Position numbers and translations under genes: made by a program. From an uncultured Verrucomicrobia subdivision 3 bacterium (GTDB lineage: Bacteria > Verrucomicrobiota > Verrucomicrobiia > Limisphaerales > UBA11358), in the NCBI GenBank assembly GCA_903865745.1, contig CAIPKV010000038.1, positions 1-53,110 of the forward strand: 53,110 nt of DNA, read 5' to 3'. Below, in pieces: positions 1-53,110 of this stretch. Position 1 is the stretch's first letter. Each line of letters starts with the position of its first letter. The notes under the pieces were generated by a model that did no database searches, was not told the DNA's origin, and saw only the letters and a program-made list of their open reading frames with translations.

Positions 1-71
1 CTCTGCCCGCTGGTCTCCGCCTCCCGCAGGATGCGGATGATTTGCTCCGTCGTATGATGTGTCTTCTTCAT
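1..71 (-). CDS. IS3-family transposase OrfA, N-terminal fragment (runs off window)
   Basis: The minus-strand reading from the ATG at 71 gives 23 residues beginning MKKTHHTTEQIIRILREAE. This is the typical start of the helix-turn-helix OrfA of IS3-family elements (pattern K-x-R/H-T/F-T-x-EQI-I-x-ILREAE). OrfA binds the IS ends and is normally fused by -1 frameshifting to the DDE domain of OrfB; neither the rest of OrfA nor OrfB is in the window. The same fragment occurs in mirror image at 53040-53110. Confidence 0.75.
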   Translation of the reverse strand, partial: MKKTHHTTEQIIRILREAETSGQ

Positions 72-103
72 GATGGTTTTCTTTTCGTTACCCGAAAACC
101 ATC
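72..103 (-). promoter_or_regulatory. Hairpin just before the IS transposase start (left copy)
   Basis: On the minus strand a perfect 10-bp inverted repeat, GATGGTTTTC and GAAAACCATC with 12 bases between, ends on the base before the transposase ATG. A hairpin formed in read-through transcripts would bury the translation start, a control known from several IS families as protection against transcription from outside. That function is inferred; the repeat itself is plain in the sequence. The same hairpin is at 53008-53039. Confidence 0.5.
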
Positions 104-136
104 CCATCCTCAATGGCCTAGTTCAGAGGGGCCCAA

Positions 137-442
137 TCAATATTGTTCAGCAGAAAACCCCACAGTAGCCACGTCGCCCGTGGCACGTTTTTCAATGTCC
201 ATAGAAACATCATCCAATGGAATTGTTTTCAACAATGCCAAAAGGCGTTTCGTTGTTAAGATGCCAAACTTAGCATCATCGAGTCCGTCGAAGTCTTTCC
301 ATGTAGCAGCGGCAAAGAGTTTCTTGTCGCTCGTCATGGCCGTAACTTTCAGTATTCCTGGCTCCTTAACCCAGACTGCGGATTCGATTATACCGTTCAG
401 GTAGTATTTCTTGATGAAACGCTGAATTGTGTCTTTTTTCAT
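137..442 (-). pseudogene. Truncated small protein, possibly N-terminal part of a phage gp45-like sliding clamp, cut by the IS
   Basis: An open frame of 101 residues starts MKKDTIQRFIKKYY. Its stop codon is the TGA formed by the first three bases of the IS end (137-139), so the gene was almost certainly longer and was cut by the insertion. The order of hydrophobic strands, with LKVTAMTSDKKLFAAA, then DFDGLDDAKFGI, then LLALLKTI and a run of acidic residues, resembles the first domain of T4 gp45-type sliding clamps. I base this on pattern only, and the similarity is weak. It has no match to the host dnaN product at 32100-33206. It is also possible that it is an unrelated small element protein. 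Confidence 0.4.
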
Positions 443-469
443 AAAAATAGATTTTGTGTTTTGATTCAG

Positions 470-510
470 CCTAGCAGCCCGTCAGCTACAACGTTCAACG
501 GACTGCTAGG
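470..510. repeat. 13-bp inverted repeat between two element genes
   Basis: CCTAGCAGCCCGT at 470-482 pairs with ACGGACTGCTAGG at 498-510, with one mismatch and a 15-base loop. It lies just after the stop of the DUF3102 gene and before the start of the truncated small gene, both on the minus strand. There is no long T-run next to it, so it could be a weak terminator or an operator; the sequence does not decide. Confidence 0.45.
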
Positions 511-527
511 CATCGTGTGACTCATGT

Positions 528-1439
528 TTAAGCAGCAGCCTGTTCAACCGCTTCGACAGGCTGAGGGTTTACTTCGTATGAAAACGTCGGAATCATTTCC
601 GACAAGTTCACAAGAGGTGAGGCTTCCGGTGAGGCCGTTGTGTTTGCCGAAATGAATGACTTCACAACTTCAGACAATACGATGCCTGTCTTTGTGAAAA
701 CTTCATCCTCGCGGGTCAACTCTTGGTATTCCTGTTTTGCCACCCACGCTTTCAATTCGTGGAAAAGGGCGGCCCCGTAGTTCGCTGCATCACCAGAACA
801 AGGTTTGTTGTTCTTCACCGTCCACGTTGACAGGTTCCAATTGAGTTTGCTTGAGGCTTCAATTGTTTTACGAACTTGCAGCACGGCTTTTTGGCGCACC
901 TCGTCACATTTTTGTTTGTATTGAGCCGCGTCATTCTCCTTCATCTTTGCCGGTGAGATTTCATCCTCACCTTTTTCTGACGTAGTATCGGGCGGTGTTG
1001 TTGGTAGCACCGTGGCCTTTTCCGACACTTCATTTCCCGGTGTGGGCACATCCGTCGCGGCTGGTTCAACGACTGGGTTTTTGTTGTAGATGCCGACACG
1101 GATGTAGGCAGCACGAAGAGTTCCGGCATCGTTCACCAGTGACGCATACTGCGGGTCTTCGGCTTTCTTCGCCAACTTCATGTAGTTTTGAACCGTGCGT
1201 ATGCTGACTGATGAAATGTTGTCAGCCACCCACTTTTTCCAATTCGTGTGACCGGCAATTTCCTTGGCTTTGATAAGGAAACCACCTGCTTGGATGGCGA
1301 GTCCAAGAGACTTTTTGCCGTGTTGAATGGCAATGTTATCGTTGGTAACAATTTCGGTTTGGAGCAAGTTGACTTGGGCGGCATAGCCGTTGAGCTCTTG
1401 CTTCTGGTTTTCGGTCAGTGCGACCATTTTAGTTTTCAT
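528..1439 (-). CDS. DUF3102-type protein of the integrated element
   Basis: A protein of 303 residues. Residues about 40-95 match the DUF3102 pattern: a helix with A-x-x-AGGFLIKAKE, then H-x-NWKKWVADN, then S-x-RTVQNYMKLAKKA. This family is found in phages, plasmids and other mobile elements, and its motif resembles a DNA-binding or plasmid-partition type helix bundle; its function is not known. The middle (about 125-165) is rich in P, T, S and E and is probably disordered, and the C-terminal part (about 175-300) is not recognised. The start is preceded by an A-rich stretch with no Shine-Dalgarno sequence. It is transcribed divergently from the gene at 1702. Confidence 0.65.
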   Translation of the reverse strand: MKTKMVALTENQKQELNGYAAQVNLLQTEIVTNDNIAIQHGKKSLGLAIQAGGFLIKAKEIAGHTNWKKWVADNISSVSIRTVQNYMKLAKKAEDPQYASLVNDAGTLRAAYIRVGIYNKNPVVEPAATDVPTPGNEVSEKATVLPTTPPDTTSEKGEDEISPAKMKENDAAQYKQKCDEVRQKAVLQVRKTIEASSKLNWNLSTWTVKNNKPCSGDAANYGAALFHELKAWVAKQEYQELTREDEVFTKTGIVLSEVVKSFISANTTASPEASPLVNLSEMIPTFSYEVNPQPVEAVEQAAA

Positions 1440-1701
1440 TTGTTTTGTTGTTTTGCTGTGTCACACTTCAAACCCGTGGACGGTTTTCCGTGTATTGCTG
1501 CATTGTTGTTTATCCACTGAGTCCTTTTTTAAGAACTTTGGGGAGTTTATCAGACTTCAGGAATTCTGCTTTGGAGCGCGAGGCGTTGACTGACAGACTC
1601 GCAATGCGCTCAAATACAACGTATTAAGCGAGTGTTGTGGAGATTTCCAACATGGACATTTGCGGTGGTGCATTTGGTTTGGCAAATTCACCGACATTGA
1701 A
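1440..1701. other. Divergent intergenic region inside the element
   Basis: This 262-base gap separates the minus-strand DUF3102 gene from the plus-strand gene at 1702 and must hold both promoters. The strongest visible structure is an imperfect inverted repeat with outer arms GAGCGC (1575-1580) and GCGCTC (about 1606-1611). It could be an operator for a shared regulator, but nothing else in the sequence supports this. I saw no RNA gene here. Confidence 0.35.
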
Positions 1702-2628
1702 ATGAGTGCATCCGTCACTGAGTGGGAACCAAAGCTCCGCCAAGCGATAGTCAAATGGTTGAACGAGCTTTCTGACGCCGTGGATAAAAACGGAGGAAAA
1801 CCGGTAACATGGGATTACAAAAAACTTCAAGACCGCTTTCGAGGATTCGATTGCTCATATACTGCAATTCTTGAAGCCCTTCGGAATAATTTTTTTATAG
1901 AAATCACACAAGTTGGCGGCAGGCGACAATTTAACATTACGGATTGTGGTTGGACTTTTTTAGTCTATGAAAAATACGACGAGCTCCGTTTGTTGCTATC
2001 AGACCCACTTGCACAAAAGCGCAACCGTGACGCCATCGCCAAACGGAAAGATAGGCGCAAGGTTTATACTGACCCGACCAAGCGGATAATTGACGATTTT
2101 AGACACAGTGTGGAATTTGGACACAAGGAACTTCTAAAACAATTGCGACGGGATAGGGGCACGCCTCTCGCTTTAGCCAAAAAAGCTGTAAAGATTGATG
2201 GTGAATTGAGAACTCATCTACATACGCCCATTGCTAACATACGGTTTCAAAATGTTCTCCGGCCGCTTCTTGCTTTTGAAACACGAAAGTTTTGGAATTT
2301 GATACGGGACGAGAGGGGACAAATTTACCACGAGTTTACGCCCCTTCATTGGAACTACCTGCGATTTGCAACATTCAACGGCAAACCGTTCGCCCTCCGT
2401 TTGGTTATAAAGCATCTTCAACCGACATACCTTCGCAAATTGTCGTTTGATTTATATCCTACGCTACACGCCTACGGGGAGAGTTGTGGATTAAGCCTCA
2501 TTTTAGAGAGTGATGCTATCAGTGTCTTTGGCGACAAGAAGGCTGCCGATTTCCAAACTAAATTTGGACAAGTAAAAAACTACATTAAGCAGCAAGAGGC
2601 CGAATGCCTAGCGGCAGGAGCGGCATAA
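1702..2628 (+). CDS. Unrecognised protein with a possible N-terminal winged helix
   Basis: A protein of 308 residues from the ATG at 1702 (MSASVTEWEPKLRQ); an in-frame upstream start at 1660 would add 14 residues with no sign of conservation. Residues about 35-85 (helix YTAILEALRNNFFIEI, then GGRRQFNITDCGWTFLV) look like a winged helix. The region about 105-150 is very basic, with KRKDRRKVYTDPTKR. The C-terminal half has mixed alpha/beta character and I do not recognise it. It has no signal peptide or membrane segment. Its position among element genes suggests a DNA-associated accessory function, but no function can be named. Confidence 0.6.
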   Translation: MSASVTEWEPKLRQAIVKWLNELSDAVDKNGGKPVTWDYKKLQDRFRGFDCSYTAILEALRNNFFIEITQVGGRRQFNITDCGWTFLVYEKYDELRLLLSDPLAQKRNRDAIAKRKDRRKVYTDPTKRIIDDFRHSVEFGHKELLKQLRRDRGTPLALAKKAVKIDGELRTHLHTPIANIRFQNVLRPLLAFETRKFWNLIRDERGQIYHEFTPLHWNYLRFATFNGKPFALRLVIKHLQPTYLRKLSFDLYPTLHAYGESCGLSLILESDAISVFGDKKAADFQTKFGQVKNYIKQQEAECLAAGAA

Positions 2629-2700
2629 CCGTGCAAAAGTGTCCTACAAGTTTCGGGAATTTTTATGCTCCAAATACGCAACGTTGCGTTTTTGACCGCA

Positions 2701-2725
2701 CAAAAAACCCGCCCGAAGGCGGGTT
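2701..2725 (-). terminator. Rho-independent terminator for the minus-strand gene at 2824-3213
   Basis: An 8-bp perfect stem (AACCCGCC at 2706-2713, GGCGGGTT at 2718-2725) with a 4-base loop is followed on the minus strand by a run of six T (complement of A at 2702-2707). There is no T-run on the plus side, so it serves the minus-strand recombinase/winged-helix transcript rather than the plus-strand gene that ends at 2628. Confidence 0.8.
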
Positions 2726-2823
2726 GTGGCAGTTCGTTCGCAATTGTCTGACCCGATTCCAAATCACCTACCCGAAGAACTGGCACGAAACATTATCGGT
2801 GAGTCGGAATTCTGAGACCCCGT

Positions 2824-3213
2824 TTATGCGGCCTTCAAACTGTATTTGTTTTCGGCAAAGGTGAAGATGGCTTTCGCACCGGTGGACTTCTTTTTGAGGA
2901 TGTTCTTCACCTTCCAAGAACTCGCGGCGTTGCCCACAGCCGCAATGATGGATTCAACCACCATCGGCCCACCGGCAAGAATCTCACGAATCTTGTCGTC
3001 CACCTTCGGGCGAAGCGAAGCCGGTTTCCAAGTGGGGTCGAGTTCACGGATTTCGTTCTCCACCTGCAACAGTTCGGAGCAAAGCTCCTGATACTTTTGC
3101 TTCATCGGTTCAGCCAGCGAGGTCTTCTGCTTCTTCAATGCCTCAATCTGTGCGTTGAGGTCGGCGAGTTGAGCGGTGGCGTTTTTGGTTCCAGTCGTTT
3201 TTTCGTTTTTCAT
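2824..3213 (-). CDS. Small coiled-coil plus winged-helix protein of the element
   Basis: A protein of 129 residues from the ATG at 3213 (MKNEKTTGTKNATAQ). The open frame extends further upstream to 3378, but that part is basic and hydrophobic in a way unlike the rest and has no good start signal. Residues about 12-50 are a coiled coil (LADLNAQIEALKKQK, then ELCSELLQVENEIREL). Residues about 68-129 look like a winged helix (KVDDKIREILAG, VVESIIAAVGNA, SWKVKNILKKK, FTFAENKYSL). The layout, an oligomerising coil then a DNA-binding domain, resembles nucleoid-associated or excision-type regulators in general form only. It lies downstream of the recombinase and is followed by a clear terminator, so the two may share a transcript. 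Confidence 0.6.
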   Translation of the reverse strand: MKNEKTTGTKNATAQLADLNAQIEALKKQKTSLAEPMKQKYQELCSELLQVENEIRELDPTWKPASLRPKVDDKIREILAGGPMVVESIIAAVGNAASSWKVKNILKKKSTGAKAIFTFAENKYSLKAA

Positions 3214-3383
3214 ATCAGTCGTTTTGTTGTTTGTTAATTTAGCCGATTTGTTCGGCACAACTGGACTGGAACACGGGACGCAAAAACTGGCAACAGCACC
3301 GGGAAGTTTTTTCCGAGGGTGAAAGCGAAAGAGCAACCGACTGAATTCCAGGCCGGCAAGCAAGAGGTAAAACGGCAACCGAA

Positions 3384-5063
3384 TTACGGTTTCTGTTTTC
3401 TATTGTGGGTTGTGGCGAAGCGCATTTCCTTTTTTACCCCGCTCGTCATCAATACTGCAAATGAGTAACCCGCCAAATCCACATCAATTCGACTGATTAA
3501 ATCAGGAATGATATTTTTCAGCTCTGCCCTCACACTATTATTTTTCAACGACTTTCTAATCAGCTCCTTGTCTGAGCTGATTAATTGGTTTAACAGCTCC
3601 ACGGCCTTTTTGGGGTCATTTGCGAATAAAACAACAGTTTCGGTTACACGATTGCCTTCGCTGTCAATTTCAGTCACGGATGATTTTGATTTGTTAAACA
3701 ATGCCATTAACTTCAAAACGCTAATCGGATTTGTTTTAATGACGGCCTGTTTCGATTCTTCCTGTTGAATCTGAATTCTAACCAAATTCCTTTGCTGGCT
3801 CGCCTTTGTTAAATTGGATTGCAATTCTGCAACGTCTTCCAAATCGGGGTTGTTCGCCATTTCTGACAACCGCTTAATCACGATGTTGAGCCTACCAAGT
3901 TCCGTGTTTAACTTGCCAAGTTGTGAATCTGTTTTTGGGGTGGGCTTAAACAATAATTCATCCGGCGATTTGAGAAGAACTTTACGGAAAACCATTTCCT
4001 CAAAATCATCCGTTTTCCACCATGTTGTTACCGTGCATAAATTGACACGGGACTTTCGACAGCCCATATAACTGTAATAGGTGTTTCCAACCTTGTGATA
4101 CCTTACCCCAACGTCATGCCCACAAGACGCACACCACATCAAGCACTTGAATAAGTTGGTTACGTTGCCACTGCTGCACCCGCCTCTATTGTAGGCGTTC
4201 TTGTCAATTCGGTTTTGCACTCTGTTGAATGTCTGCTCGTCAATAATCTCTGGATAATAATCATTTGTTTCAAAATCGTTAATTTTGCACCAGCCGGTCA
4301 AAGATTTGTTGGTCAATATGTTTCTTATCGTCGTGTTATACCAATATGCCTTTGACTTTTTTTCGCTCACGATTTTCTTGGATAAGCCAAACCGTGTTTT
4401 CTTCTCAACATTCAGAATCTTCGCAATTGCGATGCAACTTTTGCCGCTCAAATACAGGTCGTAGATTCTCTTTATGTCTTCAACCATGCAGTCGTCTTTG
4501 ACGAATTGCCCGTCTTTGACGCCGTTAATCCAACGTGGTGATTGCCCGCCGAAGTAAACCTTTTCACCCTTCTTGGCTCTTGCCACTTTTTTTATCAGAT
4601 TGCGTTTTGAGAATCCACTTTTGCGTTCGGATTCCTTTCTCGCACGTTGAATATCATTCACCACTAATTGAAGGATGTTTGAATTCTCAGACAAAACCTT
4701 TTGGTCAATAACGATGTCCATTGAGACGACGCCGATGGAAACTCCTGCGTAAATCAAATCCAAGAATCGCTTCGTGTTTTTCCATTCTATATCCCGGCCA
4801 AATCGGTCCCAGTTCTCAAAACATAGGCAAATCGGAATGGGGATTTTCCCCGTCTTCACATCCTCAATGAATTTTCCAAGGACGGTATCATTATTGAAAT
4901 TTTTGCCGGAGAAACTTGAGCCGACGTATTCCATTGTTTGAACCACTTGAAGTTTGTGATTTTTAATGAAATCTAGGACTTCGATGGATTCCGATTGTCT
5001 GGTTAAACCGTCTCCCCTATTCTGCTTCCCCGAACTGATGCGGTTGTATAGGTAAGTTCTCAT
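3384..5063 (-). CDS. Large serine recombinase (site-specific integrase)
   Basis: A protein of 559 residues. The N-terminal resolvase domain has the nucleophile Ser10 in YNRISSGKQ (with Arg8) and the NWDRFGRD motif at about 84-91. The recombinase domain follows at about 165-290 (WYNTTIRNILTNKSLTGW). A zinc ribbon has Cys at about 307, 311, 314, 335 and 343. A coiled coil at about 375-435 follows, as in phage integrases and Tn-type transposases of this class. These enzymes join attP and attB through a serine-DNA bond and need no homology beyond a 2-bp core. All catalytic residues I can check are present, so it may be active. Its start codon overlaps the extreme 5' end of the NUDIX open frame, which fits an attachment site between the two genes. 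Confidence 0.92.
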   Translation of the reverse strand: MRTYLYNRISSGKQNRGDGLTRQSESIEVLDFIKNHKLQVVQTMEYVGSSFSGKNFNNDTVLGKFIEDVKTGKIPIPICLCFENWDRFGRDIEWKNTKRFLDLIYAGVSIGVVSMDIVIDQKVLSENSNILQLVVNDIQRARKESERKSGFSKRNLIKKVARAKKGEKVYFGGQSPRWINGVKDGQFVKDDCMVEDIKRIYDLYLSGKSCIAIAKILNVEKKTRFGLSKKIVSEKKSKAYWYNTTIRNILTNKSLTGWCKINDFETNDYYPEIIDEQTFNRVQNRIDKNAYNRGGCSSGNVTNLFKCLMWCASCGHDVGVRYHKVGNTYYSYMGCRKSRVNLCTVTTWWKTDDFEEMVFRKVLLKSPDELLFKPTPKTDSQLGKLNTELGRLNIVIKRLSEMANNPDLEDVAELQSNLTKASQQRNLVRIQIQQEESKQAVIKTNPISVLKLMALFNKSKSSVTEIDSEGNRVTETVVLFANDPKKAVELLNQLISSDKELIRKSLKNNSVRAELKNIIPDLISRIDVDLAGYSFAVLMTSGVKKEMRFATTHNRKQKP

Positions 5064-5083
5064 TGATTTTATTGGTGTTTAAC

Positions 5084-5587
5084 GTGAATCCGAAACTTTG
5101 TCAACATTTCCAAATCGCCACGTTGCTTTACGTCTTTAATGAGCGCGACGAAATTCTGCTGCTCGAACGCGCGCAGGAACCGAACCGCGGCTTGTGGAGC
5201 CCGTGCGGCGGCAAATTAAAAATGGATCTCGGCGAATCGCCCTACGCCTGCGCCGGCCGCGAAGCCCACGAAGAAATGGGGATAAATCTCGCGCCGACGG
5301 ATTTGCATCTCGCCGGGCTCATCAGCGAACATGGCTATCAGGGGCAGACGCACTGGCTGATGTTTTTGTTCGAGGTGAAGGTGAAATTAAAAGCCCTTCC
5401 GCCACCGATGAGCGAAGGCCGCTTCGAATTCTTTCCGCGCGAAGAAATCTTTGATCTCAAAATTCCGCAGACCGATCGCGAGCAAATCTGGCCGTGGTTC
5501 TGGCAATATCGCGGCGGTTTCTTCGCCGCGCATTGCCATTGCCACGCGGACGGAAAGAACACTTGGACGCTGGAGGAAACGAAATGA
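5084..5587 (+). CDS. NUDIX hydrolase
   Basis: A NUDIX hydrolase of about 167 residues. The NUDIX box reads GGKLKMDLGE followed by seven residues and REAHEEMGI, with two residues more than the standard spacing before the first Glu. These enzymes hydrolyse nucleoside diphosphates linked to another group; the substrate is not evident. There is no ATG before the conserved FQIATLLYVF: possible starts are GTG at 5084 (chosen), TTG at 5063 and others between. The recombinase starts on the other strand at 5063, so the natural 5' end may have been replaced when the element integrated. The stop overlaps the tadA start (ATGA), so the two are translationally coupled. Confidence 0.85.
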   Translation: MNPKLCQHFQIATLLYVFNERDEILLLERAQEPNRGLWSPCGGKLKMDLGESPYACAGREAHEEMGINLAPTDLHLAGLISEHGYQGQTHWLMFLFEVKVKLKALPPPMSEGRFEFFPREEIFDLKIPQTDREQIWPWFWQYRGGFFAAHCHCHADGKNTWTLEETK

Positions 5588-6081
5588 GCGATGCGATTAT
5601 TGATTTGCACAGCGACGATTATTTCATGGGCGAAGCGCTGCGCCAGGCGGCCAAGGCTTACGAGCGCGAGGAGGTGCCCGTTGGCGCGGTCGTGGTGCGC
5701 GAGGGTCGCATCATCGCGCGCGCTTATAATCAGGTCGAGACGTTGAAGGACGCCACGGCGCACGCCGAGATGCTCGCGCTGACGCAGGCGGAGAATGCCG
5801 TGGGCGACTGGCGCCTGACCGATTGCACGCTCTACGTCACGAAGGAGCCGTGCCCCATGTGCGCCGGTGCGGTAGTCCACACGCGGCTGGCGCGGGTGGT
5901 GTTTGGCGCGGGCGATCCCAAAGGCGGCGCGGCGGGTGGCGCGCTGAATCTGCTGCAATTTCCCACGCTTAATCATAAATGCGAAATCACTTCCGGCGTG
6001 CGCTTGGAAGAATGTCGATCCTTGTTGAAAAGTTTTTTTGCCGACCAACGCGCGACCAAAAAAAACGGCTCAGCGACTTGA
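5584..6081 (+). CDS. tadA: tRNA-specific adenosine deaminase TadA
   Basis: A protein of 165 residues that deaminates A34 to inosine in the tRNA(Arg) anticodon. The zinc site and proton shuttle are clear: HAEM at about 61-64 and PCPMCAGAVVHTRL at about 87-100 (PCxxC). The ending (GVRLEECRSLLKSFFADQR) matches TadA. The ATG lies inside the stop of the NUDIX gene, so translation is coupled. The protein length is normal. Repeat array A begins about 210 bases downstream. Confidence 0.93.
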   Translation: MSDAIIDLHSDDYFMGEALRQAAKAYEREEVPVGAVVVREGRIIARAYNQVETLKDATAHAEMLALTQAENAVGDWRLTDCTLYVTKEPCPMCAGAVVHTRLARVVFGAGDPKGGAAGGALNLLQFPTLNHKCEITSGVRLEECRSLLKSFFADQRATKKNGSAT

Positions 6082-6734
6082 TTCTTCGTTAAAAATCACC
6101 GGGAAGTCATTTTGGCGATGGCCAAATAGGACTGGTAAATAACAATCCACGTGTAGAAATAATTTAGCTGCCCGCTAAAATTGGGGTCGGCACCACAATG
6201 GACTTTCTCGATGGCAGCGCGGTGGTTCAGGGATTTGGCGGCATCTGGCAGGGGCGGATGGGCGCGATTCAGACGGAGTGTTGCCCTAGTGAGATTCGCA
6301 AGGCTGCGTCGGCGATGCGCAAAACTTCGACGCCGATGCACATATACCCTCCCCAGATACGCATCTATCTCTCCCCGATGCGCAATTATCTTCCCCAGTT
6401 ACGCGTAGCTGTCGGGTATATGCGCGTATATCTTTCAGTTATGCGCAGCGCGCTTATTTATATGCGCATATTTCTTTCCCCGATGCGCGTATTTCTCCGG
6501 GACTTGCGCATTTATTTCATTTAAATGGGCATTTATATGAAAACTATGTGCATATTTATCACATTAATCCGCGTCAAAAACCTATTTCCGACCATATATT
6601 TGATAGTTTTAACGCTAAAGCGCATTTATTCGCGTTTTTTGCCGTTTTTTAGCCACTTTCCTGACGAATTACTCGCCGGGCATTAAGCAAACGCAGGTTA
6701 ACCCTGCTTCCTACAAAACAAGAAGACGTAAATT
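6082..6734. other. Intergenic region holding array A and a probable promoter for the next gene
   Basis: This 653-base gap has no credible gene. 6294-6587 is repeat array A (separate entry). After the array the sequence is rich in A and T with decaying traces of the unit (GCGCATTTATT near 6620). A near-palindrome GCAGG-TTAAC-CCTGC lies at 6693-6707, shortly before the start of the gene at 6735. A continuous open frame of 108 codons across the array exists but is only the translation of the 21-bp period into seven-residue steps. Confidence 0.6.
6294..6587 (+). repeat. Array A: 14 degenerate 21-bp tandem units
   Basis: Units start at 6294, 6315, 6336, 6357, 6378, 6399, 6420, 6441, 6462, 6483, 6504, 6525, 6546 and 6567, exactly 21 bp apart with no slip. 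The anchor is ATGCGC at the start of the unit (often ATGCGCATAT), followed by a C/T-rich second half such as TTTCCCCG. The centre is often palindromic (TATATGCGCATATA). Units differ at many positions but keep the anchor and the phase. It lies downstream of tadA. In one frame it reads as seven-residue repeats of the form MR-x-Y-L-S-P, but there is no ribosome site or conserved start. Confidence 0.85.
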
Positions 6735-7448
6735 ATGAAAAAACAACCGATCCTCCCCACGGCACTGGGCAACCAGCTGCTGTTCTTCACCAACCTCCAA
6801 ACCAAATATGGCCTCTATGCCGCCATCTTGAACCTCACCCCCGCGAGCCAGGCCAAGTTCAAGCTCACTATTGCTTGGCTCATCTGGGCGTGGCAGACCC
6901 ATATGCCTACCCGCCAGAGGGATGGTCTCGCGGCCACGGCCTGGCGCCAAAACCTCGCCAGCGGCACGAGCTCGACGCTCACCCAGACCGATCCGCCGGC
7001 GCCGGTGGTGCTCATTCCGCCTTCGCAAACCACGCCGACTATCGGCCCGGCGTATTTTGGGATGCTGACGTGGCTCCTCGAGGAAATCGCCCGCTGGAAA
7101 AAATCCGAGGCGTATACCGAAGCCATGGGGTTGGACCTGGGCATTGTCGGCGCGGCGGCCGTTGCCCATACGGACCCACCCATCTTGTGGCAAGGCGCGG
7201 TGGCGCAGAACAGTGCGGAGATCTGCACCAATGTCTATGAACACGCCGGGGCCTGGCTGGAGAGTCAGCGGCAGGGCGATCCGGGTTTTAGCTTTCTGGC
7301 CGTCGAATCCATCAGTCCGTATGTGGATAACCGGCCGGTCAAAGTTCCCGGCCAGGCGGAGTGGCGCGATTACCGGGCCTGCTGGTGGGATAATAATACG
7401 GCCAGCTATGCCTATAGTCTGGTACTGCGCGTGCTGGTAAACGGCTGA
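6735..7448 (+). CDS. Unrecognised protein downstream of array A
   Basis: A protein of 237 residues (MKKQPILPTALGNQLLFF). It has an alpha-helical first part (about 8-60), a Pro/Thr-rich linker (about 75-100), a second helical part with repeated Trp residues, and a C-terminal segment with beta character (VDNRPVKVPGQ, then EWRDYRACWW, then SLVLRVLVNG) that recalls the end of fibronectin-like or adhesin-type uncharacterised proteins. There is no signal peptide. It stands alone between array A and a strong terminator, and an AAATT-type leader replaces a Shine-Dalgarno site. Its function is not known. It is the gene nearest to an array on the downstream side and could be worth testing for a link. 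Confidence 0.7.
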   Translation: MKKQPILPTALGNQLLFFTNLQTKYGLYAAILNLTPASQAKFKLTIAWLIWAWQTHMPTRQRDGLAATAWRQNLASGTSSTLTQTDPPAPVVLIPPSQTTPTIGPAYFGMLTWLLEEIARWKKSEAYTEAMGLDLGIVGAAAVAHTDPPILWQGAVAQNSAEICTNVYEHAGAWLESQRQGDPGFSFLAVESISPYVDNRPVKVPGQAEWRDYRACWWDNNTASYAYSLVLRVLVNG

Positions 7449-7470
7449 TTCAGGCGCTCGAAGAAAATTC

Positions 7471-7504
7471 AACGCCGCCCCGGTTCGCCGGGGCGGCGTT
7501 TTTA
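7471..7504 (+). terminator. Rho-independent terminator after the gene at 6735-7448
   Basis: A perfect 13-bp G+C-rich stem (AACGCCGCCCCGG at 7471-7483 and its complement at 7488-7500) with the loop TTCG is followed by TTTT, giving six T in all at 7499-7503. An A-rich stretch on the other side makes it possibly bidirectional. Confidence 0.9.
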
Positions 7505-7540
7505 TGGGCAGACGTCAAAGGCTCGCGCCCAGCCAAAGCA

Positions 7541-7570
7541 AAAACGCGGCGACCTTGCGGTCGCCGCGTT
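7541..7570 (-). terminator. Rho-independent terminator after the pseudopilin gene
   Basis: A 12-bp perfect stem (AACGCGGCGACC at 7543-7554 and its complement at 7559-7570) with the loop TTGC is followed on the minus strand by T residues (complement of the A-run at 7540-7544). It lies about 20 bases after the stop of the minus-strand pseudopilin gene. Confidence 0.85.
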
Positions 7571-7591
7571 GATGAATTTCGTTTCCGAAAA

Positions 7592-8344
7592 TTATTGCAC
7601 GAAGTTGTAGTACGGCTGCACCACCGTGTTGGTGCCGTTATACAAGGCCGTCTTCAGGCCGGAGACGGTGAGGGACTGTACGCTGCCGTCGGACAACTGA
7701 GCGTTGCCCGAACCTTGATGCAGGTCGTTCTGGGTCCAAGCCATCGGCGTCGGATTGACGAACAAATAGGCGGCGGTCAATTTCCCCGAGGCCGCGGTGT
7801 TAGCCGTGGTGGAGGCGCCGACCGTGCCGATGTTGCAATCGCCCGACATGACCATCTGCGGATCAGCTTCGGTGGCGTCACCGTTGATGAAGTAGCTGAC
7901 GGCATCATAGTTAAAATATCCAGCCGTGGCGCCGACTGTCCAGTTGGTGGCGACGGTGCCGTGGGTGTACAACGAGCCTACATAGCTGTCCGAGGGGCAG
8001 AGCAACACTTTAGGCGTGCTCAACTGGTTGGACATGGTCAGGAAGTTGGCCGTATAGCCGACGTTGGCATAATTTGCGGTAGCAGCCGCGCCGCCGTGGG
8101 CGGTATATTCCATTGCACCACCACTGGCAGAGGAGACAGCCATGGGATACTTGTCGCCGTTGTCACCTTCCCAGAGGCGGAAGGAGAGGCCGACCTGCTT
8201 GAGGTTGTTGACACAGCTGATTTTCTGCGCCTTTTTCTTGGCGGCGGCGAGCGCCGGGAGGAGCATGGCCGCGAGAATCGCGATGATCGCGATGACGACG
8301 AGGAGTTCGATGAGCGTAAACGCTTTTTTTGTTTGTTGTTTCAT
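7592..8344 (-). CDS. Pseudopilin-like protein with prepilin leader and H-x-DG tail
   Basis: A protein of 250 residues. The leader [17 protein letters not shown] is a type III-type prepilin signal, cut before Phe9 with Glu at +5, followed by one long hydrophobic helix to about residue 31. The C-terminal part has [13 protein letters not shown], the H-(about nine residues)-DG motif typical of the very large pseudopilin families of Verrucomicrobia, Planctomycetes and Lentisphaerae. The body is rich in Ala, Thr and Gly and is predicted to be outside the cytoplasm. Such proteins are often present in dozens of copies and their exact function is unclear. The gene stands alone with its own terminator. 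Confidence 0.9.
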
Positions 8345-8711
8345 AGTTTTGTTTTGTTTGTTTCCGGGGACAGGGGCGTGAATTTAATGGAACGCTGGCC
8401 ACTGTCAATCCGGATTGTTAATTTTCTTTAGCAATGCCGATGCCAACCGGAAATCTCGCAAAAAGCCAATGAATCGGGGGGTGCATTTTCCATAACCACC
8501 CCCGAGGGGCGAAGTTTTCACGCACAATGCGTGAAGTTCACGCAGGCAGGAAGTTTTGAAGCAAGGGGTTTTGACAGGATGACAGGATTTTCAGGAGGGA
8601 TTGAAAGGACCGGGCGAGCACAGTAATTTTTTTATCCGGTCAATCCGGTCTCAAGTTCCCTCCGCGTTCTGGATTGATTTTTCAACGCAATCGGCGACAC
8701 TGGCCAACCCT
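8345..8711. other. Intergenic region between pseudopilin and glycyl-tRNA synthetase
   Basis: This 367-base gap separates divergent genes and should hold both promoters. The T/G-rich stretch just before the pseudopilin start gives an A-rich leader in its mRNA. GAAGTT occurs several times at 8511-8556 next to a small inverted repeat (TTCACGCA and TGCGTGAA, 8517-8535). The pair of GACAGGAT-like arms at 8573-8651 is listed separately. I see no gene. Confidence 0.5.
8573..8651. repeat. Imperfect inverted repeat of GACAGGAT / ATCCGGTC type
   Basis: The left arm (8573-8589) has two steps of GACAGGAT and the right arm (8634-8651) has two steps of ATCCGGTC, which is its imperfect complement. Repeats of the form ACAGGAT-x-ACAGGAT facing ATCCTGT-x-ATCCTGT are common between genes in planctomycete and verrucomicrobial genomes in my recollection; here the copy is degenerate. 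It lies in the leader region of the glycyl-tRNA synthetase gene. Confidence 0.45.
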
Positions 8712-10577
8712 ATGGCCGAACCTAAAGAAAATTTGCAGATGGAGAAAATCGTGTCGCTGTGCAAGCGGCGCGGCTTTGTTTTTCAATCGTCGGAGATTTA
8801 CGGCGGGCTGAACGGCTTCTGGGATTACGGTCCGCTCGGCGCGGAACTCAAGCGCAACGTCAAAGAACTGTGGTGGCACGCCATGACCCGCCAGCGCGAA
8901 GATATCGCCGGCCTCGAGGCGACGATTATCATGTCGCCCAAGATCTGGGAGGCGAGCGGCCACGTGGCGACGTTTGCGGATTTGATGAGCACCTGCAAGA
9001 GCTGCAAAAAATTAATTCGCGCCGATCAAGTATGGGACATTCTCATCGAACAACCCTGGGTGCAATCGCTCGCTGACGTCGTCGACGTGGGCACGCAGAC
9101 TTTCGATGGCGACGCGTTGCTACGCTGGGCGGCTGGAAAAGGAAAGCGGCTCGCCCCGGAACTGGCCTTGGTGAGAAATCCGACCGTGACACTTTCGTGG
9201 CTTTCCGAGCGTTCAAAAACTTCAAAGGAAAATCCGGTTTCAGCCAAAGAATTTTACCAATACATCGCGACGGAACAACTGACGGCGACGGGGCTGATTA
9301 CGCCTTGTCCGCATTGCGGCGGTGAACTCACAGCTCCACGCCCCTTTAATCTAATGTTCGAGACATGGGCGGGACCACTTCAGTCGGATGAAAACAAAGT
9401 TTATCTCCGTCCCGAAACCGCGCAGGCGATTTTCGCGCAGTTCAAAAATGTGCTGGAGACGTCGCGCCAGAAGGTGCCGTTCGGCATTGCGCAGGTCGGC
9501 AAAGCATTTCGCAATGAAATCACCCCGCGCAATTTTACGTTCCGCTCGCGCGAGTTCGAGCAGATGGAGCTGGAATTTTTCATCAAGCCGGATGAAGTCA
9601 TTGAGGCGATTCACGGCAGCGTGTTCACGCCCACTCCTAATGCCCCGCTGGCAACGCCCCAACCCAACTGGGGCTGGCAGGCGTGGCATCAATATTGGGT
9701 CGAGGAACGCGTGCGTTTCTACGAAGGCATCGGGCTGTCGCGCGAGACGCTGGGCTTCCATCATCAGACGCCGGAAGAATTGGCGCATTACGCGCGCGCC
9801 TGCACGGATATCTTGTTCAAATTCCCCTTCAGCAAGAAGGATGAGCAAGGCCATGTCAAAGGCGACGAACTGGAAGGCATTGCGGCGCGCAGTGATTTTG
9901 ATTTGAGCCAGCACCAGCGTTTCTCCGGCAAGCCGATGGGTGTGTTCGATGACGAACTGCGCGCGGCGTGGGCGAAATTGCCGAAGGAAAAGGCGGATGA
10001 TTTGTGGAAGCGCTATTACGATCACCGTAAAAATTACCTGACGAAATCCGCAAAACCGGACGAGACGCCGGAGCAGATTGCGCAGCAGGCGACGGAGGAT
10101 GCGAACGGTCTGGCGCGCGGCCAATACATCCCGCACGTCATTGAGCCAAGCGCGGGCGTCGACCGTTTGATCCTCGCGCTGATCGCCAACGCCTACACTG
10201 AAACGGTGAAAACCGATGACAAGGGCAAGAGCGAGACGATTTACACGATGAAGTTTCATCCGCGGGTCGCCCCGATCAAAGTGGGCGTCCTGCCGCTGTT
10301 GAAGAACAAGCCGGAACTGGTCAATAAGGCGCTCGAAGTCCGTGAGCTGCTGCGCCCGTGGCTGAATATTTACTACGACGAAGCCGGGAGCATCGGCAAA
10401 CGCTACGCGCGCCAGGATGAAGCCGGCACGCCGTTCTGCGTGACGATTGATTTTGATACGCTGGGCGAAAAACCGGAGCTGCTGGATACGGTAACAATTC
10501 GTTACCGCGATGACGGCCGGCAGGAGCGCCTGAAAATTTCTGAACTTTTGGCGTTTTTGCTGTCAAAGACTCGTTGA
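8712..10577 (+). CDS. glyQS: Glycyl-tRNA synthetase, single-chain class II type
   Basis: A protein of 621 residues from the ATG at 8712 (MAEPKENLQMEKIVSL); an upstream in-frame start at 8601 lacks similarity. It charges tRNA(Gly). Visible features: the family start RGFVFQSSEIYGGLNGFWDYGPLG, a zinc site with Cys pairs in TCKSCKK and CPHCGG, motif 2 in FRNEITPRNFTFRSREFEQME, motif 3 around GVDRLILALIANAY, and an anticodon-binding domain with YDEAGSIGKRYARQDEAGTP. This is the eukaryote-like homodimeric type rather than the two-subunit GlyQ/GlyS. It is followed with a 1-base overlap by the DUF2127 gene. Confidence 0.95.
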   Translation: MAEPKENLQMEKIVSLCKRRGFVFQSSEIYGGLNGFWDYGPLGAELKRNVKELWWHAMTRQREDIAGLEATIIMSPKIWEASGHVATFADLMSTCKSCKKLIRADQVWDILIEQPWVQSLADVVDVGTQTFDGDALLRWAAGKGKRLAPELALVRNPTVTLSWLSERSKTSKENPVSAKEFYQYIATEQLTATGLITPCPHCGGELTAPRPFNLMFETWAGPLQSDENKVYLRPETAQAIFAQFKNVLETSRQKVPFGIAQVGKAFRNEITPRNFTFRSREFEQMELEFFIKPDEVIEAIHGSVFTPTPNAPLATPQPNWGWQAWHQYWVEERVRFYEGIGLSRETLGFHHQTPEELAHYARACTDILFKFPFSKKDEQGHVKGDELEGIAARSDFDLSQHQRFSGKPMGVFDDELRAAWAKLPKEKADDLWKRYYDHRKNYLTKSAKPDETPEQIAQQATEDANGLARGQYIPHVIEPSAGVDRLILALIANAYTETVKTDDKGKSETIYTMKFHPRVAPIKVGVLPLLKNKPELVNKALEVRELLRPWLNIYYDEAGSIGKRYARQDEAGTPFCVTIDFDTLGEKPELLDTVTIRYRDDGRQERLKISELLAFLLSKTR

Positions 10578-11110
10578 TGTCTGAAGCACCAAAAAATCTG
10601 GAAGTAGCGCCAAAGCACGCGCCGACGCTGTATTTCATCGCCGGGTTCAAAATGTTCAAAGGTTTACTGCTGGTGGCGGTGGCGATTTGGTTTTTTGTGG
10701 TGGCAGGCAATGATTTACCCGAAATGTTCGACCGGTTCCTGCGCTTCGTGGACGTGGACCCGGAAAAAAGATTCTTTGCAAATATCGGCGACTGGCTGGA
10801 TACCATCACCCCGCGCAATGTCCAAGCGGTCGCCTCGGTGACGCTCCTGTACGGGCTATTCCTGCTGGTCGGCGGTTCGGGGCTGGCCTTGCGCGCCAAG
10901 TGGGCCATCTGGCTTGCGATCGGCGAGTCGGCGTTTTTCATCCCCGTGGAAATTTTTGAACTGGTCCGGCGGCGGCCGCTCAATTCCGCCGGCCATCTGC
11001 ACTTGCTGAACCATCCCAGAATGGCCCTGGGTATTGTGCTCACGGTAAACATTCTTATCGTGTGGTATCTCTACGAAAACCGCCAGCGACTGTTTCGCCA
11101 CCACCAATAA
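10577..11110 (+). CDS. DUF2127-like membrane protein
   Basis: A protein of 177 residues. The ATG shares its first base with the last base of the glyQS stop. About four hydrophobic segments: about 17-42 (YFIAGFKMFKGLLLVAVAI), 80-105, 108-125 and 145-165. The pattern of a first helix with I-A-x-FK-x-x-KGLL and a penultimate segment with W-x-x-x-x-GE-x-x-FIPVEIFEL fits the DUF2127 family of small inner-membrane proteins, whose function is not known. The overlap with glyQS suggests co-transcription, not necessarily a shared role. Confidence 0.75.
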   Translation: MSEAPKNLEVAPKHAPTLYFIAGFKMFKGLLLVAVAIWFFVVAGNDLPEMFDRFLRFVDVDPEKRFFANIGDWLDTITPRNVQAVASVTLLYGLFLLVGGSGLALRAKWAIWLAIGESAFFIPVEIFELVRRRPLNSAGHLHLLNHPRMALGIVLTVNILIVWYLYENRQRLFRHHQ

Positions 11111-11182
11111 ATTTTCAGGCGTGACCGGTGGAAATTTTTTGGCAAGCTTCTGCTTCGTCAATTAAAACAAGCATTTTTTAAA

Positions 11183-12628
11183 ATGAACGCGAGCTTACCC
11201 ATCGAAATTGCCGAGTTTGAAAGTCTGCTGCGCAAGCCAAACAGCGACCCGACGGGATTTGCCGGCTTTTTTAACAGCGGCGAAATCTGGGTCGCCCGAG
11301 TGCCTGCCCGGCTGGACGTGATGGGCGGCATTGCCGATTACTCCGGTGCAAACGTCTGCGAAGCGGTCCTCGGCCGCGGCATGCTGATGGCGTTGCAAGC
11401 GCGTACTGACCGCACCCTGCGCATCCGCTCCGCACAATCTGGCGGACGCAGTTTACCAGTGGAAACGCGCATCCCACTGGATTATTTTTCTTCTGGCGAT
11501 GCCGTCGGCAGCTACGCGCAGGTGCGCGAGTTGTGCCATGCGAACCCGATTTCTTCCTGGGCCGCTTATATTGGTGGGAGTATTTTTACTTTGCTGAAAG
11601 AGGAAAATGTTGAACTGCCCTACGGTTTCAGCTTTCTGTTATTAAGCGCCGTGCCGATGAACGTTGGTATCGGAAGTTCCGCCGCCGTGGAAATTGGCAC
11701 ACTTTCCTGCCTCAACGCCTATTTAGGTTTGAAGCTCGACGGGGCGCGCATCGCGCGGCTTGCCCAGATGGCGGAGAACCACGTCGTGGGTGCGCCGTGC
11801 GGCATCATGGACCAGATTGCCGTCGCTAGCGGTCGTGAGAGCAAGCTGACGCACATCCTTTGCCGGCCCGGTGCAATTGTCGATGAGGTGGAGATACCGC
11901 CCGGGACCGGCTTTGTAGGAATCAGCTCAATGGTGCGCCACTCAGTGGCCGGTAATGCGTACGGCAATGTTCGTATTGGTGCTTTCATGGGTAAGAAAAT
12001 TATCAATGAGATCCGCGCCAGGACTGGCCGCGCGCCATTGAATTATTTAACTGAAATATCCGCCGCCGAATTTCAAGCCGAGTATGAAAAGGAGATGCCT
12101 GAAACAATTCTCGGCTCCGATTTTCTGGCAAAATATAAGACGCACGATGATCCGGTAACCATTATCCAACCGGACGCGACCTATCGTGTCGTCGGCCCAG
12201 CGCGTCATCCGGTCGCTGAAAACGAGCGCGTGCTTAAGTTCATTGCCGCGCTCAAAGCCGCCAAAACCGGCGAAGCAACTGCGCTCGCAGCGGCTGGCGA
12301 ACTGATGTATGGCGCGCATGAAAGTTACCGTGACAACTGCCGACTCTCGGTGCCGGAGGTAAATTTTCTCGTCGAGGCCGTCCGCAAGCGCGGCCCGGCC
12401 AGCGGCCTTTATGGTGCCAAGATCACCGGCGGCGGTACCGGCGGCACCGTGGCTGTTTTTGGAAAAATTGCCGCGCTCAAGGAACACATCCCGCAGATTG
12501 CCGTGGAGTTTTCCCGACGCATCGGGGTGGCTCCGGATATATTTGAAGGTACGTCGCCCGGCGCCATTGAGTTCGGCGCGAAACGCTACGCTTTTGGTGC
12601 ACAGGGCTGGAAACGCTTCGACATGTAA
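11183..12628 (+). CDS. GHMP sugar kinase, L-arabinokinase/galactokinase-like
   Basis: A protein of 481 residues. The substrate motif RVPARLDVMGGIADYSG (about 39-55) replaces the GEHTDY motif of galactokinase and matches the kinase domain of plant L-arabinokinase (ARA1). The ATP loop is PMNVGIGSSAAVEIGTL (about 158-174). Other shared stretches are ENHVVGAPCGIMDQ and MVRHSVAGNAYGNVR. Motif 3 is KITGGGTGGTVAVF near 418-432. It should phosphorylate a free sugar at C1. It lies 2 bases before a uridylyltransferase gene, so the pair can turn a free sugar into a UDP-sugar. The sugar (arabinose, galactose or another) cannot be settled from sequence. Confidence 0.85.
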   Translation: MNASLPIEIAEFESLLRKPNSDPTGFAGFFNSGEIWVARVPARLDVMGGIADYSGANVCEAVLGRGMLMALQARTDRTLRIRSAQSGGRSLPVETRIPLDYFSSGDAVGSYAQVRELCHANPISSWAAYIGGSIFTLLKEENVELPYGFSFLLLSAVPMNVGIGSSAAVEIGTLSCLNAYLGLKLDGARIARLAQMAENHVVGAPCGIMDQIAVASGRESKLTHILCRPGAIVDEVEIPPGTGFVGISSMVRHSVAGNAYGNVRIGAFMGKKIINEIRARTGRAPLNYLTEISAAEFQAEYEKEMPETILGSDFLAKYKTHDDPVTIIQPDATYRVVGPARHPVAENERVLKFIAALKAAKTGEATALAAAGELMYGAHESYRDNCRLSVPEVNFLVEAVRKRGPASGLYGAKITGGGTGGTVAVFGKIAALKEHIPQIAVEFSRRIGVAPDIFEGTSPGAIEFGAKRYAFGAQGWKRFDM

Positions 12629-12630
12629 AC

Positions 12631-13521
12631 ATGAAAGTCCGCAAAGCTGTTATCCCCATCGCCGGCCTCGGCACACGACATTTTCCCGCATCGCACGCGG
12701 TGAAGAAGGAAATGTTTCCCGTTGTTGGCACTGATGGTATTGCGCGGGCCCTATTTCATTATCACTTGCTGGAGCTTGACGCTGCGGGCATTGAAGAAAT
12801 CTGTTTCATCGTCCAGCCGGGCGAGGATAAGATGGTGAAAAAATATTTGCTCGGCCCGGATAAAAATTATCTGAAACGGCTGGAAAAGTATCCTGCACTA
12901 CTGCGTGAGGCGGCGGAGATGAAAAAGTTTTCCGAACACATTTCGTTTGCCGTCCAACATGAGCAGGAAGGCTACGGCCACGCGATTTTTCAGACTAAAG
13001 ATTTTGCTAACGGTGAAATGGTTTTGCTTGGCCTCGGAGACCATCTTTTTCGAGGCAAACTAGTTTCGCCCTACCGCGAACTAGCAGAAATGGTGAAAGT
13101 TTCGGCCGGCAAAAGTGTTTCCGCCGTGAACCGCATCTCTGCGAATGAATTAAGAGGCTACGGGACTATCGCTGGCGTCCGCCGCCAGGAAAACCCCCGC
13201 TTGATTGATGTTTCGCTCATTATCGAAAAACCAACTGTAGCCGTGGCAGAAGAAAAATTGCACGTGGACGGGTTACCCAAAGAAACTTGGCTAGGTTGGT
13301 TCGGGATGCACTTACTAGCACCGAGTATTTATGAGATTCTTGGCGAAATGATCCGCAACAACATTCGCGACGGTGGCGAATTTCAGCTTACGCGGGCGCA
13401 AGAGCTTCAGCGCCAGCGCGAAGGTTATCTAGCGGTAGAGATGACGGAAGCTCAGCGATTCGACTTCGGCGTACCGGACGATTTCGTGGCCAGCGTGAGG
13501 TCATTCCGCCATTCGGCATGA
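12631..13521 (+). CDS. UTP-sugar-1-phosphate uridylyltransferase (GalU-type)
   Basis: A protein of 296 residues. The nucleotide-binding start PIAGLGTRHFPASHAVKKEMFPV (about 9-31) has the GxGTR loop and the KEM(F/L)P motif of GalU-type enzymes. HEQEGYGHAIFQTKD matches the Q-x-x-GLGHAV region, and GDHLFRG the metal-binding Asp loop. These enzymes make UDP-glucose or a similar UDP-sugar plus PPi. The start is 2 bases after the kinase stop, which strongly suggests a two-step salvage operon. The PPi it releases could feed the PPi-using enzymes seen elsewhere in the window (36886-38118 and 43727-46196). Confidence 0.88.
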   Translation: MKVRKAVIPIAGLGTRHFPASHAVKKEMFPVVGTDGIARALFHYHLLELDAAGIEEICFIVQPGEDKMVKKYLLGPDKNYLKRLEKYPALLREAAEMKKFSEHISFAVQHEQEGYGHAIFQTKDFANGEMVLLGLGDHLFRGKLVSPYRELAEMVKVSAGKSVSAVNRISANELRGYGTIAGVRRQENPRLIDVSLIIEKPTVAVAEEKLHVDGLPKETWLGWFGMHLLAPSIYEILGEMIRNNIRDGGEFQLTRAQELQRQREGYLAVEMTEAQRFDFGVPDDFVASVRSFRHSA

Positions 13522-13539
13522 CTTATTACGATTATTTGC

Positions 13540-14394
13540 TTGCGGCGACTGCAGGCATGGCTTAAAAAAGCGTATCGAAAGAATCAGCCAGACGACAGTT
13601 TTGATGCACCACAAAAATCAGCCCCAACCAGAGAGGGTCGCTTGAGCCGACCTTTTTCCCCGCGTAACTCCTCCCCCGCCTCGCAGATGCGCGTCAACGG
13701 TAAGATCCGTGCCCGCGAAGTTCGCGTAATCGGTCCCGATGGCAAACAGCTCGGCGTATTCCTACTGAACGATGCGCTGAATCTGGCACGGCAGCACGGC
13801 GTGGACTTGGTGGAAATTTCGGCAAACGCCGTACCGCCAGTATGTCGCATCATTGAAATCGGCAAGTTCCGATACGAGCTCGCCAAGAAGGAAAAAGAGT
13901 CCCGCAAACATCAGCATGCCTCGACTGTGAAGGAAGTGCAGTTAAGCCCGCGCATTGACCCACACGATCTCGGCATCAAGTTGCAACACGCCATCAATTT
14001 CCTTTGTGAGGACATGAAGGTGAAGGTAGCGCTCAAATTCCGTGGACGCGAGATGGCGCATACGGAAGTAGGCTTTGAGGTAATCAACAAGTTTATCGCC
14101 GATATTGCGCCGTTTGGCCATCCCGATTTCCAGCCCAAACTTATTGGTCGCGCCATCAACCTGATGATTAGTCCGCTCCCGCGAAACAAACGTGCAAAAA
14201 ACCCGCGCCACGAAGAAGGTGAACTGCACATGCCAGACGAAGATGATGATAATGAATCTGGTAACGAAACGACAAAAAATCACCAAAAAAAACCAGCCCT
14301 GCCACCCGCACCAGTAAAAGATAAGGCGACTGCTTCTAACCAATCAGCAGAAAATGGCCTTCAAAATCCTTTTGCTAATCTGGAAATCAAATGA
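13540..14394 (+). CDS. infC: Translation initiation factor IF-3 with long N- and C-terminal tails
   Basis: The IF-3 core is clear: MRVNGKIRAREVRVIGPDG at the start of the N-domain, then the basic helix linker KFRYELAKKEKESRKHQ, then the C-domain (VKEVQLSPRIDPHDLGIKL to FQPKLIGRAINLMISPLP). The factor binds the 30S subunit and checks the start codon. Upstream of the core ATG at 13687 there is an open frame back to TTG at 13540 with a basic, Ser/Pro-rich tail of 49 residues; infC often uses a rare start, so a non-ATG start is plausible. ATT codons at 13531 and 13534 are also possible. The C-terminal tail of about 65 residues is acidic, then Pro/Lys-rich. Confidence 0.85.
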   Translation: MRRLQAWLKKAYRKNQPDDSFDAPQKSAPTREGRLSRPFSPRNSSPASQMRVNGKIRAREVRVIGPDGKQLGVFLLNDALNLARQHGVDLVEISANAVPPVCRIIEIGKFRYELAKKEKESRKHQHASTVKEVQLSPRIDPHDLGIKLQHAINFLCEDMKVKVALKFRGREMAHTEVGFEVINKFIADIAPFGHPDFQPKLIGRAINLMISPLPRNKRAKNPRHEEGELHMPDEDDDNESGNETTKNHQKKPALPPAPVKDKATASNQSAENGLQNPFANLEIK

Positions 14395-14436
14395 CATTCC
14401 CCTATGCAAAGCCTCAACTTTAAGCTCCGCAATGGG

Positions 14437-15933
14437 CTAACCTTGGGTTTTAGAGTTTAGGCAGCGAACTAATTCAGGAAACTGGCAGTCCATGCAAACT
14501 GCATTAGAATGATCGCAAAAGTCACGGGTAACTTGCATCAATCCTTGCTGTTGTGCTGCACCTTTTAGGTTATTTGCCCTGGAAGTTCCTAGCAGCCGCT
14601 GCCGCGCTAGTTTAAGAATCGCATTATCTGCCGCTGCCGGCCACGCGAGTAATCGTTGCTCCATTTCGCGCATAAATTTTACTTTGCCGCTTTCTTTCGC
14701 CCGAATCCAAAGCCACGGTAAAATGACATTCACAGCTAAGTCAGTGGCGCGCCCATCGCCTAACAGTGTTTGTGGTTTTATCAGGCGCGCAGATTTAAAC
14801 GTCCAGTGCCAAGACCAAAAGTCATCGCTTCCGACCTGAATTATTTTGTTAAATGAATCTATCATCCTAGATACTATTACGGTCGAGTCAGCAGGCGAGT
14901 TTACTCGGTTGTGCGGCAGTGTAACCGTTTCGGTTATAATATCCTCCATTCCCCAATTTTCAATTTGGGAGACTAGTTTTCCCGACGCCAGCCAGTGCGA
15001 TGCGAGTGCGAGCCGGCGCTCAGGGTAATTGGCCGGACGCAGGCCGTGAAACTTCCAAACGTTACGAGTTAAAATACAGGTTTCAAACTCATCGCGGTCG
15101 CGCCACCAAAAATCCCACAGACGGCACAAATATGTGTCGGAAGATTTTCGTGCGCAGGTCAAGTCATCCGGCAGTAGGCCGCCGACGCCGAGCATCCGGG
15201 CCTGCAATTCCAGCACGGAACTGATACCACGCATCCATCTAGATTTGGTCTCGGCGAGATTTTGCATCGGCCAGAGGTTGTTCTTATAGCCAAGCGCACG
15301 GAATAGATTTTCCCAAAGCACCTGTTCCCAATTAGAGTTTTTGGCACGAGCCAGCATTGCGGCAGCCTTATTTTGAAAGCGCGCTATAGAGGCGGCTTGT
15401 AGCAATTTTGTGAGCTGCATCTCAGAAAGTGAGCGTAAAGGCGCAGAGCATTTGCCACGCAAGCGCGCTGGCAAACCGGATTCGTTTTCGAGACTAAGTA
15501 CGAGTTCAGGCAGCGGAGCGTCGAGTATGTTTTTTAGCGATAAATTTATGGGCACATTTTTAGATTTCTTGGACTCTTCCCAGACAACTTGGAGAATAAC
15601 ATTTTTAAAGCGGGGATTTTTATCGTGCCCATGTGCATGCCAACCGCTGGTTAGGAGGTCAATTTCTACATCTCCAGAAACCGGTTTTTCATCCCCAAAC
15701 TGCAAGACTGCGCCGCGAAAATCTGGCCCACCTTCATCACTGGCAAAACCTGGATGCAGCACACGAAGGCATTTGCCGTCAGCTGTTTTCAGCAAGTCGC
15801 GGTGAAGGCGCTGGTGTAACCAAACGGCCTGTAACAGTTTTTCCGGCGGCACGGAGTCGCTGTCGCGCAGGACATTGAAGGCACAATAATGCTCGCGCCA
15901 AAAGATGTAGAAGTTTTTTACGCAGAAGTTCAA
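14437..15933 (-). CDS. DUF2851 family protein
   Basis: A protein of 498 residues. The first conserved block is PPEKLLQAVWLHQRL with VLHPGFASDEGGPDFRGAVLQFG, then GDVEIDLLTSGWHAHGHDKNPRF with several His and Asp residues. The second block has WKFHGLRPANYPERRLALAS. These are hallmarks of DUF2851, found in Bacteroidetes and Verrucomicrobia. The His/Asp pattern (W-x-H-x-H-x-x-x) suggests a metal-dependent nuclease-like fold, which is only inference. It ends with a CMDC pair near the C-terminus. It is convergent with infC at a gap of 42 bases and divergent from the ABC cluster. Confidence 0.8.
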   Translation of the reverse strand: MNFCVKNFYIFWREHYCAFNVLRDSDSVPPEKLLQAVWLHQRLHRDLLKTADGKCLRVLHPGFASDEGGPDFRGAVLQFGDEKPVSGDVEIDLLTSGWHAHGHDKNPRFKNVILQVVWEESKKSKNVPINLSLKNILDAPLPELVLSLENESGLPARLRGKCSAPLRSLSEMQLTKLLQAASIARFQNKAAAMLARAKNSNWEQVLWENLFRALGYKNNLWPMQNLAETKSRWMRGISSVLELQARMLGVGGLLPDDLTCARKSSDTYLCRLWDFWWRDRDEFETCILTRNVWKFHGLRPANYPERRLALASHWLASGKLVSQIENWGMEDIITETVTLPHNRVNSPADSTVIVSRMIDSFNKIIQVGSDDFWSWHWTFKSARLIKPQTLLGDGRATDLAVNVILPWLWIRAKESGKVKFMREMEQRLLAWPAAADNAILKLARQRLLGTSRANNLKGAAQQQGLMQVTRDFCDHSNAVCMDCQFPELVRCLNSKTQG

Positions 15934-16090
15934 GTCAGAGTCTCCGGCGCTACAATCAGCGAAGTCAATTTATAATGAAAGTATTCATACGGTTTGCGGA
16001 ATGTTTTATGTCGGCATTGTCAAAGTTTTTATTCGCCGCTGGCGTAATTATTCGGCTAGAATGGCGCTTAGTATTACGGTTCGAAATGTG

Positions 16091-17038
16091 ATGATTGAAG
16101 TTTCCAATTTAACGAAGCGCTACGCGGGCCGCACGGCAGTGGACGACATTTCGTTCACGGTCGCGCGAGGCGAAATTGTCGGCTTACTCGGCCCGAATGG
16201 CGCAGGGAAGAGCACTACCATGCGCGTGCTCTCTGGTTTCATGCCAGCAACAAGCGGTACAGTGCGCGTGGGGGGCTTCGACATATTTCACGACTCAGAT
16301 GAGACGCGGCGGCGAATCGGTTACATGCCAGAAAACAACCCGCTCCATCCTGAAATGCGCGTCCGCGAATACTTGAAATTTCGCGCGAGACTCAAGGGCT
16401 TCGGTTGGAAAAAATCCCGCGAGCGCGTGACGACAGTAATCGAGCAATGCGGACTAGCAGAGGTTGACCGACGCATAATTGGACAGCTTTCCAAGGGCTA
16501 TAAGCAGCGTGTGGGCCTAGCGGATGCGCTAGTACATGAGCCGGAGCTGATCATCCTGGACGAGCCGACAATCGGTCTTGACCCACAGCAAATCCGTTCA
16601 GTCCGTTCATTGATAAAGAATCTCGCTGGCAACCACACGGTATTGATTTCTACTCACATTTTGCCGGAAGTGGAAATGATGTGCGGTCGTGTGCTTATCA
16701 TGCTTGGTGGGCGCGTACTAGCATCGGACACGCCCGAAAACTTACAGCGGCGCATGGCGGGCGGAAGCCAAGTAATCGCTGAAATCGCTGCGTCTCCGTC
16801 CGCACTGCGGACGGCCTGCGAAAATTTGTCACAAGTGGCGTGTATCGAGATGGCCGTGGTTGAGGGTGAATTTTCCCGCTGTGTACTGACGCCGCGTGAC
16901 GGCCAAGACCTGCGACCGCTGATTTTTAAATTAGCACAGGTGAATGGTTGGACGCTACGCGAGCTGACACGCAGTCGGCACTCTCTGGAGGACATCTACA
17001 TGCAGGTCACGCGGCCCAGAACGGAGGACGTTGAATGA
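16091..17038 (+). CDS. ABC transporter ATP-binding protein (GldA-like)
   Basis: A protein of 315 residues from the ATG at 16091 (MIEVSNLTKRYAG); in-frame starts further upstream (16001, 16061) add residues outside the family. Walker A is GPNGAGKST (about 34-42), the signature is LSKGYKQRVGLADAL, Walker B is LIILDEPTIGLD, and the switch His is in ISTHILPEV. The C-terminal DUF4162-like part ends with SLEDIYMQVT. It energises the ABC-2 permease encoded next (stop and start overlap by 4 bases). This order, ATPase-permease-GldG-DUF4340, resembles the gliding or secretion type cluster common in Bacteroidetes and Verrucomicrobia. The cargo is not known. Confidence 0.92.
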   Translation: MIEVSNLTKRYAGRTAVDDISFTVARGEIVGLLGPNGAGKSTTMRVLSGFMPATSGTVRVGGFDIFHDSDETRRRIGYMPENNPLHPEMRVREYLKFRARLKGFGWKKSRERVTTVIEQCGLAEVDRRIIGQLSKGYKQRVGLADALVHEPELIILDEPTIGLDPQQIRSVRSLIKNLAGNHTVLISTHILPEVEMMCGRVLIMLGGRVLASDTPENLQRRMAGGSQVIAEIAASPSALRTACENLSQVACIEMAVVEGEFSRCVLTPRDGQDLRPLIFKLAQVNGWTLRELTRSRHSLEDIYMQVTRPRTEDVE

Positions 17039-17784
17039 AGATTTTCTGGACGTTGCTACGGCGCGAACTGGGAACGTTTTTTTTGTCGCTAACGGGGTAT
17101 GTCATTATTGCAGCGGTAACGCTAATCGTTGGATCGACGTTTGTAATGCTTATCCACAACATGGGGACGAAGCCGTTTGCAATGCCGGTCACACAGCTTT
17201 TTTTTAACAGCTTTATGTTTTGGCTGCTGGTCATTTTGGTCGCACCCGCAATCACAATGCGCCTTTTCGCGTTGGAAAAAGCAAGCGGAACCTTTGAAAC
17301 CCTTATGACTACGTCGGTCGGTGATTTGCAAGTGGTCGCGGCAAAATTCACAGCTGCGGTTTTTTTTTACATGGTAACGTGGCTACCGACTCTTGTCGGA
17401 CTAGCAATAATTCAATGCTTCACTAACCAGCCAAAGCTGGACCCTGGCGTGGTGGGTGGAATGTATCTCGGAATTTTCTTGAGTGGTTGTCTGTTTTTGG
17501 CCATTGGCTGCTTGGCGTCAGCGCTGACAAAAAGCCAAATGGTCGCGGCGATGCTGAGCCTTGCAGTAGGCGTGATTTTATTCATTCTCGCCTACATGGC
17601 TCAGGTATTACCCGACGCGGCGGAGTCTGCGACGGGTGCACTTTATTATTTTAATCTGTTCAAGCACATGGAGGATTTCACGCGCGGCGTAGTGGACACG
17701 CGAACCGTAATATTCTATGCGACCGCCGCGTTCTTGTTTCTATTCCTGACGCTGCGCGTGGTAGAAAGCCGCCGGTGGAAATGA
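17035..17784 (+). CDS. ABC-2 type permease (GldF-like)
   Basis: A protein of 249 residues with about six membrane helices: about 12-35, 57-80, 100-125, 140-165, 170-195 and 222-243. The region MRLFALEKASGTFETLMTTSVGDLQVVAAKF between helices 2 and 3 is the typical cytoplasmic coupling segment of ABC-2/GldF permeases. It overlaps the ATPase gene by 4 bases and is followed after 1 base by the GldG-like gene, so the three are one transcription unit. Confidence 0.9.
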   Translation: MKIFWTLLRRELGTFFLSLTGYVIIAAVTLIVGSTFVMLIHNMGTKPFAMPVTQLFFNSFMFWLLVILVAPAITMRLFALEKASGTFETLMTTSVGDLQVVAAKFTAAVFFYMVTWLPTLVGLAIIQCFTNQPKLDPGVVGGMYLGIFLSGCLFLAIGCLASALTKSQMVAAMLSLAVGVILFILAYMAQVLPDAAESATGALYYFNLFKHMEDFTRGVVDTRTVIFYATAAFLFLFLTLRVVESRRWK

Positions 17785-17785
17785 T

Positions 17786-19258
17786 ATGAGCATCGATAAA
17801 AAATCGCGCCCCAGCTTTTCAGCCACCAGCCGATGGCAAATCGGCTTGGATGTGGCACTGCGCACCGCGTTGGTGTTCGTAGTGGTGGTGATGGTAAATT
17901 ACCTCGGCAGTATATTTTACCACCGTTTTTTTCTAAGTTCGCAGACCAGTGTGAAGCTTTCTTCGCGCACAGTCGCGGCACTGCGCTCTTTGACTAACTC
18001 CGCAAAAGTGACGCTCTTCTATGACACTGCCAACGAGGAGTTTTACCCGGACATCGTGGCGCTGCTGAACGAATACCATGCAGTGAACAAAAACATTTCA
18101 GTCCGAACCGTGGACTATGTGCAAAATCCTGGCGAGGCGGAAAAGTTAAAGTCGCAATATAAGCTGACCGGCACCGATAATAAGAATTTAGTCATCTTTG
18201 ATTGCAACGACCATGTGAAGACCATTTCCGGCGCAACCATTACGCAATACACGCTTGAGCAAATACCGAACGAAAAGGAACGGGAGTTCCGTCGTAAGCC
18301 GGTCACTTTCTCTGGGGAGAAGATATTTACTGCCATTCTGATGGCGTTGCAAAACACGCAGCCGCTGCGGGCATATTTCCTACAAGGCCACGGCGAGCCG
18401 TCGCTCAAGGACAACGGGAATTTCGGCTACCTGAAGTTTGCCTCGGTGCTCCAGCAGAATTCCATCATCGTGACAAACCTCGAGCTGCCAGCCGCCGCCG
18501 AGATACCGATGGATTGCAACCTGCTTGTTATTGCCGCGCCGACAGCAGCTTTTACGGACATGGAACTTCAAAAGATCGACCAGTATCTCGCGCAGGGCGG
18601 CCGGCTTTTTCTGTTATTCGATTACGCCTCGCTCAAACATCCTACTGGGTTGGAACCTATCTTGCAGCACTGGGGCATCAACGTCCTTGCCGACATCGCG
18701 CAGGATCCTCAGAGCACAATCACCGGCCAAGACATCAAAGTACGGTCGTTCGGCGATCATCCGGTAGTGAATTCGCTGGTGGAACTCTCACTTCAGATGG
18801 TGCTACCACGCCCGGTGGAAAAAATCAGTTTGCCAAACCCGCCCTCCAACGCGCCTGAGGTTACACAGCTGGCCCTGACCAGCTCGGGTGCCACGCTCTC
18901 CAGCGACCACAGCGAACCGCATCGCAGCTACTCGCTCATTGCCGCCGCCGAACAGAAGCCCGCGCCCGGCCTTGCCAACCTGCGCGGTAACACGCGCATC
19001 ATCGTGGCGGGCGACTCAATTTTTCTCGGCAACTATTATATCGAAGGCGGAGCCAACCGCGATTTCCTAAATAGCGCCGCCAACTGGCTACTGGACCGAC
19101 CGCAGCTGATTGAAGGTATCGGCCCACGACCCATCACTGAATATCGCCTGCTCATGACGAAACACCAGCAACTACAGCTCCGTTGGCTGTTGCTCGGCGC
19201 ACTACCCGGCGGCGTGCTGTTCATTGGCTGGCTCGTCTGGCTCGTCCGCCGCCAATGA
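17786..19258 (+). CDS. GldG-like ABC accessory protein
   Basis: A protein of 490 residues with one membrane helix near each end: about 30-52 (ALVFVVVVMVNYLGSIFY) and about 465-487 (WLLLGALPGGVLFIGWLVWLV). The long middle part faces outward. It has TVAALRSLTNSAKVTLFYD, RTVDYVQNPGEAEKLKSQY and FLQGHGEPSL, the pattern of GldG / uncharacterised ABC transport-system proteins that bind sugar or polymer substrates in a ThuA- or IFT52-like fold. Its stop overlaps the DUF4340 start (ATGA). Neighbours set it as part of the exporter; the substrate is not known. Confidence 0.88.
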   Translation: MSIDKKSRPSFSATSRWQIGLDVALRTALVFVVVVMVNYLGSIFYHRFFLSSQTSVKLSSRTVAALRSLTNSAKVTLFYDTANEEFYPDIVALLNEYHAVNKNISVRTVDYVQNPGEAEKLKSQYKLTGTDNKNLVIFDCNDHVKTISGATITQYTLEQIPNEKEREFRRKPVTFSGEKIFTAILMALQNTQPLRAYFLQGHGEPSLKDNGNFGYLKFASVLQQNSIIVTNLELPAAAEIPMDCNLLVIAAPTAAFTDMELQKIDQYLAQGGRLFLLFDYASLKHPTGLEPILQHWGINVLADIAQDPQSTITGQDIKVRSFGDHPVVNSLVELSLQMVLPRPVEKISLPNPPSNAPEVTQLALTSSGATLSSDHSEPHRSYSLIAAAEQKPAPGLANLRGNTRIIVAGDSIFLGNYYIEGGANRDFLNSAANWLLDRPQLIEGIGPRPITEYRLLMTKHQQLQLRWLLLGALPGGVLFIGWLVWLVRRQ

Positions 19259-21039
19259 AATCCAAGACCACTGCCATCTGGTTCGTCATCGCGGCTTTAC
19301 TGTTCGCGGGCATCTGGCTTTCACAGAAATTTCTCCAGCCCGCCGCGCCGGCTGCGGCGACGCTACTTCCCAGCCTGCAAACCGATGTCCTGACTTCCCT
19401 ACAAATCAGCCCGGCCGGGGCGCTGGAAATTTCGGCTATCCGTACCAACGGCACTTGGCAGCTGGACAAACCGTTGGCGTATCCGGCGCAAGCCGCTGCC
19501 ATCGAAATGCTCGCCGGTTCACTGGAAAAGCTCACGCCTGCCACCCGCCTCACCGCCGACGAAATTCGCAGCCACAAAAATGCCGACGCAGATTTCGGTT
19601 TTGACAATCCGCAGTTTTCGCTCGTCATCGTGGCCGGCGACCAGCGCTGGCAGTTGATCGTTGGCAACCGGACTGCGCCCGGCGATCAGGTTTTCATCCG
19701 CGTCGCCGGCCTGGACGGCGCGTTCGTGACGGACGCGGCCTGGCTACAGCTGCTCCCGCATTCGGCAGACGAATGGCGTGACACCGCGCTCGTGACTGCC
19801 GCCGGGGCAACCGACTGGATTGTGGTCACCAACGGCGCGAAGGTCATGGAATTCCGTTCCGACCCGACCAATCGACTCTGGCGTATGATTCGGCCCCTGC
19901 AAACTCGGGCGGACAGCGCCCGCCTTGCTGCGGCGCTGCAACAGCTTCAGTCCGGCCATGTCATTCAATTTGTAACTGACGATCCGCGCGCCGATTTGAG
20001 CAGCTACGGTTTGCAGCCTGCCGACCTAGACTTGTGGATCGGGCAGGGCACCAATTTCACCGGCGCAGTCCACGCTGGGAAAAGTTTGTCGGAAAACTCC
20101 CCGCTGCTCTATGCGCGGCGCGAGGGCTGGAACTCGGTCATGACCGCTGGTAAGGATGTTTTCTTGCCATGGCACGGAGCAGTGAATGATTTCCGCGATC
20201 GGCATCTGCTCACCCTCACCGCGCCGGTGGCGGAGATTGAGGTACGCGGCGAAAGTCCGTTCTTACTCCAGCAGCGCGGCGCGAATGACTGGGTAGTGGT
20301 GGGCGAGAAATATTCTGCCGACCCCGAGAACGTGCAGAATTTCCTCAAGCTGCTCGCCAACCTCCGCGTTTCAGAATTCGTCAAGGACGTGGTTACCGCG
20401 CCGGACTTGTCGGGCTTCGGCTTCACGGCGCCGGCGCGACAAATCATCCTACGCAGCACGGCGGGTGACTCCAATAGCGTGCTGGCGCAGCTGCTGTTTA
20501 GCACGACCGAGACGAACCGCGTGCTGGTGAAGCGCGGTGACGAAGATTTTATCTACGCGATTAAACCAGCGGATTACAACCGGTTGCCGGAGGCCGGTTG
20601 GGAATTCCGCAACCGCCACATCTGGAATTTTACCGAGGCGGATGTCGCGCAGGTCACGCTCCAGCAAAATGGCAAGACGCGTACGCTTGTCCGTACCGGC
20701 GAAAACAAGTGGTCGTTTGCGGCTGGCTCACAAGGAATCATAAATCCGCCAGCCGTCGAAGAGGCGGTCCACCGGCTCGGTGGTCTGACCGCCGCTGGCT
20801 GGGTGGCGCGCAACGTCACCACACCGGAAAAATTTGGGCTGGACCCCGGCAACCTCACCCTCACCGTCGAGCTGAAATCCGGCGAGAAGCTGAGCGTGGA
20901 TTTTGGCGCGGAGCTGACGCAGGCGCAGACGGCGCTGGCTGCGGTGACCTATGCCGGCGAACGCTGGGTGTTTGTATTTCCGCCGGTGGTTTACCAGTTT
21001 GTAGCCGCCTACCTGACGATTCCGGCCAACGCGCCATGA
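19255..21039 (+). CDS. DUF4340 domain protein
   Basis: A protein of 594 residues from the ATG at 19255 (MKSKTTAIWFVIAALLFAGIW), which overlaps the GldG-like stop; the frame extends upstream but inside the gldG-like gene. One N-terminal membrane helix (about 7-24) is followed by a large outer part. Repeats of the DUF4340 module are visible, each with a strand, an Asn-Trp turn such as NGTWQLDKP or NDWVVVGEK, and a phrase like FGFDNPQFSLVI or FGFTAPARQIIL. DUF4340 proteins regularly follow GldG in this type of cluster and are thought to be part of the same envelope complex. Confidence 0.88.
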   Translation: MKSKTTAIWFVIAALLFAGIWLSQKFLQPAAPAAATLLPSLQTDVLTSLQISPAGALEISAIRTNGTWQLDKPLAYPAQAAAIEMLAGSLEKLTPATRLTADEIRSHKNADADFGFDNPQFSLVIVAGDQRWQLIVGNRTAPGDQVFIRVAGLDGAFVTDAAWLQLLPHSADEWRDTALVTAAGATDWIVVTNGAKVMEFRSDPTNRLWRMIRPLQTRADSARLAAALQQLQSGHVIQFVTDDPRADLSSYGLQPADLDLWIGQGTNFTGAVHAGKSLSENSPLLYARREGWNSVMTAGKDVFLPWHGAVNDFRDRHLLTLTAPVAEIEVRGESPFLLQQRGANDWVVVGEKYSADPENVQNFLKLLANLRVSEFVKDVVTAPDLSGFGFTAPARQIILRSTAGDSNSVLAQLLFSTTETNRVLVKRGDEDFIYAIKPADYNRLPEAGWEFRNRHIWNFTEADVAQVTLQQNGKTRTLVRTGENKWSFAAGSQGIINPPAVEEAVHRLGGLTAAGWVARNVTTPEKFGLDPGNLTLTVELKSGEKLSVDFGAELTQAQTALAAVTYAGERWVFVFPPVVYQFVAAYLTIPANAP

Positions 21040-21051
21040 GCCAGGGGTATT

Positions 21052-21756
21052 TCAGTCGTGGTATTCTCGAAAAACCACCGCCGTCGCAGTGGCCGGATTA
21101 AACACCGCATAAATCCCCCCGCGCTGGTGTTCCTCTGATTCTTTGAAGATGCGCTGGAAGTAAATTGCGTTGTTCATCGGCGGCAAACTTTGAACCAGCC
21201 GGGTGCCATTATGCGCCGAGTGTTCGAGCCGCTGCTTGAATTCAATGGCATCCGCCGGCACCAGTTTCGCCCCCGCCACCATGGTTTGAAAATCTTTTTG
21301 CCCGACGTGGAACACCGCCAGCCATTCGCTGCGCAGAAATGTTGAATAACCGGCAATCTGAACCTGGCTGGCCGACGCGGGCGCATTCCCCAGACAAATG
21401 TAAGCCAGCCGGTGACTAGGCGATTTGCCGGCACCGAGCAACCCGAGCGCCAGCGTCACCACCAGCGCGGGACCGACCAGCAACGCCAGCGCCGTCGTCC
21501 GCTTGAACGCGCGCTGCTCAATCCAAACCTTGGTCAGGGCGAAGACGGTGCTACCGCCGCCGCCGACCAGCACCATGACCGGGATAAGCGGCAATAAAGC
21601 CATCGCGCAGGCTCGGCCAAAGAACTCGTAGGTGCCATATTGCAGGGCCAGGAAAAATAGGATGCCCGCACTCACCAGCACAGTATCCAAAACCCAAAGC
21701 CACCAATAATTGATGGGGCGCAGGTTCGCGCCGGTTTGGTTGGTAACTGCATTCAT
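21052..21756 (-). CDS. Uncharacterised membrane protein
   Basis: A protein of 234 residues with three membrane segments in the first half: about 20-40 (LWVLDTVLVSAGILFFLAL), 50-75 (AMALLPLIPVMVLVGGGGS) and 88-107. The C-terminal half (about 115-234) is soluble and probably outside the cytoplasm. I do not recognise the family. It is convergent with the DUF4340 gene at a gap of 12 bases, and array B lies between its start and the response regulator stop. Confidence 0.65.
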   Translation of the reverse strand: MNAVTNQTGANLRPINYWWLWVLDTVLVSAGILFFLALQYGTYEFFGRACAMALLPLIPVMVLVGGGGSTVFALTKVWIEQRAFKRTTALALLVGPALVVTLALGLLGAGKSPSHRLAYICLGNAPASASQVQIAGYSTFLRSEWLAVFHVGQKDFQTMVAGAKLVPADAIEFKQRLEHSAHNGTRLVQSLPPMNNAIYFQRIFKESEEHQRGGIYAVFNPATATAVVFREYHD

Positions 21757-21791
21757 GTCACCTGAGGAAAGCCGACTGGATTACAAACGCA

Positions 21792-21959
21792 AGGTTTTAT
21801 GTTTTGCGCCCGGGGTTTTATGGCCGGCATTCTGGGTTTTGTGGCTGGGATTTTGGGTTATGCGAGCCGCAAGGGAGGTTTTTTCCCGCGCAATGTGGGT
21901 TTTGTGACTCTCAATCTGGGGTTTTTCTTTCGCAGTGTGGGTTTTGTCAGATTTTTAGC
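21792..21959 (-). repeat. Array B: 8 degenerate 21-bp tandem units
   Basis: Units start at 21792, 21813, 21834, 21855, 21876, 21897, 21918 and 21939, all 21 bp apart. On the plus strand the anchor is GGGTTTTGTGG or close (six of eight begin GGGTTTT, GGGTTAT or GGGGTTTT). On the minus strand, the sense of the neighbouring genes, it reads as CAAAACCCA steps followed by a variable G/C-rich part with TTGCG in several units. It lies about 20 bases after the stop of the response regulator gene (minus strand), so again at a gene 3' end. In the plus frame it reads GF-x-x-x-x-x seven-residue steps. Confidence 0.85.
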
Positions 21960-21978
21960 TGCTCCAAGGGGAAATCTA

Positions 21979-22437
21979 TTACTTCTTCTTGTTGTTCAAA
22001 GCCTCGATGGCTTCGAACAAGACTTTCATCGGAAAGGGTTTCCAAAGCATAATCCCCCGGATGCGCCGAATGAATTCCTCAATCTTCTGGTCGCCCTGAT
22101 GCCCGGTCATGAAGATAAACCGCTGACAGAGTTTTGGGCGGACACGTTCCACCGCCGCATAAAACATATCGCCCGGAAAGTTGGGCATCACCATGTCGCA
22201 AAGAATGAGGCTGAAATCGTCGGCCATGATTTTTTTCAACCCTTCAGTACCGTTGGCCACGACGGTGACAACATAGCCGCGTGTTTCGAGTGTCTCTTTC
22301 AACTGACTGGCAAACTCCGCCTCATCCTCCAAAATGAGGATGCCTTGGGGACCGACGATTTCGGCGTCATCAGAAATCTCGTAAGTCTTCACGGGCTCCG
22401 GGATTTCGCGCCGCCGCATGGAATCGTAGTTGCTCAT
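21979..22437 (-). CDS. Stand-alone response regulator receiver domain
   Basis: A protein of 152 residues. A 30-residue N-terminal extension is followed by a complete receiver domain: acidic pocket ILEDE, phospho-acceptor Asp in LILCDMVMP (about residue 81), Thr in FIFMTGHQ, and Lys in LWKPFP. There is no output domain, so it acts through protein contacts. No histidine kinase gene is nearby. It lies 24 bases after trpB on the same strand; array B follows it. Confidence 0.9.
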   Translation of the reverse strand: MSNYDSMRRREIPEPVKTYEISDDAEIVGPQGILILEDEAEFASQLKETLETRGYVVTVVANGTEGLKKIMADDFSLILCDMVMPNFPGDMFYAAVERVRPKLCQRFIFMTGHQGDQKIEEFIRRIRGIMLWKPFPMKVLFEAIEALNNKKK

Positions 22438-22461
22438 GGCGTTAATGTTAGAATCATGGTT

Positions 22462-23676
22462 TTACTTGGGCATTTGCAGCTTCACCTTCGCCGCCACTTG
22501 CGCCACGTCTTTGTCGCCGCGACCGGAGAGATTGACAATGATCAATTTGTCTTTGCCCAGTTTTGGCGCACGCACCATGCACTCGGCTACCGCATGAGCG
22601 CTTTCAAGCGCCGGAATAATACCTTCAAGCCGGGCAAGTTTCATAAAGGCTTCCAGCGCCTGGTCGTCGGTGGCATAAGTATATTCAGCACGGCTGGCGT
22701 CGCGCAGCCAGGCATGTTCAGGCCCGACGGCAGCGTAATCCAATCCGGCGCTGACGCTGTGTGTGGATTGAATCTGGCCGAATTCATCCTGCAAAATGTA
22801 GCTGCGCGTGCCCTGCAACACGCCGAGCGAACCGCCTTGAAAACGCGCCGCATGCTGCTCGGGCTGGATACCGAGTCCGCCTGCTTCCACGCCGACAAAC
22901 TTTACTGATTTATCCGCGAGAAACGGGTAAAAAAGTCCAATTGCGTTCGACCCGCCGCCAACACAAGCGATGAGTATATCCGGCAGCCGGTTTTCCTTTT
23001 CCAAAATCTGCGCACGAGCTTCGTCACCGATAATTCGCTGGAAATTCCGCACCATAACCGGATACGGATGAGCGCCGTAGGCCGTGCCGAGAATGTAATG
23101 TGTGTGGCGAATGTTCGTCACCCAGTCGCGCATGGCTTCATTGACAGCTTCCTTCAAGGTCTTTTGGCCTGCATTAACCGGCACAACTTCAGCCCCGAGC
23201 ATCTTCATTCGATATACGTTAAGCTCCTGCCGCTGGCAATCCACCGCACCCATGTAGATTACGCATTTCATCCCGAACATGGCGGCGACGGTGGCTGACG
23301 CGACGCCGTGCTGGCCTGCGCCGGTCTCGGCGATGATGCGGGTCTTGCCCATGCGCTTGGCAAGCAGAATCTGACCGAGGGCATTATTGATTTTGTGCGC
23401 GCCGGTGTGGTTTAAATCTTCGCGCTTGAGATAAATTTTCGCGCCGCTAAGCTCCTTGGTCAGTCGTTCGGCAAAGTAAAGCGGCGAGGGGCGGCCAACA
23501 AATTCGGTGAGGTAGTAGGAAAGCTCTTGCTGAAACTCAGGGTCGTGCTGCGCGCGGAAATATTCGGCCTCCAACTCCTGCAACGGATGCATCAACGTCT
23601 CCGGCACGTAACGTCCGCCGTAGGGACCGAAGTGGCCGGTGGCGTCGGGCAAATTCAAGCTGGCAGCCGCGCTCAT
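22462..23676 (-). CDS. trpB: Tryptophan synthase beta chain
   Basis: A protein of 404 residues from the ATG at 23676 ([28 protein letters not shown]); six more residues upstream are possible. It joins indole and serine to make tryptophan. The PLP lysine is in [15 protein letters not shown], the phosphate loop in [10 protein letters not shown], and the substrate loop in GAGQHGVA. The length is normal. trpA is not next to it; trpF is at 34645-35262, so trp genes are scattered. Confidence 0.96.
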
Positions 23677-23797
23677 AAAGCAATTCTCTCGCAAAGTCTC
23701 AAAGACGCAAAGGATTTATTTGCCACATTGATACAGCGTCTTAGTGTCTTCAGGTTTTTATCTCGATGCGCTCTGTGGCTGATAATCCGCAGTAATT
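23677..23797. other. Short intergenic with a CGCAAAG-type dispersed motif
   Basis: Between trpB and the desaturase gene is the stretch TCTCGCAAAGTCTCAAAGACG followed by CAAAGG, and 50 bases on its rough complement (CGTCTTAGTGTCTTC). Motifs like TTTGCGTCTTTGAGACTTTGCG are widespread between genes in related phyla in my recollection. No gene fits here. Confidence 0.35.
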
Positions 23798-24847
23798 TCA
23801 ACGTACCGCGTGCTTCTGTTGCTTACGCAGTTCACGTAGGGCGCTATACCCGACGAGCTTCTTGTTCTTCTCGTCCCAGAGCCGGTAGGTGGCGGATTTG
23901 AAGCTGGAGAACAAGGTAATGGGTTTTACCTGTTGAAACAGCGGATCGGCCTGATGACATTTCTCCAAGTTGTAATTGGGGATGCGTGGACTTAAATGAT
24001 GGATATGATGAAAACCGATGTTGCCGGAAAACCATTGGAGAATGCGCGGCAATTTGTAGAAGGAACTGCCTTTCAGTGCCGCGGCAACATAGCTCCAATC
24101 TTCGCCGCGCTCCCAATAGACGTCTTCAAATTGGTGCTGTACATAAAACATCCATACACCCGCGCCGCCGGCGACCATCATGATAATCAACTGGATGATG
24201 AGATATGCCTTGAGGCCGACCAGCCAGCTCAAACCAAGCGCCATTCCAAGAATGGCAGCGTTCATCGCCCAGACGGAGTGCCGTTCCCGTTCGCTGGCCT
24301 TGGCCGACGGAAAGCGCTGCTGGAGCAGGAACAGATACATCGGTGCAATGACAAACAGAATGAATGGATTGCGGGACAGCCGATAGGCAAATTTTTTCCA
24401 GCGGGACGCTTCAAGGTATTCTTGCACAGTCATCGTCCATACGTCGCCAGTGCCGCGCTTGTCAAGGTCGCCTGCGCTAGCATGGTGGATGGCGTGTTCC
24501 CAGCGCCAATGATAATAAGGTGTGAAGGTGAGGATGCCCGTGAAAAAACCGACCGCATCGTTAGCCGCGCGCGATTTAAAGTAGGAGCCATGGCCGCAGT
24601 CGTGAAAAATTATAAACACACGCACTAGAAACGCCCCGGCTAGCACCGCCAGCGGCACCACCAGCCACCATGAAACAGGGAGACACAAGTACATCAGATA
24701 CCACAGCGTGCCGTATGGGATAACCGTGTTGAGGATTTGCCATACCGCCCGTCCCAGCGACGGCTTCTGATATTCGGCCACAATCTCCTTCCATACAGCG
24801 TTGTCGGCGAGCGTCTGAGCAGAGACAGTACTGGCTTCGTTTGTCAT
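23798..24847 (-). CDS. Membrane fatty acid desaturase (DesA/delta-12 type)
   Basis: A protein of 349 residues. Three histidine boxes that hold the di-iron site are present: HDCGHGS (about 86-92), HHASAG with the preceding His in EHAIHHA (about 123-128), and HHIHH (about 288-292). Four membrane segments are arranged as in the acyl-lipid desaturase family. It puts double bonds into membrane fatty acids using O2 and an electron donor such as ferredoxin, so this organism should meet oxygen at times. The regiospecificity (delta-12 or delta-6 group) is inferred from general look only. Confidence 0.9.
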   Translation of the reverse strand: MTNEASTVSAQTLADNAVWKEIVAEYQKPSLGRAVWQILNTVIPYGTLWYLMYLCLPVSWWLVVPLAVLAGAFLVRVFIIFHDCGHGSYFKSRAANDAVGFFTGILTFTPYYHWRWEHAIHHASAGDLDKRGTGDVWTMTVQEYLEASRWKKFAYRLSRNPFILFVIAPMYLFLLQQRFPSAKASERERHSVWAMNAAILGMALGLSWLVGLKAYLIIQLIIMMVAGGAGVWMFYVQHQFEDVYWERGEDWSYVAAALKGSSFYKLPRILQWFSGNIGFHHIHHLSPRIPNYNLEKCHQADPLFQQVKPITLFSSFKSATYRLWDEKNKKLVGYSALRELRKQQKHAVR

Positions 24848-24952
24848 AGGTTTTAATGCAGTCTAGCCCCATTCTTGGCAAGTGCAAACCCAGACTTTGG
24901 GCGTTGCTCAGTTTTTCAGTAAGGTATACGAGGGGTAAGTTTTTGCGCAATT

Positions 24953-26401
24953 TCAGCTCACCTTCACTGCCGTAACCAAACTGGCCTGCTTTGGACTTGT
25001 AGCTAAATATGCATTAATCGACTGTGCCGATATTTTGCCATCGCCCATCGCCAGAATTACCGTGGCCGCACCGCGCACGATGTCGCCGCCTGCGAACACA
25101 CCAGGGATACTCGTCGCGCCGTTTTCATCGGCGACGATGTTGCCCCACTTGTTCAATTTCAAATCCGGGCAGGTCGCCGTGAGCAGTGGATTGGCCTTGG
25201 TACCAATGGCCACTACGACAACATCACAATCCAAAATAAATTCCGAGCCGGGAATGACTTCTGGACGACGGCGACCGGAACTGTCCGGTTCGCCAAGTTT
25301 CATCTTCTGGCATTTCATGCCAGTAACCCAGCGTTTGTCGTTGCCAATCACCTCAATCGGCGCGGTGAGAAACTCAAATTCAACACCTTCCTGTTCGGCG
25401 TGGTGAACTTCCTCGGCACGAGCGGGCAGCTCGTTATGGGTTCGTCGATAAACTATCATCGCCGCTTTTGCGCCAAGACGTTTGGCCGTGCGAACCGCGT
25501 CCATCGCCACATTGCCACCACCAACAACCGCGACCCGCTGGCCATTAAGTACCGGCGTGTCGGAACGTGGAAAATCGTAGGCGGCCATCAAATTGATACG
25601 TGTGAGATATTCGTTAGCGGAATAAACACCCTTCAGATTTTCGCCCGGCACATTCATGAACACCGGTAGGCCCGCGCCGTTGGCGATGAAGATGGCGTCA
25701 AACTTTGCCTGCAATTCTGGAATCGTGTAGGTGCGACCAACAACCACGTTGCACTCGATTTTGACGCCAGCTTCTTTGAGCCGCTCGACTTCCTGAGCCA
25801 CAATTTTCTTTGGCAGGCGAAATTCGGGGATGCCATATATCAGTACGCCACCGGGCTTGTGCAACGCTTCGTAAATCGTAACGTCATGGCCGAGCTTGGC
25901 CAGTTCGCCGGCTGCGGTGAGTCCGGCTGGACCAGAACCGACGATGGCCACTTTCTTGCCCGTCAGCTGCGGTTTTATTTGTGGCAACTGGTCGCGATGC
26001 TCACGCGCCCAGTCGGCGACGTAGCGTTCGAGGTAGCCGACGCCAACGGGTAGACCTTTTGCAGCGCGCACACAGACGGCTTCGCATTGCGTTTCCTGTG
26101 GACAAACGCGACCGGTAACGGCAGGCAGCGCGTTGTCGCACAGGAGGCTTTGCGCGGCTTCGGCGAGTTTGCCGGCGGTGAGCAAATCGAGAAATTTTGG
26201 AATGTTCACACCCACCGGACAGCCGTTCATGCAACGCGGATCTTTACATTGTAGGCAGCGGTCGGCTTCCAGCAACGCTAGCCGCTCAGGTAAACCGAGA
26301 TTTACCTCGAGGAAATTCGTGGCGCGGGTGGCGGCTTCCTGCTCCGGCATCGCTTGCCGGGAAATTTTTATCCGTTCTTTAGTGGTGATTCGGGGAGACA
26401 T
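24953..26401 (-). CDS. nfnB: NfnB / glutamate synthase small-subunit-like FAD-NADPH oxidoreductase
   Basis: A protein of 482 residues. The N-terminal domain has the 4Fe-4S Cys pattern (CLQCKDPRCMNGCPVGV, then CPQETQCEAVCV). An FAD-binding motif GSGPAGLTAAGELAKLGHDV and a second nucleotide motif VVGGGNVAMDAVRTAKRLG follow. It ends with the FAD loop GVFAGGDIVRGAATV. By itself it looks like GltD; next to an NfnA-type gene (gap 1 base) it is better read as NfnB, which with NfnA links NADH, NADPH and ferredoxin by electron bifurcation. No gltB is nearby, which supports this. Confidence 0.87.
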   Translation of the reverse strand: MSPRITTKERIKISRQAMPEQEAATRATNFLEVNLGLPERLALLEADRCLQCKDPRCMNGCPVGVNIPKFLDLLTAGKLAEAAQSLLCDNALPAVTGRVCPQETQCEAVCVRAAKGLPVGVGYLERYVADWAREHRDQLPQIKPQLTGKKVAIVGSGPAGLTAAGELAKLGHDVTIYEALHKPGGVLIYGIPEFRLPKKIVAQEVERLKEAGVKIECNVVVGRTYTIPELQAKFDAIFIANGAGLPVFMNVPGENLKGVYSANEYLTRINLMAAYDFPRSDTPVLNGQRVAVVGGGNVAMDAVRTAKRLGAKAAMIVYRRTHNELPARAEEVHHAEQEGVEFEFLTAPIEVIGNDKRWVTGMKCQKMKLGEPDSSGRRRPEVIPGSEFILDCDVVVVAIGTKANPLLTATCPDLKLNKWGNIVADENGATSIPGVFAGGDIVRGAATVILAMGDGKISAQSINAYLATSPKQASLVTAVKVS

Positions 26402-26402
26402 A

Positions 26403-27254
26403 TCAGGCAGGAGTAGTGGTTGGCATTTCCATACGGCACGTTCCCCTTGCGCAAGCGACGGAACGTTGTTCGAATTCGCGGTAAGTCGAAAGGCGGTCTT
26501 GGAGTTCGTCGAAATTCACTGTGTGACCGTCAAACTCCGGACCATCCACGCAGGCGAATTTGGTCTCATTTCCGACCGACACGCGGCAGCCACCGCACAT
26601 GCCTGTGCCATCAATCATCACCGGGTTAAGCGAAACTATCGTGTGAACTCCCAATCCGCGCGTAAGGTTCGCCACCGCGCGCATCATTGGTACTGGGCCA
26701 ACGGCATAGACGATATCTACTTTTTCCTTTGCGAGAATTTCTTTCACCGCATCAGTGACAAAACCCTTGCGGCCATAGCTGCCGTCATCCGTGCAAACGA
26801 TGACGTTGCCGTAACGTTTCAATTCATTTTCAAAAATCACCCATTCCTTTGAGCGGCCGCCAATGACACTCGTCACCCGCACGCCGACTTTGTTCAAACC
26901 TTGCGCTATGGGATGTGCGACCGCCGTGCCAACGCCACCACCTATGCACAACGCGTGACCGCTCGTAATCATTTCGGTCGGATGGCCGAGCGGACCGGCG
27001 ACATCGCGGATAAATTCGCCAGCGTTCAAAGCGACAAGTTCGTTGGTGCTTTTGCCAACAGCTTGAATTACCAGTGTTATCGTGCCTGTTGCGGGATTGG
27101 AATCGGCAATGGTGAGGGGTATGCGCTCGGAATTTTCGTTGAGGTGAACGATTACGAACTGCCCCGCCTGCCTGATTTCGGCGATGCGCTGGGCGTGAAC
27201 ATCCAGACGCGTGACGTTCGGGCTGAGAGATTGTTTGGCCAGAATTTGGTGCAT
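26403..27254 (-). CDS. nfnA: NfnA / sulfide dehydrogenase-like FAD-NAD binding subunit
   Basis: A protein of 283 residues of the dihydroorotate-dehydrogenase electron-transfer (PyrK-like) family. An FAD domain (RIPLTIADSNPATGTITLV) is followed by a NAD domain (ALCIGGGVGTAVAHPIAQ) and a C-terminal 2Fe-2S site with Cys in GTGMCGGCRVSVG and ACVDGP. The nfnB gene follows at once, which is the standard nfnAB order. The start lies 297 bases from recA on the other strand. Confidence 0.88.
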   Translation of the reverse strand: MHQILAKQSLSPNVTRLDVHAQRIAEIRQAGQFVIVHLNENSERIPLTIADSNPATGTITLVIQAVGKSTNELVALNAGEFIRDVAGPLGHPTEMITSGHALCIGGGVGTAVAHPIAQGLNKVGVRVTSVIGGRSKEWVIFENELKRYGNVIVCTDDGSYGRKGFVTDAVKEILAKEKVDIVYAVGPVPMMRAVANLTRGLGVHTIVSLNPVMIDGTGMCGGCRVSVGNETKFACVDGPEFDGHTVNFDELQDRLSTYREFEQRSVACARGTCRMEMPTTTPA

Positions 27255-27487
27255 GGCAACCCAAGCTTAACCGTCCTGTCAAACACCGCCCTTCATAGAT
27301 TGGCGAATGTTCCCCCTATTTTGACCTATCATGAAGGGGTGTTTGCCACTTTCTTCAATTTGATATGTCTCCGCGTTTTGGCGCACTCGAAGAATTCGCT
27401 ACCCGAACGCGGCGTGGCCGAACACAATCTAAGCAACCAAATTTATAAAATGGACCCTTTCTCACCTCGCAAAACCGACATCGGCGT

Positions 27488-27516
27488 TTGACTATTCATT
27501 GGGTATTCACTAACGT
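27488..27516 (+). promoter_or_regulatory. Probable promoter of recA
   Basis: TTGACT at 27488-27493 and TAACGT at 27511-27516 with a 17-base spacer fit a housekeeping promoter, the -10 box being weak. The recA ATG is 36 bases downstream. I see no convincing LexA box; two direct CGAAC repeats upstream (about 27398-27424) do not have inverted symmetry. Confidence 0.5.
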
Positions 27517-27551
27517 ATCCTTTCGTAAAACAAAGAATTTTTCCTCATTTT

Positions 27552-28616
27552 ATGCCGCCCAAAGCCGTTGATAAAGCCGTAGCCACTGCCGCTGATGCCA
27601 AAGCTACCGCGACCCGCGACCGCGAACTCGAATCAGCAATTTCTTCCATTACCAAAGCCTATGGTGATGGCGCTATCATGCGGCTCGGTGACGCGCGAGC
27701 ATTGGTGAAAATTGACGTTATCCCAACCGGTGGCCTGGCGATTGACCTCGCGCTTGGCGTTGGCGGCATCCCGCGCGGACGCGTAGTGGAAATTTACGGC
27801 CCGGAATCTTCCGGCAAAACCACGCTGATGCTCCACGTCATTGCTAACGCCCAAAAGGCCGGTGGCCTGGCGGCCTTCATTGATGCGGAGCACGCGCTCG
27901 ATCCCGGTTATGCGAAAAAGCTCGGCGTGAATCTGGATGATTTGCTGGTCTCGCAGCCGTCTTCCGGCGAAGAGGCGCTCACCATTTGCGAAACCCTCGC
28001 CCGCTCGAATGCGCTGGATGTCATTGTTATTGATTCCGTTGCCGCACTCGTACCCAAGGCGGAACTCGACGGCGATATGGGCATGGCCACGATGGGCATG
28101 CAGGCGCGTTTGATGTCGCAGGCCTTGCGCAAGCTGACTGCCATTCTCGCCAAGTCCAAGACGACCTGCCTATTCACTAATCAGTTGCGCGAAAAAGTTG
28201 GCGTTATGTTTGGTAGCCCCGAAACAACACCAGGCGGCAAAGCTCTGAAATTTTACGCCAGCGTCCGCATGGACATCCGCCGTAAAGACCAGCTCAAGGA
28301 CGCCGCTGGCAACATTTACGGCAACCATACCCGCGTTAAGATTGTAAAGAACAAGGTTGCGCCACCATTTGCCGAGGCCGAGTTCGACATCATCTACAAT
28401 CACGGCATTGACAAGGAAGGCAGCATACTCGACGTAGCCATTGACTGCGGCGTGGTCGAGAAAAAAGGCGCGTGGCTACAATTCGACGGCGGCCTCTTCG
28501 GCCAGGGTCGCGACGCGGCCAAGAAGGCGCTGGTGGAAAAACCGGAACTGGCCAAAAAAATTGTCGAGGCCATCCACGCCAAGCGTGCCGCCGCCCCCCC
28601 CACCGAGTCCAAGTAA
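27552..28616 (+). CDS. recA: Recombinase RecA
   Basis: A protein of 354 residues. It forms filaments on single-stranded DNA for strand exchange and for SOS induction. Walker A is GPESSGKTT, Walker B is [11 protein letters not shown], the L1/L2 region has [15 protein letters not shown] and [22 protein letters not shown], and the MAW-equivalent [11 protein letters not shown] is present. An N-terminal Ala/Lys/Thr-rich tail of about 20 residues precedes the core. The length is normal. Confidence 0.98.
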
Positions 28617-28646
28617 CTTTATTCCAATCCTAATTTTCGTTTTTAC

Positions 28647-30368
28647 ATGAGCACTGTTTCCGATCTCGACCTCAACTTGGACAACCTCTTCCAGCCCGCG
28701 TGGGCGCAGGGGAAAACCGAGACCAATAAATTCGCCAAGTTCACCGGCAACGAAGGCGTCAAGCCTGAGCGCACCTTCAGCGGCAAACCCGGCGAACGCC
28801 GCGCCCCACGCCGTGACGGTGCCGGTGCGGGCGGCTTTGGCGGTGGTGAACGTCGTGGTGGCCCGCCCCGCGGCGGTTCCAAGTTTGGCGAACGCCAAGG
28901 TGGATTCCGTGGTGGCGAACGCCGCGATGAACCGCGCGCGGAACGCCCCGCGCCGCCCGCGCCGCTGCCGGCTTTGAACGTTGCGTTCATTCCGGAAGAC
29001 CGTGGCGTCGAGCAATTGTCGAAGCAGATCAAGGTGACCGGCCGCGCATATCCGCTTTTCCAGATTGCGCTGCTTATCTTGCAGAAGGGCGAGCGTTATT
29101 CCGTTCTGCTCACCAAGAAAGCCAGCAACGCAGCGCAACCACTATTCGTCTGTGCGCTGGACGATTCTCCATGGACGAATGAAGACGAAGCCGTTGCGCA
29201 TGTTCTCAAAAATCATTTCGCCACGTTTTATACCGCCGAACGCATCCAGACCGAGCCGCCGAAGGGCGTCTATACCTTTGTCGCCCAATGCGGCATGAGC
29301 GGCGAGATCCTAGGCCCGCCGAACTATCACGATTACCAGAACCAGTTGCGCAAGCTCCACGCCGAAAAGTTTTCGCGCATGCCCTTCGACATGTTCAAGG
29401 CGCGCGTGAAAATCGTGAAGGATGAGGCCATCGTCAAAAAATGGATCGAAGACCAGAGCTTCAAGATCGAATACAATTGTCTCAACGTGCCGGAGCCGCT
29501 CAAGCTCGCGACGCTGGAGGACGTTGAGAAACATTTCCGCACCACGCACAAAGATTCCATCATCAAGCCGGTGGAAACGCTCACCGTCGCCGGTCTTGCG
29601 AGCCGCAGCCTGCGCGACAACGGCCTGCAGCGGCTCATCCGCCAGGAATGGGAACAACAGAAGTTTTTCCCGCTGCCCATCGCCACCAAGCTGAGCCAGC
29701 AGTTCGCGCAATACGGTTTGCAATTCTTCAAGGTCAACAAGACCGTCACCCACGTCAGCGTTGCCCGGCCGACCTTCCTTGACCTCGCGACCACGCCGGT
29801 TTCCGAGAACATCAAGCGCATCATCGAATACATCAACGGCAATACGAAATGCACGCGGAAGAAACTGATCGAAGCGCTCGCGCCGACCCCCAAAGTAGTG
29901 AAAGCGCCGGTCTCGGAAATTCCCGTCACCCCCGCACCGGTGGCCGAAGGTGAAAGCGCTTCCGCTCCAGCCCCCGCCGCTCCGGCAAAGCCGGCCGAAC
30001 CCGTCGCGCCCGAAGCGACGCCGGAACAGACGGCGGTTATTGTCGATTTGCATTGGCTCATCCATCAGGGCGCGGTCCTGGAATTCGCCGATGGCCGAAT
30101 GGAAACCGCCAAGAAACCTTTACCCAAGCCGGTGAAGCCGGCGAAGAAGCCGTCGCCCGAACAAAACGCCACGGGAACTGAAACCAGCGAACCTGCCGCC
30201 ACGACCATTGAAACGGTCACGCCGGAAACGCTCACTTCGGAAACGGTCGCCCAACTTCCCGCGCCGGTCGAAACTCCGGCCGCCGCCGTGGAAGCCGCAC
30301 CCGCACCGGCCGTTGAAATGCCGGCGCAGACGGAAGCTCCGACGGCCACGGAAGGAACCGCCGCGTGA
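28647..30368 (+). CDS. Uncharacterised protein with RGG-rich N-terminus, coupled to a DEAD-box helicase
   Basis: A protein of 573 residues. After an opening MSTVSDLDLNLDNLFQPAW, residues about 45-110 are low-complexity Gly/Arg-rich with RGG-like steps (GGERRGGPPRGGSKFGERQGG), typical of RNA-binding or condensate-forming tails. The centre (about 112-410) is folded and conserved-looking, with FVCALDDSPWTNEDEAVAHVLKNHF and CLNVPEPLKLATLEDVEKHFR; I do not know its family. The C-terminal tail (about 410-573) is Ala/Pro/Glu/Thr-rich with repeated PVE and PET steps. Its stop overlaps the GTG start of the helicase gene (GTGA), so the two are translationally coupled and may act in one RNA-related complex. 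Confidence 0.8.
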   Translation: MSTVSDLDLNLDNLFQPAWAQGKTETNKFAKFTGNEGVKPERTFSGKPGERRAPRRDGAGAGGFGGGERRGGPPRGGSKFGERQGGFRGGERRDEPRAERPAPPAPLPALNVAFIPEDRGVEQLSKQIKVTGRAYPLFQIALLILQKGERYSVLLTKKASNAAQPLFVCALDDSPWTNEDEAVAHVLKNHFATFYTAERIQTEPPKGVYTFVAQCGMSGEILGPPNYHDYQNQLRKLHAEKFSRMPFDMFKARVKIVKDEAIVKKWIEDQSFKIEYNCLNVPEPLKLATLEDVEKHFRTTHKDSIIKPVETLTVAGLASRSLRDNGLQRLIRQEWEQQKFFPLPIATKLSQQFAQYGLQFFKVNKTVTHVSVARPTFLDLATTPVSENIKRIIEYINGNTKCTRKKLIEALAPTPKVVKAPVSEIPVTPAPVAEGESASAPAPAAPAKPAEPVAPEATPEQTAVIVDLHWLIHQGAVLEFADGRMETAKKPLPKPVKPAKKPSPEQNATGTETSEPAATTIETVTPETLTSETVAQLPAPVETPAAAVEAAPAPAVEMPAQTEAPTATEGTAA

Positions 30369-31603
30369 AATTCGCCGCCCTGGGTTTGAGCGAGAAGGTG
30401 CTCGAAGGCGTCCGCGCCGTCGGTTACTCAGAGCCGACGCCCATCCAGCTGCGCGCCATCCCGCTCGTGCTGTCCGGCAAGGACGTCATTGGCAGTGCGC
30501 AGACCGGTACCGGCAAGACGGCGGCGTTTGCCCTGCCCATCCTTTCCAAGCTCGGCCAGCATCAACCCGGCGGTCCGCGCGTGCTCATATTAGAGCCCAC
30601 CCGTGAGCTGGCGGCGCAGGTCGAGACGGCCTTCCGCGATTACGCGCGGTTTCTGGATTTGAAAATCACCGTCGTCTTTGGCGGCGTGGGTTACGGCAAA
30701 CAGAACGACGAATTAAAAGCCGGCGCCGACATCGTGGTCGCCACCCCCGGCCGTTTGCTGGATCATTTGGAACAAGGCACGGTGAAGTTGGACAAGGTCG
30801 AATTTCTCGTGCTCGACGAAGCCGACCGTATGCTCGACATGGGTTTCCTTCCCGACGTGCGCCGGCTGGTGGAAAAATGTCCGCGCCAGCGCCACACCGC
30901 ACTGTTTTCCGCCACCGTCCCGCCGCAGATTGAAACGCTCATCCAATGGGCCATGCACTCGCCGGAGACGATTGAGATTGGCGCGCGCCGCTCGGTGGCC
31001 GAGACCGTCAAGCACGTCATCTATCCCGTATCCGACCTGCAGAAGACCGACCTCCTGCTCGAGTTGCTGAACCGCGTTAATTACGACTCCGTCATTGTTT
31101 TCTGCCGCACCAAGCACGGGGCCGACCGCTGCGCCTCCACGCTCAAGCGCGCGAACCACGCCGTCGCCGTCCTGCATTCCAACCGCACGCAGAAGGAACG
31201 CGAGCTGGCGCTGGAAGGTTTTCGCGATGGCAAATACGAAGTGCTCGTCGCCACGGACATCGCGGCTCGCGGGCTGGACATCGCCGACGTGAGCCACGTC
31301 ATCAACTACGATGTGCCGCAACATCCGGAGGATTACATCCACCGCATCGGGCGCACCGGGCGCGCGGCGAACACCGGCGACGCCTACACCATCATGGTGG
31401 CCGAGGATGCGCCGCACGTGTTTGCGATCGAACGCTTCATCAGCCAGAAAATCCCGCGCGTGAAGCTGGAGAATTTTGAATACCGCTACACCGCGCTCTT
31501 TGAGGAACCCAAGGTGGGTGCGCCCGCAGGCTTTCCTGGCAAAGTGCGCGGCGGTCGCGTCCACGGCGGCTACCACTTCGCGCCCGGCGGCCGGCGACGT
31601 TAA
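30365..31603 (+). CDS. rhlE: DEAD-box RNA helicase (RhlE-type)
   Basis: A protein of 412 residues with GTG start. All motifs are present: Q-motif PTPIQLRAIP, motif I AQTGTGKT, Ia PTRELAAQ, GG, II DEAD in LVLDEADRMLDMGF, III SAT, IV VIVFCRTK, V ATDIAARGLDI, and VI HRIGRTGRA. A short basic tail ends with GGRVHGGYHFAPGGRRR. It unwinds RNA, e.g. in ribosome assembly or mRNA decay. Overlap with the RGG-rich gene upstream suggests joint production. Array C starts 25 bases after the stop. Confidence 0.94.
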   Translation: MKFAALGLSEKVLEGVRAVGYSEPTPIQLRAIPLVLSGKDVIGSAQTGTGKTAAFALPILSKLGQHQPGGPRVLILEPTRELAAQVETAFRDYARFLDLKITVVFGGVGYGKQNDELKAGADIVVATPGRLLDHLEQGTVKLDKVEFLVLDEADRMLDMGFLPDVRRLVEKCPRQRHTALFSATVPPQIETLIQWAMHSPETIEIGARRSVAETVKHVIYPVSDLQKTDLLLELLNRVNYDSVIVFCRTKHGADRCASTLKRANHAVAVLHSNRTQKERELALEGFRDGKYEVLVATDIAARGLDIADVSHVINYDVPQHPEDYIHRIGRTGRAANTGDAYTIMVAEDAPHVFAIERFISQKIPRVKLENFEYRYTALFEEPKVGAPAGFPGKVRGGRVHGGYHFAPGGRRR

Positions 31604-32099
31604 TTTCCAGCGCCCGACTTAAGTCATTTGGCCAAACTCACCGGCCACTTGGTAACTCCCTTAGCCGCCTTGGCTGAAACATTCCGGCAACTGGCAGACC
31701 TTCTCGTCGGCTTGGCAGAATGATTTTACCAATGGCGGAGAACCTCGGCGGTCTGGCGGAATCATTCCGCCGCTTGGCGGAGACGTTTGACGGGTTGGCA
31801 GAATGATTCTGCCAGTGGCGGAGATCCTCGACGGCTTGGCGGAGTAGGTCTGCCAGCTGGCCGAGCTGCTGGACGGTCTGGCGGAATGGTTCCGCCCCTT
31901 GGCGGAGCAAAAGGTTGGCTTGGCAGAATGATTCCGCCAAGCCGACGGGAAGCTCCACCAAGCGGAAATATCAAGGGTTTGCTTGGTATTTAAGGATTTT
32001 AACCCCGTAAACTTAGTTTTTGACCAAGCGGAAGGTGATAGCTGGTCAAACGGTGTCTGCGTCAGGCTGTTTTTTTCTTTCCTGCCTGCCTGAACGCCC
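31604..32099. other. Convergent intergenic region holding array C
   Basis: This 496-base gap between the convergent helicase and dnaN genes has array C at 31628-31942 (own entry). The remainder (31975-32099) has a T/A-rich stretch at 31975-32020 that resembles the one after array D (39029-39075), including GATTTTAACC / GTTTTTGACC, and a run of T at about 32068-32078 that could end plus-strand transcripts. No gene is seen. Confidence 0.6.
31628..31942. repeat. Array C: about 15 degenerate palindromic 21-bp units
   Basis: The core GGC of the units lies at 31630, 31651, 31672, 31693, 31714, 31734, 31755, 31776, 31797, 31817, 31838, 31859, 31880, 31901 and 31922. All steps are 21 bp except two of 20 bp (31714 to 31734, and 31797 to 31817). 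The ideal unit is a palindrome with arms TTGGCGGAAT and ATTCCGCCAA around one G. Several units keep it almost whole (31920-31940, 31795-31815), while others keep only one arm. Array D at 38725-39016 has the same unit and the same placing of 20-bp steps. It lies between convergent genes. Confidence 0.9.
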
Positions 32100-33206
32100 T
32101 TAATTCAACCGCATGGGCATCACGACGTAGAGGAACGGGCCGTTGATTTTGATGACGCCGGGGCTGAGTTCGTCAATCAATTCAATGAAGACTTCGTCCT
32201 CGGACAGTGCGCTGAGCGGGTCGATGAGGTAACGCGGATTGAAGGCGATGGCGAGTTCCTTGCCCTTGTAGTTGATGGCCATGGTCTCTCGCGCTTCGCC
32301 GACTTCAGGGGAGTTCGCCGTGATGGTCAGGACGTTTTTGCCGAAGGCGAGCTTGACGGAATTAGCCTTTTCGCTGGTCATGATTTCGGCGCGACGCAGC
32401 GCTTGCACCAGTTCTTCGCGACCGACCGCAATACGTTCCTTGGCCTCACCGGGGATGACCTGGCGGTAGTTTGGATAATTTCCCTCAATCAATTTAGTGA
32501 TGAGCAGAACGGAGAAACCATTCTCGCTCTTGAGGGCGAAGGAGGCCTGATTTTCGCCGAACTTAAGTTCCACGTCGCCTTTGTCCTGGAGCAGGCGGTT
32601 GAGTTCGGTAATGGCCTTGGCCGGAACGATGAATTCGCCCGTGCTCTTCTCGGAGATGTCCACTTCCTCATCCACCAGCGCGAGCCGGCGTCCGTCGGTG
32701 GCCACAAAGGTCATCTTGCCCTCCTTAAGGCTGATGAAAATACCATTGAGCACATAACGCGATTCGTCGGTGGAGACGGCAAAGCTGGTTTTTCGAATCA
32801 TCGCGCGGATGTTTTCCTGGGGCTGGACAACTTTCTTGTCATCCTTGAATTTCGGGAGCGGCGGGAACTCATCGGCCGCCAGGCCGTGGATTTTGAAGAA
32901 GGATGAGCCGCTGTGAATGCTGGAAAGATTTTTGTCGTCGGTCTCAATTTCGATTTCGCCTTGGAGTTCGCGCACGATGCCAAAGAACTTTTTTACGGGC
33001 AGCGTGGTGGCGCCTGGCTTGGTCACCTTGGCGTCGACCTTGCAAGCGACGGTCACGTCCAAATCGGTCGCGGTAAACTCAACGTGGTTGCCCTCAGCGC
33101 GAATTAGCACGTTGGAAAGAATCGGGAGGGTGGTGCGGGTGCTGACAACATTTTGTACAGCCTGCAGTCCGGCGATGATCTGGTCTTTGGTAATCGTGAG
33201 GTTCAT
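32100..33206 (-). CDS. dnaN: DNA polymerase III beta sliding clamp
   Basis: A protein of 368 residues, close to the usual 366. It forms a ring around DNA that holds polymerase III. Three clamp domains are recognisable (MNLTITKDQIIAGLQAVQNVVSTRTTLPIL at the start; RAMIRKTSFAVSTDESRYVLNGI in the middle; VQALRRAEIMTSEKANSVKLAF in the third) and the C-terminal end GPFLYVVMPMRLN is that of the peptide-binding pocket. dnaA or recF are not next to it. Confidence 0.97.
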   Translation of the reverse strand: MNLTITKDQIIAGLQAVQNVVSTRTTLPILSNVLIRAEGNHVEFTATDLDVTVACKVDAKVTKPGATTLPVKKFFGIVRELQGEIEIETDDKNLSSIHSGSSFFKIHGLAADEFPPLPKFKDDKKVVQPQENIRAMIRKTSFAVSTDESRYVLNGIFISLKEGKMTFVATDGRRLALVDEEVDISEKSTGEFIVPAKAITELNRLLQDKGDVELKFGENQASFALKSENGFSVLLITKLIEGNYPNYRQVIPGEAKERIAVGREELVQALRRAEIMTSEKANSVKLAFGKNVLTITANSPEVGEARETMAINYKGKELAIAFNPRYLIDPLSALSEDEVFIELIDELSPGVIKINGPFLYVVMPMRLN

Positions 33207-33390
33207 GCGCTTATAATATTCTGTCTTTGTTTAAAAATTCTATTCTTATTAAGGGGTGTGAACAAGCCTAACAACTTCATTCGGCCCAGTCATCACCGGA
33301 CAAATCTTAATTTTTTAACTGCGACCAGTTCAAGCTATACGAGCCAGAAAATATAAAAAGTAAAAGTTGCTGGCGCTATCAACAATTCAT

Positions 33391-34557
33391 TCACAAACGG
33401 TTGGCAGCTTTTCCCGCGAGTTGTGCGCGGCGGATAACGTCCGGCAAGACCGAGATTACATAATCCACTTCATCCGCCGTCGAAGCCCGGCCCAGAGAAA
33501 AGCGAACAAGAGAATGGGCGACCACCTTTTTTCCAATCGCCTCAATCACATGGCTAGGTTCCAAAGATCCTGCCGAACAGGCAGAACCACTAGAAGCGCA
33601 GATCCCTTCCATGTCTAATCCTGCCATCAAAGCGATGCCATCCGAACCATGCACCACGAAGGAAAGCGTGTTGGGAAGACAGCGGGAACGAGGACTAACA
33701 ATTTCGCAACCCTCAATTTTTTCAACAGCCACCGCCAATTTCAAACGGAGATCATTTAATATGGAACAAGGAAAAACTGCGGGTTTAACAAATCTTTCTA
33801 AGGCGGCGACTAACCCGATTATTGCAGGCAGGTTTTCAGTGCCGGCGCGCCGCTCGTATTCATGACCGCCGCCAAAAAGGATAGGATCAGGCTGTAGCGG
33901 AGATTTGATGTAAAGCAAACCCGCGCCTTTTGGCCCGTGAAACTTATGAGCACAGAGAGAAACCAGATTGGCATTGAACTGGCTGATGTTCTCAAACGGC
34001 TCCTTGCCAAACCATTGCACCGCATCAGAATGAAAAACAATTTCATGAGCACGACAGACTGCTCCTAATTCTGCAACGGGCTGGATGGTGCCGATTTCAT
34101 TATTCGCGGCCATGATGGAGACAAGGATGGTGTCCGTTCGGATTGCCTTTTTTAAATCATCCACAGCCACTCGCCCAGCGGCATCAACCGGCAGACGGGT
34201 TACTTCAAAACCCTCCTTTTTCTCCAAGTAATCGAAGGCTTGCAAAACCGCATCATGTTCAACAACGGAAGAGATAAGATGCTTTCCTTTGGATTTTAGC
34301 AAGCGGGCCGTGCCTAAAATGGCGAGGTTGTTGGCTTCCGTTCCGCCGCTCGTAAAGATGATTTCGCTTGGTCTTGCTCCGAGAAAGCTCGCCGCACGAT
34401 CACGGGCATCGTCCAGCAAAGCACGCGCTTTGCGGCCGACGTGATGAACGCTGGAGGGATTGCCCCAGACTTCACCAAAAAACGGGAGCATCGCTTCGCG
34501 CACCGCCGGGTCAAGCGGCGTCGTAGCGTTGTAATCGAAATAAACCGTGCGAGGCAT
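33391..34557 (-). CDS. Cysteine desulfurase (IscS/NifS type)
   Basis: A protein of 388 residues. It takes sulfur from cysteine for Fe-S clusters or thio-modified tRNA. The PLP lysine is in SLCAHKFHGPKGAGLLY, and the active Cys in ASSGSACSAGS, which has the GS(A)CS(A)G pattern of group I enzymes. The start YFDYNATTPLDP and TSGGTEANNLAI fit the family. No iscU or mnmA is next to it. It lies upstream of dnaN on the same strand with a gap of 184 bases. Confidence 0.94.
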   Translation of the reverse strand: MPRTVYFDYNATTPLDPAVREAMLPFFGEVWGNPSSVHHVGRKARALLDDARDRAASFLGARPSEIIFTSGGTEANNLAILGTARLLKSKGKHLISSVVEHDAVLQAFDYLEKKEGFEVTRLPVDAAGRVAVDDLKKAIRTDTILVSIMAANNEIGTIQPVAELGAVCRAHEIVFHSDAVQWFGKEPFENISQFNANLVSLCAHKFHGPKGAGLLYIKSPLQPDPILFGGGHEYERRAGTENLPAIIGLVAALERFVKPAVFPCSILNDLRLKLAVAVEKIEGCEIVSPRSRCLPNTLSFVVHGSDGIALMAGLDMEGICASSGSACSAGSLEPSHVIEAIGKKVVAHSLVRFSLGRASTADEVDYVISVLPDVIRRAQLAGKAANRL

Positions 34558-34561
34558 TCGG

Positions 34562-34646
34562 ATTTACGATTGATGGTTTACGTTTTATGCTTTGATGGAA
34601 ATAGCGAACCGGCCAGAGCGTAAATTGTAAACTATCAATCGTAAAT
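34562..34646. repeat. 20-bp inverted repeat across the divergent start region of trpF
   Basis: ATTTACGATTGATGGTTTAC at 34562-34581 faces GTAAACTATCAATCGTAAAT at 34627-34646, with 19 of 20 positions matching and 45 bases between. The right arm runs into the trpF ATG (34645). The left arm starts a few bases from the cysteine desulfurase start. The arms share TCGGATTTACG-type sequence with a stretch inside the U32 gene (about 50815-50830), so this may be a copy of a small dispersed repeat rather than an operator. Confidence 0.55.
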
Positions 34647-35262
34647 GCAAACCAAGGTAAAAATCTGCGGCGTCACCAGCGTCGCCGATGCGTTGGCGGC
34701 CGCCGAGGCGGGCGCGGACATGATCGGGCTGAATTTTTACGAAGGCAGCCCACGCCACGTCACGCTAGCAGAGGCAACTGAGATTGCCCGCGCGCTGCCG
34801 CCGTTTGTTTTGCGCGTCGGCGTGTTTGTGAATCCAGCGGAAGATTTGGTACTGCGCGCATTGGGCGAATGCAAATTAAACGTGCTGCAATTTCACGGTG
34901 ACGAAGATTCGGCTTTCTGCACACAGTTCGGCGTGATGAGTATGAAAGCGCTTCGCGTGCGCGACGCCGAATCTCTAAAATGTCTGGAGAATTTTAATAC
35001 CGATGCCTTTCTTTTAGATGCATATTCCAAGAGCGGATTCGGTGGGACTGGTGAAAAATTCAACTGGGAGCTGGCCGTCGAGGCGCAGAAATTCAGCAAA
35101 CCGATTTTTCTCGCGGGTGGATTGACGCCAGAAAACGTGGCCGACGCCGTGCGCCAAGTGCACCCGTTTGCCGTCGATGTTTCCAGTGGGGTGGAATCCG
35201 CTCCTGCTAAAAAAGACGCAATCAAAGTGCGCGCGTTTATTTCAGCGGTGCGTACGGCTTAA
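34645..35262 (+). CDS. trpF: Phosphoribosylanthranilate isomerase
   Basis: A protein of 205 residues with a TIM-barrel fold, third step of tryptophan synthesis from anthranilate. The active-site Cys is in KVKICGVTSVADA; LNVLQFHGDED, FLLDAYSKSGFGGTGEKFNW and LAGGLTPENVADAV are the family's phosphate- and substrate-binding loops. The arm of an inverted repeat overlaps the start codon. The next gene starts 6 bases after the stop. Confidence 0.95.
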   Translation: MQTKVKICGVTSVADALAAAEAGADMIGLNFYEGSPRHVTLAEATEIARALPPFVLRVGVFVNPAEDLVLRALGECKLNVLQFHGDEDSAFCTQFGVMSMKALRVRDAESLKCLENFNTDAFLLDAYSKSGFGGTGEKFNWELAVEAQKFSKPIFLAGGLTPENVADAVRQVHPFAVDVSSGVESAPAKKDAIKVRAFISAVRTA

Positions 35263-35268
35263 TCCGAT

Positions 35269-35706
35269 ATGCGGCGCGAAGTGTTACAACAGGCGCTGAC
35301 CGAAGTGCGGGCGGTATATGCGGAGCTTGCCAAGCGGCCGGTGACCCGCAACTGCGTGGCGCGTACCGAATGCTGCCAGTTTCAGCTCACCGGGCTTACG
35401 CCCCAACTCACCAAGGGTGAGGCGCTGCTTGCAGCCAAAGGCTTTCGCGCCACCGGGCGTAAAGAACTTCCTGAAGCTGCCGAGGGCACCTGCCCCCTGC
35501 TCAAACGTGAAACGGGCCGATGTCTGATTTATGCCGAACGCCCCTTCGGCTGCCGCACGCACTTCTGCGCCGCTGCGGGCGGTCCTTATGCGCGCAAGGA
35601 AGTGCTCGACCTCATCCGCCGGCTGGAAGACGTGGACAAAAAGCTCGGCGGCGATGGCCCGCGCAAAATTCAAGCCGCGCTCGCCACCGCGCTCAAAGAA
35701 CTTTGA
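35269..35706 (+). CDS. YkgJ-type cysteine-cluster protein
   Basis: A protein of 145 residues with Cys in RTECCQFQ, GTCPLLKRETGRCLIY, PFGCRTHFC. This spacing (CC, then C-x(about 9)-C-x(about 9)-C-x-x-x-x-C) is that of the YkgJ / zinc- or iron-chelating family, whose function is not settled; a metal-cluster or Fe-S maturation role is often proposed. It lies 6 bases after trpF, likely on the same transcript. Confidence 0.8.
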   Translation: MRREVLQQALTEVRAVYAELAKRPVTRNCVARTECCQFQLTGLTPQLTKGEALLAAKGFRATGRKELPEAAEGTCPLLKRETGRCLIYAERPFGCRTHFCAAAGGPYARKEVLDLIRRLEDVDKKLGGDGPRKIQAALATALKEL

Positions 35707-35769
35707 TGCGGCGCGGAACGAACCGTTATTTCGTAATCTCTCCAGTCGGCAGCGCGTCTCTGGTTGAAG

Positions 35770-36873
35770 ATGAAATTTTTTAAAAGAACCTGCGCGTTTG
35801 CCCTGCTCGGCACGGTTTTGATTTTATCCGCCGCACCCAGTCGCCCCACGCCACCAACCCGCAATCCGCACGCACCGGGGTTTGTTGAAGCGAAAGAATT
35901 ACCCGACGGCACCGTGCCACCTGCCGATGCCGACGGCAATTTCATCATCGGCCCGACACACCACCCAGCAGCGGAGATGAACACCAACGCACTGTCAGGC
36001 ACCGTCTTCAATTTCACCATGAATTCGGCGGACAGCAAAATTTATCCCGGAATTGCGCGCGAACCCAAGACCTTTGGTACGCCCGACCCCAACGACCCCG
36101 CCAAGCTCATCGTCACTACCAGTCATCCCACGCCTTACACTCGCCGCGTCTCTGTCTATGTGCCGAAACAATATGTCCCCGGCACCGCTGCGCCTTTCAT
36201 CGTCGGCGCGGATGGGCCGGATAAACTGTTGTTCAATGCGCTGGACAATTTAATAGCGGCGAAAAAAGTTCCGCCGCTGGTCGCCATCTCCATCGCCAAT
36301 GGCGGCGGCGATGCGCAGGGCAGCGAACGTGGCCTCGAATACGACACGATGTCGGGCCGCTACGCCGAATTCGTCGAGACGGAAGTATTGCCACTTGTGG
36401 AGAAGAAATGTTCCGTGACGCTCACGAGGAATCCCGACGCCCGGGCGACGATGGGCACCAGTTCGGGTGGTGCCTGCGCTTTGAGCATGGCGTGGTATCA
36501 TCCCGACTGGTATCACAGTGTGATGGCTTACTCCGGCACATTCGTGAATCAGCAATGGCCGCCGAATCCCGCCACGCCGCACGGTGCGTGGGGCTATCAC
36601 GAGCAACTCATCCCGGAAACGCCCGCCAAACCGCTCCGCGTCTGGCTCGAAGTCGGTGACCGCGACTTGCTAAATCCAAATATCATGCGCGACGGGATGC
36701 ATGACTGGGTGATGGCCAACGAAAATATGGCCAAAGTTTTAGCCGCGAAAAATTATCATTACCAATTCGTCTTCGCCCGCAATGCCGGCCACGGTGACCA
36801 CGGCGTCAAACAGCAGACCCTGCCCGAGGCGCTCATCTGGCTGTGGCACGACTATCAGCCCACGACGAATTAA
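35770..36873 (+). CDS. Secreted alpha/beta-hydrolase esterase (enterochelin-esterase-like)
   Basis: A protein of 367 residues from the ATG at 35770; a TTG two codons earlier is also possible. A signal peptide (MKFFKRTCAFALLGTVLILSA, cleaved near AAP) is followed by an immunoglobulin-like part (FNFTMNSADSKIYPG) and the esterase D/enterochelin esterase domain. The catalytic triad is Ser in MGTSSGGACAL, Asp in EVGDRDLL and His in NAGHGDHG. Proteins of this type cleave carbohydrate or siderophore esters outside the cytoplasm. It is convergent with the phosphofructokinase gene, 12 bases between. Confidence 0.88.
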   Translation: MKFFKRTCAFALLGTVLILSAAPSRPTPPTRNPHAPGFVEAKELPDGTVPPADADGNFIIGPTHHPAAEMNTNALSGTVFNFTMNSADSKIYPGIAREPKTFGTPDPNDPAKLIVTTSHPTPYTRRVSVYVPKQYVPGTAAPFIVGADGPDKLLFNALDNLIAAKKVPPLVAISIANGGGDAQGSERGLEYDTMSGRYAEFVETEVLPLVEKKCSVTLTRNPDARATMGTSSGGACALSMAWYHPDWYHSVMAYSGTFVNQQWPPNPATPHGAWGYHEQLIPETPAKPLRVWLEVGDRDLLNPNIMRDGMHDWVMANENMAKVLAAKNYHYQFVFARNAGHGDHGVKQQTLPEALIWLWHDYQPTTN

Positions 36874-36885
36874 GCCGGACGCGGG

Positions 36886-38118
36886 TCAGTGCTTCACGAC
36901 AATCGCCTTGCCCTGAGGCTGGCCGATTTCCTTGAGCAACTGCACGAACCACTTGGTTTTGATATTGAAAGGCTTGCCGCCCTTGATCCGCTCGAACTCG
37001 ATGGCGCGGAGCTGGTCGCCGCGTTCTTCATCTTCGCCCACCACACCGCCTTTGCCGGCGAAGGCGCATTGCACCGCCTTGACCGCGCAGCGCTTGATGA
37101 GCTTGCGGTCGGCGGCGTTCGCGGCGGCGGCGCGGCTGTAGTAACCGCTCTTTTGCACGAGCGTCTTCTCCGCACCAATCATTTCAGCAAATTGTTTTGC
37201 GAACCACGCGCCCACGTTCACCTTGTCCAAACGCACATGGCCGAACGCATCGCGCGGCACTTCTTCACCGCGCGATTCGATTTGCGCGACGATGTCCGCG
37301 ACACACGCGCCTTCAGACACGAAGAGGTTCACGCAATCATGTTTGTCCATGATCTTGCGCAGGCGGGTGGCTTCAGCCTTGATGTCGAGCGCCATCTCGG
37401 GAATAAAAATCCCATGCACGCCGCGGCGTTCGCTGCTCAAGCCGAGCTCCGGGACAAAGTTCATCTCCTCGGTCAGCTTCCGGTATTCGAACGCCGTCGC
37501 CGCCGTGAGCCAGCCGCAATTACGCCCCATGACCTCATGGATGATGAGCATGCGCGGGTTCGCGTTGTGTTCGGCCACCACGTTGGCGAAGTAATGCGCG
37601 CCCTCCTCGGCCGCCGTCCACGCGCCGAGACTCTGGCGGATCGGGATCACGTCATTATCAATCGTCTTGGGCATGCCGACGACCGTGAGATTATAATTAT
37701 TCGTCTTAAGAAATTTCGCGAGGTCCGCCGCCGCCGTGTTCGTGTCGTCGCCGCCAATCGTGTGCAACACATCCACGCCGTCCTTGATGAGCTGGTCCGC
37801 CGCGACCTTCTGCGGGTCCTGACCTTCCTTGACCAGCCCGCGCTTCACGCAATCCTTCACGTTTGTCAGCTTCACGCGGCTGTTGCCGATGGGGCTGCCG
37901 CCGTGTTGGACGAGCGCCGACCAGTTCTTGCGTACGGCCGCCGTCACCTTGAGGCTCTTGCCTTGGAGCAGGCCCATGTAACCGTTCACGTAGCAGATGA
38001 TCTCCACCTTCGGCGCCTTGCGCGTGTAGGTTTCGATGAGATAACCGATGGACGCGCTCAAACACGGCGCGAGGCCACCGGCGGTCAGGATGCCAACTTT
38101 CTTGATGTTTTTGCTCAT
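36886..38118 (-). CDS. pfp: Pyrophosphate-dependent 6-phosphofructokinase
   Basis: A protein of 410 residues. The motif GGDDTNTAA has Asp where ATP-dependent enzymes have Gly (GGDGS), and MPKTIDND has the Lys found in PPi-dependent enzymes, so it should use PPi rather than ATP. HEVMGRNCGWLTAATA and the substrate loop near EMNFVPE fit the family. The reaction is reversible and serves glycolysis and gluconeogenesis. With the proton-pumping pyrophosphatase at 43727-46196 it suggests that PPi is used as an energy currency. A long antisense open frame over it is a compositional shadow. Confidence 0.93.
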   Translation of the reverse strand: MSKNIKKVGILTAGGLAPCLSASIGYLIETYTRKAPKVEIICYVNGYMGLLQGKSLKVTAAVRKNWSALVQHGGSPIGNSRVKLTNVKDCVKRGLVKEGQDPQKVAADQLIKDGVDVLHTIGGDDTNTAAADLAKFLKTNNYNLTVVGMPKTIDNDVIPIRQSLGAWTAAEEGAHYFANVVAEHNANPRMLIIHEVMGRNCGWLTAATAFEYRKLTEEMNFVPELGLSSERRGVHGIFIPEMALDIKAEATRLRKIMDKHDCVNLFVSEGACVADIVAQIESRGEEVPRDAFGHVRLDKVNVGAWFAKQFAEMIGAEKTLVQKSGYYSRAAAANAADRKLIKRCAVKAVQCAFAGKGGVVGEDEERGDQLRAIEFERIKGGKPFNIKTKWFVQLLKEIGQPQGKAIVVKH

Positions 38119-38316
38119 AAGATTTCTGGGTGGGGCGCCTTTAGGAAAAGAAATCAGTCGTTCGATATTCTTTCAATGGCACAAACCCTTGGGCGCTAAA
38201 GATGCGGCAAATGCGTTTTAAGCTCAACTTCAAACCACCAGGCCCGCCACCCACGTCTACGGTTGTAACCTAATTTTAACTTTTTTGAGACAATCCTCTG
38301 GCCTATCCTCGGCCAT

Positions 38317-38682
38317 ATGAATCCGGCTGACCTGTTCGCCCGTGAAGAAAACCCCGTGACCTTGGCGGCGGGTCAGACCTTGTTTAACGCCGGCGATCCG
38401 GCCGACAGCATGTTCGTCGTGCTGGAAGGCTCGCTCAACGTGGTGGTCGGCGACAAGATTGTGGAAAATTCTCAGCGCGGGGCGATTCTGGGTGAGATGG
38501 CGCTGGTGGACAACGCCCCGCGTGGCGCGACCGTCGTGGCTGCCGAAGCTTGCAAGCTGGCCAAAGTGGACGAGCGCCGGTTTCAACGGCTCATCCAGCA
38601 AAATCCCTTCTTCGCCACGCACGTCATGAAAGAACTCGTGGGCCGCATCCGCCAGATGAATAAAATCATCGCCGGCAGCTAA
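38317..38682 (+). CDS. Cyclic-nucleotide-binding domain protein, single domain
   Basis: A protein of 121 residues made only of a Crp/FNR-type effector domain: LAAGQTLFNAGDPADSMFVVLEGSLNVVV, then GAILGEMALVDNAPRGATVVA (the phosphate-binding cassette GEMAL...PRGATV) and the final helix FFATHVMKELVGRIRQMNK. There is no helix-turn-helix, so it is not a DNA-binding regulator by itself. It may bind cAMP or a similar ligand and act on a partner. Array D starts about 40 bases after the stop. Confidence 0.9.
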   Translation: MNPADLFAREENPVTLAAGQTLFNAGDPADSMFVVLEGSLNVVVGDKIVENSQRGAILGEMALVDNAPRGATVVAAEACKLAKVDERRFQRLIQQNPFFATHVMKELVGRIRQMNKIIAGS

Positions 38683-39142
38683 ACCAGCGCCGGACATCCT
38701 TGAACCAGCGCACTCCTTGTCGGTTTGGCAGACCTTCCCAGCGGCTTGGCAGAATGATTCCGCCGCTGGCGGAGTTGCTCGACGGTCTGACGGAATGATT
38801 TTACCACTTGGCGGAGCCCTTTGTCGGCTTGGCGGAATGCCTCAGCCATTGGCGGAGCAACTCGGCGGCTTGGCCCAGAAGGTCTGCCAACTGGCGGAGA
38901 CGCCGGACGGTCTGGCGGAGTGGTTCAGCCAACTGGTCGAGTGACTTGACGGCTTGGCGGAACTCCTCAGCCAACTGGCGGAGCAACTTGTCGGGTTGGC
39001 AGAATGATTCCGCCAGATCGTAAAAGGCAGGTTTTGTTTGATTTTTAGGGTTTTTGACCTAAAAACCGGGTTTTATGGCTGACGGGCGCCTGACGGGTGG
39101 CTAAAAAGTGCCAGAGACAGCTTAGACGGGGTGGTTGTTTAA
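38683..39142. other. Convergent intergenic region holding array D
   Basis: This 460-base gap between the CNBD gene and the carB half-gene contains array D (38725-39016) and then a T-rich stretch (39029-39080) similar to that after array C. GGTTTTTGACCTAAAAACC at 39049-39067 is an imperfect hairpin that could act as a terminator. No gene is seen. Confidence 0.6.
38725..39016. repeat. Array D: 14 degenerate palindromic 21-bp units, paralogue of array C
   Basis: The core GGC (or its variant) is at 38727, 38748, 38768, 38789, 38810, 38831, 38851, 38872, 38893, 38914, 38935, 38956, 38977 and 38998. Steps are 21 bp except 38748 to 38768 and 38831 to 38851, which are 20 bp. These two short steps are between units 2-3 and 6-7, as in array C if counted from its unit at 31693. 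The first units also agree (TTGGCAGACCTTC at 38725, CTGGCAGACCTTC at 31691), and both arrays end on a near-perfect palindromic unit. Confidence 0.9.
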
Positions 39143-40648
<1,506 letters not shown>

Positions 40649-40713
40649 AATCGAAACGGCAAGATGAAACACCAATTGCCGGCGAAGCGAAAGACAAAAG
40701 CCGGTGGTAAAAG

Positions 40714-42609
40714 TTATTGCGTTTGGAACCGCACGACGTACCACGGCTGGCTGCCCTCGGAAGCTTTCAAGATGGCATTGGTGCTGCCGACGAGTTCGGC
40801 CCCGGAATTTTGCAGCCAGCTATCAATCGTCTGGCCGTGCTCTTTGAGATTAAACCCGCCGAGCACGACATATTGTGCCCGCTGACGGATGTATGCGGGC
40901 GAATCTGTCAGGATAAGTTGCTCCACCCGCCGCGCACCAAATGGCCGCCACAGCGAGATATCGCAGTCGTCCTCGTTCCCGATGAAGCCGACCACCTTCA
41001 AATCCGGCGGCAGCAGAGCGCGCACGCCGGCGAGCGCGTCGAAGCGTTTCGAATAGACGGTGTAAACTTCCAGCGCCCGGGCAATGGCCGGTTGATCCGG
41101 ATGGCGCGCCGCCAGTCGGGGTAAAATGGTTTTGGCCGGCCACAGTGGCCGGTCCGGCGTCAGCACTAAAACGACCAAAGCCAAAACCAATACCGCGCCA
41201 ACCAGCGCCCGCCACCAGCAGCGTCGGACCACCTGCGCTTGCCCTGCGCCGAGCAGCAGTGCCGGTAACAGCAGCGGATAGTAAGGCCCAATGATGCGGT
41301 GCGGCGTGACCATCCCGGATTTCATGGAGAAAATCAGAAGCGCCAGCCACGGCGCAGCTAGCACGGCAAGGCAAAGATTTTTTGGAATCGCCAGCGCAGG
41401 ATTTTTGCCAATGCCATCGCGCCTAAAAAATGCGGCGGGGATAGCCACGAGCAACAAGACGCTCAAGCCAAATCCGAACCCAGCCCAGTCTTCCGTGGGC
41501 AGTTCGGGCAACGACTGAAAGCCCTCCTCGAAATTGGCTTCCATCGGGGCCGTCAGGAAATGTGGCAGGACGGAGAGGATGTGCGCATTCCACCAGCCGG
41601 CCAGCGGGAACAGCGGCGGTAGAAAATTGTTCAGTAGTAGCAGCAGCGCATTACCCCAAATGCCAACAAGGGGATGTTTCATGTTCATGCCCGCCCGCTC
41701 AATAGACAGGCCAGACCAGTCGTGTATGTAATAAATGTTGAGCGCCGCCGTCGGCAAAAATGAAACCACCGCGCTCAGAAGAATGATGAACGCCGTCATT
41801 TTCCAGTGGCGCCGCAAGATGGGTAGGAGCGGAAAAATTAAAATTGCGCAGGTGAGCAGCAGTGGGATGTTGCCAGCCTTCGCACCGGTCAGCAGTGCTG
41901 CCGCTAGAACCGAATACCATAAGTCTGTTGGTTGTCGCGATACCCACGCCCGTGCCCCAAACGCCAGCATTGCCAGTGCGTAGGCTGCGGGGAATGTATC
42001 GTTAGCATTACCGCCGGCTTGCAGTAAATAGTCATAGCCAGTGGGCACCAGCCACATCCATCGCCACGCAACCCGCGCGCGGACGCCCACCCGGGTGAAT
42101 ACCGTGAAGACCAGTCCGGGCAGCAGCAGGAATGGCAGAAAGTTGAGCAGGAATAACAGGCGGTCGGATTTGGTGAAGAGTAACAGCGGCGCGGACAGCC
42201 ATTCGATGCCGCAGGCACGGTCGTTCATCCGGAAGATTGGCGTGTGGATCCAGAACCAGCCGCCGTGCGCGAGCCATTGGAGCGTGCGCGACAGGCGGTA
42301 GTTGAGGCCGGTGTAATTGCTTGGCGGATAAATGACCCCGCCGATAAATATCAACACCGCCAGCAGCGCAAACGCAACGGGTAATGGCCGGCGAACTGGT
42401 TGGCAAAAGCGGCGGAGAATTTTATTCCAGACCGGAAACTTCCCGAGGTTTGGTAGATCAAATGTTTTCCGGCAAAGAAAAAGGCCGGCAATCGCAATGG
42501 CAAAAAAGATGAGGTAGCCAAATTGATTTAACTGACCAATTGCCGACAGGCTCCAACCCGCCAGACTCGCCAGCACGGACACCCAGATCCAAAGCTTGGC
42601 GAACTTCAT
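40714..42609 (-). CDS. Large polytopic membrane protein, glycosyltransferase-like
   Basis: A protein of 631 residues with about eleven to thirteen hydrophobic segments from residue 5 to about 485 and a soluble C-terminal part of about 145 residues ending [11 protein letters not shown]. The first outer loop has [19 protein letters not shown] and an Asp in [10 protein letters not shown]; this layout is like that of GT39/ArnT-type lipid-linked sugar transferases (GT-C fold), but I do not see a definite motif and call it only similar. It begins 4 bases after the ruvB stop, so they share a transcript. Confidence 0.65.
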
Positions 42610-42613
42610 CGCG

Positions 42614-43630
42614 TCAGAAGAGTTTAGACTGATTGCCGGTGGCTGGTTTCAGACCGAGCTTCTTGTAGCTCAATTCAGTCGCGATCCGGCCCTGCGGCGT
42701 GCGGTTGAGATAGCCTTCCATGATGAGATACGGTTCGTAAACTTCCTCGATGGTGTCCGGTTCTTCGCCGACGGCCACGGCAAGCGAATTCACACCGACT
42801 GGCCCGCCACCGAATTTCACGATGATGGCTTCGAGGATGCGCTTATCCATTTCGTCGAGGCCGCTCTCGTCAATCTCCAGCATGGCGAGCGCCTTGTCGG
42901 CAACTTCCTTCGTGATGCGGCCGTCGTGCCGCACCTGCGCATAATCGCGCACGCGGCGGAGCAAATTATTAACGATGCGCGGGGTGCCGCGGCTGCGCCG
43001 GGCGATTTCGTGGCCGCCCGCCGGGTCGATTTGCACATTTAGCAGGTTAGCCGAACGAAGAACAATTTTATCCAAGTCAGCGGCGCAATAGTAATCCAGC
43101 CGCTCGCGCATGCCGAAACGCGTAAGCAAAGGCGCGCTCAATAAACCGCTGCGGGTCGTGGCGCCGATTAATGTGAACCGTGGGAGATTCAGCCGCACGC
43201 TGCGCGCATTTGGTCCCTGATCAATGATGATGTCGAGTTTGAAATCTTCCATCGCCGGATAAAGATACTCCTCGATGGTTTTTTGGAGCCGATGGATTTC
43301 GTCAATGAAGAGCACGTCGCCCTCTTCGAGATTGGTGAGCAGACCGGCAAGGTCGCTGGCTTTCTCAATGGTTGGGCCGCTGGTGGCCTTGACGTTTGCG
43401 CCCATCGCTTTGGCGAGAATGTTCGCAATGGTCGTTTTGCCGAGGCCGGGCGGGCCGGAAAGCAGGATATGGTCAAGCGCTTCGCCGCGCTGCTGGGCGG
43501 CGGCTACCGCAATTTCCAGCCGCTCCTTTACTTTCGGCTGGCCGGTAAAATCAGAGAAGAGTGAAGGCCGTAGCGTCATTTCCAGCGCTACGTCGGGTTT
43601 ATTCAAGTTGGTTACCGGTCGTTCGGACAT
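42614..43630 (-). CDS. ruvB: Holliday junction branch-migration helicase RuvB
   Basis: A protein of 338 residues from the ATG at 43630 ([11 protein letters not shown]); the open frame extends 23 residues upstream without similarity. Walker A is GPPGLGKTT, Walker B is [11 protein letters not shown], sensor 1 is [19 protein letters not shown], and the Arg finger region [17 protein letters not shown] follows. The C-terminal winged helix ends with [16 protein letters not shown]. With RuvA it drives branch migration. ruvA and ruvC are not next to it. Confidence 0.97.
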
Positions 43631-43726
43631 CGCAATCAGCTTGCGGAAAGCGCGCCGCAGCGGCAAGCCGATTGCACGGAAAAACGTCTGGATTATCAAA
43701 AATCATCCCGCTAGCCTTTGCGGCCT

Positions 43727-46196
43727 ATGCCAAAGCGAAATATATTGATGGGTGTATTGTTGTTTGTAGCTACCGGGGTTTTTGCGGGTGACGCAGACAT
43801 CCAGTTGCCCGCACTGGACCAGGTGAGTTTTGTCCACGGTGCGGTCACTAGTCACGAAATCTTGTTTTTCGGCCTATTCGTGTGCGCCGTCGGTGCGGCT
43901 TTCGGCCTATGGGAATACCTTCGCTGCTGCGCGCTGCCCGTTCATAAGTCTATGCGCGAGGTTTCGCACATCATCTGGGAGACTTGCAAAACTTATCTCT
44001 GGCAGCAGGGTAAATTTCTCGCCGCCATCTGGGCGCTCATTGCGGTCTGCATGATTTATTATTTTAGCGGACTCCAGCACAAGCCATTCACGGAGGTACT
44101 AGTCATCCTCACGTGTTCTGTGTTTGGTATTCTTGGCAGCTACGGCGTTGCGTGGTTCGGAATTCGCATCAACACCACCGCTAACTCGCGCGCCTCGTTC
44201 GCCGCGCTGCGCGGTAATCCACTTAAAACCCTCTTTATCCCGCTGCAAGCCGGGATGAGCATCGGCCTGCTCCTGATCTGCGTGGAACTAGCCTGCATGA
44301 TTGCAATTCTGGTTTTTATTCCGACTGAGCTCGCTGGGCCGTGCTTCATCGGTTTTGCCATCGGTGAATCACTCGGTGCCAGTGCACTGCGAATCGGCGG
44401 TGGCATTTTCACCAAGATTGCCGACATCGGAAGCGATCTGATGAAGATTGTTTTCAATCTGCCTGAGGATGATCCGAAGAATCCCGGCGTCATCGCCGAC
44501 TGCACCGGGGACAACGCAGGCGATAGCGTTGGCCCGACGGCGGACGGTTTCGAGACCTACGGCGTGGTTGGTGTCGCGTTGATCGCATTTCTGGCACTGG
44601 CGCTGGCGTTGTCGCCGGTCCTCTGCGCCAAGCTCATTATCTGGATGTTTGCTATCCAGGTGCTCATGGTGCTGACTTCGCTCGGCTCGTTTTATTTCAA
44701 CATGGCCATTGCCAGTGTCCGTTACGGCGGCAAAAAAGATTTCGACTGGGAAGCGCCATTGACGGACTTGGTCTGGATTACGAGCATCATTTCCATTCTG
44801 GTCTGTTTTGGTGCAAGCAAGCTACTGCTCGGCGATTTTACGATTCCAAAAATGGTCAATGGCGTTCTTACCGATTCACCATTGCCAAACCTGTGGTGGG
44901 TGCTGTCGGCAATCATCGGGTGCGGCACGCTGGCTGGCGCGCTGATCATGGAATTCACGAAAATATTTGTCAGCACCAAGTCTAAGCACGTTCAGGAAAT
45001 CACCACTGCATCAGATCAGGGCGGCGCTTCGCTGAATGTCCTGTCTGGTTTCGTCGCTGGCAATTTCTCCGCCTTCTGGATGGGCATGGTTATTCTCGCG
45101 CTGATGTTCACCTCTTACCTGTTCTCACAAAATCCAGATTTCACCGCGCTTATCCCAGCAAAATTTGTCTTTGGCGCGCCGATTTTTGCGTTTGGCTTGG
45201 TAGCCTTTGGTTTTCTCGCAATGGCACCGGTGACAATTGCCGTGGATAGCTTCGGCCCGGTGACTGACAACGCTCAATCTGTTTACGAATTAAGTCGCAT
45301 CGAGAAGTTGCCTGGCATCGGTGAGGAAATCCAAAAAGACTTTGGCTTTACCCCAAATTTCGCGAGTGCAAAGCTTGAATTGGAAAAGGGCGATGGCGCA
45401 GGAAATACCTTTAAAGCCACAGCCAAACCCGTCTTGATTGGCACCGCTGTGGTGGGTGGGATCTACCACCATGATTTTCGGTATCATTATGCTGCTCGAA
45501 CACGTCTTCGGCGACGCCATTGGCCGCCTCAGTCTCGTCATGCCCCAGATTATTTTTGGCCTACTCATGGGCGGCGCGGTGATTTATTGGTTTACCGGCG
45601 CATCCTGTCAGGCGGTTGTCGCCGGGGCATACAGCGCAGTTGTGTTCATCAAGAAAAACATCAAGCTGGACAAGGAGTCCGCCTCCATCGAGGACAGCAA
45701 ACGCGTTGTGGAAATCTGCACCCGCTATGCCCAAAAAGGTTTGATTAACATCTTCATTGTTGTGTTTTGTTTTGCTCTTGGCCTGCCATTTTTGAATCCA
45801 TATTTCTTCATCGGGTACCTTATCGCGATTGCGTTCTTCGGTTTATTCCAGGCAATATTCATGGCTAATGCTGGCGGCGCGTGGGATAACGCCAAGAAAA
45901 TAGTTGAGGTGGATTTGAAATTGAAAGGTACGCCGCTCCACGCTGCGACCGTCGTCGGCGATACCGTCGGCGACCCGTTCAAGGACACTTCATCCGTGGC
46001 GATGAATCCCATTATCAAGTTTACCACGCTATTCGGCTTGCTCGCCGTGGAAATTGCCGTGGAATTGAAACAAAAAAATCCGGATTCTCTGCTTTCCTAC
46101 TTTATAGGCGCGACCTGTTTTCTCATCGCGCTCATTTTTGTCTATCGTTCATTTTACTGCATGCGGATTCCGGTGGAGCCAACTGGCAAAAACTGA
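43727..46196 (+). CDS. hppA: Membrane proton-pumping pyrophosphatase, K+-independent type, with a frameshift
   Basis: The first part (from ATG 43727) and the last part (to 46196) are in different frames that join within GGTGGGTGGGA at about 45451-45461. One extra G there would explain it: the frame before reads KPVLIGTAVVGG and the frame after goes on STTMIFGIIML. The joined protein of about 820 residues has about 15 membrane helices and an N-terminal signal-like helix. The PPi site is DDPKNPGVIADCTGDNAGDSVGPTADGFETYG and GDTVGDPFKD. GNTFKATAK carries Lys where K+-dependent pumps have Ala, so it should be K+-independent and pump H+. The shift can be an assembly error in the G-run or a real break. 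Confidence 0.88.
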
Positions 46197-46244
46197 CCAC
46201 CGATTATTCTCGAAAAAATCCGACACACGTTTCAGATTAGACGA

Positions 46245-47399
46245 GTGTCCGTAATTCAACGTTCCATCCTAGTCGGCTGGCAACTGCGCGTTTTCTTCAC
46301 TGAAAATGTTTTCGCGCCGGACAACCCGCTGTTGCGCGACGCGCTGGCGGATACCGGCCCGCGCAAGGCGCTCGTTGTGCTGGAAGATTCACTCGCCCAG
46401 GCGCTGCCTAGGTTGGAGCAGCAGATACAAAATTATTTTTCCATTTACGAGGAAAAAGTTCGGCTAGTCCACCCGCCGCTCTTCGCCTGTGGTGGTGAAC
46501 GTGCTAAAAATTCCGATACGCTTGCCAACGAAATCCATGCGCAACTTCACCGGCACCATATTGACCGGCACTCGTATCTCATCGCCGTAGGCGGCGGCGC
46601 ACTGCTTGACGTTGCCGGGTTTGCCGCCGCCACCGCGCATCGCGGCGTGCGCCACGTCCGCATTCCCACGACCACATTGTCGCAGGCTGATTCCGGCGTG
46701 GGCGTGAAAAACGGCCTGAACGCCTTCGGTCAGAAAAACTTCATTGGTACCTTTGCGCCACCGTTCGCCGTCATCAACGATTTTAATTTTCTCGCCTCGC
46801 TTGCGCCGCGCGATAAGCGTGCCGGTTATGTTGAAGCCATCAAGGTCGCTTGCATTCGCGATGCTCAATTCTTCGATGAAATTGAGCGCACCGCTGAAAA
46901 ACTCGCCACCTTCGAACCGGACGCAATGAAACGATTAATTCGCCGCTGCGCCGAACTACATCTCGACCATATCGCCACCGGTAATGACCCATTTGAGTCT
47001 GGCTCCGCGCGGCCTCTGGATTTTGGGCATTGGTCCGCGCATAAACTGGAGCAGCTTTCGCATTTCAATATTTCCCATGGCGAGGCGGTCGCCATTGGGA
47101 TTGCGCTTGACGTGATTTATTCCCGCGAAGCGGGTCTGCTAAAACCCGCTGCCGCCGCGCGCATTTTAAACCTGCTGGAAAAACTTGGTTTTAAGCTGTT
47201 CGCCAATGAATTGCTCAATACGGACAACGCTAATCAGCCGATGTTTTTAGCCGGCCTCGAAGAATTCCGCGAACATCTTGGGGGTGAACTTTCCATCACT
47301 TTGCTTTCGGAAATTGGCCGTGGCGTCGAAGTCCATGAAATGGATAGGCGCTTGATTGCCATGGCCATCGCGGAACTACGCGATCGCGCGGGCAAATGA
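46245..47399 (+). CDS. eboD: EboD-like 3-dehydroquinate synthase homologue
   Basis: A protein of 384 residues with GTG start. It has the sugar-phosphate cyclase fold: NAD site and metal ligands in YLIAVGGGALLDVAGFAAATAHRGV, IPTTTLSQADSGVGVKNGLNAFGQKNFIGTFAPP, and the metal His in LDFGHWSAHKLE and ISHGEAVAIGI. The opening (VFFTENVFAPDNPLLRD) and the extended loop before SGVGVKNG match the EboD group of the ebo cluster rather than AroB of the shikimate path. Its stop overlaps the start of an EboF-like gene, the order seen in the cluster. In cyanobacteria ebo genes are needed to export metabolite precursors to the periplasm. Confidence 0.82.
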   Translation: MSVIQRSILVGWQLRVFFTENVFAPDNPLLRDALADTGPRKALVVLEDSLAQALPRLEQQIQNYFSIYEEKVRLVHPPLFACGGERAKNSDTLANEIHAQLHRHHIDRHSYLIAVGGGALLDVAGFAAATAHRGVRHVRIPTTTLSQADSGVGVKNGLNAFGQKNFIGTFAPPFAVINDFNFLASLAPRDKRAGYVEAIKVACIRDAQFFDEIERTAEKLATFEPDAMKRLIRRCAELHLDHIATGNDPFESGSARPLDFGHWSAHKLEQLSHFNISHGEAVAIGIALDVIYSREAGLLKPAAAARILNLLEKLGFKLFANELLNTDNANQPMFLAGLEEFREHLGGELSITLLSEIGRGVEVHEMDRRLIAMAIAELRDRAGK

Positions 47400-48808
47400 A
47401 CCGACTCGCCGTCATCAATGTCGTCGGTCTCACCGAAGCGCTCATTGGTGAAAACACGCCGCGCATCGCCGAATTTCGTCGGCGCGGTGCGTTGGCGCAT
47501 ATCTCACCGGCGTTTCCGGCGGTCACTTGCACCGCTCAATCCAATTATCTCACCGGCAAAACGCCGTCCGAACACGGCATCATCGGCAACGGCTGGTTCA
47601 ACCGTGAACTTGCTGAAGTTCACTTTTGGAAACAATCGAACCGTCTCGTTGAGGCCTCAAAAATCTGGGAGGCGTTGTGGCTGCGTGACCCCAAATTTAC
47701 CTGCGCCAATTGTTTTTGGTGGTTCAACATGTATTCGCGCACAAATTATGCCATCACGCCGCGCCCGATGTATACCGCCGATGGCCGGAAAATCTTCGAC
47801 GTTTATTCCTGGCCTTATTCTATCCGCGAGGAAATAAAAAAGGAATTGGGTGAATTTCCCTTCTTTAGTTTTTGGGGGCCGGCGGCCGGCATTGATTCGC
47901 CGCAGGGCAAGGCCGATGCTGCGTCACGCTGGATTGCAGAGTCAGCGAAATGGCTTGAGAACAAATATTCGCCGACGCTTAATCTGATTTACTTACCGCA
48001 TCTGGATTACAATTTGCAGCGATATGGAACGTACGATGCAGCTGGTAATTTGAATGCAAAGATATTCCGTGATCTGCGTGAGCTTGACGCCATCGTCGGT
48101 GACTTAATTGATTTTTTTGGCCAATGCGGTGTGTCGGTTGTTTTACTATCCGAATACGGCATTACTAACGTGGATACGCCTATTCATCTCAACCGGATTT
48201 TCCGCGAGCAAGGTTGGCTCATGGTTAAAGAGGAATTGGGGCGTGAAGTCCTCGATGCCGGCGCGAGCAAGGTTTTTGCCGTGGCAGATCATCAGGTCGC
48301 GCATATTTATGTGAATGATCCCCGGCTGGTGGAACCGGTGCAACGGCTGGTCGCCGGTCTAGCGGGTGTGGAGCGGGTCGAAATTAAAGGCTCAAAGCCG
48401 GAGGCAAATTTTTGGCATGCCCGCTCCGGCCAGCTCGTGGCAGTGGCCAAGGAGAATGCATGGTTCACTTACTATTACTGGCTCGACGACGCGTGTGCGC
48501 CGGATTTTGCGCGGACGGTGGATATCCATCGCAAGCCGGGCTACGACCCAGTGGAACTGTTTATTAATCCGAAGATTACGGCGGTGAAATTAAAAATCGC
48601 GTGGCGGTTATTGCAGAAAAAACTTGGTCTGCGGATGCTGATGGATGTGATTCCGCTTGATGCGACGCTGGTGAAAGGATCTCACGGCCGCCGACCGGAG
48701 GATAAAAAAGACTGGCCGGTGTTCCTCACCGAGCGGCCCGAATGGCTGAGTTCAAATCAGATTGAATCAACGGAAGTTTATCATGCTCTAGTGCGGGGTT
48801 TAAGTTAA
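47396..48808 (+). CDS. eboF: EboF-like alkaline phosphatase-superfamily protein (nucleotide pyrophosphatase-like)
   Basis: A protein of 470 residues. VVGLTEALIGENTP, the nucleophile Thr in PAVTCTAQSNYLTG, the motif GIIGNGWFNR, ANCFWWFNMYSRTNYAITPRPMY, and DYNLQRYG with LSEYGITNVDTPIHLNRIFRE and ADHQVAHIYV give the metal-binding residues of a type I phosphodiesterase/nucleotide pyrophosphatase. The Trp/Tyr-rich stretch is characteristic of EboF. No signal peptide is seen, so it should be cytoplasmic. eboA, B, C and E genes are not in the window. It is convergent with the U32 gene. Confidence 0.82.
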   Translation: MNRLAVINVVGLTEALIGENTPRIAEFRRRGALAHISPAFPAVTCTAQSNYLTGKTPSEHGIIGNGWFNRELAEVHFWKQSNRLVEASKIWEALWLRDPKFTCANCFWWFNMYSRTNYAITPRPMYTADGRKIFDVYSWPYSIREEIKKELGEFPFFSFWGPAAGIDSPQGKADAASRWIAESAKWLENKYSPTLNLIYLPHLDYNLQRYGTYDAAGNLNAKIFRDLRELDAIVGDLIDFFGQCGVSVVLLSEYGITNVDTPIHLNRIFREQGWLMVKEELGREVLDAGASKVFAVADHQVAHIYVNDPRLVEPVQRLVAGLAGVERVEIKGSKPEANFWHARSGQLVAVAKENAWFTYYYWLDDACAPDFARTVDIHRKPGYDPVELFINPKITAVKLKIAWRLLQKKLGLRMLMDVIPLDATLVKGSHGRRPEDKKDWPVFLTERPEWLSSNQIESTEVYHALVRGLS

Positions 48809-49142
48809 AACGGCTGCTTCACCATCGCACCGACCATCTTCTGGCCTGTGCGTCCGTTAAACTAATTTGCAATTCCATACTAACGACCTGCGCGACCAAA
48901 TTAAATAGTTGAACGGCCAAACTACCGACTTGCGAGTATTATCTACCAATCTGCGGAACCAATCTATTGAGTTGTGTGTCCAATATACTGATTTTCAGCA
49001 CCGTACTACGGAACTGCGCATCCGTCCTTCCGCTTCGCGCGTCAGTTTTACCGGGTGCCGGTGCAATATCATTCATTATTTCTTGGGAATACCGCTCAGC
49101 CGCAGGTTTTTTAAGGTGTAGCAAGTTCGCCGAATGATCTAT
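48809..49142. other. Convergent intergenic region holding array E
   Basis: This 334-base gap between eboF and the U32 gene is mostly array E (48820-49050). The rest, 49051-49142, has an imperfect extra unit at about 49051 and no gene. No clear terminator with a T-run is seen, although TTTTTTAAGG at 49108-49114 gives a short T-run for plus-strand transcripts. Confidence 0.55.
48820..49050. repeat. Array E: 11 degenerate 21-bp tandem units
   Basis: Units start at 48820, 48841, 48862, 48883, 48904, 48925, 48946, 48967, 48988, 49009 and 49030, all exactly 21 bp apart. The pattern is C-x-x-A-x-TTGCG-x-x-x-CCAA-x-CTA; the best units are at 48925 and 48946. It is the most A+T-rich and degenerate of the five, yet the phase never slips. 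In the plus frame it gives seven-residue LR-x-x-x-T-E/D steps. It lies between convergent genes. Confidence 0.85.
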
Positions 49143-51731
49143 TCACCCGCCCATTTGGCCGCGCGTGACGCCTAGCTGGTTGAAGAGCTTCAGTTCGCGC
49201 CAGAGCTGTGTGCCGGAGATTTCACCGCGCAACAACTGACGATACTTCGTGATGGTACGCACAATTTCATCGGGAGTTTCATTCAGAAATTCCACACGGA
49301 AACTCCGAACGCCAAGTGCTAGCAGCCGTTCCACAAATTCCGCGCCTGTCTGCGCCTGTGAGTTGAAAACGGTATTACGGCAGCCAGCGTCGGCCTTGAG
49401 CGGATGTTCCGCGCCGACTCGGTCGCGCAGCCGCACGTCATGCACATCGCACGGCCGGCCACAGTCATGGTAATCCTTGCCCTTAGAGAGGAACGCGCAG
49501 AACACGCAGTGCTCCATGTGAAACATAGGCATGTGCTGGTGAATCGTCACTTCGAACCATTCCGGTGGCGCGGCGGACAAAAGCACATCGAGCTGCGTCA
49601 CGTTCAAATCGTAACTGGCGGTAACACGTTCAAGACCGAAATGATTTTTAAAATAATCGGCCGTGACCCTGTTCGCTACGTTCAGCGAAAAATCCCCGAC
49701 GCGGCGTGCATCGGCGAAAAATTTCAGATGATCATAATTGCGGACGAGATAGCCGTCCGCGTTGCAGGAGTGAACCTGTTTGAGAATCCAGTCGTCGCCC
49801 GGTTTGAAAATGCGTGGCGGGGCGACGAAAATCGCCGACGACGGAGAAGAGTTGGCAGCTTCACAGCCGTGTGCCGTGTGAAAAAGTGTCACTGCCTCGC
49901 GGTATTTCTTTGGGTCTTCAAATTCACAATAAATCGTTGCCACACAACATTCTAATGCGGACTCGAGTTGCAACATATTGCGTACGAGAACGATTAATTG
50001 CGGATGTTCAATTAAAGTTGAGGGGGCGACTGAAGGAGTTTTAGCCTCGAATTCCAGCTTCCAGTTTCCTGCTTCTTTCAATATCCATCGTTTAGGCTCC
50101 GCCCGTAAACGTTCCAATTCGGACACGAATTCGCGACGGAGTCGGTTCAGTTCACGCACCGGCACAATCACATCGCCGGACAGTAAGTTTTTCAGGTTGC
50201 CAACCTTGAACGGCGTACCGCCAAGCCGACCAAGCTGATCGCGCAATTTTTCTTCATTGAGCGGAATTTTCTCAGCCTTGGCCAGCGGCATGGTGGATTC
50301 TACTTTGGCCACGTTCCCGGCCTCATCCCGCACGATGACCGTGAGTGGTTTGCCGGCAAGGCCGTGGACTTCGATGTCAATTGGGCGCTGAAAACGAATG
50401 GCATCGCCCTCAAACGACTGGCGCAAGCGCTTGTCGAGTTCGGGGTCGTTGGTCTTCCAAATCTTGTCGCCAACATGAACCCGGTTATAATCGATACTGT
50501 CGTAACCGAAGCGTAGCTCAGTCAATTTCTCGCCGGGAATTTTGAAGCGTGGTTCCTGAATTTCGAAAACGCGTCCGCCTTCCTCCTTTTCGTCCGGCCG
50601 ACCTGCGTCAAAAACAATCCCGTCACCAAGTTTTACGGGAGCGGTGAGATTGACGATGACGCCATCGCGCACGATTTTTTTCACCGCGCCGAGAAATACG
50701 CCACGTTTTTTACCGAAACGTGCGTGGACCAGCTTCTGGTTATCCGTGCCGTCGAACCATCCCGTAAACAGTCCGCGGGAAAAAGACATTTCGATTTCAT
50801 ATTGACGATTGGCAATTTCGGATTTACGCGTCGCTGATTGATTAGGGAGTAAATTGTTGTTGGTAGATTGTAAATCATCCAGCGTCTTACGATAGACGCG
50901 CGTGATGCTGGCGACGTACTCCGGCGACTTGAGGCGACCCTCGATCTTAAGTGAGGCGACGCCTGCACGGACGAGTTTTGGCAAAACTTCCAGTCCGGAC
51001 AAATCTTGCGGGCTTAACAAATAGCGTTTGTCTCCCAGCGGAACCTGCGTGCCGTCAGAAATTAAATCGTAGGGCATCCGACAGGCCTGCGCGCACTCGC
51101 CGCGATTTGCGCTCCGACCACCGAGCGATTCGCTCGTCAAGCATTGACCAGAATAAGCCACACACAAGGCGCCGTGGACAAAGACTTCTAATGGCATTGC
51201 CACCGTGGTCGTCGATGCAGATTGAATTTTTTCAATCTCGGCGATCGAACATTCGCGCGCTAGCACCACTAGGTTGCAACCGAGTTCACGACAGAAATCC
51301 ACGCCCGCAGCGCTAGTCACGGTCATTTGCGTCGAACTGTGGATCGGAAAATCCGGCGACAGTCTGCGAATCATGCGGCAGATGCCCACATCCTGCACGA
51401 TAGCGGCATCCACGCCGGCGGCGATGATGGCGCGCAGATAATTTTCCGCATCGGCAATCTCGTTTTGAAAAACGAGCGTGTTGAAGGTGACGTATCCTTT
51501 CACGCTGCGTCGGTGAAGAAATGCCATTAGCTTTGGCAAATCGGCCTCCGTAAAGTTATTCGCCCGCATCCGTGCGTTAAATTTAGCGAGGCCAAAATAA
51601 ATCGCATCCGCGCCGTTTTCCACGGCAGCCTTGGCACAATCCCAGTCACCAGCAGGCGCGAGCAACTCCGGCAATTGCGAGTTACAAATCGCTGATGTCG
51701 GACTGGATTCAGTTATCAGGTCGCCAGTCAT
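49143..51731 (-). CDS. U32 peptidase-family protein (RlhA-like)
   Basis: A protein of 862 residues. The N-terminal U32 domain has LLAPAGDWDCAKAAVENGADAIYFG, VQDVGICRMIRR and HGALCVAYSGQCLTSESLGGRSANRGECAQACRMPY with its Cys cluster. The C-terminal part (about 680-862) has CVFCAFLSKGKDYHDCGRPC and LGVRSFRVEFLNETPDE. U32 proteins of this length (with a DUF3656-like middle) hydroxylate 23S rRNA (RlhA) or modify tRNA in a prephenate-dependent way. Residues about 286-312 (STNNNLLPNQSATRKSEIANRQ) and 10-20 (PTSAICNSQL) look like translated dispersed repeats inserted into linkers. It stands alone, convergent with eboF. Confidence 0.88.
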   Translation of the reverse strand: MTGDLITESSPTSAICNSQLPELLAPAGDWDCAKAAVENGADAIYFGLAKFNARMRANNFTEADLPKLMAFLHRRSVKGYVTFNTLVFQNEIADAENYLRAIIAAGVDAAIVQDVGICRMIRRLSPDFPIHSSTQMTVTSAAGVDFCRELGCNLVVLARECSIAEIEKIQSASTTTVAMPLEVFVHGALCVAYSGQCLTSESLGGRSANRGECAQACRMPYDLISDGTQVPLGDKRYLLSPQDLSGLEVLPKLVRAGVASLKIEGRLKSPEYVASITRVYRKTLDDLQSTNNNLLPNQSATRKSEIANRQYEIEMSFSRGLFTGWFDGTDNQKLVHARFGKKRGVFLGAVKKIVRDGVIVNLTAPVKLGDGIVFDAGRPDEKEEGGRVFEIQEPRFKIPGEKLTELRFGYDSIDYNRVHVGDKIWKTNDPELDKRLRQSFEGDAIRFQRPIDIEVHGLAGKPLTVIVRDEAGNVAKVESTMPLAKAEKIPLNEEKLRDQLGRLGGTPFKVGNLKNLLSGDVIVPVRELNRLRREFVSELERLRAEPKRWILKEAGNWKLEFEAKTPSVAPSTLIEHPQLIVLVRNMLQLESALECCVATIYCEFEDPKKYREAVTLFHTAHGCEAANSSPSSAIFVAPPRIFKPGDDWILKQVHSCNADGYLVRNYDHLKFFADARRVGDFSLNVANRVTADYFKNHFGLERVTASYDLNVTQLDVLLSAAPPEWFEVTIHQHMPMFHMEHCVFCAFLSKGKDYHDCGRPCDVHDVRLRDRVGAEHPLKADAGCRNTVFNSQAQTGAEFVERLLALGVRSFRVEFLNETPDEIVRTITKYRQLLRGEISGTQLWRELKLFNQLGVTRGQMGG

Positions 51732-51859
51732 GGTGATTGAATTTAACCTTGAAAATCTTTAAACACACGCAAAAGGTGCCTATTTAAAAGTTTGGCGAAA
51801 CCGAAGTTGGTGAAAAATCGTCTTTCTTCCGTGAACATCTCTGTTTATCTGTTGAGAAA

Positions 51860-52663
51860 ATGATTCATCCCACTGCTAGTATTCACCCGCAGGCAAAGCT
51901 CGGCACAAACGTCCGCATCAGTGAGTTTGCAGTAATTGATGCCAATGTGGAGCTGGGCGCTGAATGCGTTGTCGGTCCACACGTTTACTTAACGGGGCTT
52001 ACCAAAATCGGGAGTGGAAACAAGTTCCACGCGGGCTGCGTTGTCGGTGACGCGCCGCAGGATTTGAAATACAACAACGAACCAACCCGCTTGGAGATCG
52101 GCGACAATAATGTATTTCGAGAACACGTCACGGTGCATCGCTCTAATAAATTGTCTGAAGCCACGGCTATTGGCTCCAATAATTTGTTCATGGCTGGGGC
52201 GCATGTCGCACACAACTGCGTGGTCGGAAACCACGTTATCATGGCGAATGGCGCGTTACTTGGAGGTCATGCGATGGTACAGGATCGCGCATTTATTTCT
52301 GGCAATTGTCTGGTGCATCAGTTTACCCGTGTTGGCACTCTGGCCATAATGCAGGGTGGTTCGGCGGTCAGTAAAGATGTGCCGCCATTCACCATCGCGC
52401 GAGGCGATAATGGTATTTGTGGCCTTAACATCGTGGGTCTACGGCGAGCAGGTTTTTCAGCAGCGGAACGGCTGGAGCTAATAAAACTTTACCATGCGTT
52501 ATTTCGCGACAAGAAATTATTTCGCGTTGCGTGCGCCGAGGCGTTAAAAACTTGCACTTTAACCAGCGCAAAAGTCATGTTAGAGTTTATAACTGCTGCC
52601 AAACGTGGCGTCTGCAGCGATACCGGCACCAGTGGACGTAACTACCAAGAGGCAGAAGTATGA
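51860..52663 (+). CDS. lpxA: UDP-N-acetylglucosamine acyltransferase LpxA
   Basis: A protein of 267 residues, first step of lipid A synthesis. It has the left-handed beta-helix of hexapeptide repeats (IHPTASIHPQAKLGTNVRISEFAVID), the catalytic His in MAGAHVAHNCVVGNHV, CVVGDAPQDLKY, and the C-terminal helices FSAAERLELIKLYHALFR. It implies an LPS outer membrane. lpxD, lpxB or fabZ are not next to it in the window. Confidence 0.96.
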   Translation: MIHPTASIHPQAKLGTNVRISEFAVIDANVELGAECVVGPHVYLTGLTKIGSGNKFHAGCVVGDAPQDLKYNNEPTRLEIGDNNVFREHVTVHRSNKLSEATAIGSNNLFMAGAHVAHNCVVGNHVIMANGALLGGHAMVQDRAFISGNCLVHQFTRVGTLAIMQGGSAVSKDVPPFTIARGDNGICGLNIVGLRRAGFSAAERLELIKLYHALFRDKKLFRVACAEALKTCTLTSAKVMLEFITAAKRGVCSDTGTSGRNYQEAEV

Positions 52664-52667
52664 TTAT

Positions 52668-52706
52668 ATGGCAGAATATCGAGTTATTGGGGTAGAAGGC
52701 CAATAA
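52668..52706 (+). pseudogene. Possible remnant of a GYF-type gene start
   Basis: A 12-residue frame, MAEYRVIGVEGQ, begins 4 bases after the lpxA stop and ends at once. It resembles the opening of GYF_2-type proteins of Verrucomicrobia (M-x-x-Y-x-I-IG-x-DG-x-x-YGP). A similar opening lies at 52890. It might be the decayed first copy of a pair. The match is short, so this is weak. Confidence 0.35.
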
Positions 52707-52889
52707 TTAGTGTCAGCCTTCGCTGAAAAGTTTCGCGTAAGAGTTCCGGTCAGCGGTTGGAGCGGAAATTACTGATAAATCTGCCCTGACCGCCGTCAAA
52801 CCCTCTTTTTCAAAATTGGTCAGTGACGTTAATAGTGTTAGTTGGTACCGCTTTTAATTTTCCAAATTCAAAAAATCTATCGCTGAATC
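52707..52889. other. Gap before the GYF-type start
   Basis: 183 bases, A/T-rich towards the right, with CTCTTTTTC and CTTTTAATTTTCC stretches. TTGGTC and TTAATA elements at about 52818-52835 could be promoter parts. CCGGTCAGCGG and CCCTGACCGCC form a small imperfect inverted pair at about 52748-52796. I see no gene. Confidence 0.35.
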
Positions 52890-52988
52890 ATGTATAAAAT
52901 AATTGGAAACGACGGTAAAACCTATCGACCAGCCACGGCTGAACAAATCAGAAAGGGGTTTTGCAAGGTCGTGATTGGGCCCCTCTGA
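52890..52988 (+). pseudogene. GYF-type protein, N-terminal fragment cut by the IS
   Basis: From the ATG at 52890 the frame reads MYKIIGNDGKTYRPATAEQI and goes on RKGF. This is the common start of GYF_2/DUF4339-type proteins (MYKIIGADGKEYGPV-x-AEQLR), which bind proline-rich peptides and usually continue into membrane segments. After 27 codons it passes into the IS at 52972 and stops at 52986-52988, so the gene was cut by the insertion. The rest of the gene should lie on the other side of the IS copy. Confidence 0.65.
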
Positions 52989-53007
52989 ACTAGGCCATTG
53001 AGGATGG

Positions 53008-53039
53008 GATGGTTTTCGGGTAACGAAAAGAAAACCATC
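53008..53039 (+). promoter_or_regulatory. Hairpin just before the IS transposase start (right copy)
   Basis: GATGGTTTTC at 53008-53017 and GAAAACCATC at 53030-53039 form a perfect 10-bp stem that ends on the base before the ATG at 53040. Mirror image of 72-103; a role in stopping translation from read-through transcripts is inferred. Confidence 0.5.
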
Positions 53040-53110
53040 ATGAAGAAGACACATCATACGACGGAGCAAATCATCCGCATCCTGCGGGAGGCGGAGACCA
53101 GCGGGCAGAG
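53040..53110 (+). CDS. IS3-family transposase OrfA, N-terminal fragment (runs off window)
   Basis: ATG at 53040 followed by 22 more codons, MKKTHHTTEQIIRILREAE and on to TSGQ, identical to the minus-strand fragment at 1-71. It is the helix-turn-helix start of an IS3-family OrfA. Confidence 0.75.
   Translation, partial: MKKTHHTTEQIIRILREAETSGQ

Follow-up and report, generated by a model that had tools for sequence, protein, structure and literature searches.

A palindromic 21-bp array beside dnaN in a Verrucomicrobia subdivision 3 genome is one of many intergenic satellites with fixed unit length and locus-specific sequence

The palindromic array between a helicase gene and dnaN (array 1) in the 53,110-nucleotide window, contig CAIPKV010000038.1 of an uncultured Verrucomicrobia subdivision 3 bacterium, is one of a genome-wide set of non-coding satellites with a unit length fixed at 21 bp, two helical turns, and a sequence that varies between loci. 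The earlier note on this DNA, which described the palindrome, had missed this membership. The arrays may represent rows of dimer sites for a putative architectural protein with relaxed specificity, held in helical phase, a reading to which we assign a probability of roughly 45%. The combined evidence favours sites of the homodimer type on one face of the DNA over RNA hairpins or coding heptads. The two arrays with the unit of array 1 and their neighbouring genes are:

30365 to 31603, forward strand: gene for a DEAD/DEAH-box helicase, on the left side of array 1
31617 to 31959 (periodicity fit), no strand: array 1, the noted palindrome, built of P/Q units
31920 to 31940, no strand: the P unit of array 1 whose palindrome is best preserved, with 9 arm pairs out of 10
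32100 to 33206, reverse strand: dnaN, encoding the DNA polymerase III beta subunit, on the right side of array 1
38317 to 38682, forward strand: cNMP-binding-domain gene, left of array 2
38725 to 39016, no strand: array 2, same P/Q family as array 1, 14 units, of which 12 measure 21 bp and 2 measure 20 bp
39143 to 40744, reverse strand: gene for the large chain of carbamoyl-phosphate synthase, on the right side of array 2

Both arrays are thus located between convergent gene pairs. The palindrome had been placed at 31774-31940; array 1 is indeed found there and is larger, with 13 clear units from 31670 to 31940, 11 with a length of 21 bp and two with 20 bp, and array 2 is a second array outside that extent. 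The P unit, YTGGCRGAATGATTCYGCCAA, is palindromic, and the Q unit, approximately YTGGCRGAGCNNCTCGRCGGC, retains the left half of P and has a right half of about CTCGRCGGC. The palindromic unit is genuine. With up to three mismatches, GGCGGAATNATTCCGCC has 11 matches in the window, nine of them inside arrays 1 and 2, against 0.45 expected, and 11 matches were attained in no shuffle; TGGCNGANNNNNTCNGCCA has seven exact matches, all within arrays, against 0.00 expected. Two further units that had been called almost complete are so (38996-39016 with 8 of 10 arm pairs, and the 20-bp unit 38746-38765 with 7 of 10).

For the segmentation into units, six P/Q arrays were used: the two in the window, L017 and L018 from the same genome, L019 from G014 and the short L021 from G025. 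This resulted in 75 units (36 P, 38 Q and one unclear), of which 67 have a length of 21 bp, and P and Q alternate in 62 of 69 neighbouring pairs. The claim that half-sites recur about every 10.5 bp holds for the spacing, since the centres of GGCGGA and TCCGCC, as read from the unit, are separated by 11 bp within units of 21 bp and by 10 bp from one unit to the next (mean 10.5). It does not hold for the right half of Q and, because P and Q units alternate, about one half-site in four is off-pattern. The P/Q family, with four loci in the window genome (G000), one in G014, which is placed in the same genus, and the short one in G025, is the largest related group among 53 arrays compared. A CRISPR-like or phage origin was considered and rejected, as the two-unit P pattern matched no viral contig. 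The same pattern matched two genome contigs, CAISYZ010000234.1 (G014) and one from Arthrobacter, the latter taken as a chance match because no array is visible around it.

By eye, stretches resembling TTTTTGACC or GGTCAAAAA can be seen 50-100 bp outside the arrays at three loci of the P/Q family (31999-32035 at array 1, 39040-39070 at array 2, and about 1320-1340 of L018, the fourth array). In L017, array 3 is separated from the gene upstream of it by an ordinary terminator-like hairpin that has a T run (about 1040-1080), and for this reason the array is probably outside the transcript of that gene.

The extent of the class was determined by an unbiased scan of every lag between 7 and 129, using windows of 150 bp. 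In the window, only the lags 21, 41-42, 63, 83-84, 105 and 125-126 passed the threshold, at five loci whose units differ except for the common unit of arrays 1 and 2. The three remaining loci are:

6285 to 6577, no strand: 21-bp array with core ATGCGCAT, dyad p 0.005
21777 to 21956, no strand: 21-bp array with a unit near GTGNCTCGCANTCTGGGTTTT, dyad not detected (p 0.64)
48825 to 49069, no strand: 21-bp array with a unit near GANTTGCGCGTCCAATCTACN and a non-significant dyad (p 0.23)

The scan was applied to 453 kb of the same genome, made up of the window plus 20 further 20-kb stretches and amounting to 12.5% of the genome. In total, 34 periodic clusters were detected, 30 of them with a period of 21 bp or a multiple, whereas a Markov-resampled copy of the same sequences yielded none. 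The resulting density is about one array per 15 kb, or about 66 per Mb; were the sample representative, the genome would contain approximately 240 of them. Each of the 30 arrays measures between 180 and 587 bp and comprises about 8-26 units; together they occupy 9.2 kb of the 60.9 kb of sampled intergenic DNA. All but one (L082, without a Pfam match) are located outside confidently called genes; in 6 of the 30, the midpoint falls in a weakly scoring ORF. Where both neighbours were called, the gap holding the array is convergent in 8 cases, divergent in 4 and tandem in 15, compared to 15 convergent, 22 divergent and 51 tandem gaps of at least 200 bp in the sample as background. When unit profiles were compared under cyclic shift and on both strands, 21 of the 30 arrays resembled none of the other 52, and four related pairs were found among the 30. 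Since most arrays have their own unit sequence, it is the length that is constant. Higher-order repeats of 42, 84 and 126 bp also occur and resemble block duplication. In one place of the same genome (L084 9412-10684, G000:C1), three clusters have a period of 102 bp, which is not a multiple of 21; as a multiple of three, it is perhaps a coding repeat.

As 21 nt equal seven codons, the arrays could be read as genes or gene remnants encoding coiled-coil heptads. Reverse-strand readings of the six P/Q arrays do give heptads of the form LAESFRQ-A(V/A)ExLRQ, a reverse-strand ORF of 107 amino acids lies over array 1, and the PDB entries matched by a made-up heptad protein include designed coiled coils as well as a chemotaxis receptor. 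The search with the heptad reading led to arrays with very different units and the same period. At least one stop-free frame is present in 19 of the 30 own-genome arrays, which is frequent in short-period repeats anyway, and lacking in 11. Against this reading, the 20-bp units (8 of the 75 P/Q units) break the frame, the conservation profile has no 3-bp harmonic, and the variation in P is symmetric, so that it falls on third codon positions in one arm and on first positions in the other. Furthermore, no Pfam family matches the ORFs that lie over seven of the arrays, and the arrays sit between called genes. A coding origin is therefore regarded as very improbable.

The symmetry of the units was analyzed for 57 arrays, the 30 own-genome arrays from the unbiased scan and 27 others, by scoring each unit profile on a circle for reverse-complement symmetry against permuted columns. 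A dyad with p<0.05 was found in 21 of the 30 own-genome arrays (Fisher, 8e-24), in 15 of 23 others and in 3 of 4 more, in total 39 of 57, and was not detected at this level in 18 of 57. A mirror-symmetry control of the same geometry reached this level in 2 of 30, 0 of 23 and 0 of 4 arrays (2 of 57). The direct-repeat control did so in 9 of 30 own-genome and 2 of 23 other arrays and the direct-complement control in 6 of 30 and 0 of 23; both exceed chance for the own-genome arrays, and some units thus contain additional internal structure. In addition, the conservation levels of dyad partner columns are correlated over the 57 arrays (mean r 0.31 compared to 0.02, z 7.3).

The symmetry does not extend to compensatory changes. 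In the 57 arrays, dyad partners match in 3921 cases compared to 3879.2 after shuffling (z 1.58), a test in which a simulated coupling of 5% of the cells gave a z of about 5.6. In the 53 arrays, they match in 3695 cases compared to 3665 when shuffled among units (z 1.17). Partners drawn from neighbouring units match equally well (3697-3779, 53 arrays). Array 1 has the highest value of the 53 with z 2.8, its sister array at 38712 has -1.9, and one z of 2.8 among 53 arrays is not surprising. Within 36 P units, the free arm position 6:16 was matched 13 times with 13.1 expected, and only position 9:13 leaned towards covariation (23 compared to 17.6, p 0.015). The earlier note had argued that a lack of covariation between the arms would make the palindrome accidental; covariation is absent as tested, yet this conclusion does not follow, given that unrelated arrays are dyad-symmetric as well. 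Symmetric constraint together with independent arms is, judged from sequence, the pattern that homodimer sites would be predicted to leave.

The same result bears on the other use suggested for the palindrome, a chain of hairpins in RNA, which it does not support. More generally, the arrays might be transcribed, perhaps as 3' untranslated regions, with hairpins acting as terminators, stabilisers or sources of small RNAs. Arrays 1 and 2 do fold strongly (z -7.25 and -6.97), as would be expected of any palindromic array, and the own-genome arrays are somewhat nearer to 3' than to 5' gene ends (median 124 bp compared to 191 bp, one-sided p 0.023). Transcription of satellites is reported for Bacillus coagulans in the part of PMC8625621 available, which was counted in favour of a structured RNA. 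However, the arms do not covary over the 57 arrays, pairing within a unit is no better than between units, the predicted folds combine long-range stems with a few unit hairpins rather than forming a row of them, and RNA loops have no need for an exact spacing of 21 nt. The lack of any Rfam match in the window was also counted against this possibility, which is considered improbable, although less so than the coding one.

The length of the unit is far better preserved than its letters. In 53 arrays, 29 single-base gaps were counted compared to 4795 non-consensus bases (about 29%), and 38 of the 53 have no gap at all. In neutral bacterial DNA, indels would be expected to be several times more frequent. 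The 10.5-bp harmonic is elevated, with z values of 3.6 for A+T, 4.4 for purine and 5.9 for conservation; other harmonics are elevated as well, namely 7 bp in A+T (3.0) and 4.2 bp in purine (4.8). What the arrays have in common is a weak code rather than a single fixed motif. It was obtained by aligning 42 non-redundant families from several genomes on their dyads, with 88 cells examined. In the 24 families that have purines to the left of a centred axis, position -3 favours A (0.55, z 5.1) and position -9 favours T (z 3.0), with C or G at the centre; positional preferences are weaker in the remaining 18. The preference for A at -3 stands given the 88 cells, whereas the remaining ones are suggestive. 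The P unit conforms to this code.

These features could also be the product of mutation without any function, if hairpin-dependent replication slippage or template switching generates and extends tandem repeats of about two turns; the palindromic units would then remain between genes because insertions are tolerated there. This is the strongest of the alternatives and still rather unlikely. The location of 29 of the 30 arrays outside confident genes agrees with it, and so do the higher-order repeats of 42, 84 and 126 bp and, as described below, the patchy distribution among relatives and the lack of arrays at their dnaN locus. Mutation alone leaves unexplained the single fixed period with few indels beside so many non-consensus bases, and the conservation that is symmetric around the dyad.

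For the dimer sites, the proposed explanation is as follows. Each unit would be the site of a symmetric dimer, or a dimer of dimers, of a putative architectural DNA-binding protein with a relaxed sequence preference, for which spacing would matter more than letters. Because all dyads lie on one face of the helix, such dimers could line up next to one another on the array and, once assembled, might bend, wrap or bridge the DNA. The arrays would originate by tandem duplication and be retained only when in helical phase, and therefore the period would be conserved while the letters drift. One sequence-specific protein cannot account for the arrays because the unit sequences are so diverse. A continuous row of dimers had already been proposed for the palindrome and fits the excess of dyads over the mirror control, the symmetric conservation, the independent arms and the few indels; the mechanism is one that we infer. 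If true, this would be a rare case of selection on repeat length and not on letters.

The distribution of the arrays among relatives is patchy. At least one array of this class was found in 10 of 20 genus relatives with about 20 kb or more sampled each, and none in 180 kb of G001; G006, G026 and G068 (stretches all N) and G069 (4.7 kb) were left out of this count. These rates are not unbiased, since 12 of the 27 other arrays (L017, L018, L019, L060-L063, L065, L072-L074 and L076) were obtained by searching with array 1 or the heptad query as the seed, and several stretches in relatives were chosen from contigs with seeded matches (e.g., G014:C196, G018:C2 and C16, G020:C66, G017:C59 and G015:C87). 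Some arrays in relatives are weak, with a single multiple of 21 only (L149, the second of L155 and L204, among several). L064, L066-L068, L071, L075 and L077-L079, some of which overlap the unbiased set, were not added to the 57, and the A6 array of G025 is below the length for inclusion. The longest of the 53 arrays, a 21-bp array of 1,080 bp (L144 11017-12096, G020:C66), has no dyad (p 0.52).

The position of array 1 is not conserved. From 46 genomes with a dnaN match, 30 loci were taken (the own one and 29 relatives), of which one had no downstream DNA. The 21-bp signal downstream of dnaN is absent in all 28 readable relatives, which refutes a conserved position at this locus and indicates that single arrays are dispensable.

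In other families of the order, 2 of 11 clusters in 277 kb belong to this class. Both are dyad-symmetric arrays of G040 with a period of 41-42 bp (L124 1486-1781 and 13938-14335, G040:C1). Their multiples lie near 41.67, which suggests four turns of 10.4 bp.

The arrays are of the same kind as the constant-size satellites of Subirana and Messeguer (PMC8161180, PMC6749651), whose function is not known from the parts of these papers available. The bacterial tandem repeats described in the part of PMC8161180 available have a constant size (20-21 or 52 nt) and a variable sequence, and are non-coding and species-specific; their unit length is noted there to equal two helical turns, and a polymerising nucleoid protein or small RNAs are proposed. 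As in the 20-21-nt class, the unit length of the arrays found here is fixed (or about double), the sequence varies between loci with small families, the arrays are mostly non-coding and many per genome, and their occurrence among species is patchy, as far as that class is covered in the available parts of PMC8161180 and PMC6749651. In contrast to the satellites reported there, they belong to a Verrucomicrobia subdivision 3 genus, at a density obtained with a looser detector than the published one. New are the measured dyad symmetry, the symmetric conservation without covariation, the rarity of indels and the weak common code. Neither 'palindrom' nor 'dyad' occurs in the available text of PMC8161180, which does state that short signals and their reverse are often present in the same 52-nt repeat. 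In the open literature surveyed, which covered few subscription journals, no report was found of such arrays in Verrucomicrobia or of dyads in the 20-21-nt class.

The 52-nt class of Bacillus resembles the present arrays in its fixed length and variable sequence, and differs in belonging to Firmicutes and in spanning five helical turns instead of two, as far as described in the available part of PMC8161180. Among the consensus units in Table 1 of that paper, 15 of 27 have dyads (Fisher, 2.6e-16), a count made without a mirror control and with some units related. We infer that periods of 21, 41-42 and 52 bp correspond to 2, 4 and 5 helical turns, of which only the equivalence of 21 bp and two turns is already published. 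It is conceivable, if doubtful, that many bacteria have a chromatin-like spacing code, with rows of dyads at whole helical turns (21, 41-42, 52 bp) and a dimeric architectural protein tolerating nearly any half-site, written in length-locked satellites that take up roughly a tenth of the intergenic DNA or more. If dyads, independent arms and whole-turn spacing hold in other lineages, the question narrows to which dimeric protein is involved and to the effect of a half-turn shift.

Other palindromic systems differ more strongly. REP, BIME and REPIN elements, which are associated with RAYT transposases, are intergenic palindromic repeats with one sequence per family genome-wide. The arrays are intergenic and palindromic as well, but no single palindrome is common to most loci and most arrays have their own sequence. 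RAYT transposases (PF01797) are present in 44 of 49 genus genomes whether or not arrays were seen, with no visible link to the arrays. The ARG boxes of ArgR are pairs of palindromes whose centres are about 21 bp apart and which are bound on the same side of the helix. They consist of one sequence in two boxes at arginine genes, in contrast to the long arrays of changing sequence described here. PARCEL repeats are likewise tandem repeats of dyad-symmetric DNA that can be read as an amphipathic peptide; they are 75 nt long and encode a 25-residue motif inside ORFs, whereas the present units of 21 nt are non-coding by every test made.
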